This document shows positions 1-64,000 of a stretch of DNA of 64,000 bases, piece after piece. The DNA comes from Oehlia diaphana (taxonomy: Eukaryota; Glomeromycota; Glomeromycetes; Glomerales; Glomeraceae): NCBI GenBank assembly GCA_003833135.1, contig QZLH01000429.1, positions 1 through 64,000 on the forward strand, in the 5' to 3' direction. Positions within the stretch are counted from its first letter, which is position 1, and each line of letters begins with the position of its first letter. Position numbers and translations under genes: made by a program. Under the pieces are notes generated by a model. That model was not told the DNA's origin. It made no database searches and saw only the letters and a program-made list of their open reading frames with translations.

Positions 1-340
1 ACAATTTATGGTAAGAAAAGTTTAGATTTTATTATATAAGAATTCCGATACTATTTTTGCGGGTTAATTTCTCATCCAAATTTTAATGATCAACCGCATA
101 TCTAACTCATACAATTTATGGTAAGAAAAGTTTAGATTTTATTATATAAGAATTCCGATACTATTTTTGCGGGTTAATTTCTCATCCAAATTTTAATGAT
201 CAACCGCATATCTAACTCATACAATTTATGGTAAGAAAAGTTTAGATTTTATTATATAAGAATTCCGATACTATTTTTGCGGGTTAATTTCTCATCCAAA
301 TTTTAATGATCAACCGCATATCTAACTCATACAATTTATG
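1..340. repeat. 110-bp tandem repeat, three full copies
   Basis: The unit starting acaatttatggtaagaaaag begins at 1, 111 and 221, and its first ten bases recur at 331 before the sequence diverges. The three copies are essentially identical, which points to recent amplification. The array is cut by the window start, so the true copy number is unknown. No open frame runs through it. Confidence 0.97.
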
Positions 341-626
341 GCCAGAATGTAGATCAATTTAACTGCAAAATTATGTGACGATCTGGCCAAAATTAAAGAA
401 TTTTTTATAGCGTCATTTATCCTAATTTAGAAATTGCGGGCAAATTTGCATGTCTTTACAATCACATAGAAATATAATTATATTTGTCTTAGACTTTTTA
501 TTTTAAATCGATAATAAATATATGCATAAATTCTTAAGAAAAAAAATATGGGTCACGAGATATTTCACATTTCCACATTCGCCAGATTGTTCTTATTTAA
601 AACTTAGATTTAAATTATGACGTAAT
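341..626. other. Non-coding, AT-rich
   Basis: Nothing recognisable. It ends with the left target-site copy GACGTAAT (619-626) of the hAT-like element that follows. Confidence 0.6.
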
Positions 627-1645
627 TAGGGATGGGAACCGGTTCATCGGTGAGCTATATTTAAGACACAAGTAGAGCATGTGATGATCAATCAGAACAA
701 TTTTGATTGGCCTTCAAATGATAGTTGGTGTGGGTATCAGGACATTTTGCCAAAAGCCATTTCGCTGAATGTCTATTTTGCCGAAAGGACGTTTTGCCAA
801 AACCATTTCGCTGAATCCATTTCACCGAATGGCTACATTTGTAAATCTTACAATTTCATAAATAATTCTTAAAAGTTGTCAATTGGAAAAATTTAAAAAA
901 TTTAGGAATTTTTTTTTACAAAATAAACTGTTAGCCATAAACAAGAATAATTTTTATTTTTTATATTACTTATTTTTAAAAAAATCCATTAATATATGTT
1001 AAAATGTATATAAATATAAATTTTGAGTCTTCTGGTTCACACTTTTATTAATAAGAAATTGCAAGGCATTTTTACTAAAATTTTGTTAATTAACAAGCAT
1101 TTGTGAAATTTTAAACTTCATAACTGCCATAATAAATGCTTGGATAATATCTAAGTTTTATCAGTAAAAATTTTAGCCAATTTGACTAAAAATTGACTGA
1201 TTTACTTATATACAAATTAACAACGAAATGCAAATTTGTGAATCCAAGTAGGAGCCGATATCCCTATTAAATATAAAAAAACATTTTTTTTTAAAACAGT
1301 TTTGAAGAGATTCTTCGAAACTTGCCTTTGGGATCCACGCTGGAACTGATATCCCTACAATAATATAAAAAAAATATTAGAAATTAACATCCTTCAGCGA
1401 AACATCTCTTCGGCGAAACATCCCTTCGGCAAAATGGCTTTCGGCAAAACGTACCGTAACCATTGGTGCGTAATCGTCAGATGACTTGAGTCAATTCTTG
1501 AAGTCGGTTCAAAATCGGTTTGAAGTTCAGAACGGTTTTTATGATTAAAAGTAGTTTTAAGCCCAAGAGATCCAGAATCTTTTAAATTTAAGATCAGTTC
1601 CAGAATCGACTCGAGTTAACTCATTTTGAACCGATTCCATCCCTA
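627..1645. mobile_element. Non-autonomous hAT-like transposon
   Basis: The left end reads TAGGGATGGGAACCGGTTCA and the right end is its inverted counterpart (TAGGGATGGAATCGGTTCA on the minus strand), differing by one indel and one substitution. The element is flanked by the perfect 8-bp direct repeat GACGTAAT at 619-626 and 1646-1653. An 8-bp duplication and a terminus of this kind are typical of the hAT superfamily. There is no transposase frame, so it would depend on an enzyme encoded elsewhere. A second inverted-repeat element sits inside it at 733-1461. Confidence 0.85.
733..1461. mobile_element. Nested inverted-repeat element with TTCGGCGAAA-type subterminal motifs
   Basis: The left end GGTATCAGGACATTTTGCC and the right end (minus strand GGTTACGGTACGTTTTGCC) are inverted repeats of about 26 bp. 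Several variants of a short motif (attttgccgaaa, atttcgctgaat, cttcggcgaaac) are iterated inward from each end. Flanks gttggtgtg (724-732) and attggtgcg (1462-1470) match at 7 of 9 bases, suggesting an eroded 9-bp target duplication as left by Mutator-like elements. A 196-bp relative lies at 57466-57661. There is no coding capacity. The superfamily is an inference. Confidence 0.7.
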
Positions 1646-1653
1646 GACGTAAT

Positions 1654-2510
1654 CTAGGTTTTGCTATACGCAAAAGAATCCCTATTAAAATACGCGATTG
1701 AAATATCAAAAAAATATTTGAGAATTAATAATAATTAATTCTTAAAATTTTGAAAAATAAAAACGATTCTAAGACAAAAAATCAATGATTTGTGAGATGA
1801 TGAAAATAAATGTACGATTGAAAAATATAGCCATCGTAAAGTAAATTAAACGTATGCTGGTATACAATTAATTTATTATAATATTTTAAAATAAGTTCAT
1901 TTAATATCTCTGAATTATATTCTATTATTTATATATAGTTACATTTTTTAAAAAAAAATTCAAATATACTGTAACTACCATTGTTATTGATATATCAGAT
2001 ATATATACTGTATGAATAAATTAATGTGGATAAATTATTAAGTAAAAAATTCCATATATAATTATTCATTCTTTCGAAAATCAACGATTTTTTTTTAAAT
2101 TATTAATCTGTGAAAATCAAAGTCGTGAAACTCTAAGTAATTATTTTAATTAAAATGTTTATACTTTCAAATTCATATTTAAGTAAGTCATCACTATTAA
2201 ATTATTGTCCGAAGCGGAGCGGAGGACTTTTACATTCTACGCAAAGCATGCAATGTTCGTCTGCCCACACGTGACTTATATACGCGTGACCATTTACAGT
2301 ATAACAATGCATATACTATTAGCTTAGAATTAGACTATTAAACTTTAATTTAACCTTCTTAAGATGTATATAATAAATTTAGTTGTTTTTAAATTATTTC
2401 TTCATGCAATTTAAGATTCATTAATAATAAACGAAAAAAATATACATAATAAATGAAAAAATATAACTTATATCTTGTGAAATTTTAAAATAATAAATTA
2501 AAAATATAAA
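1654..2510. other. Non-coding, AT-rich
   Basis: No gene seen. A GC-rich imperfect inverted motif (GTCCGAAG...CGGAGGAC) lies at 2207-2227, and a related inverted half is at 2874-2884. Similar sequence recurs at 39625-39647. Confidence 0.55.
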
Positions 2511-2675
2511 ATGGATAGCCAGCCTGTATTTATCATTAGAAAACGCAAATTTGTAGGGTCCGTGCTACTTTTTAAGCCATTTTCGTTTGAAAGACTTCAA
2601 CGCATTAAAAAATGTAAGAGGTTACAAAAGAGATTGTCTGAAGAAAAGCGATTAATTTCAATGATTAAATCTTAA
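2511..2675 (+). CDS. Small basic ORF of 54 residues, unknown
   Basis: An ATG-started frame begins MDSQPVFIIRKRKF and ends SMIKS. It is rich in Lys and Arg with a basic helix-like second half (KKCKRLQKRLSEEKR). I do not recognise a family. It is flanked by AT-rich DNA and lies between two inverted copies of the GTCCGAAGCGG motif. The length could arise by chance, although its base composition is less AT-biased than its surroundings. It could be a real small gene, a last exon or a transposon scrap. Confidence 0.25.
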   Translation: MDSQPVFIIRKRKFVGSVLLFKPFSFERLQRIKKCKRLQKRLSEEKRLISMIKS

Positions 2676-5420
2676 CAAAATTTTATTTATTATTACAAAT
2701 AGTCTAAAATTACATATTATTTAATTTCGATATTTAATTTATAATTATATTAAATTATTTTATCAAACTATTTATCAATAAAAAACTTTAACAATTGAGT
2801 TTGACAATAAGGAAATCGTTGTAAATTATAACACTAATAAGATTTCACTTTGGAAAAATGTGCAGTGTGACGCCCGCTTCGGACGTTTAGCGGTCTCCGT
2901 TATCTAGTTATACTACGATAATATAATAATTATATTATATAAAGATTTAAAATTAATACGTACACAGAGTTTTAATTCGTGTTCTGTAAGTAAACTGTAA
3001 AAAAAAGTACTGTATATCATCACTAGCTAATTTTTCCTAACAACATCTAATATTCTCAGAATATCAAATGAAAATAAGAAAAAACAAAATCAGGATGGGA
3101 CTTTGACCGGCGGACATGCCTGGTATCTATTCCCCCATTATACTGTGAGATTTTAAGCACGCTTGTCATCGAATTTAGCAGGCAGAGTTTACATGAAAGT
3201 CCGAGGATTGTCTGGCATTGTAAGAGCAAGAGGATTAAATGAACGTATGTTGGTTTGTTCATATATACTGTTCATGGTATAGAACGTCATCGTGTAATTC
3301 TAGGCCGCGTCATGAAATTTATTTTTAACATGTATTACATTATTAAAATAAGAATATATATATATATATGATTTTTTGGATCGTGAAATTATATGAGTAA
3401 ATTACAGAACGTCTTTTTTTTCTTATAATTTTAAAGGTAGATTGTAGCACTTTAGTAAGCATGGCAAATAATATCCACGCATATATGAACATCATATGAT
3501 CTCATAATTCGATAAATATATCACGTGATATTATTTAACAGCTTACCACCGGTTTCTGTCGTTCGGTAGGTAGTAACAGAAAGAAATATAAGGATCGGTT
3601 AATAAATGGGAGGGTAATATAACTATATACGACTAACGATAAGATAAAAGTTAGATAAAAGTTATAATAAGTGATGGGATAAATTAAAGGTAGATCGGGT
3701 GGTGTGTGTATAAAAGCAATTAATTATACGATGTATACGAAAAATCAACGATGTATAGCAAAAATAAACAAATGGTAATAAATGATAATGATCGTGGACG
3801 ATAATAAACGATAATAAACAATAATAAACAGTGTAAAAAAAAATATATATGAACAATACGGAAACAGATCGGCGGTTTATTAACAATTAAACAAGATACG
3901 ATATTACTGTCTGTAATATCCGTATATTATCGATTGATAATAAAACTAAACTTATACTGAACTCTGACTGAACTGAACTTAGAACTAACTGAACTTCCAA
4001 CAACGGTCCTTTTTATAATGTTAAAATTTTGGTACAATTCTGTCTTTTCGAACAGAATCGCCATTCGGCCATTATTGACTCCCGGCCAATTGTGGCGATC
4101 TGGGCACATTTGTCTATACAGCCACCTATATTCAGCCACCTTTCTATCGCTAAGCTTCCGTTTGTTATCTAATCACTAAATATCTAAAAATAACTAAAAT
4201 AACTGTACTAAAAATAAACAAATAAATATAAAAAAATAAAAATAGATAAAAAAAATAAAAAACTATATAAAAAAAAAAAATTATCCCGTGACAGTATCTA
4301 GGTATAGTTGATCGATCTTTCTTTCATAATACTCATACTATCAGTAGAATTCATTTTAATCTTGTTATATCGAATTAATCTAAAAATTGCACGTCAACAA
4401 AGTATATTGTAAAAAATAATTAATAAACTATCAATTGTAGCTGGAATAAATTCATTGTGTTCGACCAAAGATGTAATAAAATATGATCTTTGAAGTGAAA
4501 AATCTTTATTTATTTAATTATTTATTATCGTTCAGCCCAATAGGATCAGATTTTCGTAGACCGATATTTTTATTAGGCATGGCAATAATACATGATTGTT
4601 ATAATAAAGTTGATAAAGTGGAAAAAATTTGGTGTAAATGAAATTTTTTATATGAAAAGTTTAAATAAAGCTTATGATAAAGCTTATAAAGTGGATTAAA
4701 AATAGCATAAAATGAATTTATAGAAAACTTATTTATGATATAATTATTAAATGCATGATCAAAACCGTCAGAACGATAAACATTTTTGGATGTGGGGTTA
4801 TTTCGCCTTTCATTGATTGGTGAAATTAGCCAATTTTAGCCAATCATTCGGTCCTGTGACCGATATAGATCCAATAATACCGTATATATTTTAATCGCAC
4901 GGCTCTATAGGATCATGTCATGCTGATTATATTTGACCGATATTTCATAATCATACAATATTGATATCAATAGTTTATTTGCGTACAATATTAAATATCA
5001 ATCGTACAATATCTAGTTTATCTAAAAATGATCTGCATTAGCCGTACGATAATATAGGTGTTATTTACCGTATATTGGTTTCGTGACGTTAACCAATATA
5101 AATACAACACCGTACAATATCCATAAAATATTTTCTTGCAAAGACTAAACAAAACATGTAACCAAAAATAGAATTGATACGAACTTTATAGTAAATTCAA
5201 ATTTCAAAGATCACTCTACATTTTTTATGTTTGTTACGCGAAAGAAATTAAATAAATGTATATGGTAAAAAAAAAATTATCGTACTATTAAATAGAATTT
5301 AAAATTATAAACCATACAAGCAACTAATTAAAGTATAATTTAAACATAATTATTAGATTACTTTACATAATAATTAACGTAAGCTTTATCATAAAAGTGA
5401 GATAAACAAATATGAATACC
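2676..5420. other. Long intergenic region with short simple repeats
   Basis: No supportable gene. At 3780-3830 the decamer gataataaac is repeated a few times. At 4780-5130 short variants of cgtacaatat and accgtatatt recur. The open frames here are short and compositionally biased. Poly(A)-rich stretches occur near 4200-4285. Confidence 0.5.
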
Positions 5421-7213
5421 CTAGTGCTGTTGAATTGGAGGTGACGGCATTCCCGTTATAGATTGTGGTTGTAATTGTTGGGGTGCAAATTGTTGATATA
5501 CGGGAGGATATACAGGAGGATATTGTTGAAGATATGAATGCTTATTACCATCAGGTGGAATTTCGACTCCGTTAAAAGCACCTTGACCATCTGGATGATT
5601 GGATTCTCTTTTAATTTTCTGGTTACTCTTTATGCGCTTATAAATTAATGAACATGCTACAATTATTGTTAGAACAACTAGTACTGCTGCAACTGATGTC
5701 CCAACGATTACCATTTTACCCATCGTATATTGTGAAGAAGGTATAACTGTTTCTGTAGGGGTATCTGGTGTTTTTGTTACTATGCTTATCGTTGATGATG
5801 GGCTTAGTTGTTTTGTTCCTGATAAGGGTTCTGAAATCCAGTCAATAATTGGTTTATTTAGGGAAAAATAATAAGTCGAATTATTATTTTTATTTTCAGC
5901 TTGCGGCAAATCCGTCCGTATTCCTAAGTAAAATAATAATAATAAATTAAATAAGATTACACCGACATGAATATATCTTAAAAAAAAACAACTTACCGAA
6001 AGCGAATATCAGAAGTGCTCCTTTTAATGAAGCAGAATGATAAGCAAGTTTTGGTGCGTTAGTACTATTGTGTGGTGGTACCGACCATACTAAAGTAACA
6101 GTATCCAACATAACGAATGTTTCTTTAGCTGGTACATCATATGGTGTATCAGCATTAAAGTACAATCCTCCGTATACATAAATTTTACCATCAACTACAA
6201 AATGAGAGAATTTAATTATTTATAATTTGAAAAAAAAAAGCAAGAGAAAGAAAAAATGAATAGATAATTTACATAAGACAGCTGAATGAGCAGCTCTAGG
6301 TCCTGGAATAGCATTAGTATCTGCAGTTGTAGCTTTCTAAAAAAAAAAGATTAGCAAAATTCCTTATATTAAAACTTTGTGGCGTTAATATTTTGATACA
6401 ATGTTACAACTTACATTTAAAGACCATTTATCAGCGACAATGTCATATTGATAAATCTATTATAACAAATATTCTAAATCATTAAACATATTTCCAAATA
6501 CTTTATTATAAACTTTATTTACATACCACGGTCATTGGAGAAAAAGCATACTGTTGTGATCTACCTCCAATATAATAAATAATTCCATTAACTAATGTTG
6601 CCGTATATCCGGATAATATACCGGGAGAATTAACCACGCTACCAACTTGCCAAATTAAGTTGACCGTGTCAAATATATCAAATTGATTGACATATATTAA
6701 AGGTGAACCAACCGGAGTATACGCTCGCCCGCCAAACAAATAAATTTTTCCTTCATAACTAACAGAATTCCTTGCTACGCGTGTTGGTGGTGCCTTTCCT
6801 TGAATTACTGGTACACTTAATTCATTTGTCTTAGTATCAAACCTATATAAATAATTCGTATTTTTTTCATCATAATGGTTACCTCCTATAATAAATATTG
6901 AATCTTGATTAATGCCTCCGACATCGGCAGCATGTCCGTAAATAATTGGAAATTTTACTTTCAAATCTACCCATGTTAAAAATTTTTCTTTAATATTTAA
7001 ATTAAGATCAAGATAAAAAATATCATTTTCGGGATTTGCTTCTGAATGTGTTTTACTAGGATCATCTCCTCCTATATAATATATTCTATCTTCAATAAGC
7101 ACTGCTACAACTCCCATTCTAGGTTCTGGTATAAATTTCTGTCCATACGCTATTATATTAAATAATTGACTTAATATAATAAGTATCGTATAATAATTTA
7201 AATTTTTATACAT
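5421..7213 (-). CDS. Kelch-repeat single-span membrane protein
   Basis: Five exons: 7213-6527, 6456-6415, 6336-6273, 6194-5997 and 5923-5421. They join in frame with GT..AG introns of 70-78 bp and give 497 residues. The start is the ATG at 7213; the open frame extends further upstream only through a TTG. Residues 1-25 look like a signal peptide (YYTILIILSQLFNIIAYGQ). Then comes a kelch/galactose-oxidase-type propeller with repeated YYIGG, FIIGG, YLFGG and VYGG strands, each followed by a later W (TWVDL, IWQVG, KWSL, VWSVP). A Ser/Thr-rich stalk follows, then a membrane span (MVIVGTSVAAVLVVLTIIVA), a basic stop-transfer segment, and a Pro/Gln/Tyr-rich tail (YPPVYPPVYQQFAPQQ). The layout predicts an outward propeller and a cytoplasmic tail. 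The ligand is unknown. Confidence 0.93.
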
Positions 7214-8434
7214 TATTGATTTTATGTTGATGAGCAAAAACGAAAAAAAAATTGAAGGTGTAAATGGTGTGGAAATTATTGTACTTTCAAGAATTCATTT
7301 GTTTAAATTTCTTTTCACATCATACGGCATGCACAAGTAAAATTTTGTGTCACGCTCTTTTTTTCGTATTACAAAGTGATGATCAGTTACACAATAAACA
7401 ATCACATCTTATTTTAGTATTCTCTATAGATAATATTAAAAGCTAATTTGGAACTACGAAGTAAAGTGTTTGAGAAAATCTAGACTTCTTGATATTTTAA
7501 TTGTTCCAGTGTTTGATATTTATAGTTTCAATTTTAGAATTCAAAATCGGTCTAGATTTAATTAATTTGTAAAATACCATCACCTAAACAATATAAATAA
7601 TGTACTTCGACAAAGAATCTTTGTGATAATAATACTAAATTATCAATTCATTCAGCTGGTGAATCGTGCTTTGAAGAATATATTGGAATTATTGGGAAGC
7701 TTTTTTAAGCGAGAAAATCTGCAGCAATAAAATTGTACGACGTAATGTGTCCGCGCCCATAAAGGAATAAAGGCTTTACATGATACATATTGTTGTTATA
7801 AAAAATCAAAAAGCAATACGTATGCAATATTGTTGCTACTAACCCCGCGTATCATCTATTAGAAAGTAATGATTTACGCATCTCTAGTAAAAAAAAAAAA
7901 AAAATGTATTTATAAAATTGAAATTGAATTATAATAATGTTAAAAAAATCGCTTACATAGAATAGATTCTAATTAGGAGTATATTTATGATGATAAAATA
8001 TACAAATTAGAGTTCGCTTATATTCCGAATACAAAATATTGGAGGAGGATTTTGATAATTGATAATCGAATTCAATATACTGGTTCATATTACAGTAGTA
8101 CAGCAACGACAAGAAAATTTGTCATATGTGTCATTGAGATGAACGCCAGTGAGATGAAACGTCGATGAAACTCTTCAGAATCTTTTCTGAATATAACTTA
8201 TTAAGATTATCTCCTATATAATTAATATTATTCAAAAAATTCATTGATTCACCTGGATATTAATTAATATAATTGGATAGCTCTTTTTTGGGTTTATAGT
8301 GATGATTCTATGCACTATGCATCTTATTGTAATATTACTTTTTATAGAAAATAAATGCAATTTGTGGAACTTAATGCATATTAGATAAATTAATTTCGTT
8401 TTCACGATAATTTTGCTCTTTAATCTTTTAAATC
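7214..8434. other. Intergenic between divergently transcribed genes
   Basis: It separates the divergent kelch gene and the gene at 8435, so it probably holds both promoters. No coding signal or recognisable repeat seen. Confidence 0.55.
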
Positions 8435-10503
8435 ATGAATTTAGCAGAATTATTTCGTGGACATCGTCGTAGTGAACCTACGACTCTCTTATTATTAAAA
8501 CTTTTTATGATGATCATACTTGTAGCTTGTTTGACAGGTTATCTCTCTATTATAATAATTGATGTAGTCCAAGATGCTCCAATTGTCAAAACTTCTTTTG
8601 ATAATTCTAATGGTATTCGCCCTCCAAGTAATTAACGAATTTATTTTGACAATTTTTTTTTTTCGTTACATGAGTCATTATAATGATTGAATGGTAAATT
8701 TTTTTAGGTTTTATTTTTAAATCTGAATATAATTTCACGATACCATTCTGTCTTGAAGATCATTATCGTAAGTTCATTATACTTTTAATTAAATTTAATT
8801 ATATTTTACAATTTTTTTTAAAAAAATAATTTTTTAGGGATTAATGCTACACAATCTACTACGGTAGATTGTATGTCAGATATAACTCACCCTGATGAAA
8901 AATATGGGCCATCCCAACTTTATTTTGGATTTTACCAACCATCACCAGGTGTCTTCTTTCATGAATATAGTAGTAGTAAAGAAAGTGTGATGTATTTAGG
9001 TATATCACTTGTAATTAATGATGTTAATTACATTCCTGATCAAACGGTTCAAGCGAAGATTGAGATAATGGCTTTCGATTCAGGTAAAGTTATTAAAGTA
9101 AACCTTCTAAGTGGAGTCCGATGTCCTGACCTATTGTTAATTATATGTAAATAAAATATTTGATAATATTTAATATTTATAATAAATTTAGATTATGATC
9201 CTCTTACTAAATATATCAAGGAAAAGAGATATTATGAATTAACTACTCCAGAAGCTATTGAATCAGCTTCATCTTTTGATAATTCAATTGTTACGATGAA
9301 CACGTATACTTTAGTTCTAAATCAGGTATAATAATTTATTACCATTTTAACTATTATAAAATCAGAGATTTTAACGAACTCTTTTTTATAGCTCTACCAA
9401 TTTGTATATAATCGTAAAATTGAGGAGGTTATAAGACCAAGTTGGATGAATGATTTTGGTATTCCTCCTAGTTATGAAAAGAAATCACATATTGAATCTA
9501 CTTTATGTAAGTTTTTATTGCTAAAATTTTTTTCTAAATTTTTAATTTTAATTTTAATTTGTTTTTTAGTGGCAACTTTAATACCAATAAATAATCTGGG
9601 TAACAACAATACGATAATGATTAATGTACATCCTAAGGGTAATACCGTTCAAATAGACAAAGAAGTTAGGTGAGTATCATTGTTTGTGTTTTGCATGATT
9701 GTTTGTAAATCATTATTTACTAGCTACTGTATATTCATAATTTCTTAGAAATCGTACGGTGAGTAATTTTTTGCTTTATTTATTTTATTTAACAATATTT
9801 TTAAAAGTGTTACATTAATTAAATTGAAATTCAATCATATACAGTACTTAGGTGGTATAGGTTTAATAGGTGGTGCGTGGGGATTAGCAGCGGCAGTATA
9901 CGCATTGCTTTTTGGTAAGTTTAATTTTCTTATTTCATAAAAAATTATGTTATATATAAAAAACTTTATTTCTTTATAGGCGCGGACACGTTACGACCAT
10001 GGGGAGTTGTACAATCATATTGCTGCGGATTTTCTCGATTAACACAAAAAGAGCTTGGAAAGGCCTTACCAACTATTCCATTCTTTGATACAATAAATCC
10101 TGATATTAAAAATCATCCTTCAAAACATGCTCTTTCTTTAGCTGAACAAAATAAATTGATTTTAACAAGAATTGATAGTTTGGAATTATTTTTACAGGAA
10201 TATGTTGTTGATGTACATTATTTAAATGGTATTCGGGATAAATTATCTAAAGAAAGTGCGACTTTGACTTCTACAACTGACGTCATGAATAATCTTAATA
10301 ATCAAACGATACGAGATATGAATAATTTAAATATGAATTCAATGTATACACCGATTTCTGTTACAGCTACGCAGCAACAACAAGAAGGTTTAATAATTAC
10401 AGTTTCACCACAATCAAGTACAACTAATATTTCTGATACAAATAATACTTTGTATGATAATAATCTAGGACAACAAAATCCTTTATCACAACAACAACAA
10501 TAA
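8435..10503 (+). CDS. Two-span membrane protein of unknown function, nine exons
   Basis: Exons 8435-8627, 8708-8767, 8838-9146, 9192-9325, 9392-9506, 9570-9669, 9749-9758, 9845-9914 and 9980-10503 join in frame to 504 residues. Every intron is GT..AG and 45-86 bp long. Exon 7 is only 10 nt. The N-terminus is short and basic (FRGHRRSEPTT), followed by a membrane span (LLLLKLFMMIILVACLTGYL). A domain of about 265 residues follows, with Cys, Asn and Tyr residues suggesting an exposed loop. A second span (GGIGLIGGAWGLAAAVYALL) is at about 308-331. The cytoplasmic-type tail begins DTLRPWGVVQSYCCGF and ends in Asn/Gln-rich sequence with a QQQQ terminus. I do not recognise a named domain. The overall style resembles a lineage-specific family of these fungi, which is an inference. 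Confidence 0.88.
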
Positions 10504-11149
10504 TTTACATAGGTTTTTATAGCGAAAGTAACAGAATTTTAGCTGTAACATGTTAATGTACTTTTAGAAATTAAAATACTATTAGACAATTACAATGTAT
10601 TTTCTACACATGTTTTTTAATTGAATAAATTAATTTTTTATAATAAGGTTTTAAAATATTTATTTCATTTTAATTTGTTAAACTTGACCAAAAAATAAAA
10701 CGAGAGTATAAAGCCCACGTATAGAAAGAAGCATAACCGCTAATATATACAGTATATAAAGAATTAATATTTAGCTCACGAAATAGTCATCAATAGGATT
10801 ATTGGATGATGCTTATAATGCATAAAAACATTATTATTATTGGATGATACGCACTAAGGTTTTATTTTAACCTTTTATACCTCTCAACCTTGACCACTTA
10901 GGTACCTCTGTTCATCCCTCATATCCTCAAAATTTCTTAATATTAAAGGGTAAATTAGACTCTTAAGTAATGACATAAATTTTTTTATTTTGGTATGATT
11001 ATTCGGTATTTATTGCAGTACCCACTCTCGTAACATATCCCAATTAATGCCCATTTTTTGGTGGATGAGCCTATACAGTAATACAAATTACTTACGAACT
11101 TAAATAAAGTGTAAAGTTTTTGATATGATGCGATTAAAATGACAGCTGA

Positions 11150-11415
11150 TGCGACTTTTGCACTCACGTACGTGTTTGCTCGAAGCGAAAAACTGACTGC
11201 CCAATTTTTTGCCATTAATATTTTCCGCGTATAAATCTTTGATTTTTTCACTTTCAGACATTCGTTCCCAAATGGCTTTTGCGTTCACGTGTGTTTGCCT
11301 TGAAGCAAAAAATTGATTTTCTTGCCATTAGTATTTTTCGTGTACAAAAATCTTCGATTTTTCACTTTCAGACATTCGTTCCCAAATGTCTGATGTGGCT
11401 TTTGCGATCACGTGT
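11150..11415 (-). pseudogene. Tandemly duplicated remnant, possibly of an HMG-box gene
   Basis: On the minus strand two copies of a unit of about 114 bp encode AIWERMSESEKIKDLY and DIWERMSESEKSKIF. The second copy then runs into stops. The W-x3-S-x2-EK-x3-Y/F pattern with flanking Ala and Lys resembles the middle helix of an HMG box, a family expanded in this fungal group. The match is short, both copies are broken, and no full domain can be assembled. The duplication is certain; the HMG assignment is tentative. Confidence 0.35.
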
Positions 11416-12655
11416 GATAGAAGCTTAAAAGTTTCTTGGGAATTGGTATTATAGTTCCAGGAGTTCTTTTAGTTGTTGTCACGACGGCTTTTTTTTTTTG
11501 CTTTTAGTTGGTATTGTATTGAGAGAAAAAATAATAAGAAAATGTTAATTCATTTATTATAACTTTTCTGCCTAATATGCATTGGAATTTCTAATCCAAA
11601 TGTAACATACTAGATTTTTTATTTTGTTAATAATATTGTTCAGCGGGTAAAATTGTGTTACAAAATTTATTCTACACATAGTTTGCTTTGATTAAAAAGA
11701 AATATTATTTATTCTTTTTACAGAAAAGAGATTGTTCTATTTTGCTATTACGGCCCAGTATATATAAGATCTGCTAACTTTAAAATTATCGTTGTTTTCT
11801 TAAAATTATTCAAATTCCTTGAAAAATATATTATTCCTAAAAAAGGCTATCTTTTATGTAAAAAATTTAGATAGTTAGTTGTAAATCCTTATATTTTCGT
11901 TACTTGTGTTCATGTTTATTTTAGGAGACAAAACAATAAAAGAAGAGTATCACAATGTTCACGTTATTTATTTGTTTGATTTAGAATTTTATTTTGTTGA
12001 AAAAAAAAAAATATTTAATATATATTGAAAAAAATATAGACTTCGAATGAATTAACAATTTTTCTAAATGTAATTGTCATTTGAGTCATTGTCCAATCAC
12101 AATGTCACACAACATTAATAATAAGTAATACGTAATTTTGAGCCATACCACACTGTTTCTATATTATCGTACGGCTGAGTAAATATTTATAGTAAAAGTG
12201 TTCCCATATGAATATAATTTTAATTTTACTTCATATACTGTAAACTCTCGATATAAGAATTATATAAAGACATAAAATAGAATATACTGTAATAATTTTT
12301 ATTAGTAGAGGATAAGAAAAGGAATGAAAAGTGTGATATACAGTATATTTGTGATATTGTTAGTTCACCATCACGATTGTCCAAACAATTCATTTTAAAA
12401 ATTTTGACATTTATTTAGAAAAAAAATATATGAATTTTCTTTTCTTCCTAAATTCGTTGACCAACCGGTCAGAAAAATAAGTTGCGATATCATAAAACGC
12501 AAAATAAAAACATGAATTCACACCATTTACGTTCTCATGACAAAACATAAAATTAAGACTTTAATTGCTGCTAATACCTAGATCCGTTTTCTATAGTGAC
12601 CATATGCGGAAAGTAGTTATGTGATGAATCTTAAGACTTAAATCAGTGTTGGATA

Positions 12656-12741
12656 TTGGCCGTTTGGCCGGGGTTGGCCGTTGGCCATTTGGCCATTTGG
12701 CCGCAGCCAAAATGGCCAAAAAAATCTTGGCCACGGCCAAA
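12656..12741. repeat. Cluster of TTGGCC motifs
   Basis: About nine copies of TTGGCC or its complement GGCCAA occur in under 90 bp (ttggccgtttggccggggt, then ccaaaatggccaaaaaaatc). The motif flips orientation near 12708, so the stretch can form a hairpin. Spacing is irregular, so it is not a simple microsatellite. It may be the end of a transposon with iterated subterminal motifs; no partner end was found. Confidence 0.7.
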
Positions 12742-13156
12742 TGCTATCACTGCTTTAAATGCATGCATTCTATGACCTTAAATATCGACAATCAAATAGA
12801 AATTTTTTTTTTTTTTTTTAATGAAGCAAAATTAGGTTAATATCTACAATGGCTGACAACTTTTTATGTTTTTGGTAACAAAATTGGTATATTTATTTTT
12901 ATAAATTCCTTTTAGAGTTGTTGTTCAACTTAATTAGAACCAAAAAATACAACAGTTATGTATACAATGTATGTAAATATAAACAATACAATTTATTTTT
13001 ACAGTGTCCATTTGCCGGATTTATTTAAATCCGAATTTTTATTTATTTATTCATTCATGAACGGATGAAATTTTTAGAACTTAAAAAGACACGCTCCATA
13101 ATTTTTTTTTTTTTTTTTTTTTTCTTCATTCAAACATTCACAATCTAAAAATCGAA

Positions 13157-14458
13157 ATGGATATGAATTTTATTCAGATCCAAGCATTTGCTGGCTTTTG
13201 GACGGCAGCAATTTTGGCGGTAAGATATTAATTTTAAAGATAAAATTTTGATTAATCTTTCTTAAAGCTAAGTGGAAAACCCTTGAGTCCAAAAGTGGGC
13301 GAACCCTCTGCTGGTGTTAAATAATTTTAATTAATGGTTTTACTGCTTTTATCCCTTTTATAGATATGCTTTCACAACATGATCATTTCAATAGCTTTAT
13401 ATAAAATACGCAAAGTACATGCTTCAAGTATTCTTAAAATTATTTTCAATTTTGGTCAAATCATGCGTAGCTTCGGAACTCTTGGCCTTTATATGACTCC
13501 AAAATTACCCACACTCATTCAATGCACTGCCTTTGTACACTTATCAATTACCGGAACTACCATAACGAGATTATCATTAGCAGCTTTCTTGTTATGGCGG
13601 ATAAGGCAAATAGAAATGAACGGAAAAGACTGGGATAAATGGATATGCATTTTATTATTTTTAATTAGAACCGCATTTACGGTAAATTTTCTGTTAAAAT
13701 AGAATATTTTGAATATTTTTCTTTTCTTCCTCTTTTTAAAACAATAAATAACTGAACCAATAATTTTACTTTTATAGATTCCATACCTAATTCTTCAAAA
13801 ATCAACTTTCGTAGATATTCCCGAAAGTGGAACGGTTATTTGTGATTACGATACTTCCGCTAATTACCCTTACGGTCTTGGAGGAATAATTATAGACTTT
13901 GTGATTGATATATATGTGACTGCACGTTTAATCTTTATATTAAAAAGAGCCAATAAAAATGTTTCTCAATTATCTTTAAAAAGAAACAAGATATCATTAT
14001 TCTCAGCCGTTATGTATTGGAATTTTTTACGATTAATAGTATCTTTAATCTTTCATCTTTTGGCTATTTTGGATATATTTTTTATTTTAGGAGAGGGAAC
14101 ATCACTAATTACAAGAGGCATAGTAACCATTTTGTTATCTTATTTAATCACCATTGATGCTGAAATTGTTCAGGCTATTGAGGGTACAGGTCGACAGTTT
14201 GGATTATCATCGAGTGATCATAAACCCTCTAATTTATCCTCTAGTGACCAAACCTACAGCCAGATTATTGATGATGATAGAATAGTAGTTGTGTCAATGA
14301 AAAAATTGTCATTCCTTGAATGGGCAAGCACTACAATAATAGATGAGGACGATGAGAATTATAAGAACGATGAGAAAAATGATAATGATGAAAATGATGA
14401 GAATGCAAAAGATAAAGATAATGATCGAAAAATTAATATGGAAATAATCATCCATTAA
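13157..14458 (+). CDS. Multi-span (about seven) membrane protein, three exons
   Basis: Exons 13157-13219, 13364-13681 and 13778-14458 join in phase 0 with GT..AG introns to give 353 residues. Starting at the ATG at 13163 would shorten it by two residues. Hydrophobic segments fall at about 9-33, 43-63, 69-97, 114-133, 162-187, 199-226 and 232-256. This is seven, as in a serpentine receptor. The second half of the tail is strongly acidic (DDENYKNDEKNDNDENDE). I see no diagnostic rhodopsin, STE2 or STE3 motif, so receptor function is only an inference from topology. The gene at 40354 has the same length and a similar layout but little obvious sequence similarity. Confidence 0.85.
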
Positions 14459-15129
14459 TTTATACTGTATAATACTGTATGATAAACTCTTGTAAAATAT
14501 TGTCTAAATTTTTATTATATTTTTTATATTTATTAAGTGTAACTAACCGATATACAAAATAATATTAAAATCAATTTAATTTAATAGTGAGTAGTAAATT
14601 TTATTTTGAATAAGTCAAAAAGTTTGTTAATGTCGCTCCACATGTCTTCATGAAACGCTTACATGTCGTTACTGTTACTATTTTAATTGGTGCTATCGGT
14701 GCTGGAGTCGTAACCGATCCAATTTGAAATACTTTTTTTATATTGAAATTTTATTTGTGTTGAAAGAAAGGATTACAAGTTCTGTAAGTAGGTACAAAAT
14801 CAAAGGAATTTATTGTTTTAGGAAGGACTTGTAGATAAATTTGTAAAAAACATGGACCGACGTTTCGAAATCGGATTAAAGAATTGCCCTCCAAAAACAA
14901 GATGTCGTTCCTCTCTAACATCTGTGATTTGATGTTGCATAATATACGAAATGCTATAACTTTAAATGTTTTACTTTTATATTTTTCAACCGGTGGAGTA
15001 TTTAAAAAATTCCTCGAAAATTCATAATCTACACTTTTACATTCTCATTCCCCTTAGATGCTGTTGATTATGATAGTAATTACTTATCATTTCACCCTGA
15101 TCTCCTAATATTTGAGTAATAATTTTGAA
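14459..15129. other. Intergenic with a possible exon scrap
   Basis: A short frame at 14649-14728 (MKRLHVVTVTILIGAIGAGV, then VTDPI and a stop) is compositionally protein-like but too short to assign. The rest may be 3' decay of the RdRP pseudogene to its right. Confidence 0.4.
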
Positions 15130-16245
15130 CTAATATGTATATATAAGATTTAAATCATCTAGATATAAAGAGTCTTCCCCCATTTTTTTGAGCACGAGTC
15201 ACTTCTACTTGTTTATCTCATTTTCAATTTCAATACATAATGAATCCATTATACCTTTAATTCCAAAGTGAACTCCATTTATTCTTGCTTAGATTTGGAT
15301 CGAATTTTATAATTATCTTATTTTCCATCCAATAAGGAATAGGAAGTTTATTAAATACTTAATTATCGTATTGTTGAACATTTGGTTTTATAGTAAGTCC
15401 CCGCTTAGTAGCATCAATAAGCTGTGCGCTCATTTGAGTAAGATAAATGGATTGTTTGTCAAATATTCCAAATTCGGATGACTAGCGTTTGTCAGTTTGT
15501 GCCAACGATCATATAAACCACGCGGCGTTTCCATATCTTTAAAGTGAATGTCTAAAATTATCTCCTGTATCTTGGATTCAATTTGACTGGATTTTACGGA
15601 GGATAATAAATAGTCAATAGTTTGATTGTTTACATCAAAAGCACTTTTGGTAGAGAATTTTTGTAGTTTTTGACGATTCGTGGATCCCAGCAACAAAAAA
15701 TCTATAAATGAAATACGTTAAAAGGGAAAAATTTTTCTATGATATCATAAAAAATATGTATACCTTGTCACCATCATAATTTCCTCCACTTAAATAAGTT
15801 GCTAATGATATGTCATCCTCCTTAGCAGCATTTACAGGAAATATGACTTCATTATAATAAATGCTTAAATCCATATTTCTGGCTGCTTAATATCAGAAGG
15901 TAAACCACACGGATGCCTAGCTAAAATTACATCATCTTCAATAATTCCAAAAGGTAACCAGCGCGTTCATCGCGTCCTGCTTCCCTATCCAATTAGATAA
16001 AGACTCCCGGTTTCAAAGTACTTTTCGATAGCAATACATGTTTAAACGCGGGATAAAGAGATATTTACTCTAAATTTAGTAAAAAGCGACTTTAATGTTG
16101 ATGAAAGTACACTTTTTAAAATTTCTTGCTAAATAGGGACATGTCGAAGGAGTAAATCCTGCTTGTAGCGGCTGTATACATTGTTCAGATGGATTATCGG
16201 AAAATCCTGGCATAGTATAGCTTTCGGATTCTGAATCTACATATA
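15130..16245 (-). pseudogene. RNA-dependent RNA polymerase (RdRP, QDE-1/RDR family) pseudogene
   Basis: Minus-strand pieces match the conserved core of eukaryotic RdRPs in order: LQAGFTPSTCPYLARNFKK (about 16170-16100), TKFRVNISLSRV, DDVILARHPCGLPSDIK (about 15930-15885), YYNEVIFPVNAAKEDD, and the catalytic-loop region LSGGNYDGDK ending at 15764. An intron of 62 bp follows. After it come IFCCWDPRIVKNYK (from 15701) and, after a 1-nt shift, a helical stretch to SAQLIDATKRGLTIKPN (about 15440-15390). In active enzymes the loop reads DxDGD; here the first Asp is Asn. There are at least three in-frame stops near 16045-15965 and several frameshifts. The family makes double-stranded RNA in RNA silencing; this copy cannot make a full enzyme. 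Confidence 0.85.
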
Positions 16246-16689
16246 AACCACAATCATTTCATTTCAAAATAATGATTCTCTAACCTATTTCTCATGATAT
16301 TAGAGTTATTTAGTTACCCATGCTATTAAAAAGATTGTGGATTGTCACATCCAATCACTTCGGATTGATTTTTCGGCGTATTCATTCATCATCTCGATCA
16401 TCTTGGTGAAAATCTTAAGAGGGACAAAACTCGAATTAATTAGTTATTTAAAGCATGATTAATAAAGTATCTTTTGATGTATTTTCAAAATAATAATATT
16501 CGTCATCATAATAACTATTATAATTTGACAATATCTCCTTGATATAACACCGTTATTAGCGATTATATTAACTGCCGCATTCATTGCAATATACCCAATA
16601 TGTCCATATATCCTTAATAAATTATTTATTTTCATATTCAGTTGGACTTAATGACTCTAATAATTTAAACATTTGTTTCGATATTCGGG

Positions 16690-17125
16690 AGGATCTCTGG
16701 GCATTCGTTTATCCAATGACCTAGCTTTTTGCAGTAAACACAAACGTTACTATCATCTTTGAACAATAGAATCTCAAGATCATGATATAACTCGGTTAAG
16801 CGTCACCCTTTCTAAATATTCAAGAAATCCGCAAGTCCTTCAAAAAAGCGAAAAAGAAACATTAATAAAATATCTCTTTAAAATAAAAAATAAAAAAAAT
16901 AAACAAATAAAAAAAAATAATAAAAAAAAATACCAAAATAGACTTTTAATTATGAAATATTGGGAGTATCTCAAATAATTTATGCTCTTGATATTCTTGA
17001 TAATAAAGTAATTGAAAATATAATATTAAATGAGTGATAATATCAAGTAATATTTCATTATAAGGATCATTTATAATATCATATTCATCTTCAAAGTCAT
17101 CTTTCCATTCGAAATAACTTGAATT
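16690..17125 (-). pseudogene. Coding remnants upstream of the RdRP pseudogene, with a CCHC zinc knuckle
   Basis: At about 16745-16690 the minus strand encodes CVYCKKLGHWINECPE, a perfect CX2CX4HX4C zinc knuckle, followed by a stop after ILPNIETNV. Further upstream, about 17120-16950, a frame encodes EWKDDFEDEYDIINDPYNEI and continues to LFEILPIFHN before a stop. A frameshift separates it from IIELIKAQKIQVIS. Whether these pieces belonged to the same gene as the RdRP remnant is not clear. A knuckle of this type is more usual in retroelement Gag or RNA-binding proteins. Confidence 0.5.
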
Positions 17126-17461
17126 TTTTGAGCTTTAATTAATTCAATTATTCGTTCATTAACGGTATCGGTTTTTTTTATTAATAATGATCAATCTCTG
17201 TATATTTTGACAGCTATGTGCTAATCAATAAAATATGAAGGATCATTAGATGTAAGGTACGTTCCCAAGTTGAAAAAAAAATAAATATTATCCTTCCTCA
17301 GTACCTTTCAACTTTGTAATTCCGGAGTTTGCAGGTCGATATTCAAGCCAGGAGCCGTACCTAAATAAAGAAACATGTAGTAACGTTCCCAAATAAAAAT
17401 AAATAAAATAAAATAAATAAATAAATAAAAACTTACCTTTTGCCAATTCGGTAAAAATAAT

Positions 17462-17464
<3 letters not shown>

Positions 17465-17499
<35 letters not shown>
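17465..17499. repeat. (AT)n microsatellite
   Basis: An uninterrupted run of about 17 AT dinucleotides. It lies in non-coding DNA; the Tyr-Ile open frame across it is an artefact. Confidence 0.97.
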
Positions 17500-17501
<2 letters not shown>

Positions 17502-17545
17502 TTATAAAATGGTTTAAACCCATTTTTTTCTAAGAAGAAAAACAA

Positions 17546-18407
17546 AAAAGTTTTTTTTTAAAAAAAATTTTTTTTTTCTGCCTATTAGATCACATGACCT
17601 TTATTAAATGTAACGTAAGATTTTTGTGTATGATCCAGAACTCCAGATGACCGATCAGTAAATAATGCAGACCGAATTTAAACTTTGATCGGACTTCGCT
17701 AGAGTTAACTGTTCTGAGTCATGTGATTTTGATCGATCGTATCGAACTAAATTTACATGACCGCCGATCTACATTTCTTGTATTTAATAATTATTAGTTG
17801 TAGATTTAAATAAATATTTTTTATACAATAAAATATTTAAAAACTCATAACAAAAATTAGGGTCCTAGCAATTCATACTATATCTATAAATACATTTGCA
17901 TTAGATTATTACAAAATCAACCATTATCTCATTAAATATTTAATATTTAGTTTTTTTTTTAATAACTCTTATTATAAAGCGAATAGCAAAAAAAAAAAAA
18001 ATCGTGTAGATTAAGCTTTATAACCAATCGCATGGTTCGATGATCCGGACCCAAATTCACATGACTGTATTAATGACTGGACACCGTAAGGCATACGTGG
18101 ATGATCCATAAAATTACAGAAATAGCAGATGACAAATCATTCGTATCTTCATCCGGATCCAATCCGGATGGCGAATCGCAACACTAGACTCACTCATGAA
18201 TCACATGTTAAATTCACATAAAATAACGATATTCTTTATTCAGTTTCGCAAAATAATTAAAATAAAAACATTTGGTGATCAATTGATATCATATTTTAAT
18301 ACTTCAATTTTGTACATTCCTTATCAAAAAGCATCTTGAGATAAATAGGAATAAGTTACGGAAACCGTTGAAAGACCGTCTTGTGTTTGTAATATAAAGG
18401 AAATAAG
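17546..18407. other. Non-coding region with GATC/CCGGATC-rich patch
   Basis: Motifs such as gatcgatcg (17732-17740) and catccggatccaatccgga (18149-18168) are more GC-rich than their surroundings. The minus strand near 18150-18186 reads like a transposon end (TAGTGTTGCGATTCGCC). No matching second end was found. Confidence 0.4.
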
Positions 18408-19441
18408 CAGGGGTAGTTTGCATGGGTTTCAGATCACATAACAATAAGAATTTTTATTTAATATTATACTAGAAATTTTGCCATGGACCCGTTTTTCTTG
18501 TATACAAGAATTGTTGCGTATATAAAGTTTATCGGCCGTGTTCATATATGATCGTGTCAGTATCATCAAATTTTATTGGTTGAAAATAAATACAATATGT
18601 TTAACGTGGCGTTAAATGGTCATATTCTTAAGTTTATGTAATTTCTATCCTTTTCATGTATTAAATTGGATTAATGAAAAACACTAAAAATAAACTTGTT
18701 AGATTACATATCATAAATGCATGAAAGAGGGGTATAATATCCGATGTCAGACATCAACGATTTTCATTATTTTCATTGTTTCTTATTAAGGACGATAAAG
18801 TATATGAGGTTTCAGCTTTAACAATATTATCCGACATTACTTTGTTTAGTAACACAAGTTTTATATACTGTTCCATGACACGGTACAAAAAATTAAACAC
18901 TATAAGATTTATACATTATGTCCGGAATGTCCGAGAACTTTGTTATTTTTTTTTTTCTTTGAAAATAATCTATGGAAAATACTTTTTAATAGTAGACTTA
19001 GTTATTCACTTTGATTCCCGGAAATTCTTGTGTGCTAACCCTGTATATAGGATAAACACATAACCAATCAAAACATTGACAAACTTATTTATTAATGCAT
19101 TTATTGTACATCACAAAACAAACATTGATCAAATTAGTGCATTTATTGTACAAACTGCGAGAGTTTTTATTTAAAGACGTAGAGTAATATTTACTGCGAA
19201 AAATATTGATTATATAAGTATGTTTCATATTTTTTGAAACTTTCATGTCTAAAATAGGAGACAATAAAAGCTGGATAGAACTGTCATTCATTCCCTATTT
19301 TTATTCATTATTTGATCTTTCAACCAATAAAAATTTAATAAATGAAACTTTGTCTAATTACGGCCGATAAAATTTGTGCGGTACACATTAAAAACTTGTC
19401 AAACGGAAAAAGTGACTCAAATCGATTATGCAAAGCCCCTG
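18408..19441. mobile_element. hAT-like inverted-repeat element, about 1.03 kb
   Basis: The left end CAGGGGTAGTTTGCATGGGT is mirrored at the right end (minus strand CAGGGGCTTTGCATAATCGA). Similarity continues inward in matching blocks: TTTATCGGCCGT at 18529-18540 and, inverted, near 19360-19371, and TTTTATTGGTTGAAA at 18571-18585 and, inverted, near 19319-19333. CAGGGG termini are typical of hAT elements. I could not find a convincing 8-bp target duplication (gaaataag / ttctaata). The interior carries no transposase. Confidence 0.65.
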
Positions 19442-19640
19442 TTCTAATAAAATCATTTATGGCTTCAACTAATTAAATTAATATATGATTTTTTTTTATG
19501 CCTTTAATATTGTAAATTTTAAATATAAATACAGTTGTTAACTTTCATGCATTTATCATTATTTTTCATAAAATTTTAACATTTTTATAATCATCCCAAA
19601 TTTTCAAAATTTCATTTTATCTTTTATCTTATCTTTAACA

Positions 19641-20651
19641 ATGGTACAACTTGTTGCAGATGTTTTATTATTAATTTTAAACGAATTACGAGAAGATCCT
19701 TCTTCTTTGTATTCATGTGTTTTAGTAAATAAATCCTGGTTTTCATTAGCAATGCCTATATTATGGAGATCTCTTTATTATACCCATAAAAATTCCATAT
19801 CATACAAAAAACTCTTTAATATTATATCATATTTTTTACCATCAGAAAGTCTTTTATTCAAAAATGGATTTAAATTACCTTCAAACCGACAATTAATATT
19901 TAATTATATGATTTTTTTCACTCACATTTCCCCTACTTTTGTTAATGATATGGTGCAATCAGTAACGGAGAAGGAAGCTAAAATTTATGATTATAAAAAA
20001 AATCTGTTGGAAGAAGAAATCTATAAAATGATTTTCAATAATTGTAAGAATGTAAAATGTTTCTACTGGAGTACTAATCACTCCTTATACTTGTTTCCAA
20101 ATGCCGAATCATTTTTCACCAATTTAAGTTCTTTAGGGATAAATTTAACAATCATGAATCCAACAATATTATATGGATTATCTCGGATTTGCCAAAATAT
20201 AGTAACTTTAGAGATTAATGAATGTAATAGAGATTGCCTGGGTTTATTTCATTTTATTAACGTGCAGACTAAACTACAATCTTTATGCTTGCATTTTTGT
20301 GATGTAAGAGAACAACTCATATACTTAAGCGAAGCAATTGAAGGAAAAGCTGCTACACTAAAAAGATTAACAATAAAATCATCTGTTACATCTATTTCTC
20401 CTAAATTTCTTCTCTCATTAAGAAATTTAGAATATTTAGTCCTTAACAATGATGATAATCAATTATATCGATATACTAAGATATGGAGTTACTATTTAGG
20501 CATGGCTGATTTTCCAAAGCTAAGATACTTTGAAATTTCATGCCTAACCAATGTGTTAGAAAATTTCTTGATATTAAAATATACCGACAAGTTTAAATCA
20601 ATGACTCTTTTATTTGACGAATATAAATTAATCTTTGAAAATAATTTATAA
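19641..20651 (+). CDS. F-box protein, short C-terminus
   Basis: A single-exon frame of 336 residues starts at ATG 19641 just after a pyrimidine-rich leader. Residues 2-42 (LVADVLLLILNELREDP, then SCVLVNKSWF and ILWRSL) match the F-box that binds Skp1 in SCF ubiquitin ligases. The rest is leucine-rich repeat-like (LQSLCLHFCDV, TLKRLTIKSSV, LEYLVLNN), expected to bind the substrate. It is a paralogue of the gene at 32857: both share LVxDVLLLI, SCxLVNKxWF, a GxxL..FNYM/FDYM..FF block and EEIYKxIFxxxxNVK. It ends about 140 residues earlier than the 483-residue protein at 61296, so the C-terminal repeats are missing. It may be a truncated copy or a shorter natural form. Confidence 0.9.
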   Translation: MVQLVADVLLLILNELREDPSSLYSCVLVNKSWFSLAMPILWRSLYYTHKNSISYKKLFNIISYFLPSESLLFKNGFKLPSNRQLIFNYMIFFTHISPTFVNDMVQSVTEKEAKIYDYKKNLLEEEIYKMIFNNCKNVKCFYWSTNHSLYLFPNAESFFTNLSSLGINLTIMNPTILYGLSRICQNIVTLEINECNRDCLGLFHFINVQTKLQSLCLHFCDVREQLIYLSEAIEGKAATLKRLTIKSSVTSISPKFLLSLRNLEYLVLNNDDNQLYRYTKIWSYYLGMADFPKLRYFEISCLTNVLENFLILKYTDKFKSMTLLFDEYKLIFENNL

Positions 20652-21879
20652 AAATAATATATATTATTTATATATATGACTTACCTCAATTTTATACATC
20701 TCATTATTTGTTGCGCTTCGAGGGTGGGCTTATAATTATTTCATGTAATAGTTGCGGTTGCGACTTCATAAAGAACGTTATAAAGATTAATTTCAGTTAT
20801 AAATTAATTATTAGAACTTTAGTTATATATTATTATTATTATTATTATCTTTTTTTTATTTATCAAATAAATTGATTCTATTCTATTTATCTACTATCAA
20901 TAAAAATCCATGCCACAAAATAGTATTTCTTTTAAAGATTTTTCTTTTAATAACTAACCTAAATGCTACATAATATTTTAAACAAAGAATTTTTTTTAGC
21001 GGTAAACAATAAATAAATTTATAATCACGAACGTATCCTTTTTTAATGGATCATAAATTTTCGACGAATAAGAATTAGTGCTACATATCAAAAACTGACC
21101 GGTTAAAAATAACATTTAAAATAGTATAAATATATTAATGAATTTGATTGTTCTTAGAATTTCGAGAATTTCGATAGAATTTGATAAAAGAAAAATTTTA
21201 TTAAAAAAAATTGATAAATGGGTAAAGCGGTAATTACGCCAATCAAAAAGGTTGGGCATTAAATTTATCGAATCTGTACTTCTGCAGTATTATTTTAGGA
21301 CAAACGTGAATTTATTGTAGAATATAATAGTAAATAAAAAGTTATTATTATTTCAATACCTTATGAAAAAATCTTTATAATATGCTAATAAAAATAAGTT
21401 ATTGTTCCAATACTTTAATGGAAAAATTCTTTTTAAATATTATTTTATTTTACATCCAAATGAATCAATCGTATTGTTGTTAAATAATATAAAAAGGCTC
21501 TGAAAATTTCTAGCAAAATTGCATAAGAAAATTTTCCTCGCTCTTTTTTTAAAAAAAAAATCAAAAAATCAAATACGCATATTCACGCACTTCGTCCCAC
21601 TTCGTCCCTAAACTGCAAAATTTCTTTTCTTTTTTTTTTTTACAAAAAGATTCAATACGTACAATCATTAAAAAAATTCATTCTGTCCAAATTGCCTACA
21701 ATAGCCTTGATTGAGTGAAGACGAACAAATTTTGTCGAATTCTTAAACGTCATTCCTTAATTCCCACTACTCAAAATTTTATGATAATTATGAATATAAT
21801 TCGTTGGTTGAACTATTTTATATTAAATTATTTATTAAATGCTCCTTGAATAAATATCGCGCATACTCTTGCTCATTAG
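20652..21879. other. Non-coding, AT-rich
   Basis: An (att)n run lies at 20833-20846, with poly(T) and poly(A) tracts around 21545-21650. No gene seen. Confidence 0.55.
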
Positions 21880-22290
21880 TTGATACACAAAATCTTCAAA
21901 ACAGAAAAAGTGGAAATTACGTCTGGAGTTCCACTTCAGCTTAATTTGAACATTTGTAAAGGTGAACGTCCAGAAGTTGTTAAAAATACCTCAAAATGTT
22001 ACGTCAATTTGATGAAAAGGTGTTGGGATGAAGATCCACATCTGCATCAGAAATTATTGAAGAATGGATATAAAATGAAAATTGAAGACTAGTAAAAAAT
22101 CAAAAAGCGATATTAATGCACCAACTGATTATTGCAAGTTTTTTAAAGTTATGCATATATAGATTTTGATGATTACGTGAGAATTTACATCTGAAGTTTC
22201 ACCATTAAAAGGTTAACGTCCAAAAGTAATTAAAAATATCTCACAGTGCTAAATAGATTGATAGTTATAAGAACTAATAGATTAATAAAA
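21880..22290 (+). pseudogene. C-terminal tail of a tyrosine-kinase-like protein, partly duplicated
   Basis: The frame encodes ICKGERPEVVKNTSKCYVNL and then MKRCWDEDP, the C-lobe end (GxRPxxxxxTPxxYxxLMxxCWxxDP) of TKL-type kinases. After DP a frame change reveals SASEIIEEWI, the usual continuation, so one or two bases were lost. A second, more decayed copy of the RPKVIKNISQC segment lies at about 22200-22285. No kinase N-lobe precedes it. It is a dead fragment related to the one at 22880. Confidence 0.75.
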
Positions 22291-22879
22291 TATTTTAAAC
22301 TTCTTACTGTTTATTATTCAGATCGTTAAATATAAATCACTGCATATGTGAAACCATTTTACTAAGGTCACAGCACTAATTTATATATAAATAATACGTT
22401 GGGGGGGGGAGGTCCTACTTGTTATCATCACATAGTGGCCCTGGTAACATATTCAAATTGTATTGATAAAAAAAAAATTTAATTACGTCATCACACTGAT
22501 CTACCATATTTTCAAAATAAAAAAAAAATGAAAAAATGCAAATAAATAATAAAAAAGTGAACTATTTCTTTTTTACACATTTCCTTCTTTACTCGCCATT
22601 CAGGTTATAATGTCGGACAATTGGACAGTCGGACTTGTATAAAATATGTTCAAACTGTGATAAAAATACGTAAACTACGATGTTGCATATTTGATAGAAA
22701 ATTTTAAAAATTGGTCTATCAAAATTGATATCTTGATCAGACACACTCAACAAAATGTCAAAGAAAGCATGGGCATTCTCGAGTGGATTGATTTCTCAAT
22801 TTAACCTTATAAAATAAGGAATTATTTCCATAATATATCAATATATTCCGTGAAAGGTCCATTTCGGGTAAGAGATGAT

Positions 22880-23700
22880 GCCGTAAGGATATGGACTCGT
22901 AGTGGACCGATAGAAGTCATAAAGATTAAATAACATTAGGGAACTCAGTGATCATTTTATTTGCAAGTAAGTATTTAAATTTTTGTTATTAGTTTTTAAT
23001 TATTTATTAAACTATAGTTTTAATAATAAATGCCTACATCATAGTACACTTGCGGATAGCTTTGGTACAACATATCCAATGTTTGTTTTTAGAAATTACT
23101 ACAAGGGAGGCATATATTCCTTTCTTGAATCTCATGAAGAATTTCTTTATTGGAAAGACATTGTTGATCTCTTATGGTCAATCTCGTCAGAATTATTTAA
23201 AATCCATGATCTTGGTCACGGTCGTCTGCATGGAGGTAATATCTTAATTGAATATGGTATAAACAAGTTGAATGCAAGGATCACTCATATAGGTTTGCAC
23301 AGGCCATTTAAAACGAATTCAAAAAGGAATTTTTGGATCGTACCGTTTTTTGTTCCTGGAATTTTCAAAGGAAGTGAACAACTCAAGCTTCTGGCATTTA
23401 AAGCTTTAGTGTGATAATTTGGATGATGTCAGTTGAAGAACGTCCTTATTATAACAGCACCAATAAGATTCTTAGAATAAATTAATAAATAAATTTAAAG
23501 AAATTATTATTAATAGAATAATTATAGAAAGACAAAGTGGACCCATGATCATTCATCGATTAATGATATGATTCCTGGATTAAAGCCAAAATTCATTGGG
23601 AATACTCCACGTCTTTTATACTCAATTATTGGAAAAAATGTTTGAAGTGCGGATCCACTTGAAAGCCCATCAGCATCTGATTAGATATTTTTTATTTGGA
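22880..23700 (+). pseudogene. Divergent kinase-like pseudogene
   Basis: After a possible 49-bp intron (gtaagtatttaaat...actatag, 22969-23017), the frame encodes YPMFVFRNYYKGGIYSFLES, YWKDIVDLLWSIS, GRLHGGNILIEYG and ARITHIGLHRPF. This follows the order of a kinase domain. The catalytic loop lacks the HRD aspartate and the DFG site reads HIG, so even the ancestor was probably a pseudokinase. From about 23360 the frame shifts repeatedly (IIWMMSVEERPYYN, then HDHSSINDMIPGLKPKFIGN, then ADPLESPSAS), each in a different frame or after stops. An expanded kinase family of this kind is known from these fungi. This copy is broken. Confidence 0.8.
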
Positions 23701-25628
23701 AACGGACTATTGTTATTTGTGATAATTCTGTCTGAATTATCGGAACGATTTGAAGTCTACAAATTTTAATATAGAAAAAAACAAAGTTACGAATTAAGTA
23801 GTAATGCAATTCACTATAGTGGAAATTTGAATTTATTTAATATACAGTATTATATTTATTACGATTTATAAAGATGATACAAATAAAATTAACATTGACA
23901 AAAAAAATAAATAAAAAATAAAAAAATTAAATTTAAAATTCACATAATGTATAATGAAAAACTAAATAGAATTGACATAATGTGAAATCAAACACTCCCC
24001 ATATAATACACCAAACGTGCCATGTCGCTCATGTGATCGTTTATCGTTAATAATATATAGTTTATATTAAGATAAAAAATAAAATACGTGTTAATAAATA
24101 ACTCTTTTTCTGTCTTCATACAGTACATATACAAAAAAATATACCTAGCCTCCTTATCTTAGGACGCTTTAAATATCATTTTGTGTTTCGCGTCATAATC
24201 CATCATTTTTACGAGTTTTAAACTGATTGGTGTGCCAAATGAGTAATTTCCTGATCTTAATCGCGGATCAATTATCCAAAGATTCATAAATAAAAATGTG
24301 TATTCAAATTTTGTTGCTGTAAGTAGTAGTTCTAAGATGCTAAGTAAGTTCTAAAGTATAATTTAGAAATTAAAGCAAATATAGTAATTATCAAATCTTG
24401 GTAGAAGAATCTTGTATAATAATCCATAAATAATATGAATAATGAGGTTTAAATACCAAAAAATTTATTGAAAAGTTAATTTACTTGTAAATACACAACG
24501 AAGCCTCAAATCATGAAATACACGTCACAGGTCCATTTTATGTCGTCTCCAACATTATTTTCATATAATTAAATAATAAATCAAGTAATCAAGTAAAAAG
24601 TCGTCACATTATAGCAAGGATTCTGATTTAGAGGAGTTCAGCCATTATTTAACTAGCATCATTATTCTTTCGTAAAAGGAAAAAGCGACCTGATTTCTCG
24701 CGGATTCACCCCATTCTAAAAATGGTAAAATGAATATAATGTCAAAATGATTTTATACAAAAAGGATGTTTAATACCTATTGCGAAAATTTGCTTAATTA
24801 TTTGTTACTGTTAAAAGGAATATTACTAATTAATATTTTCTCAAGTAGTTGATGTAGATTTTGCTGGTTCATTATTAGCAATGTAAGATTTTAAGTTACA
24901 CCATATGTAAGACGCGCTTGATTATCTAATTTTTATTGGAACATCACTGCACGTGCCACGTGGAGGGTCAAGATTTATACTTTGCGAATCGTAATTTTGG
25001 AGCTAGTTGGCTTAATCCCAAAGATCCCAAAAAAAAGCATTTAGCGATCTTGTAAAAAGATTCAAGAAATGAGCCGAGTGACATTGTGACAAGACCAATA
25101 AGTCGACTAACAATCGTCACCTATCAAGTCGATTCTCAAATCTACAACTGTCAAATCGACAAGCAAGCCGACTACCAGGAAGTCGCGTACGCCTAAGAAA
25201 GGACGAAGTGACGTTGACGTACTTTATGTGAAATTTTAAACACAAGTTTCCTGAAACCTTTATATTTATGAATTACCACAATGAAATATTCTTAATTAAT
25301 TCCAATTTAGCCAGGGCTCAGACGATGATAAGCTTCTACTTCTCAAGAAACCTCTGCTTTAAATTCTTTACTTCCTACACCAATACGTCACTTAACCAAA
25401 AAAACCAAAGTAGGAGACGAACCAATATTAATAATATTAATGCAAATTAAGAATGGACTCTGTCGGTGTAATATACGCCGTTATTTACGCTTCAAGCCTC
25501 ACACTAGCAGTTATTTCAGATCCTAAAGAGACAAAGCAACATGAAATCAACAATTATATCCAATTATAAAATATAAACCAGATAAATCGGTAATTTTATG
25601 CCGATAAATATTATCAACACTTTAAGAT
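23701..25628. other. Intergenic, contains one end of a dispersed repeat
   Basis: No intact gene. A block at 24463-24575 resembles 48748-48845 (both contain ttacttgtaaatacaaaacg-like sequence and tcaaatcatgaaatac). A Ser/Arg-rich stretch near 25090-25200 is less AT-rich but was not assigned. Confidence 0.45.
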
Positions 25629-26157
25629 ATGAGCGATTTATCTCCAATAACTTTACGAGAATTTCACTTGAATTCTCAGTAGCTTAGAAATGTTTTTCGA
25701 ATAATAATTTTAGATTTTCTCTGAGAAGTTTGGAGGTGTTTTTAGAAAAGTGGAGAGGTCGATGTTGGAAATATAAAAATAATTTGACAAAATTAGATCA
25801 CTAAAGATCTATTTCATATATATATATATTTATTGTATAGAATTTTAAATAATATCAAATATAATATCTAAACAATGCTCTTAAAATAATGAGCACTTAA
25901 GTTGTGGGCGATTTATCTCCAATCACCTTACGAGAACTCTCATTTGGATTTGCTTAGAAACATTTTCGAATAATAATTTGATTTTCTCTAAAAAAGTTTG
26001 GAGGCGTTTTAGAAAAGTGGAAAGGTCGATGTTGGAAATATAAAAATAATTAGACAAAAATTAATCTATTTTCATTTAATATTAAAAACTATTTATGTAT
26101 AGAATTAAATAATATCAAAAATGATATTTAAGCAATGCCCACAAAATAATGGGCATG
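25629..26157 (+). pseudogene. F-box protein C-terminal remnant in a 270-bp tandem duplication
   Basis: Two adjacent copies (about 25629-25903 and 25904-26157) share gatttatctccaat, acgaga, aagtttggaggtgtttt and gtcgatgttggaaatataaa. Copy 1 encodes DLSPITLREFHLNS and, in a second frame, FSLRSLEVFLEKWRGRCW. Copy 2 gives DLSPITLREL and VLEKWKGRCW. The pattern P-x-LRE ... FSL-x2-LE-x-FL-x-KW-x-GR resembles the end of the F-box/leucine-rich proteins here (compare NFSIEGVKKFLKDWKS in the gene at 32857). Stops and frameshifts occur in both copies and no F-box precedes them. Confidence 0.65.
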
Positions 26158-29134
26158 TTTCTTCACCAAAAACTTGCAAGAATTTTAGTTTATTATAAAG
26201 AATTTTTACATCAGAAACCCGGATTATTCACAACTAAACCACAGAAGCAATATCAGAAGCAATAACAAAAAAAAAGCCTAAAAACAAGGATTGATGTTGA
26301 TGACGACTTTGTATTAGAAATAGAATCAAGATCACTTGATCTCTCGAGAAAACGAAACGTGGACGAAAAAAGCAGGATATACCTTCTAGTAATCGTGCTA
26401 TTATTATGCCTCCAATAAGCTCCTATTGTAAAACTTTCTGATGCAATTATTGATTTACTGTGATCGTTCTACTTGCATCATCTAAAACAATGGTAATCAG
26501 AATTTCGTGAAAGATTTGGAAAGATGGCTTAGCGAGTGAGATAAAGGTTTCAAATTTAAGAGCAAAGAATGAATGGCTGCATCGTTAAATTTCTGGTTCT
26601 CCGATTGATTATTACAATTACTCAAAAGATTGAGGTTAACAAAAAAAATAATTTTGAGTCATTGTCAAATAACAAAAAGAAAAAAAATATGTCGATTATC
26701 ATTCAATATAAAGCTTCAAGTACAAATGAGATAAAGGAAATACATATCATAATGGATGAAGTAGATGGTATACTTGCTGGTAATAAGATTCTCAGTTTGC
26801 ATTGCACCTGTCATGAGGTGTAGTTCAGCAAACTTTGAGTCAGATCAAGAATTATTATAATTGCAACAAGGGAGAATTTACAAATTCAACCAACGGGATT
26901 TGGACGAACGCGCCAATTTTGATTGAACTTGCTCATGATTTCTTTTGTAAAAAGCTGCTGATGCAATGTCGTACTGAGATACCGTATAGTTGGTAAATAA
27001 GAATGGAATATTATGCTATTGCGACTACATATTTACGTGATCAAATGCCCATCCGAAGGCTAATTTCAATACAGCTCAAACTGCAAAACTTCGCTCGAAA
27101 TGAGGAAAGAACGCCTTAAAGGGTTAAATATGTTTTGATGTGTGTATAATGTGTCAATGAGATACAACAAATTTATCTGATCAAAAAAACCGAGCAAATT
27201 AGAACGAGCCGACCAAAACTTGACGAATTAATTTTGAGTATAGGTAGTAAGGAGGTACTTTGGCTAACATAATTTCCAGGCTGGATAGAACAAACTCAAA
27301 AACCAAAGATTCACATCAATTAAAAGAAATTCAAGGTCATATGTTAACTAAAATTCCCTCCGGTAGAGCGAAGATCGGGAAGGCTCTTATTAAGCCTTTA
27401 ACTGGCCAAAAAACTAAGGGTATGAATGATACTATTCAGTTAAACAATGAGTAATTAGTTCATGATTACACTGACGTAATCAATGATGATAATCTTGCAA
27501 AGGATCGCTTCTTCCGTCGTGACAGATGTTGGTGGAGTCGTGAAAAGTGTGATCAGGGTTTTCGCAAATGAATTGGTAATTTGTTAGCAATTAAAAAGAT
27601 CAATTTTTTTTTTTGGCACAAGCCGTAAAAAATTATGTAGCAACAAATTTGTTACTAACTCACTGGACAATTATTCAACCGTTAGGACAAACAAATGGAA
27701 TAACAAATGGATCTTCAAATGGATTTAAAGAAATCCAACAGAAAAAGATTCGAATTGGAACGATACTCAGTTTAATACATGGATCAAAGCACTAACGCGA
27801 ATTATAGTCAAACTATGATTTTGCTAAAGCTCTCAATGGATATTCCTTCTTTCTTTTTATGGCTCCTCTCTTTTCTTTGGGACTTCACTTCTTCTTTCTT
27901 TGGGTCTTCTGGGTTAAGTAAGCATCATTTTATGTTCTTACAAGAGAAAGGAATTCATATGTACATGGGCGATGTGATTTTAAGTGAGTAAAAAAAAAAA
28001 ATGTGTAAAAATAAAATAAAATAAAATATTCGTACTTTAAAATTAAATTGTTAACTTCTCGCCTTCAAGTCTTTTTCAATATCATTTTCGATAGTAACTT
28101 CTTTAAAATTGTCTTTATTAACCACATTCCAATCGTCACGTTCACGTGTTTTCACGAAGATCATCCCGTGCAGTACCATTCTACTGATTCTAGCAAACAG
28201 AGTCCCAAAAAATCGGGAAATATTGTTTGCAATTTAACAACCGCTTGTTAATTAGGGCTGGGATAAAAGCAAAAATGATGGAAGATCTAAGTTTTGTTAA
28301 AAATAACGAAAAACATCATTGAAATTTGAAAGATATAGAAAGATTTAAATAATAGATCGCATACATCCAATTGATCTCATTATTTAGCATGCATTAATGT
28401 ATGCCGGGAGGCAATATACAGTATGTTCTTGTAGTCTAATAAAAGATATTGCTAATCATTAAAAAAAAAAATATAATTAAAAGTGTTAATAAAAAGTTGA
28501 TGTAATTAATAAGTATTAGTTAATTAAAAAATAAGTTAATATAATTAATTAATATTGCTAATTTGGAAGTTAAGAAATTAATATTGCTAATTTTGGAGGT
28601 TAATCAGTAAAAAAAAAGTTAATTATTATTATTGCCAATTTTGGAAGTTAATTAAAAATGGCTAAGATATATTTATTATAAGAATTAGTAGCATATACTG
28701 TATATATCATACCCGGACATTATTATTGGGTACACATCTGGTAAATTGCCTAATTATTATTTTTCAAAAGAACACTCGTAATTACATTTTACCTTAGTTA
28801 TTCCGTTACCTAGGGAACATGTATCGACTTTGAGGATAGTTCTTCATACAATTAATAGTAAAATTAAATATATGCCTTATTGCTTTTCAAGAATGCCACG
28901 ATATCTATCTTAAATCTTAATAGGTCATCTTTGATGGTACTAACTACAAACATATAGAAGACTGGTCGTACGAAATCAAAATCTATACTTTTACATAAAA
29001 GATCGATTCGGGCACTCATGATTTATTTCCAATTATGACAATTTAACTTATTTTCGTGTTTTTCTTAATTACCACGCACATTCATTAATAATGAACTTTT
29101 TATTTTTTCTCACAGACAAAACTATTCTTTAAAA
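26158..29134. other. Long region of decayed or unrecognised sequence
   Basis: Several 60-85 codon frames lie between 26280 and 28250, including a Lys-rich one at 26569-26823. I recognise no domain and they do not join convincingly. At 28490-28680 a short unit (ttaatattgctaattttgga plus gttaa) is repeated imperfectly about four times. 28690-29134 looks like ordinary upstream DNA of the next gene. Confidence 0.4.
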
Positions 29135-31010
29135 ATGCCGAAAAATAATACTAAAAGTTTTGCTTCAGTTAGAAGGTCAACTCGCATTAAACGCAAAGAC
29201 GAACAACTATTAAAAGAAGCAGCTTTTCAAGAAGTTTATCCTGAATATAATAAAGAAACTCAACCTGCATTTTCATTATATAAAAAACGTGCAAAATCTC
29301 TTTCTCCCGTTCCTAAAAGTAAAAAGGTTCGCAATGAAGATGAAAAACAACAACAAATAGAAGAAATGAAAATGGATGTTGTTCCAGATAATGGCAGTCA
29401 GGAATCAGAAACTATCAAAAGAAGTAACAAAGGGAAAAACAAAGTTATTGAACCGTATTACGAAGATAATATAGAAGTCGCGCCAAGCACTAGTTTCATG
29501 TCAGTCGTGCCAAGCACTAGTTTCATGTCAGACGCGCAAAGTACTAGTTTCATGTCAGACGCGCAAAGTACTAGTTTCGTGCCAGACGCGCAAAGTACTA
29601 GTTTCATGTCAGACGCACCAAGTGCTAGTTTCATGTCTCTTAAAAGTCTGTTTAATGAAAAATTGAGTATGGCCACTTCTTCGAGCAATATCCCAAAATA
29701 TGATGGTTCTGATACGATGAATATTGATGAAACTGATTCAATTGTTCAAGAAAAATGGGAAAAGATCAAAGCACAACTCTTTGAAGTTCCCAGAGAGCCG
29801 TTTCCAGAATATCATGACTATCAAGAAAGGATGTTTACTAGACAACCTTGGATGAAAAAAAAGGATGTAGATTATCTTCAAAAATTATTCTCAGATCCCA
29901 AATCCATGATCGCTAAGAAACAATTGAAAGTAAGTATATTTATTATTGTCCATCTTTTTTTTCTGATTGTTAAAAAGAATTAAATCGTTAATATTTGAAT
30001 AGTCACTTTTTAATTTTCAAGTATACAATAAGTTTTCGGATGAACAAAAAAGTCGTCTCTTGAAACTTATACCGAATTGCGAATTAGTACCAATTGCGAG
30101 CGATAATGGAGAACCTATTGACACTCCAAGAATTGAACGAGAATATACGGCTGCGGGAAAAGAACTTTATATTCCGGGTGTATCTGAACCGGTTAAAGAA
30201 CTTGATCCAAATAAAGTTTGTCCTCGATTTGATTTTTGGCTTTCAGATTCTTTCAAAGATGCTCGATGGTGGTTCCAAACGAGCGTTAGATACGGATATA
30301 ATACTTCATATGGAGTCGATACACAATGGGATAATCTTGAAAATTTTAAGACCAAAGTTCCCAAGAATTGGAAGGTGATTGTTTATTTATTTATTTCAGT
30401 TGTTATTTATTAATTTTAACGTCATTATTATCATTCAATAGAGTGATGATTATGAACAAGAGTGGGGACTCGGACTTTGGGGAAAATTAGGAAAGAAACA
30501 AGTTGCGGGGTAAATATTATATATAACGTAAATGTATAAATACTTTTTTGCAATATTAATTAAATTGTGATTTTAGTGATTCCGCAAAGATTTCTCTTCC
30601 CGAAATGGCCAAAGCACAGATCATTAGACTGGACGATACATTAAAATATAAACGACAATTTAAAAACATGGGGATAACAGTTTTGATGGATTTGAAGGTT
30701 AGTAACTACTTAATAATTCTTATTCAGTGTTATATTTTATATTAATTCTTAATTTTGTTAGGTTGTTGGCATTAATAAATCAAATGGTCATTTGAAACTT
30801 GAGTTATTTAAAGGGGGACAAAGCAAAACCATAGATGGTATAAATAATCCAACTCGTCTGGAAAATGAAGTTTTAGATTTTGACGGACGTGTTGCAAAAA
30901 GTTCTCGTCCTAATGGTAATGCCTTTAAAAACTTTAGCATTGCAAGGTCAGGAGATTATTCCCCGAGTTTATTCGAGGCAAGAAAAGAATATTGGGCGAA
31001 AAATCAATAA
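29135..31010 (+). CDS. Nuclear-type basic protein of unknown family, five exons
   Basis: Exons 29135-29929, 30033-30374, 30442-30509, 30577-30697 and 30762-31010 join in frame to 524 residues. The acceptor of exon 2 is taken at 30031-30032 because the nearer AG would break the frame. The intron-2 donor is a weak gtgatt. The N-terminus is basic (RRSTRIKRKDEQ; KSKKVRNEDEKQ) and could carry a nuclear signal. Residues 116-169 are six copies of a nine-residue repeat of the type APSTSFMSD. The second half is well ordered, with conserved-looking Trp-rich segments (FDFWLSDSFKDARWWFQTSV; EQEWGLGLWGKLGKKQV; KYKRQFKNMGITVLMDL) and ends LFEARKEYWAKNQ. I know no named domain with this order. Splicing and codon use suggest a working gene. 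Confidence 0.85.
29480..29641 (+). repeat. 27-bp coding minisatellite, six copies
   Basis: Each unit (gcgcaaagtactagtttcat plus gtcagac) encodes nine residues in frame. Copies 3 and 5 are identical, while copies 1, 2 and 6 differ by a few bases. A long minus-strand open frame over this array is only a consequence of the repeat. Confidence 0.95.
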
Positions 31011-32856
31011 TTTTTGTTTATTGTGCATAAATTTCTTTTTTTTTCTTTCTGCTTTTTCCTTCTTCATTTTGTCTTTCTATATATGGATATTCCGAATATG
31101 TAATAGTGATTAAATATGAGATATTTACATAATAAAGAATAATATGTGATATTTGGTACTGTAATTTCGAGAAAGTTATGCTTCAAAATAAATTTCCAAT
31201 GATTTTTTTTTGTAATATATCTAAAGCCGGTTCGATTGCAACATAAAATTACATGAAGCGTATCAGTATATATATTTATCTGTTATTGTTTAGTGACGTA
31301 ATGGTTTTTATCAGTTATTGATTCCTATAATTAACTACGAGCACCATGTATATTTATTTGTACGCATTTAATATTTGTGATTTCAAATTTGAAATTTGAT
31401 TGGAAAAAGTAAATTTATATTAAAGTAAGTTTTTTTTTTCCAAACCTTTAACCAATCGATCTTTGAAACCGTTAGTACTGAATTGGTTGAATCGAATCAA
31501 TTAAATTAGACATAAACGGAGATGACGTAAAAACACACAAGATCTAGAACTTTTATTACTTATCGCGAGTTCAGTATTGTCACTGCGCAATAGCTAGCGC
31601 AATTCAGCCAATTTCAGCCAATATAGTGAAAATACATATGATCTAAATGACATGTCACAATTGTCACATGCCTGAATTACAAATTGTAACAGCCCTAATT
31701 AAAATACTTCGAATTAAATTTGTAGAACAATATTTACAGAAGTATGTACTGTATGTGAGATAACATGGTCGAATTTACTAATTCATTAAAATCTAGATTC
31801 TTCAATTATTATTCGAGAGTCATCCTTGCGTTAGGAATTCATTCATATTTTATTACGTAAAGTAAAAATATTTACTACGGTGTCACATGATTAAGGAATA
31901 TTTACTGTAACACCCGATCATGATATGCATAGACAGAAATAAGAAGTTTGTTTATTTAATTAATCTTTGTAAAATTTTCTCCTGTGTCACTGGAAATGAA
32001 CAATATATATGTATAGTTTAACCTTTTTTCTTTGTTAAGTTGAAACACTACATGTAACTCGAGTATACCGTATATGTATCATAAAATCCGGATTCTCCGT
32101 AAATATTTGACTAATAACCGCAGTTAAAATGATTGTCATGCATGCGTCTACAATGATAACAATAATAATATATTACAAACGATATCAGAATATTATTCTA
32201 AAACTGGAAACAATGATGAAAATTATGAAATTGCTTATTTTGTCAACTTAATACTAGTCGGATATTAATCGCATGATACACATAACACATTTTCTCTCAT
32301 TTACTGTTTCAAACAATAGTTGGATCTTTCATGCTTTGAAAATATAAAGGATTCCATTTCTTTAAAAAGGATTGAAAAAAATTTATTAATTTTTAAGTGT
32401 ACTACATTTCAGTAATTTATATTAAAAAAAAAAAAGAAATACATGTCCCACGTTGTATATTTGATGATCTACCAAACTATTGTACTGTACAACAAAATTA
32501 AAGTACTTTCGAAAACCTAATTTCAAAATTATAGTCTGACACAAACTATTTTCTTTGAACTCCCAAATTAAAGTTTATTGATTTTATATAAGAAATTAAC
32601 TACTTTCAATAAATCTAAAACGGGAGAAAAAAAAAAAAAAATCATTGTTTAGATGTCGGAGTAAACGAGAACAATCTTTTTTTTTCGATCATTTCGACTA
32701 CTAGTGATTTAGATCGTAAATTTTTTATATAAATATGGATCGTTATTTTGTAATTTTTGATATTTAACATTTTTTCATATCATATTATTTGTTTATACTA
32801 CTATTGTTTTTTCACATTATTCACATACTTTTTATCATATATATCTATTTCTTTCT
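31011..32856. other. Intergenic
   Basis: AT-rich with no gene seen. The last 100 bp before the next start are pyrimidine-rich (tttttcacattattcacata), as in front of the other F-box genes. Confidence 0.55.
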
Positions 32857-34273
32857 ATGGCTCAACTTGTTCCAGACGTTCTCTTGTTAATTTTTACCGA
32901 ATTGAAGGATGATCCCGTTTCTTTACATTCATGCCTTTTGGTTAATAAAGAATGGTTTAACATAGCTACACCTATATTATGGAGACATATTTCATATGCT
33001 TACGACAATCCTTTCCTCCATAATCCAGAATCACGTTCAAAACTTTACAACGTAATAGCACATTTTCTGCCAAATGGTCCGGAAGATCCTTTGCCCCAAA
33101 ATAATATCATATTACCATTGAATAAATTTTCAAGAATGCCAACATTTGATTATATGAGATTTTTCATTCGTATCACGCCATTTTGGATTATAGATATGGC
33201 ACATCTTTTAATCAAGAATAATAGCCACAAAATACAAATTTTGGAAAGAGAAATTTACAAATTAATTTTTAGTAAATATATAAACGTTAAACATTTTTCT
33301 TGGGAAAGTGAAAAAAACTTTTGTGAATATCCAAACGCGCAATCTTTTTTTTCAAACTTACATTCACTTGAAATTAATTGGAAGTTCATAACCAATCAAA
33401 ATTTTTCCAACCTTTCCAAAATTTGTTTAAATATCTCTAAATTAGAGATAAATAATTTTGGTAGAGATAAAGATAAAAAGTCCTTAATTAAGTTTATTAA
33501 AAATCAAAATAATTTGCAATCCTTGTTTCTGGATTTTAATAATAATGTGAAAGATACCTGCACATTATTAAGTAATGTGATCAGAGAAAAAGGTTCAACA
33601 TTAAAAAACATTACTTTACAACCAACACTAAATTGTGTTACACCTATATTTATTCAGTCCTTAGAGAATATATTAGAAATAACTCTTAATAATAAATTAA
33701 ATAAATATATAGATTGGCAAGAATGGGAAAAGTGCTTGAATAATAAAAAATTCCCTCACCTTACACATCTCCAAACTTCATGCTTACCATTTAATATTGA
33801 AAGTTTGATAATCGAAAAATCTGGTGGGAAAATATTAGAGATTGATTCACGTCAATCACTAAAGTTTTTAGATTATACGACCGAAAATAAAAATTTAATT
33901 ATAACGATATCTAAAAACTGCCCTTTATTAACGAGGTTTAACCATAGATTTTGACCATAAAAATTTAGATGAATTAAGCATGATGTTCTCAAATTGTAAA
34001 CAATTGGAGGAAATATATTTTACAACATCAGTTAAAGTATTACCAACTGGAAATGAATTATTAAGAGTTATAAATAATTCCCCGCTCAATAAATTACGAA
34101 ATATTTCATTTAGTGATAAATGGAATTTCTCGATAGAAGGGGTGAAAAAATTCCTAAAAGATTGGAAAAGTAAAAATAGAATTCCAATAAAGTTTACACC
34201 ACATTATCATAGTGAAAGGAATTTTTACTGGACTGCTGAACACGATAAGTTGGTAGAAATGTACCGATACTAG
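32857..34273 (+). CDS. F-box/leucine-rich protein interrupted by one frameshift
   Basis: The first frame (32857-33954, 365 codons) begins MAQLVPDVLLLIFTELKDDP and contains the F-box (SCLLVNKEWF, ILWRHI) and leucine-rich repeats (SLEINWKF, LSKICLNISKLEINN, LQSLFLDF). It stops after RFNHRF. A second frame (from about 33936 to 34273) continues LTIDFDHKNLDELSMMFSNC and ends EHDKLVEMYRY. One extra T in the run at 33934-33936 (aggtttaacc) would explain the break. No intron with GT..AG fits. The intact length would be about 472 residues, close to the 483 of the paralogue at 61296. The break may be a real mutation or an assembly error. Confidence 0.85.
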
Positions 34274-35204
34274 TCAGATTATTTAAATTTCATTTACTTT
34301 TTTTTTATTATTATTATATTATTCATTAAACATCAAATTTTTTATTACATTATATAAATTGTATTTTCGTTTATTTTATAAATATGTTTAAGAAAAATTA
34401 AATCTTTTAATATGAAAAATTTTTAAACATATTTGTTTATCAAAAGGACAGGTTTTCGGTCTGTAAGACCTACACCCGTAGTAAACTAGTACGTTGCCAC
34501 CGCAGTCTTAACACAAATACGTAAATATAAAATGATATTAATGCTTGGCTTAATAATGTTTCCTAATAAATTAATTCCTAAGCTATAAAATCAATTAACC
34601 ATAAATTCTGGTAATTCCTAATAAATCCCCTTTTTCCGTCCCTCAAATCCTGCCAAATGATTTTCAACGAAAATAATTCTAAGTCCTTTTTACTCCTCAT
34701 GATTTTTCTATTGCACGTCCTCCACTTTTAAAGAGAACAATTTTTTTCCTTAGCAAAACTTTTCCTTTTTCCCGTGATCTTTGAAAAATTCTTAAAATTT
34801 GATCTCCAATCTCATTTCCCATTATCTGTTATAGTAATATCGCGATCATAAATCCCATACCCAAAAATCCAAAATCCAAAATCCAAAAATAAAATGAACA
34901 CAAGAATAATATTATGGCAATTAGAATTACTGTAATATGGGCTTGGATTAATTACAAACAAAATATGCATAAAAAAATAAATATGTAAAATGCCTAGTAA
35001 ATCAACGCGAATTCGTATTAAATAATCAGAGTAGAAATTTCCTTTTTGAAACCCAATATTAGTCATATTTATTTATTGTTAAACTTTAAGGCAAAGGTTG
35101 CAGCTTTTTCAAACATTAATTATAATTTTATTTTTGTAATTCATTAAAAATATAAAAATGAAAAAAAAAATACAGGATATAAGTAAACTAATAAATTTTG
35201 GACA
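34274..35204. other. Intergenic
   Basis: A short tandem run ccaaaatccaaaatccaaa lies at 34862-34886. Nothing else recognised. Confidence 0.55.
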
Positions 35205-35359
35205 CAGTGTATTAAAATTTTATATTACAAATAAATAGGATAAAAAATGATTTTATAACAATAAATTTGAATGAAGAACCAAATATTTGCACAATATTTT
35301 TAATTCCCATCCAAACCCGATGATAAAATTCACATACAGTATGTGAAAATTATATTTTA

Positions 35360-35467
35360 TTACATGACCGTACAAGAAGTTTTAGTAGGTTCAGCCGGAC
35401 CTTCAGTGACTCCAGCAGTTGCAATAGATGGAATAGATAATTTAATGATAACTTCAGTTTGATTCAT
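35360..35467 (-). CDS. CaaX-box peptide gene, copy A (35 residues)
   Basis: It starts MNQTEVIIKLSIPSIATAGV and ends KTSCTVM. The last four residues Cys-Thr-Val-Met form a CaaX box; Met at the end favours farnesylation. After prenylation such peptides are trimmed and carboxyl-methylated, as with fungal lipopeptide pheromones. Compared with copy C the coding part has substitutions and one whole-codon (3-nt) length difference. The upstream 150 bp differ by +2, +1 and +1 nt indels. This supports translation from this ATG rather than from a longer Lys-rich frame. There is no signal peptide, as expected for non-classically exported prenyl peptides. The role as pheromone or signal is an inference. 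Confidence 0.55.
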   Translation of the reverse strand: MNQTEVIIKLSIPSIATAGVTEGPAEPTKTSCTVM

Positions 35468-36381
35468 TTTATTAGGAAATTTAAAGAATTTAATTGATTT
35501 TAAGAGTTTGTTAATTGTTATCAAAGTTTTTTTCTTTTTTTTTTTTTTGATTGAATTTAAAAGCTAATTTTTTCTTTTTGTCTTTATAAGAAAATTTTTT
35601 TGTTTATTTATACCTTTTTCATAGATTTCAAACCCTTTTGAGTTGAAAGATTTTTTAATATTGTGCATCTCCGTGTTTAGAACATAATAGCAATTGATCT
35701 ACAATACGCCAAATTTTGCGGTTCACACTTGAAACAAGCACCTAAATTTTATACATACAATAGATTTTCATATAGACAATACTTTTTTAGTATTATTTTT
35801 CATCATGATTCTGTGCGACTGTGTTAACAATATTTAATATGAGCATGGTCTCGAAAAAGGTAATAATTTGGAAGTACAAGTAGCTAAAGATAGCAGTCAC
35901 TCCGGAAAAAATTATCTTTTTGACCCAGTACGACATCCTTTTTTGACCCTCCTATATATGTAATACAGTATAAGCGTGTCAAAAAAATAACACGAAGAGG
36001 GTCAAAAAGGTAATTTTTGCGTCCTCCGTCTTACAATAGCTGCCATGATCATAAAAGACTGCGGTCCTACGTGAACCTTTTGTATGTACTGTAGGACTGT
36101 AGGACGGAGAGACTGCTATCTTTAGTTACTTGTACTTCCAAAATTATTGACTTTTTCGACAAATATATGTAAGAATATAATAAAATTGCATTTTAACATA
36201 CTGAATTTTAAAAATATTCTTAACACAGAATCATGATGAAAAATAAATTAAAAATATTGTCTAAATGAAAAATCTATTGTATGTTGTTATACGTAAAAAA
36301 GAAAAAAACTTTGATAGTTCTTTTTACATAACAATTAACAAACTCTTAAAATCAATTAAATCCTTTGAATTTCCTAACAAA

Positions 36382-36490
36382 ATGAATCAAACTGAAGTTA
36401 TCATTAAACTATTTATTCCATCTATCGCAACTTGCTAGAGTCACTGAAGGTTCGGCTGAACCTACTAAAACTTCTTGTACGGTCATGTAA
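36382..36490 (+). pseudogene. CaaX-box peptide gene, copy B (broken)
   Basis: It starts MNQTEVIIKLFIPSIAT as in copy A. Around 36431-36437 an extra T and a G-to-A change create a frameshift and a TAG stop. The remaining part in the other frame still encodes VTEGSAEPTKTSCTVM and the shared stop. The poly-A/Lys-rich upstream part seen in A and C is shortened here. This copy cannot make the full peptide. Confidence 0.7.
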
Positions 36491-37318
36491 TTAAAATATA
36501 ATTTTCACAAATAAAACTTTGTCCGTAATTTTACATGCTCTACAAGTTACCAGTTAACTTAGGGTAATCTTTGGTTTTTTTTATATATTTTTTCAAAATG
36601 ATGAATTTGCAAAAATGGCATTTAAAACCTTCTTTGGTATTCTAATTAAACTTGTTCAGAAGGCAAAAATACATATATTTTGCAAATTTTAGGAACGTAT
36701 AAACTATAAAGTATATGTTAAGTTTTATTTGAAAGAAAAATATTTTTTTTTATCGCGAAATGATCGGCAAATTGTCACGTGATCGAAGAATTTTTTTGTG
36801 TAGTTGTAGGATACTGGTATCCCCCGGTATAACGTACATTTTTTCTATTTAAAAATATTAAACAATCTTCAATATAAAGCATTATATTACCATAATTATT
36901 CCTGATATTATAGGAAAATATAATATTAAAAATTAATTTTGAAATCTCACTGTTATATTAATCGCAGATCCGTAGGTCAAGAGTGCTATCTTCGACAAAT
37001 ATATGTTGAATGGTATTTTAAGACAATGCATATACTGAATTTTAAAAAATATTGTTAACACAGTATCATAATGTAAAAGTATTTTCTAAATTAAAAATCT
37101 ATTGTATATTGTGATTGTTAAAATTATACAATATTAAAAATCTTTCAACTCAAAAGTTTGAAATCTATGAAAAAGGTATAATAAACAAAAAATTTTCTTA
37201 TAAAGACAAAAAGAAAAAATTAGCTTTAAATTCAATCAAAAAAAAAAAAAAGAAAAAAACTTTGATAACAATTAACAAACTCATAAAATCAATTAAATTC
37301 TTTAAATTTCCTAACAAA

Positions 37319-37429
37319 ATGAATCAAATTGAAGTTATTATTAAACTATCTATTCCATCTATTGCAACTGCTGGAGTCACTGAAAGTCCGGAGGGTGTTG
37401 GTACTAAATCTTCTTGTACGGTCATGTAA
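37319..37429 (+). CDS. CaaX-box peptide gene, copy C (36 residues)
   Basis: It encodes MNQIEVIIKLSIPSIATAGV followed by a variable stretch (TESPEGVGTKS) and the terminal SCTVM. The first 20 residues and the CaaX box match copy A at all but one position, while the segment between is changed (GPAEPTKT against SPEGVGTKS). In fungal pheromone precursors the part next to the CaaX box is the mature signal and varies between variants. The frame is open for 68 codons upstream, but with no ATG and with indels between copies, so 37319 is taken as the start. Confidence 0.55.
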   Translation: MNQIEVIIKLSIPSIATAGVTESPEGVGTKSSCTVM

Positions 37430-37575
37430 TAAAATATAATTTCACATACTGTATGTGAATTTTATCATCGGGTTTGGTTAGAGATTAAAAATATTATGCA
37501 AATATTTGGTTCTTCATTTTAATTTATTGTTATAAAATCATTTTTTATCTATTTATTCGTAATATAAAATTTTTA

Positions 37576-37900
37576 GTTATCAAATTGCTTAATAATTCGA
37601 GTCACTATTTATATCCTGTATCTTTTTATGAATTACAAAATAAAATTATAATTAATAATATGACTAATATTCGTACTGTACACGGGTGTACAGTATCTGG
37701 TTTCCAAAAGGAAAAAATTTCATTTAATACGAGATTTTCGTTTTTGAAAGATAACTTGCCATGAAAGTCAGGACTCAGGAAGGCAAAGTACACAATATTT
37801 ATAACCAATCGTCCATCTTTAAAATTAATTTATGCATTAGTTCGTTTATCAGGCAAAAGCGTCATTCTTGATATATAATAATAAAATAAAAATAAATATA
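37576..37900. other. Intergenic spacer
   Basis: Contains a short palindromic pair cgtactgtacac / gtgtacagtatc at about 37673-37697. No gene seen. Confidence 0.5.
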
Positions 37901-38866
37901 CAACTACTTGGACAAAAGTAGCGGACACCCCATTAACTTTAAATTTATATAATATTAATGCCTGAAACTCTATGTGATCACACAAATTCTCGTAAGCATA
38001 TGTATTGAATTTTTCATTGCTAGCTTACATGTTATTATATGGTTTGTGAAAAAATTGTAAAAAAGAAAATTGAACTAAAATTGCAATAAATTTATATTAT
38101 TTTCGCATTTACTTACAATTGTACATATTAAAAATGGTTAAATTTTATATCATTTAAAAGCTATTTCTTTAAAGAATTAGCATATAAATTTTATATCTTT
38201 ATCTTTTCTAGAAAATTAGAAATCAAAAAAATACTGACGTCAATTATATTTTCATTTTTTAATTTAACCATTTACAAAAAAAAAATCACTTTTTAATTAT
38301 TTAATTAATGGAGTTATATGAAAGCTTGTGATATAAAATTTTATGTATTTTTTAGTGTTCATTTTATCACATATTAAAATTTTGAGTAATATTAATAGGA
38401 TTTTATAAAAAATCGCCATAGCGATGTGTCGCAAGTGTCACGTGACTTTACATATATGAATAATTTGTCACCCAGCGTCACACCCTCTAGTTTTCCATTT
38501 TTATTATTTATTCTGGGGACGAATTTTTTCAGTGCAAAAAATCCTATTTGTCACACACTATACATCACATGCTTAATTTCGGCCAAATTTTATAACGCTG
38601 GCCAAAATATCCTTTTTTGGCCTTTTAGGTAACGTTACACGATCCAAAAAAGGCAATTTTATTTTTTTAGCAAAATTCAAGTTTTTGTTACACAAAACTT
38701 CCCAAAAAGGAAATTATTTGACGATCTTTTAATTCCGGCCGGAATTATAAAATCACGTGACACTGGCGATGCATCGCCATGGCGATAAAAAACAAAACCC
38801 TATTAATATGTATGTTTTTGAGCAATTGAGCAAAATTAGGTGTCTGCTACTTTTGTCCAAGTAGTG
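37901..38866. mobile_element. Tc1/mariner-like MITE, about 1 kb
   Basis: Both ends carry the inverted repeat CTACTTGGACAAAAGTAGC followed by GGACACC or AGACACC. One extra A is present at the left tip. The element is bounded by TA at 37899-37900 and 38867-38868, the target used by Tc1/mariner elements. No transposase frame. It contains the separate element at 38396-38802. Confidence 0.88.
38396..38802. mobile_element. Nested 407-bp inverted-repeat element flanked by TTAA
   Basis: The ends TAGGATTTTATAAAAAATCG and (minus strand) TAGGGTTTTGTTTTTTATCG are inverted. The match continues for about 50 bp through CGCCAT-GCGATG and AGTGTCACGTGA. TTAA lies directly outside both ends (38392-38395 and 38803-38806). 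That is the target signature of piggyBac-type elements, though TA-type insertion is also possible in this AT-rich context. The open frame on the plus strand inside it is not gene-like. Confidence 0.75.
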
Positions 38867-40353
38867 TACAGTATGTCTATCAAGAATCATAGGTACTGTT
38901 ACGAAAATTATTTTTTATATTATTTTATTAGTATATATTTTATTTTTATTATATATATTGGGAAAACAACAGAAGATTAGATAATAAATGGCTGGATGAT
39001 GATCATCGGAGGCTTAGTACAATTTCAAAGGACGATTTGTATTACGGATTATTTGGCCAAATGACAAGTTGAACTATAGATGAAAATGTACCAAATTTTG
39101 GAAGATATTTAACATTTATCGTTTATTATTGTTTAATTATATACAGTTTATTAATTTCCGATTTATTTATTAATAAAACACGAATATTTTATTTATTGAT
39201 TAATTTGTGTTAATCATTTATTGATAGACTCATTTTATTTTACATATCTTTATTGAATTTTGTCCTATACTTGCCTATAGAATTGATACCGATTTCTTAC
39301 CGATTTATTGCCGAATTGTGTAAATTATCAAATATTTTATTTCCGTTACTACCGGACCAATCGGTAGTGACAGTATCTATAAACATATATTTTTGCTTCA
39401 CACGTGACACTGTGCAACAGAAAAATTTTCGGACTTAATAACGGTTTCATATTGTCGGGTAATTTGAATCAAAGTTTAAAATTAATTTAGTGCATTCAAT
39501 AACTAATTAACTTTTTTAATTTTTTTAATCCTTTTTCACATGAATGTAAAATAGTAAATGAGAGAATTGTGTAATATCTCAAATGTATCAATAGCGTAAC
39601 TTTTGCATCACCTTTCATAACAATAGTCCGAAGTGTAACGAAGGACTAAATAATCATGTCGATTTGTAACATAAATAAATTATTGGTTATCAAAATTCTT
39701 TATTTAAATATTTTTCATGCATTAAATTATTATATTTAGTCAACAAAGTTAAAAATCAACAACGGAAAAGGTCAAATTATGCATATAATTCATAAATTAT
39801 TATTTATGGTAGCACCGGGGAAATTTTACAAAATTTCTCTAATCATGCGTAATTATTGAATTTTTTTAAAATTAACAAAAAAAAAAATGTTTAGACTCTA
39901 TCATAAAGACATAATATTTTGCAGGATGATTCAAAGCTCTATTTTCATGAGAACTTATGGAAGAACCTTAGCGTTATAATGTTATCGACAATTTCCAACT
40001 TGCGATGTTGTGATTTTTAATTTGAATCTATTTTATCATAAATTACAGCAAATTATTCTTGTTTTGTGGTTTTTAATTCGAATGATCATCATGGTTTAGA
40101 AACGACAATGAATCTTTGTAAATATAATACACTAAATACAAAGTGCGTTTCACCATGAACGACAGCTTAAAATAAGAATATTTTCCTTGTATTTAAAATA
40201 TATATATATCCCCGTGATAAAAAAAAATTTAATCTCCTCGTCATCTCAATAATTTTCACCTCGCTATTTTCTTAATAATTTTCATCTCCTTGTTATCTTC
40301 TTAACAATTTTTATCTCCTTGTTATCTTCTTTTTTTTCTATCAGCTCCTAAAA
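38867..40353. other. Intergenic, no gene seen
   Basis: AT-rich. A copy of the GTCCGAAG-type inverted motif (AGTCCGAAG...GAAGGACT) is at 39625-39647. The 3' end is the leader of the following gene. Confidence 0.5.
40235..40345 (+). repeat. Pyrimidine-rich tandem repeats in the probable 5' leader
   Basis: About four imperfect copies of a 26-29 bp unit of the type atctccttgttatcttctta plus acaattttt end just before the ATG at 40354. C+T-rich tracts close to starts are common promoter or leader features in fungi. Confidence 0.6.
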
Positions 40354-41887
40354 ATGAATTCACTAGTTGTTCTTTATAAAATACTTCGTAAATTTCATAG
40401 AGAATTAAAGCGTGTAGAAAAGTTTTTCTTGTATACATATATTATAGATATGGTCACATATTGTTTACTGTTCATTGGCACTTTAATTTTAACAGGAGAT
40501 TTCGAAGTTAATTTAATACAATTTCCAATATTATTTTTTCCTATATTATCAGGAATGATTATGGTAATATAATGTTTTATATTTGAATATTGTTTAATAT
40601 ATTTAATACTAGTTATTAATTTATTTTAATATTTGTAGTTCTATGGTAAGACCGTTTACCACGGATTAGCATTCCTTGGTGTACATTCGTTTCCTATCTT
40701 TGGAGGAATAGCTTATTTTTACACTCAACGTTTTAATTGTAAAGACAATACTATCGCATGTAACGCAAATAATCCAATCTTTTATGTAGGTGTGGGTTTT
40801 TTAATTGCACTTGTAGTTATATTTCAATCGCTATATACATTATATGTATATTTATTATGGAAGAAAAGGTAAATGATAACATCTTTTAATTATGTAACTA
40901 AAAAAATAATAATAATAATTTTAAAATTTATATTTTTTTTCTTATTTTAGTATATGGCCTTTAGTATATGAATTCAAACATTCTAGACATGATGAAATTA
41001 AAAGTAAATAATCCGTTTATTCAGCATATATATATATATTTAGTTTCTAAATTCTTCTTTTTCTTTTGCTTAGAAATGCATGCGATCTATGAAGTTCAAT
41101 TCCCACTGTTCCATGCGCAGATAATGATAGTTGGGCTATGGATAACTGCTTATTTAATAGGAATAATTGGTATAGACATAATGGAACTAGCAAAAAGACG
41201 AATTAGTATTCGAAGATTATTTTTCAATTATCAAGTGCCAATCAACGTAATATTTCTTTATTACTCGTTTTTTATGCTCAAAGGTGTAAGTACATTATTT
41301 TCTTTTTTGTTCTTTAATATAATGTAATTATACTAAACAAATTTGACAAATATATTTAGGTGAGGGATGAGAAACACTACTTAATGTTTATTGTTTACAT
41401 CGGAAACATTATTCAAGCCTTATTATTATATTTTGATTTGTCTAGTTACTGCAAACAATATAATTTATTGGCAAAATTAACTTCCGAGTTAGAATGCTAT
41501 CATTATTCTATGCAACTTAATATGTTTTTTTTATACGGTAATTTCACATAATTTATGTGTTTTAAATTAGTAAATTAATATAAAAGTTATACTAATAATT
41601 CTTTTTTAAAAAAATATATATATATAATAGCATGTTTATGCTGGGTTATTTTAGCGCTATCAACATGGAACACCATTAGGTGTCATAAAAATTTCAATAG
41701 ACATATGGCATTTTATAGTATGTAAATTTTATTCTTCATTCTCATTATTCATTTTTTTCTCTTCAATACTAATAATTAATCAACTCCTTAAATAGTTCAA
41801 TATGAGCCACCTCCTCCAGAATTTCAATCCGGGAGAAAATTAGTAATAAGAGAATCAGTTGAGCCAAAGCCTTCACACATCGTATAA
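40354..41887 (+). CDS. Multi-span membrane protein, seven exons
   Basis: Exons 40354-40563, 40639-40868, 40951-41003, 41074-41285, 41360-41537, 41631-41717 and 41796-41887 join in frame to 353 residues, with GT..AG introns of 70-93 bp. Seven or eight hydrophobic segments are visible: YIIDMVTYCLLFIGTLIL, FPILFFPILSGMIMVFYG, HGLAFLGVHSFPIFGGIAYF, VGVGFLIALVVIFQSLYTLY, IMIVGLWITAYLIGIIGI, VPINVIFLYYSFFMLKG, LMFIVYIGNIIQALLLYF and ACLCWVILALSTW. A short hydrophilic tail (QYEPPPPEFQSGRKLV) follows. The first 25 residues are basic and probably cytoplasmic. Topology suits a receptor or channel, but no STE3 or other receptor signature is visible. It lies 2.9 kb from the nearest CaaX peptide gene. Confidence 0.87.
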
Positions 41888-42478
41888 ATAAACAATATTT
41901 CAAAGTCAAATTTTTTTAGAAGAAATGTACGAATATTCTAATAAATAATGTAAAAGATTAATAAAAATAATTTTTTCCTCTAACAAATGAAAAAACTGAA
42001 GTCTGAAGCAGTGGATAATTATTTTCTAGCTCAAACAAATTAATTTTATTAATAATTGATAAGAGAAATAAATTTAATGAAAACTATTTTTTTTAAAAAC
42101 ATTGATTGAAACTTATTGTGCTTAATAATTGATAAAATTCTAATTAAACTTTTTTTTAAAAAATTTTCTTTAATCCCTTTTAAAGAAATATGTTTATGTT
42201 TGAAACAGTAAAGTGTTAAATATCCGATTTTGAGTATTAAGTTGACAAAATTTAGAAATTTCATAGATTTTCATAATGTAACACTATTTATTATGTTTAG
42301 ACGCACTCATGTGGATGGTAAACTTTTGACTGCGGCTTTTTTTTCGATTACGATAAATAAATCGTTTTTATAACTTAGAAATGCGATTCAACAAATCAAG
42401 GACAAATCGAGCCACGTTAACTATCGTTACCTAGTGTTATCAAGTTTGTTAAAATATTCGCTTGTTAGAGTATTATTA
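41888..42478. other. Intergenic
   Basis: AT-rich 3' flank; nothing recognised. Confidence 0.55.
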
Positions 42479-42596
42479 CCGTATTTTGCGGTATATAAGC
42501 ACCCCTTTTTTGCACTTGATGCCGGCCAAGATCCTCATAATTTTGGCCAAAATCGCCATAATTCTGGTCAGGGTGCTTACTTACCGCAAAATACGG
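42479..42596. mobile_element. 118-bp foldback MITE
   Basis: The arms CCGTATTTTGCGGTATATAA plus GCACCC and, inverted, GGGTGCTTACTTACCGCAAA plus ATACGG pair over 26 bp with two mismatches. TA flanks both sides (42477-42478, 42597-42598). The centre holds inverted ggccaa/ttggcc motifs. The size and TA flanks suggest a Tc1/mariner-type MITE. Confidence 0.85.
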
Positions 42597-44635
42597 TATG
42601 TTATTTCTTTTATTAACTATTGTATTGGTCTATCTTTCTGCAAGATTATGAAAGTTTTTATATAATGTCTCGAAAACTTTGTTCACGGCGCATTTTTCGG
42701 TTGTGACTGATTTTGTGTAACAACCTTTTTGCTAAAAATTTATTTATTTTGCAAAACTTTTACAAATAAAATAATATAAAGTACAATAGAGTTATAAAAT
42801 TTAACATATATATTAATGTATTTTATTAATTTATTCATAATAAAGTTACATAATTAAGGAAATTATCTAAATGACGAAATGATGTCATTAGTAATCACTG
42901 CATTGTTTCCCAATCATTAAAAATATTCTGATCAACATAAAAGTTGGTTCTCAATAAACTGTCTTGCTCATTTTCAAAAGATATCATCACCTGAATCATA
43001 TTCCAGTTGAAGTAAAATTAGTGTCATAGGATCATTTATTTCTATATTTCTAAAAAAAAAGAAAGAAAGAATAACTGCATTAATAAGTCATCCTAACCCT
43101 AATCCTACATTTAACTCCTAGCACACTTCCCTTATCTTAACCCTATGTTAATACTAATTCTACGCCCTTACCCTAATCCTACCAAACTCAAAACTTACCT
43201 AATTCTTCATGAAATTGTTGAAACGTGGTAAATAAAAGATAGGAAAGGATGAAATGAAAAGGTCTTCGACACAACTATATGAAAGGAAAAATAAAAAATA
43301 AGAAAGAAGAAAGAAAAAGAGACGTGTGGGAAAGAGAATTAAATTACTGATCATAATATATGTAAATCATGGGATACCAAATAGTTTGTATATCTTTTTT
43401 GAAATAATATAATTTTTTTTATTATTAATGATGACAAATAACTATTGTCACCACATTGTGCCAAATAATAAGTTTTTTTCAATAAAAATATAAAAGAAAT
43501 TTATTGAAAATATTCTTGTTGTTCCTATTCACTTATGTGAAGTTGCGACGCAAAAATACATAACCTAAAAAGGGAGTTTATTTTAGAAAATGAGATAATT
43601 AAAAATAATTTGAAATATTTTTATTTAATTACAAGTCACCCTTTGTATGAAATTCAAGTCAAATGCTTGCGCAATAAAAATCACGTGCAATCTGCGCAAA
43701 TAAATCCTGATTTGCGCGTTATAACCAAATACCTAATATCCCAAATCCCAAATCCCACGTCAAAATAAGTATCTAATTTAATGCATAGGGTGATTGCGCC
43801 CATGATTATATGCCGCCTCAAAATCAAATGAATATCTGATATAGCGCAATTTGTGCAAAAATTGCGGAATTTTTTAAAATTAAGGTCGTGCAATGCGCAG
43901 ATTTGAATCACGTGCAATTTGCGGAAATCAAAAGTAAGTTGCGCTTCGCAAATTCCGCAAATAAATTTCATACTGGGCCCGCTTCACTCACTCACTCACT
44001 TGCTTGCACCACCTGGCTCGCTGCGTGTATGAAATTGAGTTTTGTTCTAGTGGTAATTAAGTGAGCGTAATATACCGGAGGCGCCTATTTAAACATAATA
44101 CAATTATTATCATTTTACGGAATTTAGTGATAACAAATGCAGTTTAAAATCTTACCAAAGATATCGTACGTGTGCTCTGTGCATATATATAACAGAGATT
44201 ATAAGATAACGTTATATATTAGTTATGTACAGTATATTAATCATATTATCCAATTATATCAAATTAACTTACATATTTGCATCAAATCCGTTTTCGTCAT
44301 ATAAAACGTGATTATGGGTTGGTCGAGATGTCCCCAGTAGTCCAGCATGACTTATGACTTAATAAATCTATAAGGATTTAAGTCATTAAGAAATGCTACA
44401 AATTTATAACAATGTAAATTTAATTACTTGCACCGACCTACTAGTATTTTCTCCTTTTATTGGAAAAAACCCTCTTCTGTACCACAAAAATGTGATAGTA
44501 GGTCTATACTTAGCATCAAGAACTTAACACGCGGCTATAGTAAAAACAAATTAATTCTCATTAGATTCGTCGTAATTAAAATTAACGAAATGCACGAATA
44601 AATAAATCTAAGAATAATATAGAATAAATACCTAC
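42597..44635. other. Intergenic with telomere-like and GCGCAA-rich patches
   Basis: 43090-43190 contains several ccctaa-like hexamers (ctaaccctaatcctac; cttaccctaatcctacc), like a decayed interstitial telomere repeat. 43665-43965 is dotted with gcgcaa/ttgcgc and aatttgcgg motifs in both orientations, with similar gtatgaaatt sequences at its two borders (about 43646 and, inverted, 43966); it may be a worn inverted-repeat element. A short (cact)n run is at 43984-44000. No gene. Confidence 0.45.
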
Positions 44636-45530
44636 CATCTCGGTAAAACATTCTTCTATGCTTTCTCCCATGCTTTCTCCCACAAGTCTGATAAAATGTT
44701 TTTAACAATCCTTTAACCATATTTGTCAAATCCAATATTATTCCGTAACGCCTGGTTTGAACTCTAACGCTGCATAACATGATGCTCTAGAGCTCATGAG
44801 CAACAGAAGACGGATGATTGCTGCCGCCTGAAGAAATGCAAAAATAATATATTAAAGATAATTATTAATCTCTTTAAAAATAATTCGTGTGAAAAAAAAA
44901 TAGTTTACCGGGATTAGGATGTATCAAAATAGTAGGCTCTTCTATTACAAATGGAAGATGATCAGGAATGAGGATGAATTCATTCATTCAAGTTTGACGT
45001 TCATCTTTAGGCGGACATTAGCACAATATTGTTTTTTTTTTGGTTTATCCATGTGTTCACTTTACACTGTGTTGCAACACCAATAATTGTATCACCAACA
45101 CGCTTAATTTTGGCATATAAATCTTGGAAGAACGCAAAAAATAAGCTGAGGTAGAGATTTTTGCTATATTACCAGCCTTCACCCAAGCTATTTAATGGTT
45201 CCTCAACATTTCTTATAGGAATTTGTACGTAATATGGGAGGTCTCTTATTGGGATATTCTGTTGAAGATTGATAAAATAATATTAGAAGCTTGGATGATC
45301 ATACAAAATAGGTTTATATTATCAACTTACCAATATATAATACATGTATTAACAAATTCTTTCATGAATGTATTAATAGTATGATCAGGTAAATCTTCAT
45401 CATTTAAAAAGTCCAAAAATTCAAAAGTGGCAACTCGTAAACTGCATACACCATCTTTTGGCTGGAACTGATGCTCCTTTGATGATTGATAGTACTGAAT
45501 TGTTGGAGTGGGAAAAATCCTAGCGTCCAC
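44636..45530 (-). pseudogene. Argonaute pseudogene (linker, MID and part of PIWI)
   Basis: Three exon-like pieces are visible. 45530-45331 encodes VDARIFPTPTIQYYQSSKEH, FQPKDGVCSLR and TFMKEFVNTC, matching the linker before the MID domain. 45258-44909 encodes NIPIRDLPYYVQIPIRNVEE, LYAKIKRVGDTIIGVATQC, then IPDHLPFVIEEPTIL and HPNPG. 44827-44636 encodes HPSSVAHEL and RVQTRRYGIILDLTNMVKGL, LLKTFYQTCGRK and FYRDG, the PIWI core. Argonautes bind small RNAs in RNA silencing. Here the GADVTHP segment that carries the first catalytic Asp is shortened to IHPNPG. A TAA follows GEGW and a TAG follows AHEL. The N-terminal and PAZ parts and everything after FYRDG are absent. It is dead. Confidence 0.85.
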
Positions 45531-45662
45531 CTGTAATATTAAATTCGCTAATTTATTCCTATGATGCATAAATCATATTCCAAACCTACCACAGACATAT
45601 TGATACTTATTCCGAATTGTTGGAGGTATTCATTGCCTCGATAATTGTGCTCGAAGGAACAA

Positions 45663-46010
45663 TGCGAACGTGCAAAACGCACACTTTCATCATTGGAATT
45701 GATTCTCTTTTGAAGATATTGACTTCTATACTGCTTTGACAAGTGCCAATTTGAAGAATCGAATCAAGATTTATTTTCAAGATGGTAAAATCTACAAACG
45801 TCAAGTCCACGAAATCATTTTAGTTGGTAGATATCTGAATTCTTTAACGGCAAAGAATTAAATAATCTATAATTCTGATGAAGCAGCTGCTTATGGTGCT
45901 GTAATACAAGCTGCTATTTTATTTCATAACAATAATAATTCTGAAAAAAATTCAATTTAATGTTACTTTGATGTTGCTTTTTTTCTCTTGGTATCGAAAT
46001 TTGTGATATC
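45663..46010 (+). pseudogene. Hsp70 (DnaK family) fragment
   Basis: Plus-strand pieces follow the order of Hsp70's nucleotide-binding domain: CERAKRTLSS, then in another frame EDIDFYTALTSANL, KRQVHEIILVGRYLNSL, SDEAAAYGAVIQAAILFHN, and after a stop at 45958-45960 SLGIEICDI. Hsp70 normally reads IHDIVLVGGSTRIP and DEAVAYGAAVQAAIL here. At least two frameshifts and two stops are present, and the LVGGSTR loop is altered to LVGRYLN. The piece begins 133 bp beyond the first Argonaute exon and is transcribed the other way, so the two were probably brought together by rearrangement. Confidence 0.8.
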
Positions 46011-47635
46011 AAAATTATATAATAATTTCAATGTATGAAGGTAAATTCGGAATGGCACCAAATATAGCTTGTCCCAAATGCGTTCCTCCATGACAATATC
46101 TCTAGCTTTTTTTATCCTAATTCTAACTCTTCAAGGTGGATGCAAGAGTTCACTTTTAAATTCGAGACCGGCTTCCTATAAAATAAACACATTCTGACGT
46201 TTCGGTGGACGGTATAACTTCCCTTTGCTCTTTTCAAATTGAGCAATAACCATATTCTTTTCTGCTTTCTTTTCTCATTAGTAACAAATCATTGTTGTGA
46301 ACTTTCGTTTTTGTAAATCACAATAAATAACTTTCTCTATTTGGTTGGATAATATTAAAAGCTTCCTAATGATTTGGATAAGTTCCAAGAGTTTTGAATT
46401 TTCGTTCAAGAGGTTGAAAGAATATGCCTTTCCACTCCTTTTGAATTTAATGGTTCGAGTTGTTCAGATATTTCCGGTTATTTTGGTTTATTTGTTTATG
46501 GAGAAAGTTTTTAGAAACTTCTTTTAAAGAAGGATTTAGCATTTTCCATGGTTTATGATTATATGGCAATTATAAGAGTGATGGTGGATCTGCTAATATA
46601 TTATTTGGGACGGATGATAGTATTATAGTACGTACTTCATGCTGAACCCATTAATCAAGGTACGCTCTTAAATTTAAATAATAATTAGTATAACATTCTT
46701 ATAATATGATAATTACAAAATAAAAGCCAAATAAATACCTACCGTTACCACCGATTATAGAATGATTAATTACAGTAATTCCTACTTCACATAAACTTTA
46801 TTGTTTTTAATCATTTAGAATAAATTTTTATGCGATTTGAAGCATGTCAGATTATTGTTGAGATTCACATTATTGTTAAATTTTGTTTGGCATTGAAGCC
46901 TCATCATTATCCGATTATCCAACAAATCAATAGATTGAATTATACTGCTAATTCACAAACCACCAGCGAATTTAATCGTAATTTTTCCAATGAACCAGTT
47001 ACTAAAGTTATAATGTGCTACCTCTTCAACTCATATAACCTCTCGTCTAACATTACACGTAAAAGAATCAAGAGAGATCCGCTAAAGAATATACTGAAAT
47101 AGTCTAAGTGAAATACTAAATAATCTCCGATGTTATTTTTTTCTGTCAAGATAAAAGAAAAACATTACATCACATAATAATCCTCGTTACACACCAAACG
47201 CTCTTGATCCCAACCTCATCATAAGGAATTTAACGCTCCCTCTGCATCACATGACCAAGAAGCACGTTCTATACACTTCCTCGATCACGTAAATTAAGAT
47301 GATCATCTTCGGGTTGAGTCACGCTATAACTATAAGTATTTTGATTATAATATATTAATATAAGATACATTTACGACAGTGTGTATCTTCACTTTTTCTT
47401 TATTGGAAAATATTGATATACCTTTCCCACCTCTAACCATCCAAGAAAAATACATCACTTCATAATTCTCGGTATACACAAAACGCTCTTGATCTCAACT
47501 TATCAATAAGGAATTTAACGTCCCTGTAACCAAAAATCCTCTGAATGGTTGAAAATTATATAGATCAATATAATCCACTAAATATAATAACATATCTTGT
47601 CACATAGGTTTTTTCTTCAATTATAATATACCACT
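46011..47635. other. Decayed region with a diverged direct repeat
   Basis: A block of about 85 bp at 47157-47240 recurs at 47443-47525 (acacaaaacgctcttgatct; ataaggaatttaacg) with about 75-80 percent identity. Short frames at 46345-46527 and 46830-47102 were not recognised. Confidence 0.45.
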
Positions 47636-48331
47636 TCATAAGTAAAAGCCTATTGTGAATATTATCCACATAATGCACACTTTACTTTCTCCAGATTTTG
47701 ACTTCGCTGAGATCATCCATATGCTTCCCAAAATCATGCAATGTTTAAAAGCCCAATAAATCATAAACTCTTCTGCAGTAAAATCAGGATACTTTCTGGT
47801 TAATGTGTTGATATGAAGTGTTCCCGCTGCGTCTCCAGAATTCTCCTGCATTACTCGCACGCCATAAATGCAATAGTGTCTCACCACACGGAATCGTAAA
47901 ATTGGGAGTAATGGTTTAATCAAATAACTATCATCACTTTGCCTATTAAAATAAATATATTAATATAAATAATCAAATAATATTTAAATATTATAATTCT
48001 AAATTGAAATAATTAAATAATTATCATTATAAAGATAAATAAGGAGACTTTTCAATACTTAGTTGTAATTCTTTATTATGATTTAAAAAGTACTTGAATT
48101 AGATGAAAAAGTTCTATACGCTGCAACAAGGAAAACTAGAATATTGAACTGATGTTGTGCGTCAAATGTTAAGGGATGAACACCTGTTAGGATCCCGAAT
48201 TGATTAAGCATAAAAGTGAATATTCAGATTAACTTACATGCATTGAAGCAGTATCTGTTGCTGTAATTGGAATTCAACAATAGTACTATCTGATCCAAGT
48301 AATAGATCTAGTTTGAGCTGTGGAGTAATTC
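47636..48331 (-). pseudogene. Two-exon gene remnant of unknown family
   Basis: Exon 48331-48238 encodes ITPQLKLDLLLGSDSTIVEF and QLQQQILLQCM. It ends in a good donor (gtaagt) and joins in frame to 47942-47636, which encodes QSDDSYLIKPLLPILRFRVV, MQENSGDAAGTLHINTLTRK, YPDFTAEEFMIYWAFKHCMI and LGSIWMISAKSKSGESKVCI before a TGA. No start exon could be found; the region further upstream has been hit by the element at 48373. I recognise no domain. Because the splice join is clean it may be the live 3' end of a gene whose 5' part I could not find. Confidence 0.4.
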
Positions 48332-48372
48332 CTATAATGTTTAAAATGTAATTTAGCAATTAGAGTAATCAC

Positions 48373-48692
48373 TAGGGTTGCAGACATTTCTTTTGCCAAG
48401 GGTAGTTACCTTACGACATACGTCACGTCAAGATACAACATATGCTGTAATACAAGAAAAAAAAAAATTTTTCATATCAAACCTACTTAAACCTACTTGT
48501 AATGATCAATTACTACAGTAATTGCTATACTTAATTTTGGCTGAAAGTACAATTTGGCCAGAGTTAAAATTAAAATTACTACCTTACTACCCCATACGTC
48601 AATACGGCAAAATATTTGAAAAGTAGTATCTTCTTACTACATTGACGTATTGACGTATAAGGTAACTACCTTAAGATATGTCTGCAACCTTA
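48373..48692. mobile_element. 320-bp hAT-like MITE with intact 8-bp target duplication
   Basis: The termini TAGGGTTGCAGACAT and (minus strand) TAAGGTTGCAGACAT are inverted repeats that continue through GGTAGTTACCTTA and ACGTCA motifs for about 55 bp. GTAATCAC flanks both sides exactly (48365-48372 and 48693-48700). It has no coding capacity. The perfect duplication suggests a fairly recent insertion. Confidence 0.93.
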
Positions 48693-48700
48693 GTAATCAC

Positions 48701-49599
48701 TACTGGCGGAAGATCATTAAGAATAATCAATAAATAATACACTTAAATTTATTGAAAATTAACTTACTTGTAAATACAAAACGGTGCATCAAATCATAAA
48801 ATATACATCCCTAATCAACTTGATATTCTCAAACATTTTCATATAGTCATATTCTCGATTAAATAGTAGACAACCATTGGGATTTGCGACAACGCATATA
48901 AATAGGAGCAAAAGCTCTATTTATATACCTAGATCTGGTAGATGAATTATCTCATTTCTAGCATGATTTCTAACTTAAAGTCATTCAGTCTTTATTTTTT
49001 CTATTATAAGAAATTCATGTTGGACTTTCCTAAAATTAATTTTTAAATTTTTAAATAACGGCCGAAAATAACCTATTCTTAAAACACGTAAAACATACCT
49101 GATACCAATATCATAACTGATAATATTAAATAATAAATGATTATTGCAAACAATAAAAAATTAAAACCAAAAATTATAATCTAATAAATATGATGGCTGT
49201 GACACCTGTGTACAAACTCGTTATTTGAGTCCACATGCTAATCTGATAAAGTTTTCGTAAAAATTAATTCCAGATTGTACCGAATTTTTTAAAATAAGGT
49301 ATGCTCATATTTTAAACTTGTGTTGTAAAGTCTATTGAACAAAGAGAATAGATTTTAAATTAAAATTTTTTTCAATACATAATTTCGTACCGTAATTTTA
49401 TAGTACGCGAAAACATTATTATGGGGCTTTTTTCATGTTTTCAATAACTTCATGGCAAGAATTGGATGGACCAATCTCTAGTTTATAAAAGGATATTTCA
49501 GAACGCTAAAAGGATCTTATCTTTTAGTTTAAAAACTTAAGAAAATAATACACCCTATAATATGTAAAATTTCTTGATTAATTTTTCACTTATATTGAG
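48701..49599. other. Non-coding, other half of a dispersed repeat
   Basis: 48748-48845 resembles 24463-24575. Both minus strands encode DVYFMI followed by a stop and a frame ending YLQ near a donor-like site, so both may be decayed copies of the same exon. The rest is AT-rich and unassigned. Confidence 0.45.
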
Positions 49600-51506
49600 A
49601 AACAAGGTCAGACAATTAGTACTCTCAATTATCTGCTCCGAGGTCGTACAGAAAGAACATTCCTTTTACCAGAGAAGGTGGATCCCAACGGGAAAGGTCA
49701 CGTAGTTAGAAGATTTCAAAATAACGAAAAGACCTCTTATACACCAGAAGTATGACTTCTCAAAAATGACATTAAGCAACATGAACACATTGGCGGTCAA
49801 CTACAGATCCTCATACAAGGGCAAAAGATGTTAAATCATGGGTCAAACCCGTCAAACATATCGTCAAACATATAATTAAAGTAAAAGATCAGCGGAAAAG
49901 GTAGGAAGTAATAAAACAAAGAATTGAAACAGAAATTCGATGATCTTAGAAGACCGAAGGAAATTATCAACAGCTTATTAGACAAAAGGTACAACAAAAT
50001 CCAGAACGATGTGAACTGGGTTCATCACAGAAGAAAGATCGCTCAAGAAAGAAGCTGTAAGAACATTTACAAAGATTTTTAGGAAGCGCGAGCATAAATT
50101 CATAATCTATTAGATTAAGGTCAGAATAGATCGGTCTGATGAAAGGAATATAAAAGAAGAATTAGATCGTTCATATACGATAATACATTTCTATCACTTA
50201 CAGAAGTAGTATGAGATGGAATGCCCGCATCGTTTAATGATGATTCAGCGCCAAGAATATCCAACATTATTAACAGGTTAATTAAAAAAAGCAGTAAAAA
50301 AGAGCAAGCACATCTAAGAGATTTTGCGGGTTTATGAACAAAGACAATCCCAGAAAAATGCAAACTTACGCAGCTATATTCAATCCAGAAAATATATGAT
50401 TGGAACTACAATTTAAAAAAGACTCGTCCGATCTTATTAATTGAATGTATCAGAAAGTGCACGATCAAAATCACTTGACACTGTACTCAAAATAGATAAC
50501 GTTCTGAAAGGACCGAAGTTCGCAGGAATTCCAGGCGACTCCACTCATCTACTCATGATCCTCTGATTACATTAAATAGCACCTCGTTCACTAGTACTTC
50601 TTTCCCTCTTCCAAAAGGAATAACTTTGAAAACACATTTCACTCTTGTAGAAGAGTAAATTAGGCGCGTATGTCGTAAATACTTCAGAAAAGCTTGTCTC
50701 CCTATCCAAAAGTGACATTCAGCAAGATCTTTTTAACCGAATTCACACGCTAGCTGGAAAAATTGTGGGAGATCGGTTACAACGCAGGATGTAATATATC
50801 AATCGCAGCAGAAGCAAAATTAACGCGATAGTACTCTTCATGACGTGCAGTTTAAAATCGGCGACCTGGTTCTTCTCTATCAGAGTCATAATGGAAGACG
50901 CCGTTCCAAAAAGCTTTAGAAAGGATAATGATTTCAAATAATCTAGTGACCTTCATCCTCTCAATATCAATAAAATTGAATGCATCAGAAAGTGCACGAT
51001 CAAAATCATAACAAAAAAACTTGACACTGTACTCAAAATAGATAACGTTCTGAAAGGACCGAAGTTCGCAGGAATTCCAGGTGACTCTACCCATCTATTT
51101 CTGATTCTCTGATTAGCACCTCGTTCATCAGTACTTCTTTCCTCTTCCACAAGAGTGAAATGTGTCTTCAAAATTATTCCTTTTGGAAGTAAGATTAGGC
51201 GTGTATGTCGTAAATACTTCAGAAAAGCTTGCCTCCCTATCCAAAAGTGACATTCAGCAAGATCTTTTTAGCCGAATTCACACGCTAGCTGGAAAAATTG
51301 TGTGAGATCGACTTATAACGCAGGATGTAATATATCAATCGCAGCAGAAGCAAAAGCAACGTCACGATAGTACTCTTCATGACGTGCAGTTTAAAATCGG
51401 CGACCTGGTTTCTTCTTTATCAGAGTCATAATAGAAGACGCCGTTCCAAAAAGCTTTAGAAAGGATGATGATTCCAAATAATCTTGTGACCTTCATCCTC
51501 TCAATA
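49600..51506 (+). mobile_element. Ty3/gypsy-type retrotransposon remnant (integrase end)
   Basis: The stretch is less AT-rich than its surroundings. In both halves of an internal duplication the plus strand encodes DLFNRIHTLAGKIVGDRLQR and then STLHDVQFKIGDLVLLYQSH. The FxxGDxVLLY pattern after a Lys/Gln-rich helix is typical of the C-terminal part of Ty3/gypsy integrases. Stops and frameshifts are frequent. No long terminal repeats, reverse transcriptase or primer-binding site could be seen. 49640-50100 has no clear assignment. Confidence 0.6.
50442..51506. repeat. 535-bp tandem duplication
   Basis: Copy 1 (50442-50976) and copy 2 (50977-51506) both begin tgaatg-atcagaaagtgca and share more than 90 percent of bases, with small indels (for example ataacaaaaaaa at 51007-51018, only in copy 2). 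Minus-strand open frames in it are by-products. Confidence 0.9.
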
Positions 51507-51894
51507 TGTATAAGAAACGAAGTATGCACATCATCACTGCATACAGTTTATCAGAGAAATTCAAGGAAATTAATAAATACTAGGAAAAGAAATTGTTTCT
51601 AATCTAGAAATCACAGCTATAGATTATATATAACGAATAAAAATTTTCATAGGTGAGGCTTTCACTGCAGTTATGCAACAAATAATCGTTCAACCTTCTG
51701 CTACTGCTGCTAGTAAAGCGTGGGGAGCAGTCCATGTGTATGGCGTATAAAATTTTTCTTCTATCCTAAAGAAATACACTAATGACTCTATCTGAGTCTA
51801 TGTATCATTATGTACATTTGAAGTTACGCCAGGCAAATTAGGAGTCGTTGGGAGAGAATTAATAAATTTGATCATTCAATCAGTCACACCACTT

Positions 51895-52100
51895 CTCCAC
51901 ATACCGACTAAGCTGCAGATAATTCATCATCCAAAACCGTATGAGATTTTCTTATCTCAATGTTTCTAAAATCGAGATATTATACTACGACCACATGAAG
52001 GTGGAATGCAGCGAATTTCCGAAATACATCATCCTTATGCACCAATTTATTATGTTCTTATGTTTCCTAGAAGGTGAAGATGGAACTTATGCGCTTTGAG
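51895..52100 (+). pseudogene. Helitron replication/helicase protein fragment
   Basis: From 51973 the plus strand encodes RDIILRPHEGGMQRISEIHH, then PYAPIYYVLMFPRR and a stop. This resembles the segment of Helitron proteins reading rdIivr...glqrIsetHpaYdplqYPLLFP, which lies just after the Helitron-like N-terminal domain. Preceding sequence (HIPTKLQIIHHPKPYEIF) is separated by a stop. Only about 40 residues match, so this is a scrap and no element ends are visible. Confidence 0.6.
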
Positions 52101-52669
52101 AACACCACTTCCAAATGCCGAAGTTGCGATTTCGCTTCAATATTATTATTACAAAATAGGATATATTCATATTTACGATTACAAAACTCAACCCCAAATA
52201 AAAATTCATTATTTTGATTCACTCCGTTAAAGAACGGATAATGATAACGTTTTATTTTGGAACCGTTCTGTTAACGGTGTTACTCTATTACGAAGAATGT
52301 ATACATATATTTTATATAGTTAACAAATAAAAAAGTTTTTCATTTTTTTTTAGTTACATTTTTAAATTATATAAATGTATTTGTATTGTAGTAGTATGAT
52401 CGATTGGTCACGCGTAGCCATGAGCCAATTGAGCCACGATCGACGATTATGGTGTTTTTTAATCGGATCATTCTTTATTTTGGTGCATAAATGACAATTA
52501 ATGTAGCACGCGTTTAATTGGACGGATTTGAACCGGATTTGATCATGAAAAATCACATACAAGTTAATAAATAAGGTAAACGCTATAACAGATACAACCG
52601 AACTTTTTTGATTGCGATTAATTGACATAACTTTAATATTTTTAAAAATTTTCAAATGCAGTTATTATA
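52101..52669. other. Non-coding spacer
   Basis: A patch with ttaacgg/ccgttaa motifs lies at 52226-52278. Nothing else recognised. Confidence 0.5.
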
Positions 52670-53694
52670 CAGTCAACTCTCTCTAAGTGCACCCCCCTTA
52701 GGACCAGACATGAACGTGCACTTATAGAGGGTGTGTACTTATATAATTTTATAAAATTTCATGTGATATATAAAAATTATACTTTNNNNNNNNNNNNNNN
52801 NNNNNNNNNNNNNNNNNNNNNNNNNNNNNNNNNNNNNNNNNNNNNNNNNNNNNNNNNNNNNNNNNNNNNNNNNNNNNNNNNNNNNNNNNNNNNNNNNNNN
52901 NNNNNNNNNNNNNNNNNNNNNNNNNNNNNNNNNNNNNNNNNNNNNNNNNNNNNNNNNNNNNNNNNNNNNNNNNNNNNNNNNNNNNNNNNNNNNNNNNNNN
53001 NNNNNNNNNNNNNNNNNNNNNNNNNNNNNNNNNNNNNNNNNNNNNNNNNNNNNNNNNNNNNNNNNNNNNNNNNNNNNNNNNNNNNNNNNNNNNNNNNNNN
53101 NNNNNNNNNNNNNNNNNNNNNNNNNNNNNNNNNNNNNNNNNNNNNNNNNNNNNNNNNNNNNNNNNNNNNNNNNNNNNNNNNNNNNNNNNNNNNNNNNNNN
53201 NNNNNNNNNNNNNNNNNNNNNNNNNNNNNNNNNNNNNNNNNNNNNNNNNNNNNNNNNNNNNNNNNNNNNNNNNNNNNNNNNNNNNNNNNNNNNNNNNNNN
53301 NNNNNNNNNNNNNNNNNNNNNNNNNNNNNNNNNNNNNNNNNNNNNNNNNNNNNNNNNNNNNNNNNNNNNNNNNNNNNNNNNNNNNNNNNNNNNNNNNNNN
53401 NNNNNNNNNNNNNNNNNNNNNNNNNNNNNNNNNNNNNNNNNNNNNNNNNNNNNNNNNNNNNNNNNNNNNNNNNNNNNNNNNNNNNNNNNNNNNNNNNNNN
53501 NNNNNNNNNNNNNNNNNNNNNNNNNNNNNNNNNNNNNNNNNNNNNNNNNNNNNNNNNNNNNNNNNNNNNNNNNNNGCACGGTGTTAATAAAAAGGATGCA
53601 CTTAACTACTAAGTCCCAAGCTCGGGACTGAGCTTGGGAGTGTACTTACAGGTGGAGTGTACTTATAGAGGGTGCGCTTAGAGAGAGTTGACTG
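52670..53694. mobile_element. pogo/Tigger-like (Tc1/mariner) element with an assembly gap inside
   Basis: The ends CAGTCAACTCTCTCTAAG plus TGCACCC and (minus strand) the same 18 bases plus CGCACCC are inverted and flanked by TA (52668-52669 and 53695-53696). Subterminal variants of gtgcacttatagagggtg are iterated at both ends. A hairpin cccaagctcgggactgagct plus tggg lies at 53612-53635. TA insertion and CAGT-starting termini fit pogo/Tigger elements. Whether the unsequenced centre holds a DDE transposase cannot be told. Confidence 0.82.
52786..53575. other. Assembly gap (790 N)
   Basis: The run of N lies wholly inside the inverted-repeat element above. The gap size is as given and may be only an estimate. 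Confidence 0.99.
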
Positions 53695-53696
53695 TA

Positions 53697-56600
53697 TATT
53701 ATTTATCACGGTTTAATTTTATTAAAGTAGCTTAAATGTATATAAAAATCTTATTTTTTAACAAACATAGAAAGGATAATAACATGGTAGAGAACGATGG
53801 AAGGGAAAAAAGAAAGAAAGAATAATTTGAAAAAGAAATAAAAGAAACGAAAAAAAAAAAAATTTAACCAGATCGAAAAACGAAGAATGCTGTTACATAA
53901 AAAACTATTTCCGTATTATGGACTCGTTATATGAAGAAACAATCTATGCTGTTGTCTCTTCATTTTCTAACATTATATTATCTATTCTATTAATACTTTT
54001 TTTACAAAAAATTATATACAATTAAAAATAAATATACAAATAAAATAAACTGAATTATAAAATAAAAAATAAATATTAGTTAAAAAATGATTTTTTTTTA
54101 AAAAAAAATTTCAAATTAAAGAATATTGTAATATGTATATATTACCTTCCAATTTTGAACGAAGAGGGGTGTATACTGTATATATATATGATTTAAAAAT
54201 ATGGAAGGATATTGGTAGAAAGATTTGTGAATAAAAATGAAAAGGAAAAAAAAATTATATTTATTTGTGTGGATTTATTTGTGTGGTAGAATCTTATATT
54301 TGTTTTCAATTAAAAAAAATTTAATTATCTTAGAAATTTTAATTGCTTAATATTCATATAATTAACATATGGTGAATAATTGAGCACAACTCACAACTCG
54401 CAATCAACAAATTATAGCTGATTTTATACTTAATCGCGACTTGTACGCAGTAAAAACGAAAAGTACATGATACGTATCGGAATAATGGATTCTTGTAAAA
54501 TATGTTAGTTACGGATAAAACCATTAGCCTGATCCACAATAATAACAATAATAACGACGATGGAGGTTTCATTATCATCAAATATATTTTACCGCATCAT
54601 TTATAAAATGAAATAAGTAAATTAAAAATAGAATGCTTATTCAATTCATATGGATTTGCATGATAAGAATGCGAGCGATTCTTTAATTAAAAATAAATTG
54701 GGATATAATATTATAATTTACATTATATTATTCTAAATTCATTGCAGATGAATCTATTTATACTCTTTTTATTCATGAATAAAAAGTTGATAATTGGTGA
54801 ATGAATGAAGAAACTGCCAGGTCTTTTAACAAATGACAACAACTCTATTTCATGGGGAGTTGGTTTTTTTCCCAGAAGGGAAAAAAAATCATGTTAATCC
54901 CCTGGAGAATGTTACTCATTAAATATTTACTATTTAAAAACTCTTTTAAGCTAAATTAGTAATTTCCCAGCTATCTATATAACATCATTTATGAACTCAG
55001 TTAATCACTCGCAATTTTTAAAGATTAGTAATAAAAGGTGATCATGAGTGACACTTTAGTGCGACAGGGGATTATAATGAGTACTTAGTTAAAAAAGGAA
55101 ATTTCTTTTGTTCATTCATTAAATTAATCAATCAAACCGATTCAGGACCGTTTGTATAGATTGGCCTGGTTCGGTTCTGAACGAAGCGTACTGGGTTTAA
55201 GGAAAAATATATTTTCCGGAATTGTTTTATTTCACGTGAAAAAATTAATTTCACTCTGACAATATTTATAAATTTTTTTACAATTTCTATTTTGAGAGCA
55301 GAATTGTCGGAGTTATTTCGCAAACCAACAACTCTTTTGAGACAAACTAATGAAAACCCGAGAAAGATTGTCATTTCGGTAACCAATCCAATGACGGGAC
55401 TGATTTTCGGAATTAATTTGTCCCGAAGTGCCTGCCCGACGTACTACCGACGAACAATTATATTTCCCGAAAATTAATATAACGAAAAAATACAATTTCG
55501 GCTAAATAATAATATCAGATATTAAATTGATACTTTATAAATTGTAAATCTAATTTTGGTAAGAATTAATAAAATAATTTATCCGATATCACGTGATTTT
55601 ATATGATTATTAATAGGACAAATTTATCCTGAACCGGGGCGGGGGTCCAGGTTCTTTATCCTAAACCCCCTATATAAATAAGTTTTTTTAGAGTAATTGT
55701 CGCGTGATTAATACAGTTGCGGTCTAGATAAGAAGCTAAGAACCTGAATAAATCGCATTAAATCGTATTTAAATCACGTGATACCAGATAAATCACTTAT
55801 TCGGCACTTCGTACAGTACATTTAGTATTGTACGTATTGTTCTGTACTGATACTTTAGTACAATAAATTATAATGTATATTTATTATCTTAAATTTAAAG
55901 TTTATTTTAAAACAAATTTTTTTTTTACATCTTTTACATCTATAATAATAATCTAAATTTGATAATAAATTATTCTTAAACATTTTTTTTTATTTAAATA
56001 AACAAATAATATTGTAAAAACGTATAATAGTATAGAACCGTACTGTATTATAAAGAATTATGATCATCGTCAAATCAAATGTCCATGTGGATCTTGTTAA
56101 TATTCTAATTCCGGTCGATTTTCTGATCATTACCTGATCTACTCAGAAAATTGCGTCATATGTTTTTTTTTTGAAAATTAATATTTTTTTTTTTTTAATA
56201 TCGTACAATTTTTTTTTAAGTTATACACATATATATTTATATATATACAGTATATATTTAGAGAATAAAAAAGAAAACATTTACCCATATTAATTCATAT
56301 TGACTATTTTTCTTTGATAAAACTTTCTCATTTAGGTTCTTAATTTTATTTTACTTTATTTAATATACAGTATATATATATATATATAAATCTCTAAACA
56401 AAAAATAACAGATGACTGATTCTGAAACGCCAAGAATTTTAGAATTATTAATAAATTATCATTTGAAACATGTTAGATTATTAGAATCAAGTAAAACTGA
56501 TTAACCTATTAAAGATTTTGAAAAGTCCTCATGAATTTTTTTTTTTTTTTTTTTGTGCGGCGTGCAAAAATTCATTGTAAAATTTTATTTAAAAATCAAA

Positions 56601-57465
56601 CAATACATTTTATTCGTTTATCTAATATATTTCACATATATGTTTGTACCAATTATTTTAAAATAAACAGCAAATTTGTACAATAAATAAAAAAGAAGAA
56701 AAAAAAGAAAAAAAGAATTTTGTTTTTTTTTAAATCACTATTTAATGTTACTTTTACAGAAGTCTATATCTTAAAAGGTCTCATAAAATACGCCCTCGAT
56801 GATCACATTGTTATATTACTCTTTTTGCGTAATTCATTGAGATGGAATCTCCTTTCCATCGACCGTTAAAACGCGAAAAAGGAAATGCACCATGTGACTT
56901 TTGGCCAAGATTATGCATACACGTTCGGCAAAAGGATCTGCAATTTTGTTAAGGCATTAATATTGTTATTTTTGATTCAATCAATTTGCCACATACTAAT
57001 TCATAAAAAGTTAGATCGATTAATGACAGTGAATAAAGGGTAGGGTCTACAAATAAGATTTATAAATTTTTTTGGGGGTATTTCCAAATGCATCATTCAA
57101 TAGTAACAAATGTGGACCTAAAATTTAACTATAGATCAACTAAAAATTTATACCATTATGGAAGCAATAATTCGTGTTACTTTCATCTAAGCCAAATTTC
57201 TTTGTCAAACGCCGTATTACCGTATACTATAACCTGTTTGAAAAAAAAATCTGCGCCTAAATTTATTTCATGTTTTTGTAAAAAAAAAAGTAAACATAAA
57301 TTTAAAAAGTGGTTAGTGAAATTTATTAATAGAACGGATAGGATAAATATATTTATATATTTCCACCCTAGTATTATAACTACAGTAGTTGAGTCATATA
57401 TATATACAGTATATATTTTTTAATTATTTTCATTATGAATTTAATTAACTGATGATTAAGACGAC
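53697..57465. other. Long AT-rich intergenic region
   Basis: Poly(A)/poly(T) tracts and ATACTGTA/TACAGTAT motifs are frequent (54175, 56247, 56367, 57403). A less AT-rich patch at 55130-55690 has overlapping open frames on both strands (for example 55292-55477) and a GC-rich core at 55632-55672; no family recognised. A short frame of 111 codons at 57088-57423 starts at an ATG but is low-complexity and not convincing. Confidence 0.45.
56412..56504 (+). CDS. 30-residue ORF, unknown
   Basis: It encodes MTDSETPRILELLINYHLKH followed by VRLLESSKTD and a stop. The composition is amphipathic and protein-like, and it follows a pyrimidine- and TATA-rich leader (tacagtatatatatatatat near 56366). Too short to assign; it may be the first exon of a lost gene. 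Confidence 0.18.
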   Translation: MTDSETPRILELLINYHLKHVRLLESSKTD

Positions 57466-57661
57466 GGTATCGGGACTTTTCGCCGTAGGGATACTTCGCC
57501 GAATGGATATTTTGTCGAATGAACATCGCCGAAAAATTATTTTATTGTTTTATACTAAAATACATAAAGAATTTTTTCTAGAAACATTTTAAATAATTTA
57601 TTTTTTATTTCGGCGAAATGTCCATTCGGTGAAATGGAATTCGGTGAAATGTACCGTAACC
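57466..57661. mobile_element. 196-bp inverted-repeat element related to the one at 733-1461
   Basis: The left end GGTATCGGGACTTTTCGCCG and the right end (minus strand GGTTACGGTACATTTCACCG) are inverted. Both ends carry iterated motifs of the type attcggcgaaatgtcc. No target duplication is evident. It is shorter than the first copy but clearly the same family. Confidence 0.78.
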
Positions 57662-58434
57662 TTTTTTTTACAAAAAAAAAAATTATTGGTTAATCGATTA
57701 TTAATATGTCATCTAATCGACGTTTTTTATTCCTGATTATTGACAGGCGGACTGTGAAAAAACGCTGATCACGCGGACAATGAAATCGTAAAATTTTATT
57801 TTCGCACCAATAAAATCAACATTTCTTACATATTATCATTTAGTGATAGTACAATACTATAATATTATTTATATTTTATTTTATATTTTATTATTCAATC
57901 TTTTTATGGGGCACAGCCCCTTTTACTGTGATTATTGTCCTTTTTCAGTTTAAATTAATACAATTAATACAAAAATGGTTTAGCTTTTTTTCATTATCGT
58001 TTTAGTGAAAGGCATTTCGATTATACACTATGCAGATACAGTTAATAATTCGTATAAAAAAAAAAAAGAAATTTTTTTCATTATCGGTCACAAAAAAAAA
58101 ACCATGAGGATTTTAAACAAAAGAAAGTAAGTAGTCAATGTGACAAATTAATTAATATATTTATATATAATTTTGATTTTTGCGATAAACCAATGATTTA
58201 CGTTTTTTGTAATGTTTTTGTTCATGTTGAAAGAGAAAAAAAGGTAACGCCCTTTGCCGTTATTATGGATCGACGAAATATAAATAAGGATATTTTTCAA
58301 CGTCCTTTTTCTTCAGATTCTTCCCTACAATTTTTTTTAAAAAAAAATCAAATAAAAATAAAAATTTTTTCTACACTATAAATGAACATTTTTTTTTTCT
58401 TTTTTTCTTTTAAAAAAAAAAAAAAAATTAAACG
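57662..58434. other. Upstream region of the following gene
   Basis: AT-rich, with poly(T) then poly(A) directly before the ATG at 58435. No separate gene supported. Confidence 0.5.
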
Positions 58435-59481
58435 ATGGAGTCTTTAAGCAGTGAATTAAAAGTTGAAATCTTTAAATACGTATCTAGACCTATGTCACTT
58501 ATTCTTATCAATCGTAATTGGTATTCTACCTCACAAAATCCTCATGCTCGCGCCGAATGGTTAATTTATAAATACGGTAGAGCACATGTTTTATTTCATG
58601 CTATTAGGTTAGAAAATTTCGCAACAGTAGAAGTTGTACAAACATTACTTGCTAAGAAAGCTATCATATCAAGATACATTGTACAACGATTGATGATGCA
58701 ATTCGGTACTTACGATCAAAGATTAATCGAGATGAGAATTAAATACAATACAAATATTAAAGTACCTAAAAATAAACCGTGGGCAAGTGATTTGCCTCTT
58801 TCAGTTTTTACGAAATTAATAACTGAAGCAACTAATGAACTGAAATTGAATTTTACTATCAGGGGAAACGATTTAGAATTATTTCATTACTTAACTGCTG
58901 GTGCTCATGCGATCGATCAAGCACCACCCATTCTTCTCAAAAATCTTCAAGAAATTGAGGATTTAATTTTAAATAAAAAATTCATTCCCTTTCCATCTCG
59001 TCCAAGACTTACTACAGCATACCAACTTTCCGTAGGTGTAACTGAACAATTTCCATCGCAAGATGGTTATGAAAATAAACTAGAAATTAATTTAATTTCG
59101 AGAGCAATTCTCATCCACCCGGAGCTTGTGACATTATGGAAGAAAATTGGGTATAATGAAGTATGCAGTGATATGAATGGATTAGTTATGAAAGGTTTCT
59201 TTGTCGTGTGTTTTCCTCCAAATCCAATAAATACTTGGGTGTGTCCAAGTTCAGATACTGTAGCTGGGAAGATACAAAAACTAATTAATCTTGGTTTTCA
59301 ACTTACCGATAATATAATTGAGGATTTAATAAAGATGTTCAAATCAAAAATGAAAACCATTGGAGAATCATTATTAAATTCTTTTTTTAAAATTAGAGGT
59401 AATTCTATACCGCCAATTGTTGAAACAACTTTGATTGAAATTAGAAAAATCAAAAAGAAGAGAAGAAAAAGAAAAAGATGA
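58435..59481 (+). CDS. F-box-like protein with basic C-terminus
   Basis: A single exon of 348 residues. Residues 2-30 (LSSELKVEIFKYVSRPMSLI and LINRNWYS) are F-box-like but shorter than in the other F-box genes here. They are followed by a segment ARAEWLIYKYGRAHVLFHAI and EVVQTLLAKKAIISRYIVQR, which reads like the helical repeat block that follows the F-box in a broad fungal family. The remainder is mostly helical with no leucine-rich pattern. The last 12 residues (KIKKKRRKRKR) form a strong basic cluster that could send the protein to the nucleus. The start follows a long A-rich leader and no in-frame ATG lies upstream. The role is probably substrate recruitment to an SCF ligase, but the target is unknown. 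Confidence 0.85.
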   Translation: MESLSSELKVEIFKYVSRPMSLILINRNWYSTSQNPHARAEWLIYKYGRAHVLFHAIRLENFATVEVVQTLLAKKAIISRYIVQRLMMQFGTYDQRLIEMRIKYNTNIKVPKNKPWASDLPLSVFTKLITEATNELKLNFTIRGNDLELFHYLTAGAHAIDQAPPILLKNLQEIEDLILNKKFIPFPSRPRLTTAYQLSVGVTEQFPSQDGYENKLEINLISRAILIHPELVTLWKKIGYNEVCSDMNGLVMKGFFVVCFPPNPINTWVCPSSDTVAGKIQKLINLGFQLTDNIIEDLIKMFKSKMKTIGESLLNSFFKIRGNSIPPIVETTLIEIRKIKKKRRKRKR

Positions 59482-61295
59482 TGAAAATCTTTGAAAATTT
59501 GAAATTATTTAATAATGAATATATAAATAGATTTTTTTAAAATTCATAAAAATTTTTTCTTGATTGTGCATCGTTCATATGGTTATTCATTTTTAAAGAG
59601 TAATTTCATGAAATTATTATTATGATAAATAATTTTATTATATTTTGTAATGATTATTTCTTTAATATATAAATATAAAAAAATTATTCAAGTTATTACT
59701 ACTACTACTTTTAATATAATTTTTTATGTCATTCCTTAAATTAAAAAAAAAAATAAGTATTTATGATTAAAAGTTTATTTTATTTATTTATTGTATAAGA
59801 CTAATTTTAACCCAGGGTGATTGAGCGATTTAACCTACTAGTAAATTGTATATAATTATATAATTTTGCCCAAATTTTCAAAAAAAAAAATGTAAATTAT
59901 GATTACAATTAAAATTGAGAAAACTTGGTCATTGTGCTCTTAATAAATAAAATCTATATAAAGCGAAATGAATAATAACACAAATAATTTTTTTTTTTAA
60001 GAAAAAAAATGATTGTTATAAAATATAAATTTTAGAGGGGTAATTTAACCCAGGTTATTTAACCCAGGGGGCAAGTTAGCAAAATTCTTATTTATTTATA
60101 TTTATTTATATTTATTAATTAATTAATTAATTAATCTCTAAACACGTTTAATTATCAATAATAACGATAAATTTTCATGAAAAAATTTATATGTATGAAG
60201 TGGCCAGTTTACCCGTTTGGCTACGTAAACGGTTAGTCGGTTAGTACAATTTTTTTTAAAAAAATTTTCTTTGTGGCTGATTTGTTAGGTTGATAATCGA
60301 TGACGGATCTACGTTTTCATAAATAATATAAATAGGTTGTATAAATGTGGCACCACGTGACTGTAAAATATGTAGATTAAATTTTTATGTTAAATAAAAT
60401 AAATTAAAAACTGTTACCTGGTTATAGTCATTTTTTATGTTAATTACAAAATTCTCTTGTCATTTTGCATATATCTTGTATACAAATTTTTAATAAAAAA
60501 TTTTATCCGTTATTTTTGTAAAAACTGAGCCTTTCACGGATCCATTCACGGAAATGTAAATAATTGCGGATACATGAGCCTTTTACGGAAAAAAGAAAAA
60601 GTATCGATTTTTTTACAGGGCTAACGTGCAAAACAATCGGTAGTCCTTTGAATTGAGCATTAATACATTCAATATTCAAATATACAGAAGGATAACTTAA
60701 ATTACGAAAATATTTAATGATATGTTAAAATTGTTATTTAATACTTCTTTCTTTCTTTTTTCATTAAACAAAAAAAGAAATTTATTAAAACATTTACTCT
60801 AAAGTGAAATCTAAACATTTTTAAATTCTAAATAATTCGTCACTTGCGGATACATTTATTTATAGGAATAATTATTAAATATAAAATATGCTTATACTAA
60901 CACCGACTTTTATCTGGTTGGCATCCAGAATTCAGGCGCGTCGGTCGGCTATAAACAGCCCGTTAGGGAAGTTCCATCATCATCCAAGGAATATCAATTG
61001 GCTTTGAAATATCAAACGGCTTTAAAAATTGATGGAAATTTTTATTTCAATTTTGATCTAACGATAAAAAAAAAAAATTTTAATTGGATTGTTCTACACA
61101 AAAGATCTTATAATATCAGATGTGAAATACCAAGCCAACACTAAGCCAACTTGAAAATAGTAGTATGACACATGACTATTATGTTCAATGAAACTTTATA
61201 AAAAGAACGACTTTTCGTCTCATTTTTATTCAGTTAACGAACGACTTTCTTTTTTTTTAAAAAAAAAAATTATTTGTTATATTTTAATAACAACA
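59482..61295. other. Intergenic with short direct repeats
   Basis: taacccaggg-like pieces occur at 59809-59818 and twice at 60043-60070. gagccttt-cacgga/tacgga recurs at 60528 and 60577, and gcggatacat at 60568 and 60846. These may be ends of worn transposons. The frame upstream of 61296 (from an ATG at 61188) is low-complexity and not counted as coding. Confidence 0.45.
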
Positions 61296-62747
61296 ATGCA
61301 TCAACTCCCCGTTGATTGTTTGGATGAGGTTTTTGAACATTTAGCTGATGATGAATTTACTTTACGTTCATGCATTTTGGTAAATCGACTTTGGTGCAAA
61401 GTTTCCGTAAGGATTTTATGGGGAAATGCCTGGAATTACAATTTTTCAGATTTTAGAACTTTAATTGCTTGTCTCCCAAGCGAGTCGAAAAAAATTTTAT
61501 CCAATAATGGAATTATGATTTCAACCCCAACTTTAGAAATTCCAACTTTCGATTATGCATCATTTTGTAAAGTTCTACCAGTTAAACGAACTTATAAAAT
61601 GCTTGAATTACTTATTGGAAAGCATATTGGAAACCATTCCATTTCTCCACAAAATTTATTTATTAAAGCTCATATAACGACGCAGGAAGTATTCAAAATG
61701 TTCATGAATCAAATAACTTCTTTAAAGATTTTAGATTATCTACACTATCAAGAAATTGGTTTTACTTCCTACCCTAGAGCAAGGAATTGTTTAAAATATC
61801 TCTCAGAATTATATTGTAGTTCAGATACTTCCTCCGATTTTTTTTATCAATTATCTCAAATCTGTCATAATATTTCATTATTAGACATCACAGTTGTAGA
61901 TCGTCTTCCTTGTGGGTTGATAAATTTAATTTCTGTTCAACAAAGTTTAAAATGTCTTAATTTATCAATATATTATGTTCCGACAGATTTATCTTTATTA
62001 TTGACAAGAGTTCCCAATACATTGACTAAATTACGACTTTATGGAGGTAGTGATGGTATTTCATTATCATTTATAATTAGGTTAACAAATTTACAAGAAC
62101 TACAATTGTCATATGAAGTTAAAGAATGGTTTAAAGATTTTGAAATTTTACAATACACTATTTTTCCAAAGTTACAAATTTTAAAATTTAAATATGAAGT
62201 TCCTAATTGGAAATTATTAATAAAATTCTTGGAACATAATGGAAAAAATTTGAAAGAAATCTATTTTTGTGATTATAGTATGGTTTATAATAATAATTCA
62301 TTAAATTTATCAATTGCTAGAAATTGTCCAATTCTTAATAATCTTTCGACCGGAATTAAAAGTAATGAATTGGAAACATTAAAAATAATTGTTGAAAGTT
62401 GTCACAATTTAAAAAGTATTAAAGTTTGGTGTGGTGGACCATTTATAAATGAGAAAGATGCATTAGAAATAATTTTGGAATATTCAAAAAATATTGATGA
62501 AGTAATATTATATTATCATTATGATGCACAATTTGAAATATTCCCGGAAGAATTAGATTCCATTTTTATAAATTGGTCAAATCATATATCACAAAAGTCA
62601 ATTTCATTGATTCTTATTACTGATACTTGTATTGTGTCAAGCTTAGACAAAAATTATAAGAATTTGAAAATCATTGAAAAATATATTGATTTAGGTATTA
62701 TTAAGAAATTTGAAATTACAGATTATGAAGATTTAGAATATATTTAA
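61296..62747 (+). CDS. F-box/leucine-rich repeat protein, full length
   Basis: The ATG at 61296 is preferred over the in-frame ATG at 61188. It is followed at once by the F-box (MHQLPVDCLDEVFEHLADDE, then SCILVNRLWC and ILWGNAW), and the 36 extra codons are low-complexity. The product has 483 residues. After the F-box come a linker (PTFDYASFCKVLP) and a series of leucine-rich repeats (KCLNLSIYYV, TKLRLYGGSD, LQELQLSYEV, LQILKFKYEV, LKEIYFCDY, LKSIKVWCG) to near the C-terminus. Such proteins link targets to Skp1-cullin ubiquitin ligases. The length suggests it is the most complete of the four F-box or F-box-like genes in this window. Confidence 0.92.
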   Translation: MHQLPVDCLDEVFEHLADDEFTLRSCILVNRLWCKVSVRILWGNAWNYNFSDFRTLIACLPSESKKILSNNGIMISTPTLEIPTFDYASFCKVLPVKRTYKMLELLIGKHIGNHSISPQNLFIKAHITTQEVFKMFMNQITSLKILDYLHYQEIGFTSYPRARNCLKYLSELYCSSDTSSDFFYQLSQICHNISLLDITVVDRLPCGLINLISVQQSLKCLNLSIYYVPTDLSLLLTRVPNTLTKLRLYGGSDGISLSFIIRLTNLQELQLSYEVKEWFKDFEILQYTIFPKLQILKFKYEVPNWKLLIKFLEHNGKNLKEIYFCDYSMVYNNNSLNLSIARNCPILNNLSTGIKSNELETLKIIVESCHNLKSIKVWCGGPFINEKDALEIILEYSKNIDEVILYYHYDAQFEIFPEELDSIFINWSNHISQKSISLILITDTCIVSSLDKNYKNLKIIEKYIDLGIIKKFEITDYEDLEYI

Positions 62748-63131
62748 ATTTTGTAGCTTTAGGAAATTTAGTTTTAGATTTATTCAATTTTATTTGATTT
62801 TTCATATATTTAGAATATATAAATTTTGATTATATTTTAGGTTGAACTTTTTTTATTCATTATGTTGTTTTTTGTTAAATAAATAAAAATTTACAATTTA
62901 TTTTAAAAATTTTTAAATTTTTTACTATATTCTTACTTTATTTTATAAAAAAAAAATAATTAACCTATTTTTTTTTAGTCTTTATTATCTTATATTTCGG
63001 GCGTTCTCGAGCAAATGGATCGATAATTAAAATTTTAGACAGGATATCAAATGACGTTTGATATGCTTCCTGAGCTTATAGACAGGATTGAGTGTAATTC
63101 TGTCGTTCCTAATTGGGATACGTGATGGGAT
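62748..63131. other. Downstream AT-rich spacer
   Basis: The 3' flank of the F-box gene; nothing recognised. Confidence 0.55.
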
Positions 63132-63640
63132 GCATACGGACTCAACGAATATCAGAACACAATTTACAAATTTGGGTTTTTCTAATATTACTACATCGCC
63201 AACGTTAAATTTGAGCCCTGAATGTGGACTATTGGAACACAATTTTAGCGTATAATTACAAATTCGGGATTGACGGGATATACGTAAGGAGTTATATTCT
63301 GATGAAATAATTGAATTTAAACATAAAACATTCGAACCTCAACGAATATCAGAACACGATTTTGGCGTATAATTACAAATTCGGGATTTGCTAATATTGC
63401 TACATCGCTAACGTTAAATTTGGGCTTGGAATGCAGACTAATTTGGACGGAATGTATGTAAGATGTTACATTCTGATGTATAAATATGAAGACTAGAACT
63501 ATCTTTTTTTTTCATTGTTAAATTAAAACAGAGAAACATACGGACCTCAATGAATATTCGGTGCTACATCGCTAACGTTAGATTAGACTAGTTTGGACGG
63601 GATGTACGAAAGGAGTTACATCCTGATGAATAGACAAAAA
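63132..63640. repeat. Three diverged direct repeats with about 205-bp period
   Basis: Units starting near 63132, 63334 and 63540 share actcaacgaatatcagaaca, gctacatcgctaacgttaaa and a tggacgggatgtacgtaagg-type segment. The second half of each unit ends in acattctgatga or a close variant. The minus strand carries a short frame (FNVGDVVILEKPKF) in the first unit, too short to assign. It probably derives from a repetitive element; the last 360 bp of the window show nothing further. Confidence 0.75.
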
Positions 63641-64000
63641 TTATTATCAATGAAATACAAAATAGATCATTCAGGATCTCACTTTTTGTATATCTGTTAT
63701 GGATTTCAAATTAACCAACAGCTTAAAAACTATCATAGCATATGGTAAATGTTAGGAAACCAAAACAAGAATAACCAATACTTATCATCTTACATTTTAT
63801 AGATTCTGGAGCAGTTTGTGGAAGTGATAAATTTTCTTGTTTTTGATGGAAGGTAATACTTAAGAAAAATCTTTATTTTATCATTTATACAAAAAATTTA
63901 ATTATATATTTTTTTATGAAAAATTTATTCACGATTAAAGAGTTCATATGATTCACAAAGAGTTGTGTGACAGTATAATGTTGCTGAAGCAACATATGAA

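Follow-up and report, generated by a model that had tools for sequence, protein, structure and literature searches.

Mating in arbuscular mycorrhizal fungi is a long-standing question, the lineage having long been thought asexual, and the cluster of short reading frames with CaaX ends at 35.2-37.6 kb of the DNA stretch analysed here (64,000 nucleotides, hereafter the window) raises the question of whether these fungi encode precursors of lipopeptide pheromones. According to the account given in PMC3834313 (2013), arbuscular mycorrhizal fungi possess one STE3 (a receptor), STE6 (an exporter) and the downstream cascade minus STE5; as far as that account goes, no gene for an a-factor- or alpha-factor-related peptide pheromone was found in them, and its authors call for new approaches. 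KEX2-processed repeat proteins resembling alpha-pheromone precursors are described from R. irregularis (PMC6339444), so these fungi have other candidate peptides too. In the published description those peptides, which belong to a related fungus, are candidate secreted signals like the present ones, but they carry a signal peptide and KEX2-cut repeats, whereas the present ORFs are single-unit and finish with a CaaX end.

The initial annotation had recognized two intact copies and one broken copy of a 35-36 residue peptide, and both the peptides and their coordinates were borne out:

35360-35467, minus strand: peptide precursor copy A, intact, 35 amino acids, SCTVM end, translation MNQTEVIIKLSIPSIATAGVTEGPAEPTKTSCTVM
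36382-36490, plus strand: peptide precursor copy B, with a frameshift and early stop, and a CTVM remnant in another frame
37319-37429, plus strand: peptide precursor copy C, intact, 36 amino acids, SCTVM end, translation MNQIEVIIKLSIPSIATAGVTESPEGVGTKSSCTVM
35239-35633, minus strand: duplicated unit of copy A, 93% identical to the copy C unit and 89% identical to part of the copy B unit
37156-37549, plus strand: duplicated unit of copy C

Copies A and C are oriented oppositely, each within a duplicated unit of ~395 bases, and a palindrome (TTCACATACNGTATGTGAA) lies directly downstream of both (35326-35353 and 37438-37465) and is missing or degraded at the remaining peptide copies. A dispersed repeat occupies 36522-36800, between copies B and C; a query with 36520-37060 returned 46 genome matches, mostly to this repeat part.

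Searches of the 108.8-Mb assembly (1672 contigs; the window sits in contig C427) at both the DNA and protein level placed the peptide family on at least four contigs, with five intact and two broken copies, including three intact, diverged paralogues on two contigs other than C427:

Contig C427: copies A, B and C
Contig C273: copy D, intact, MNTEVIIKLSIPSIATAETTEKPVDPVKSNCTIM
Contig C613: copy E, intact, terminus GGGKSCTLM
Contig C613: copy F, intact, terminus GGRGSCTLM
Contig C524: copy G, truncated, without CaaX

The intact copies span 34-41 amino acids and display the same layout: the leader is fixed, the core hypervariable and the end C-T-[VIL]-M, which takes the form CTVM, CTIM or CTLM in all five. 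Eighteen residues are invariant among them, most within the first 22 positions, and the leader closes at an invariant TE followed by G, S, K, R or N. All length changes fall in the core, except for one codon. An ER doublet is present only in copy E, and no cleavage doublet is common to all five. The CaaX cysteine, on whose conservation the annotated family depended, is invariant in all five intact copies of this one genome, as are the T and M of the end.

When the 108.8 Mb were searched for the KLSIPSI codons of the leader with a degenerate DNA pattern, five matches resulted, namely the five intact copies (two matches for the reversed pattern, used as a control); this result, together with the diverged intact paralogues ending in CT[IL]M, places the family beyond chance. 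CaaX-like ends occurred in six of 700 ATG-initiated ORFs of 28-60 amino acids in 219.7 kb of fetched sequence, most stretches of which had been chosen for the peptide family or its neighbour gene; five of these belonged to the peptide family and one was unrelated. The many dispersed copies expected of a transposable element or repeat-borne ORF were not found in the assembly for the peptide unit (at least four contigs), unlike the neighbouring repeat, which gave at least dozens of genome matches. No peptide homologue was detected among 5.8 billion predicted proteins, with candidates limited to 0.55-1.75 times 41 amino acids in length.

Selection on the short frame had been proposed from the indels between copies A and C, and the indels were as described: gaps of 1, 2, 2 and 1 bases upstream, a single 3-base gap in the coding part and one 1-base gap downstream. 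With 11 substitutions between the two copies this argument is thin on its own, and the case for selection is carried by the paralogues. Over the ten pairwise alignments of intact copies, all 13 coding gaps were multiples of three, compared with 17 of 63 in the flanks (9/35 upstream and 8/28 downstream); these pairwise counts share history and correspond to ~4 independent coding indels. Substitution rates between copies, which the initial annotation had suggested comparing, agreed in part. The pN/pS ratio (Nei-Gojobori, summed over the ten pairs) was low in the leader (0.31) and the CTaM end (0.16) and reached 1.38 in the core, but the leader value was not specific to the sense frame: the leader gave 0.41, 0.31 and 0.45 in three other frames (all with stops) and 1.21 in the sole other open frame, which is antisense. 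Since similarly low values occur in some of the other frames, leader pN/pS alone is weak evidence. So too are single pairs, because in a placement test of leader plus CaaX (six of the ten pairs) a value below 0.01 was reached by A-E alone, against 0.11-0.17 for the remaining five. Gap length in threes is a stronger sign of frame selection than pN/pS.

These data also bear on whether there is a meaningful product at all, or whether a duplicated non-coding unit has simply inherited its open frame and CaaX end from a recent ancestor. Two of the seven copies are broken, the low leader ratio is shared with other frames, most single-pair tests are non-significant and predicted proteins contain no homologue, all as such a history would have it. 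Against it stand the contrast in gap lengths between coding part and flanks, the constancy of the CT[VIL]M end across five copies that have diverged and, for the more distant pairs, a leader that is better conserved than the DNA upstream of it, and we judge this history very improbable. The sequences represent a real gene family, very probably one of CaaX lipopeptide precursors.

The initial annotation had treated the locus as one of peptides only. A second gene 3 kb away makes it a module of peptide and membrane protein; this gene beside the peptide locus is new here. It starts 2.9 kb past copy C, and a relic of its first exon lies between copies B and C:

40354-41887, plus strand: membrane-protein gene (candidate receptor), seven exons, 353 amino acids, ~8 predicted helices
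40354-40563, 40639-40868, 40951-41003, 41074-41285, 41360-41537, 41631-41717 and 41796-41887, plus strand: its seven exons
36849-36935, minus strand: relic of membrane-protein exon 1

The gene is intact and spliceable, with six predicted GT-AG introns of 70-93 bases read from the sequence. An R. irregularis relative (P0001, 353 residues) shares 91% identity with its product. When 5.8 billion proteins were searched twice, 35 and 41 relatives came back, and every organism name listed with them is a Rhizophagus (irregularis, clarus or diaphanus). Four proteins assigned to Rhizophagus diaphanus in public sources (P0018, P0025, P0030 and P0032) match translations of contigs C273, C613, C1618 and C524 when compared visually, with long stretches in which no difference was noted, which makes R. 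diaphanus the most likely identity of the genome. Pfam assigned no family to the membrane protein (the best value among 27 relatives was 0.0064, for an ABC-transporter-associated family, which is below notice); none of these 27 relatives matched STE3 at E up to 1, and no GPCR profile was found for the relatives. No solved structure matched by sequence, and fold searches gave no credible match. Hydropathy and charge indicate ~8 helices, while the AlphaFold models are all-helical and poor (mean pLDDT 52.6 and 47.3).

The membrane-protein family comprised 13 matches on 11 contigs in the genome search, to which exon-wise comparison added a relic (exons 5-7) on C613. All four peptide contigs carry a membrane-protein gene, and seven of the 11 membrane-gene contigs are without a peptide. 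All seven peptide copies, including the broken ones, lie 1.6-4.9 kb from a membrane-protein member or relic (C427: 4.9, 3.9 and 2.9 kb; C273: 2.85 kb; C613: 2.5 and 2.1 kb; C524: 1.6 kb; the exon-1 relic at 36849-36935 is omitted from this count). The closest member is the exons 5-7 relic for the C613 peptides, with intact-looking copies 15.0 and 9.5 kb off, and a broken copy for the C273 peptide, with an intact-looking one 10.7 kb off. For a random site, the probability of falling within 11 kb of a membrane-gene member is 0.28%, and four such clusters would arise by chance at ~6e-11 assuming independence, which duplicated pairs do not have. Gene order and orientation vary among the loci. Compared with the sequence retrieved near the other loci, the 244 window ORFs of at least 50 amino acids yielded clear relatives (E 1e-6) only for the peptide units, the membrane gene and its relic, and the recurring unit is therefore a two-gene module; one F-box-like ORF of the window had a weak match near other loci. 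Contig C524 offers a single case of joint decay, its peptide and its membrane gene both appearing broken. Repeated linkage is explicable by duplication of a linked pair, without any functional tie.

A block at 32193-32383 has ten other matches in the genome, six of them near membrane-gene members or relics (two each on C273 and C613, and one each on C524 and C1618); these six usually lie within ~1.1 kb upstream of the membrane gene, and in the window the block lies 8 kb away. This block may mark a lost membrane-gene copy or be a regulatory piece. Three loci (L043, L044 and L045, on C1602, C194 and C504 respectively) carry a distant branch of the membrane protein with 43-46% identity to P0001. 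No CaaX-ended ORF was found beside them, and this branch may have another kind of partner.

Pairs that are dispersed, rearranged and partly decayed, with a variable peptide core, are also what would be seen if a selfish or allorecognition cassette maintained itself through its own spread, for instance one in which the membrane protein protects against a killer peptide. The few copies, the frequency of membrane genes without a peptide and the spread of these genes across several Rhizophagus species run counter to such a cassette, which we find hardly probable at all.

The topology that we assign to the membrane protein has eight helices with both ends inside, the strongly basic N-terminus being placed inside together with the C-terminal tail, and two paired-Cys loops then falling outside. 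One predicted outside loop is basic, contrary to the positive-inside rule, which is a mild argument against this arrangement, and the arrangement differs from that of a standard seven-helix receptor. Among six near relatives, identity averaged 86% in predicted inside segments and 55% in outside loops (Mann-Whitney p ~5e-10, with residues treated as independent). Variable outside and fixed inside loops form the pattern expected of a receptor whose inner coupling is shared and whose ligand contacts diverge, although other surface proteins could give the like.

CaaX ends mostly belong to intracellular proteins, and the peptides could accordingly be prenylated microproteins that stay within the cell, anchored to the membrane, with the linked membrane protein as their binding partner or regulatory target. 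Besides this general use of CaaX ends, the linkage itself and the want of a cleavage doublet common to all copies would suit such microproteins; however, the most variable part of the peptide is the core right before the Cys (pN/pS 1.38), and in the membrane protein the matching variability sits in segments predicted to lie outside. We regard an intracellular role as distinctly unlikely.

Alternatively, lipopeptide pheromones might act via a single unlinked STE3, the linked protein being an accessory of maturation, export or uptake. STE3 (PF02076) was matched on C1422 only, in two pieces that jointly span the domain, the second with two internal stops, perhaps an intron. This match, the missing receptor signature of the linked protein and its ~8 predicted helices, a number also known from some CaaX-processing membrane enzymes, are in keeping with an accessory role. 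On the other hand, diversification of the predicted outside loops would be surprising in a processing enzyme, several differing cores would all have to be recognised by a single STE3, and no CaaX ORF of 20-90 amino acids was found in the 10 kb around STE3; on balance we think this arrangement unlikely. Elsewhere in the assembly, an ICMT-family match lies on C1027 (E 3.2e-28), a weak support given that the profile also matches five of the 14 genomes used as controls (bacteria plus one archaeon), and the sole PF05920 homeodomain match is on C1265; neither contig carries a peptide copy.

We come back to the explanation that we prefer and hold with middling confidence: the peptides may be precursors of prenylated a-factor-type signals that have co-duplicated with a membrane protein specific to this lineage, their probable receptor. 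Once transcribed, as they presumably are, the precursors would be made along the yeast a-factor/mushroom pheromone route. Their CT[VIL]M ends would undergo farnesylation, trimming and methylation at the Cys, the constant leader would be cut off after the invariant TE, and the released product, a variable lipopeptide of ~10-16 residues, would then be exported. The co-travelling multi-pass protein is the leading receptor candidate, and a receptor role is the most likely one for it because the gene pair recurs in rearranged surroundings and the predicted outside loops diversify while the inside loops are fixed. The module would serve self/non-self recognition or mating. Of the lipopeptide pheromone family first proposed, the conserved small CaaX precursors are well supported and the order of fixed leader, variable core and fixed CaaX fits; farnesylation and secretion are steps that we infer, and a pheromone role is our best guess.

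Yeast a-factor likewise derives from a very short CaaX precursor with a constant N-terminal part, and its receptor is STE3. The present family shares this precursor form and a genome that contains STE3, but here STE3 sits on another contig without a CaaX ORF of this kind beside it, and no sequence similarity to a-factor is claimed. At the basidiomycete B3 locus of Pleurotus eryngii, as described in PMC4136793, precursors of 57-61 amino acids have a Cys fourth from the end, ER doublets and mature products of 9-15 residues, and basidiomycete pheromone genes are interleaved with STE3 receptors. To the extent of that description, the resemblance to a B/PR locus lies in short CaaX precursors, in several copies near multi-pass membrane-protein genes and in a variable pre-Cys region whose putative 10-16 residues overlap the 9-15 found there. 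The differences are the shorter precursors (34-41 versus 57-61 amino acids), the restriction of the ER doublet to copy E among the five, a linked protein that is not STE3, and loci that are paralogues on four contigs in a different fungal phylum. No STE3-type receptor gene was found on the peptide contigs, and the family is therefore not a member of an STE3-type PR locus; judged on anatomy, it would work like a PR-type system.

If the preferred explanation is true, a lipopeptide ligand would here have a receptor-like partner that does not belong to the STE3 family. The peptides would then be possible missing signals of arbuscular mycorrhizal fungi, offering short, synthesizable candidate ligands together with an unrecognised candidate receptor family. 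A bolder conjecture, possible although we lean against it, is that Rhizophagus carries dispersed, diversifying ligand-receptor cassettes, each with an a-factor-type prenylated peptide and its own non-STE3 receptor, and that the different cassettes of one genome form a multi-specificity recognition code used in cryptic mating, in nuclear compatibility or when hyphae fuse.

The remainder of the window contains several further features. Positions ~52780-53580 read as N (a gap or masked sequence) and give runs of X in all frames. Another multi-pass membrane ORF at 13778-14455 matches the chemoreceptor family Sri, although below threshold (E 0.013). F-box-like ORFs occur at 32761-33951 (above the Pfam cut-off), 61176-62744 (below it) and 19572-20651 (called by resemblance). 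A Kelch-repeat ORF and its neighbour occupy 5424-6008 and 6518-7294, both on the minus strand, the adjoining ORF apparently spanning the membrane once and having a tail rich in proline.
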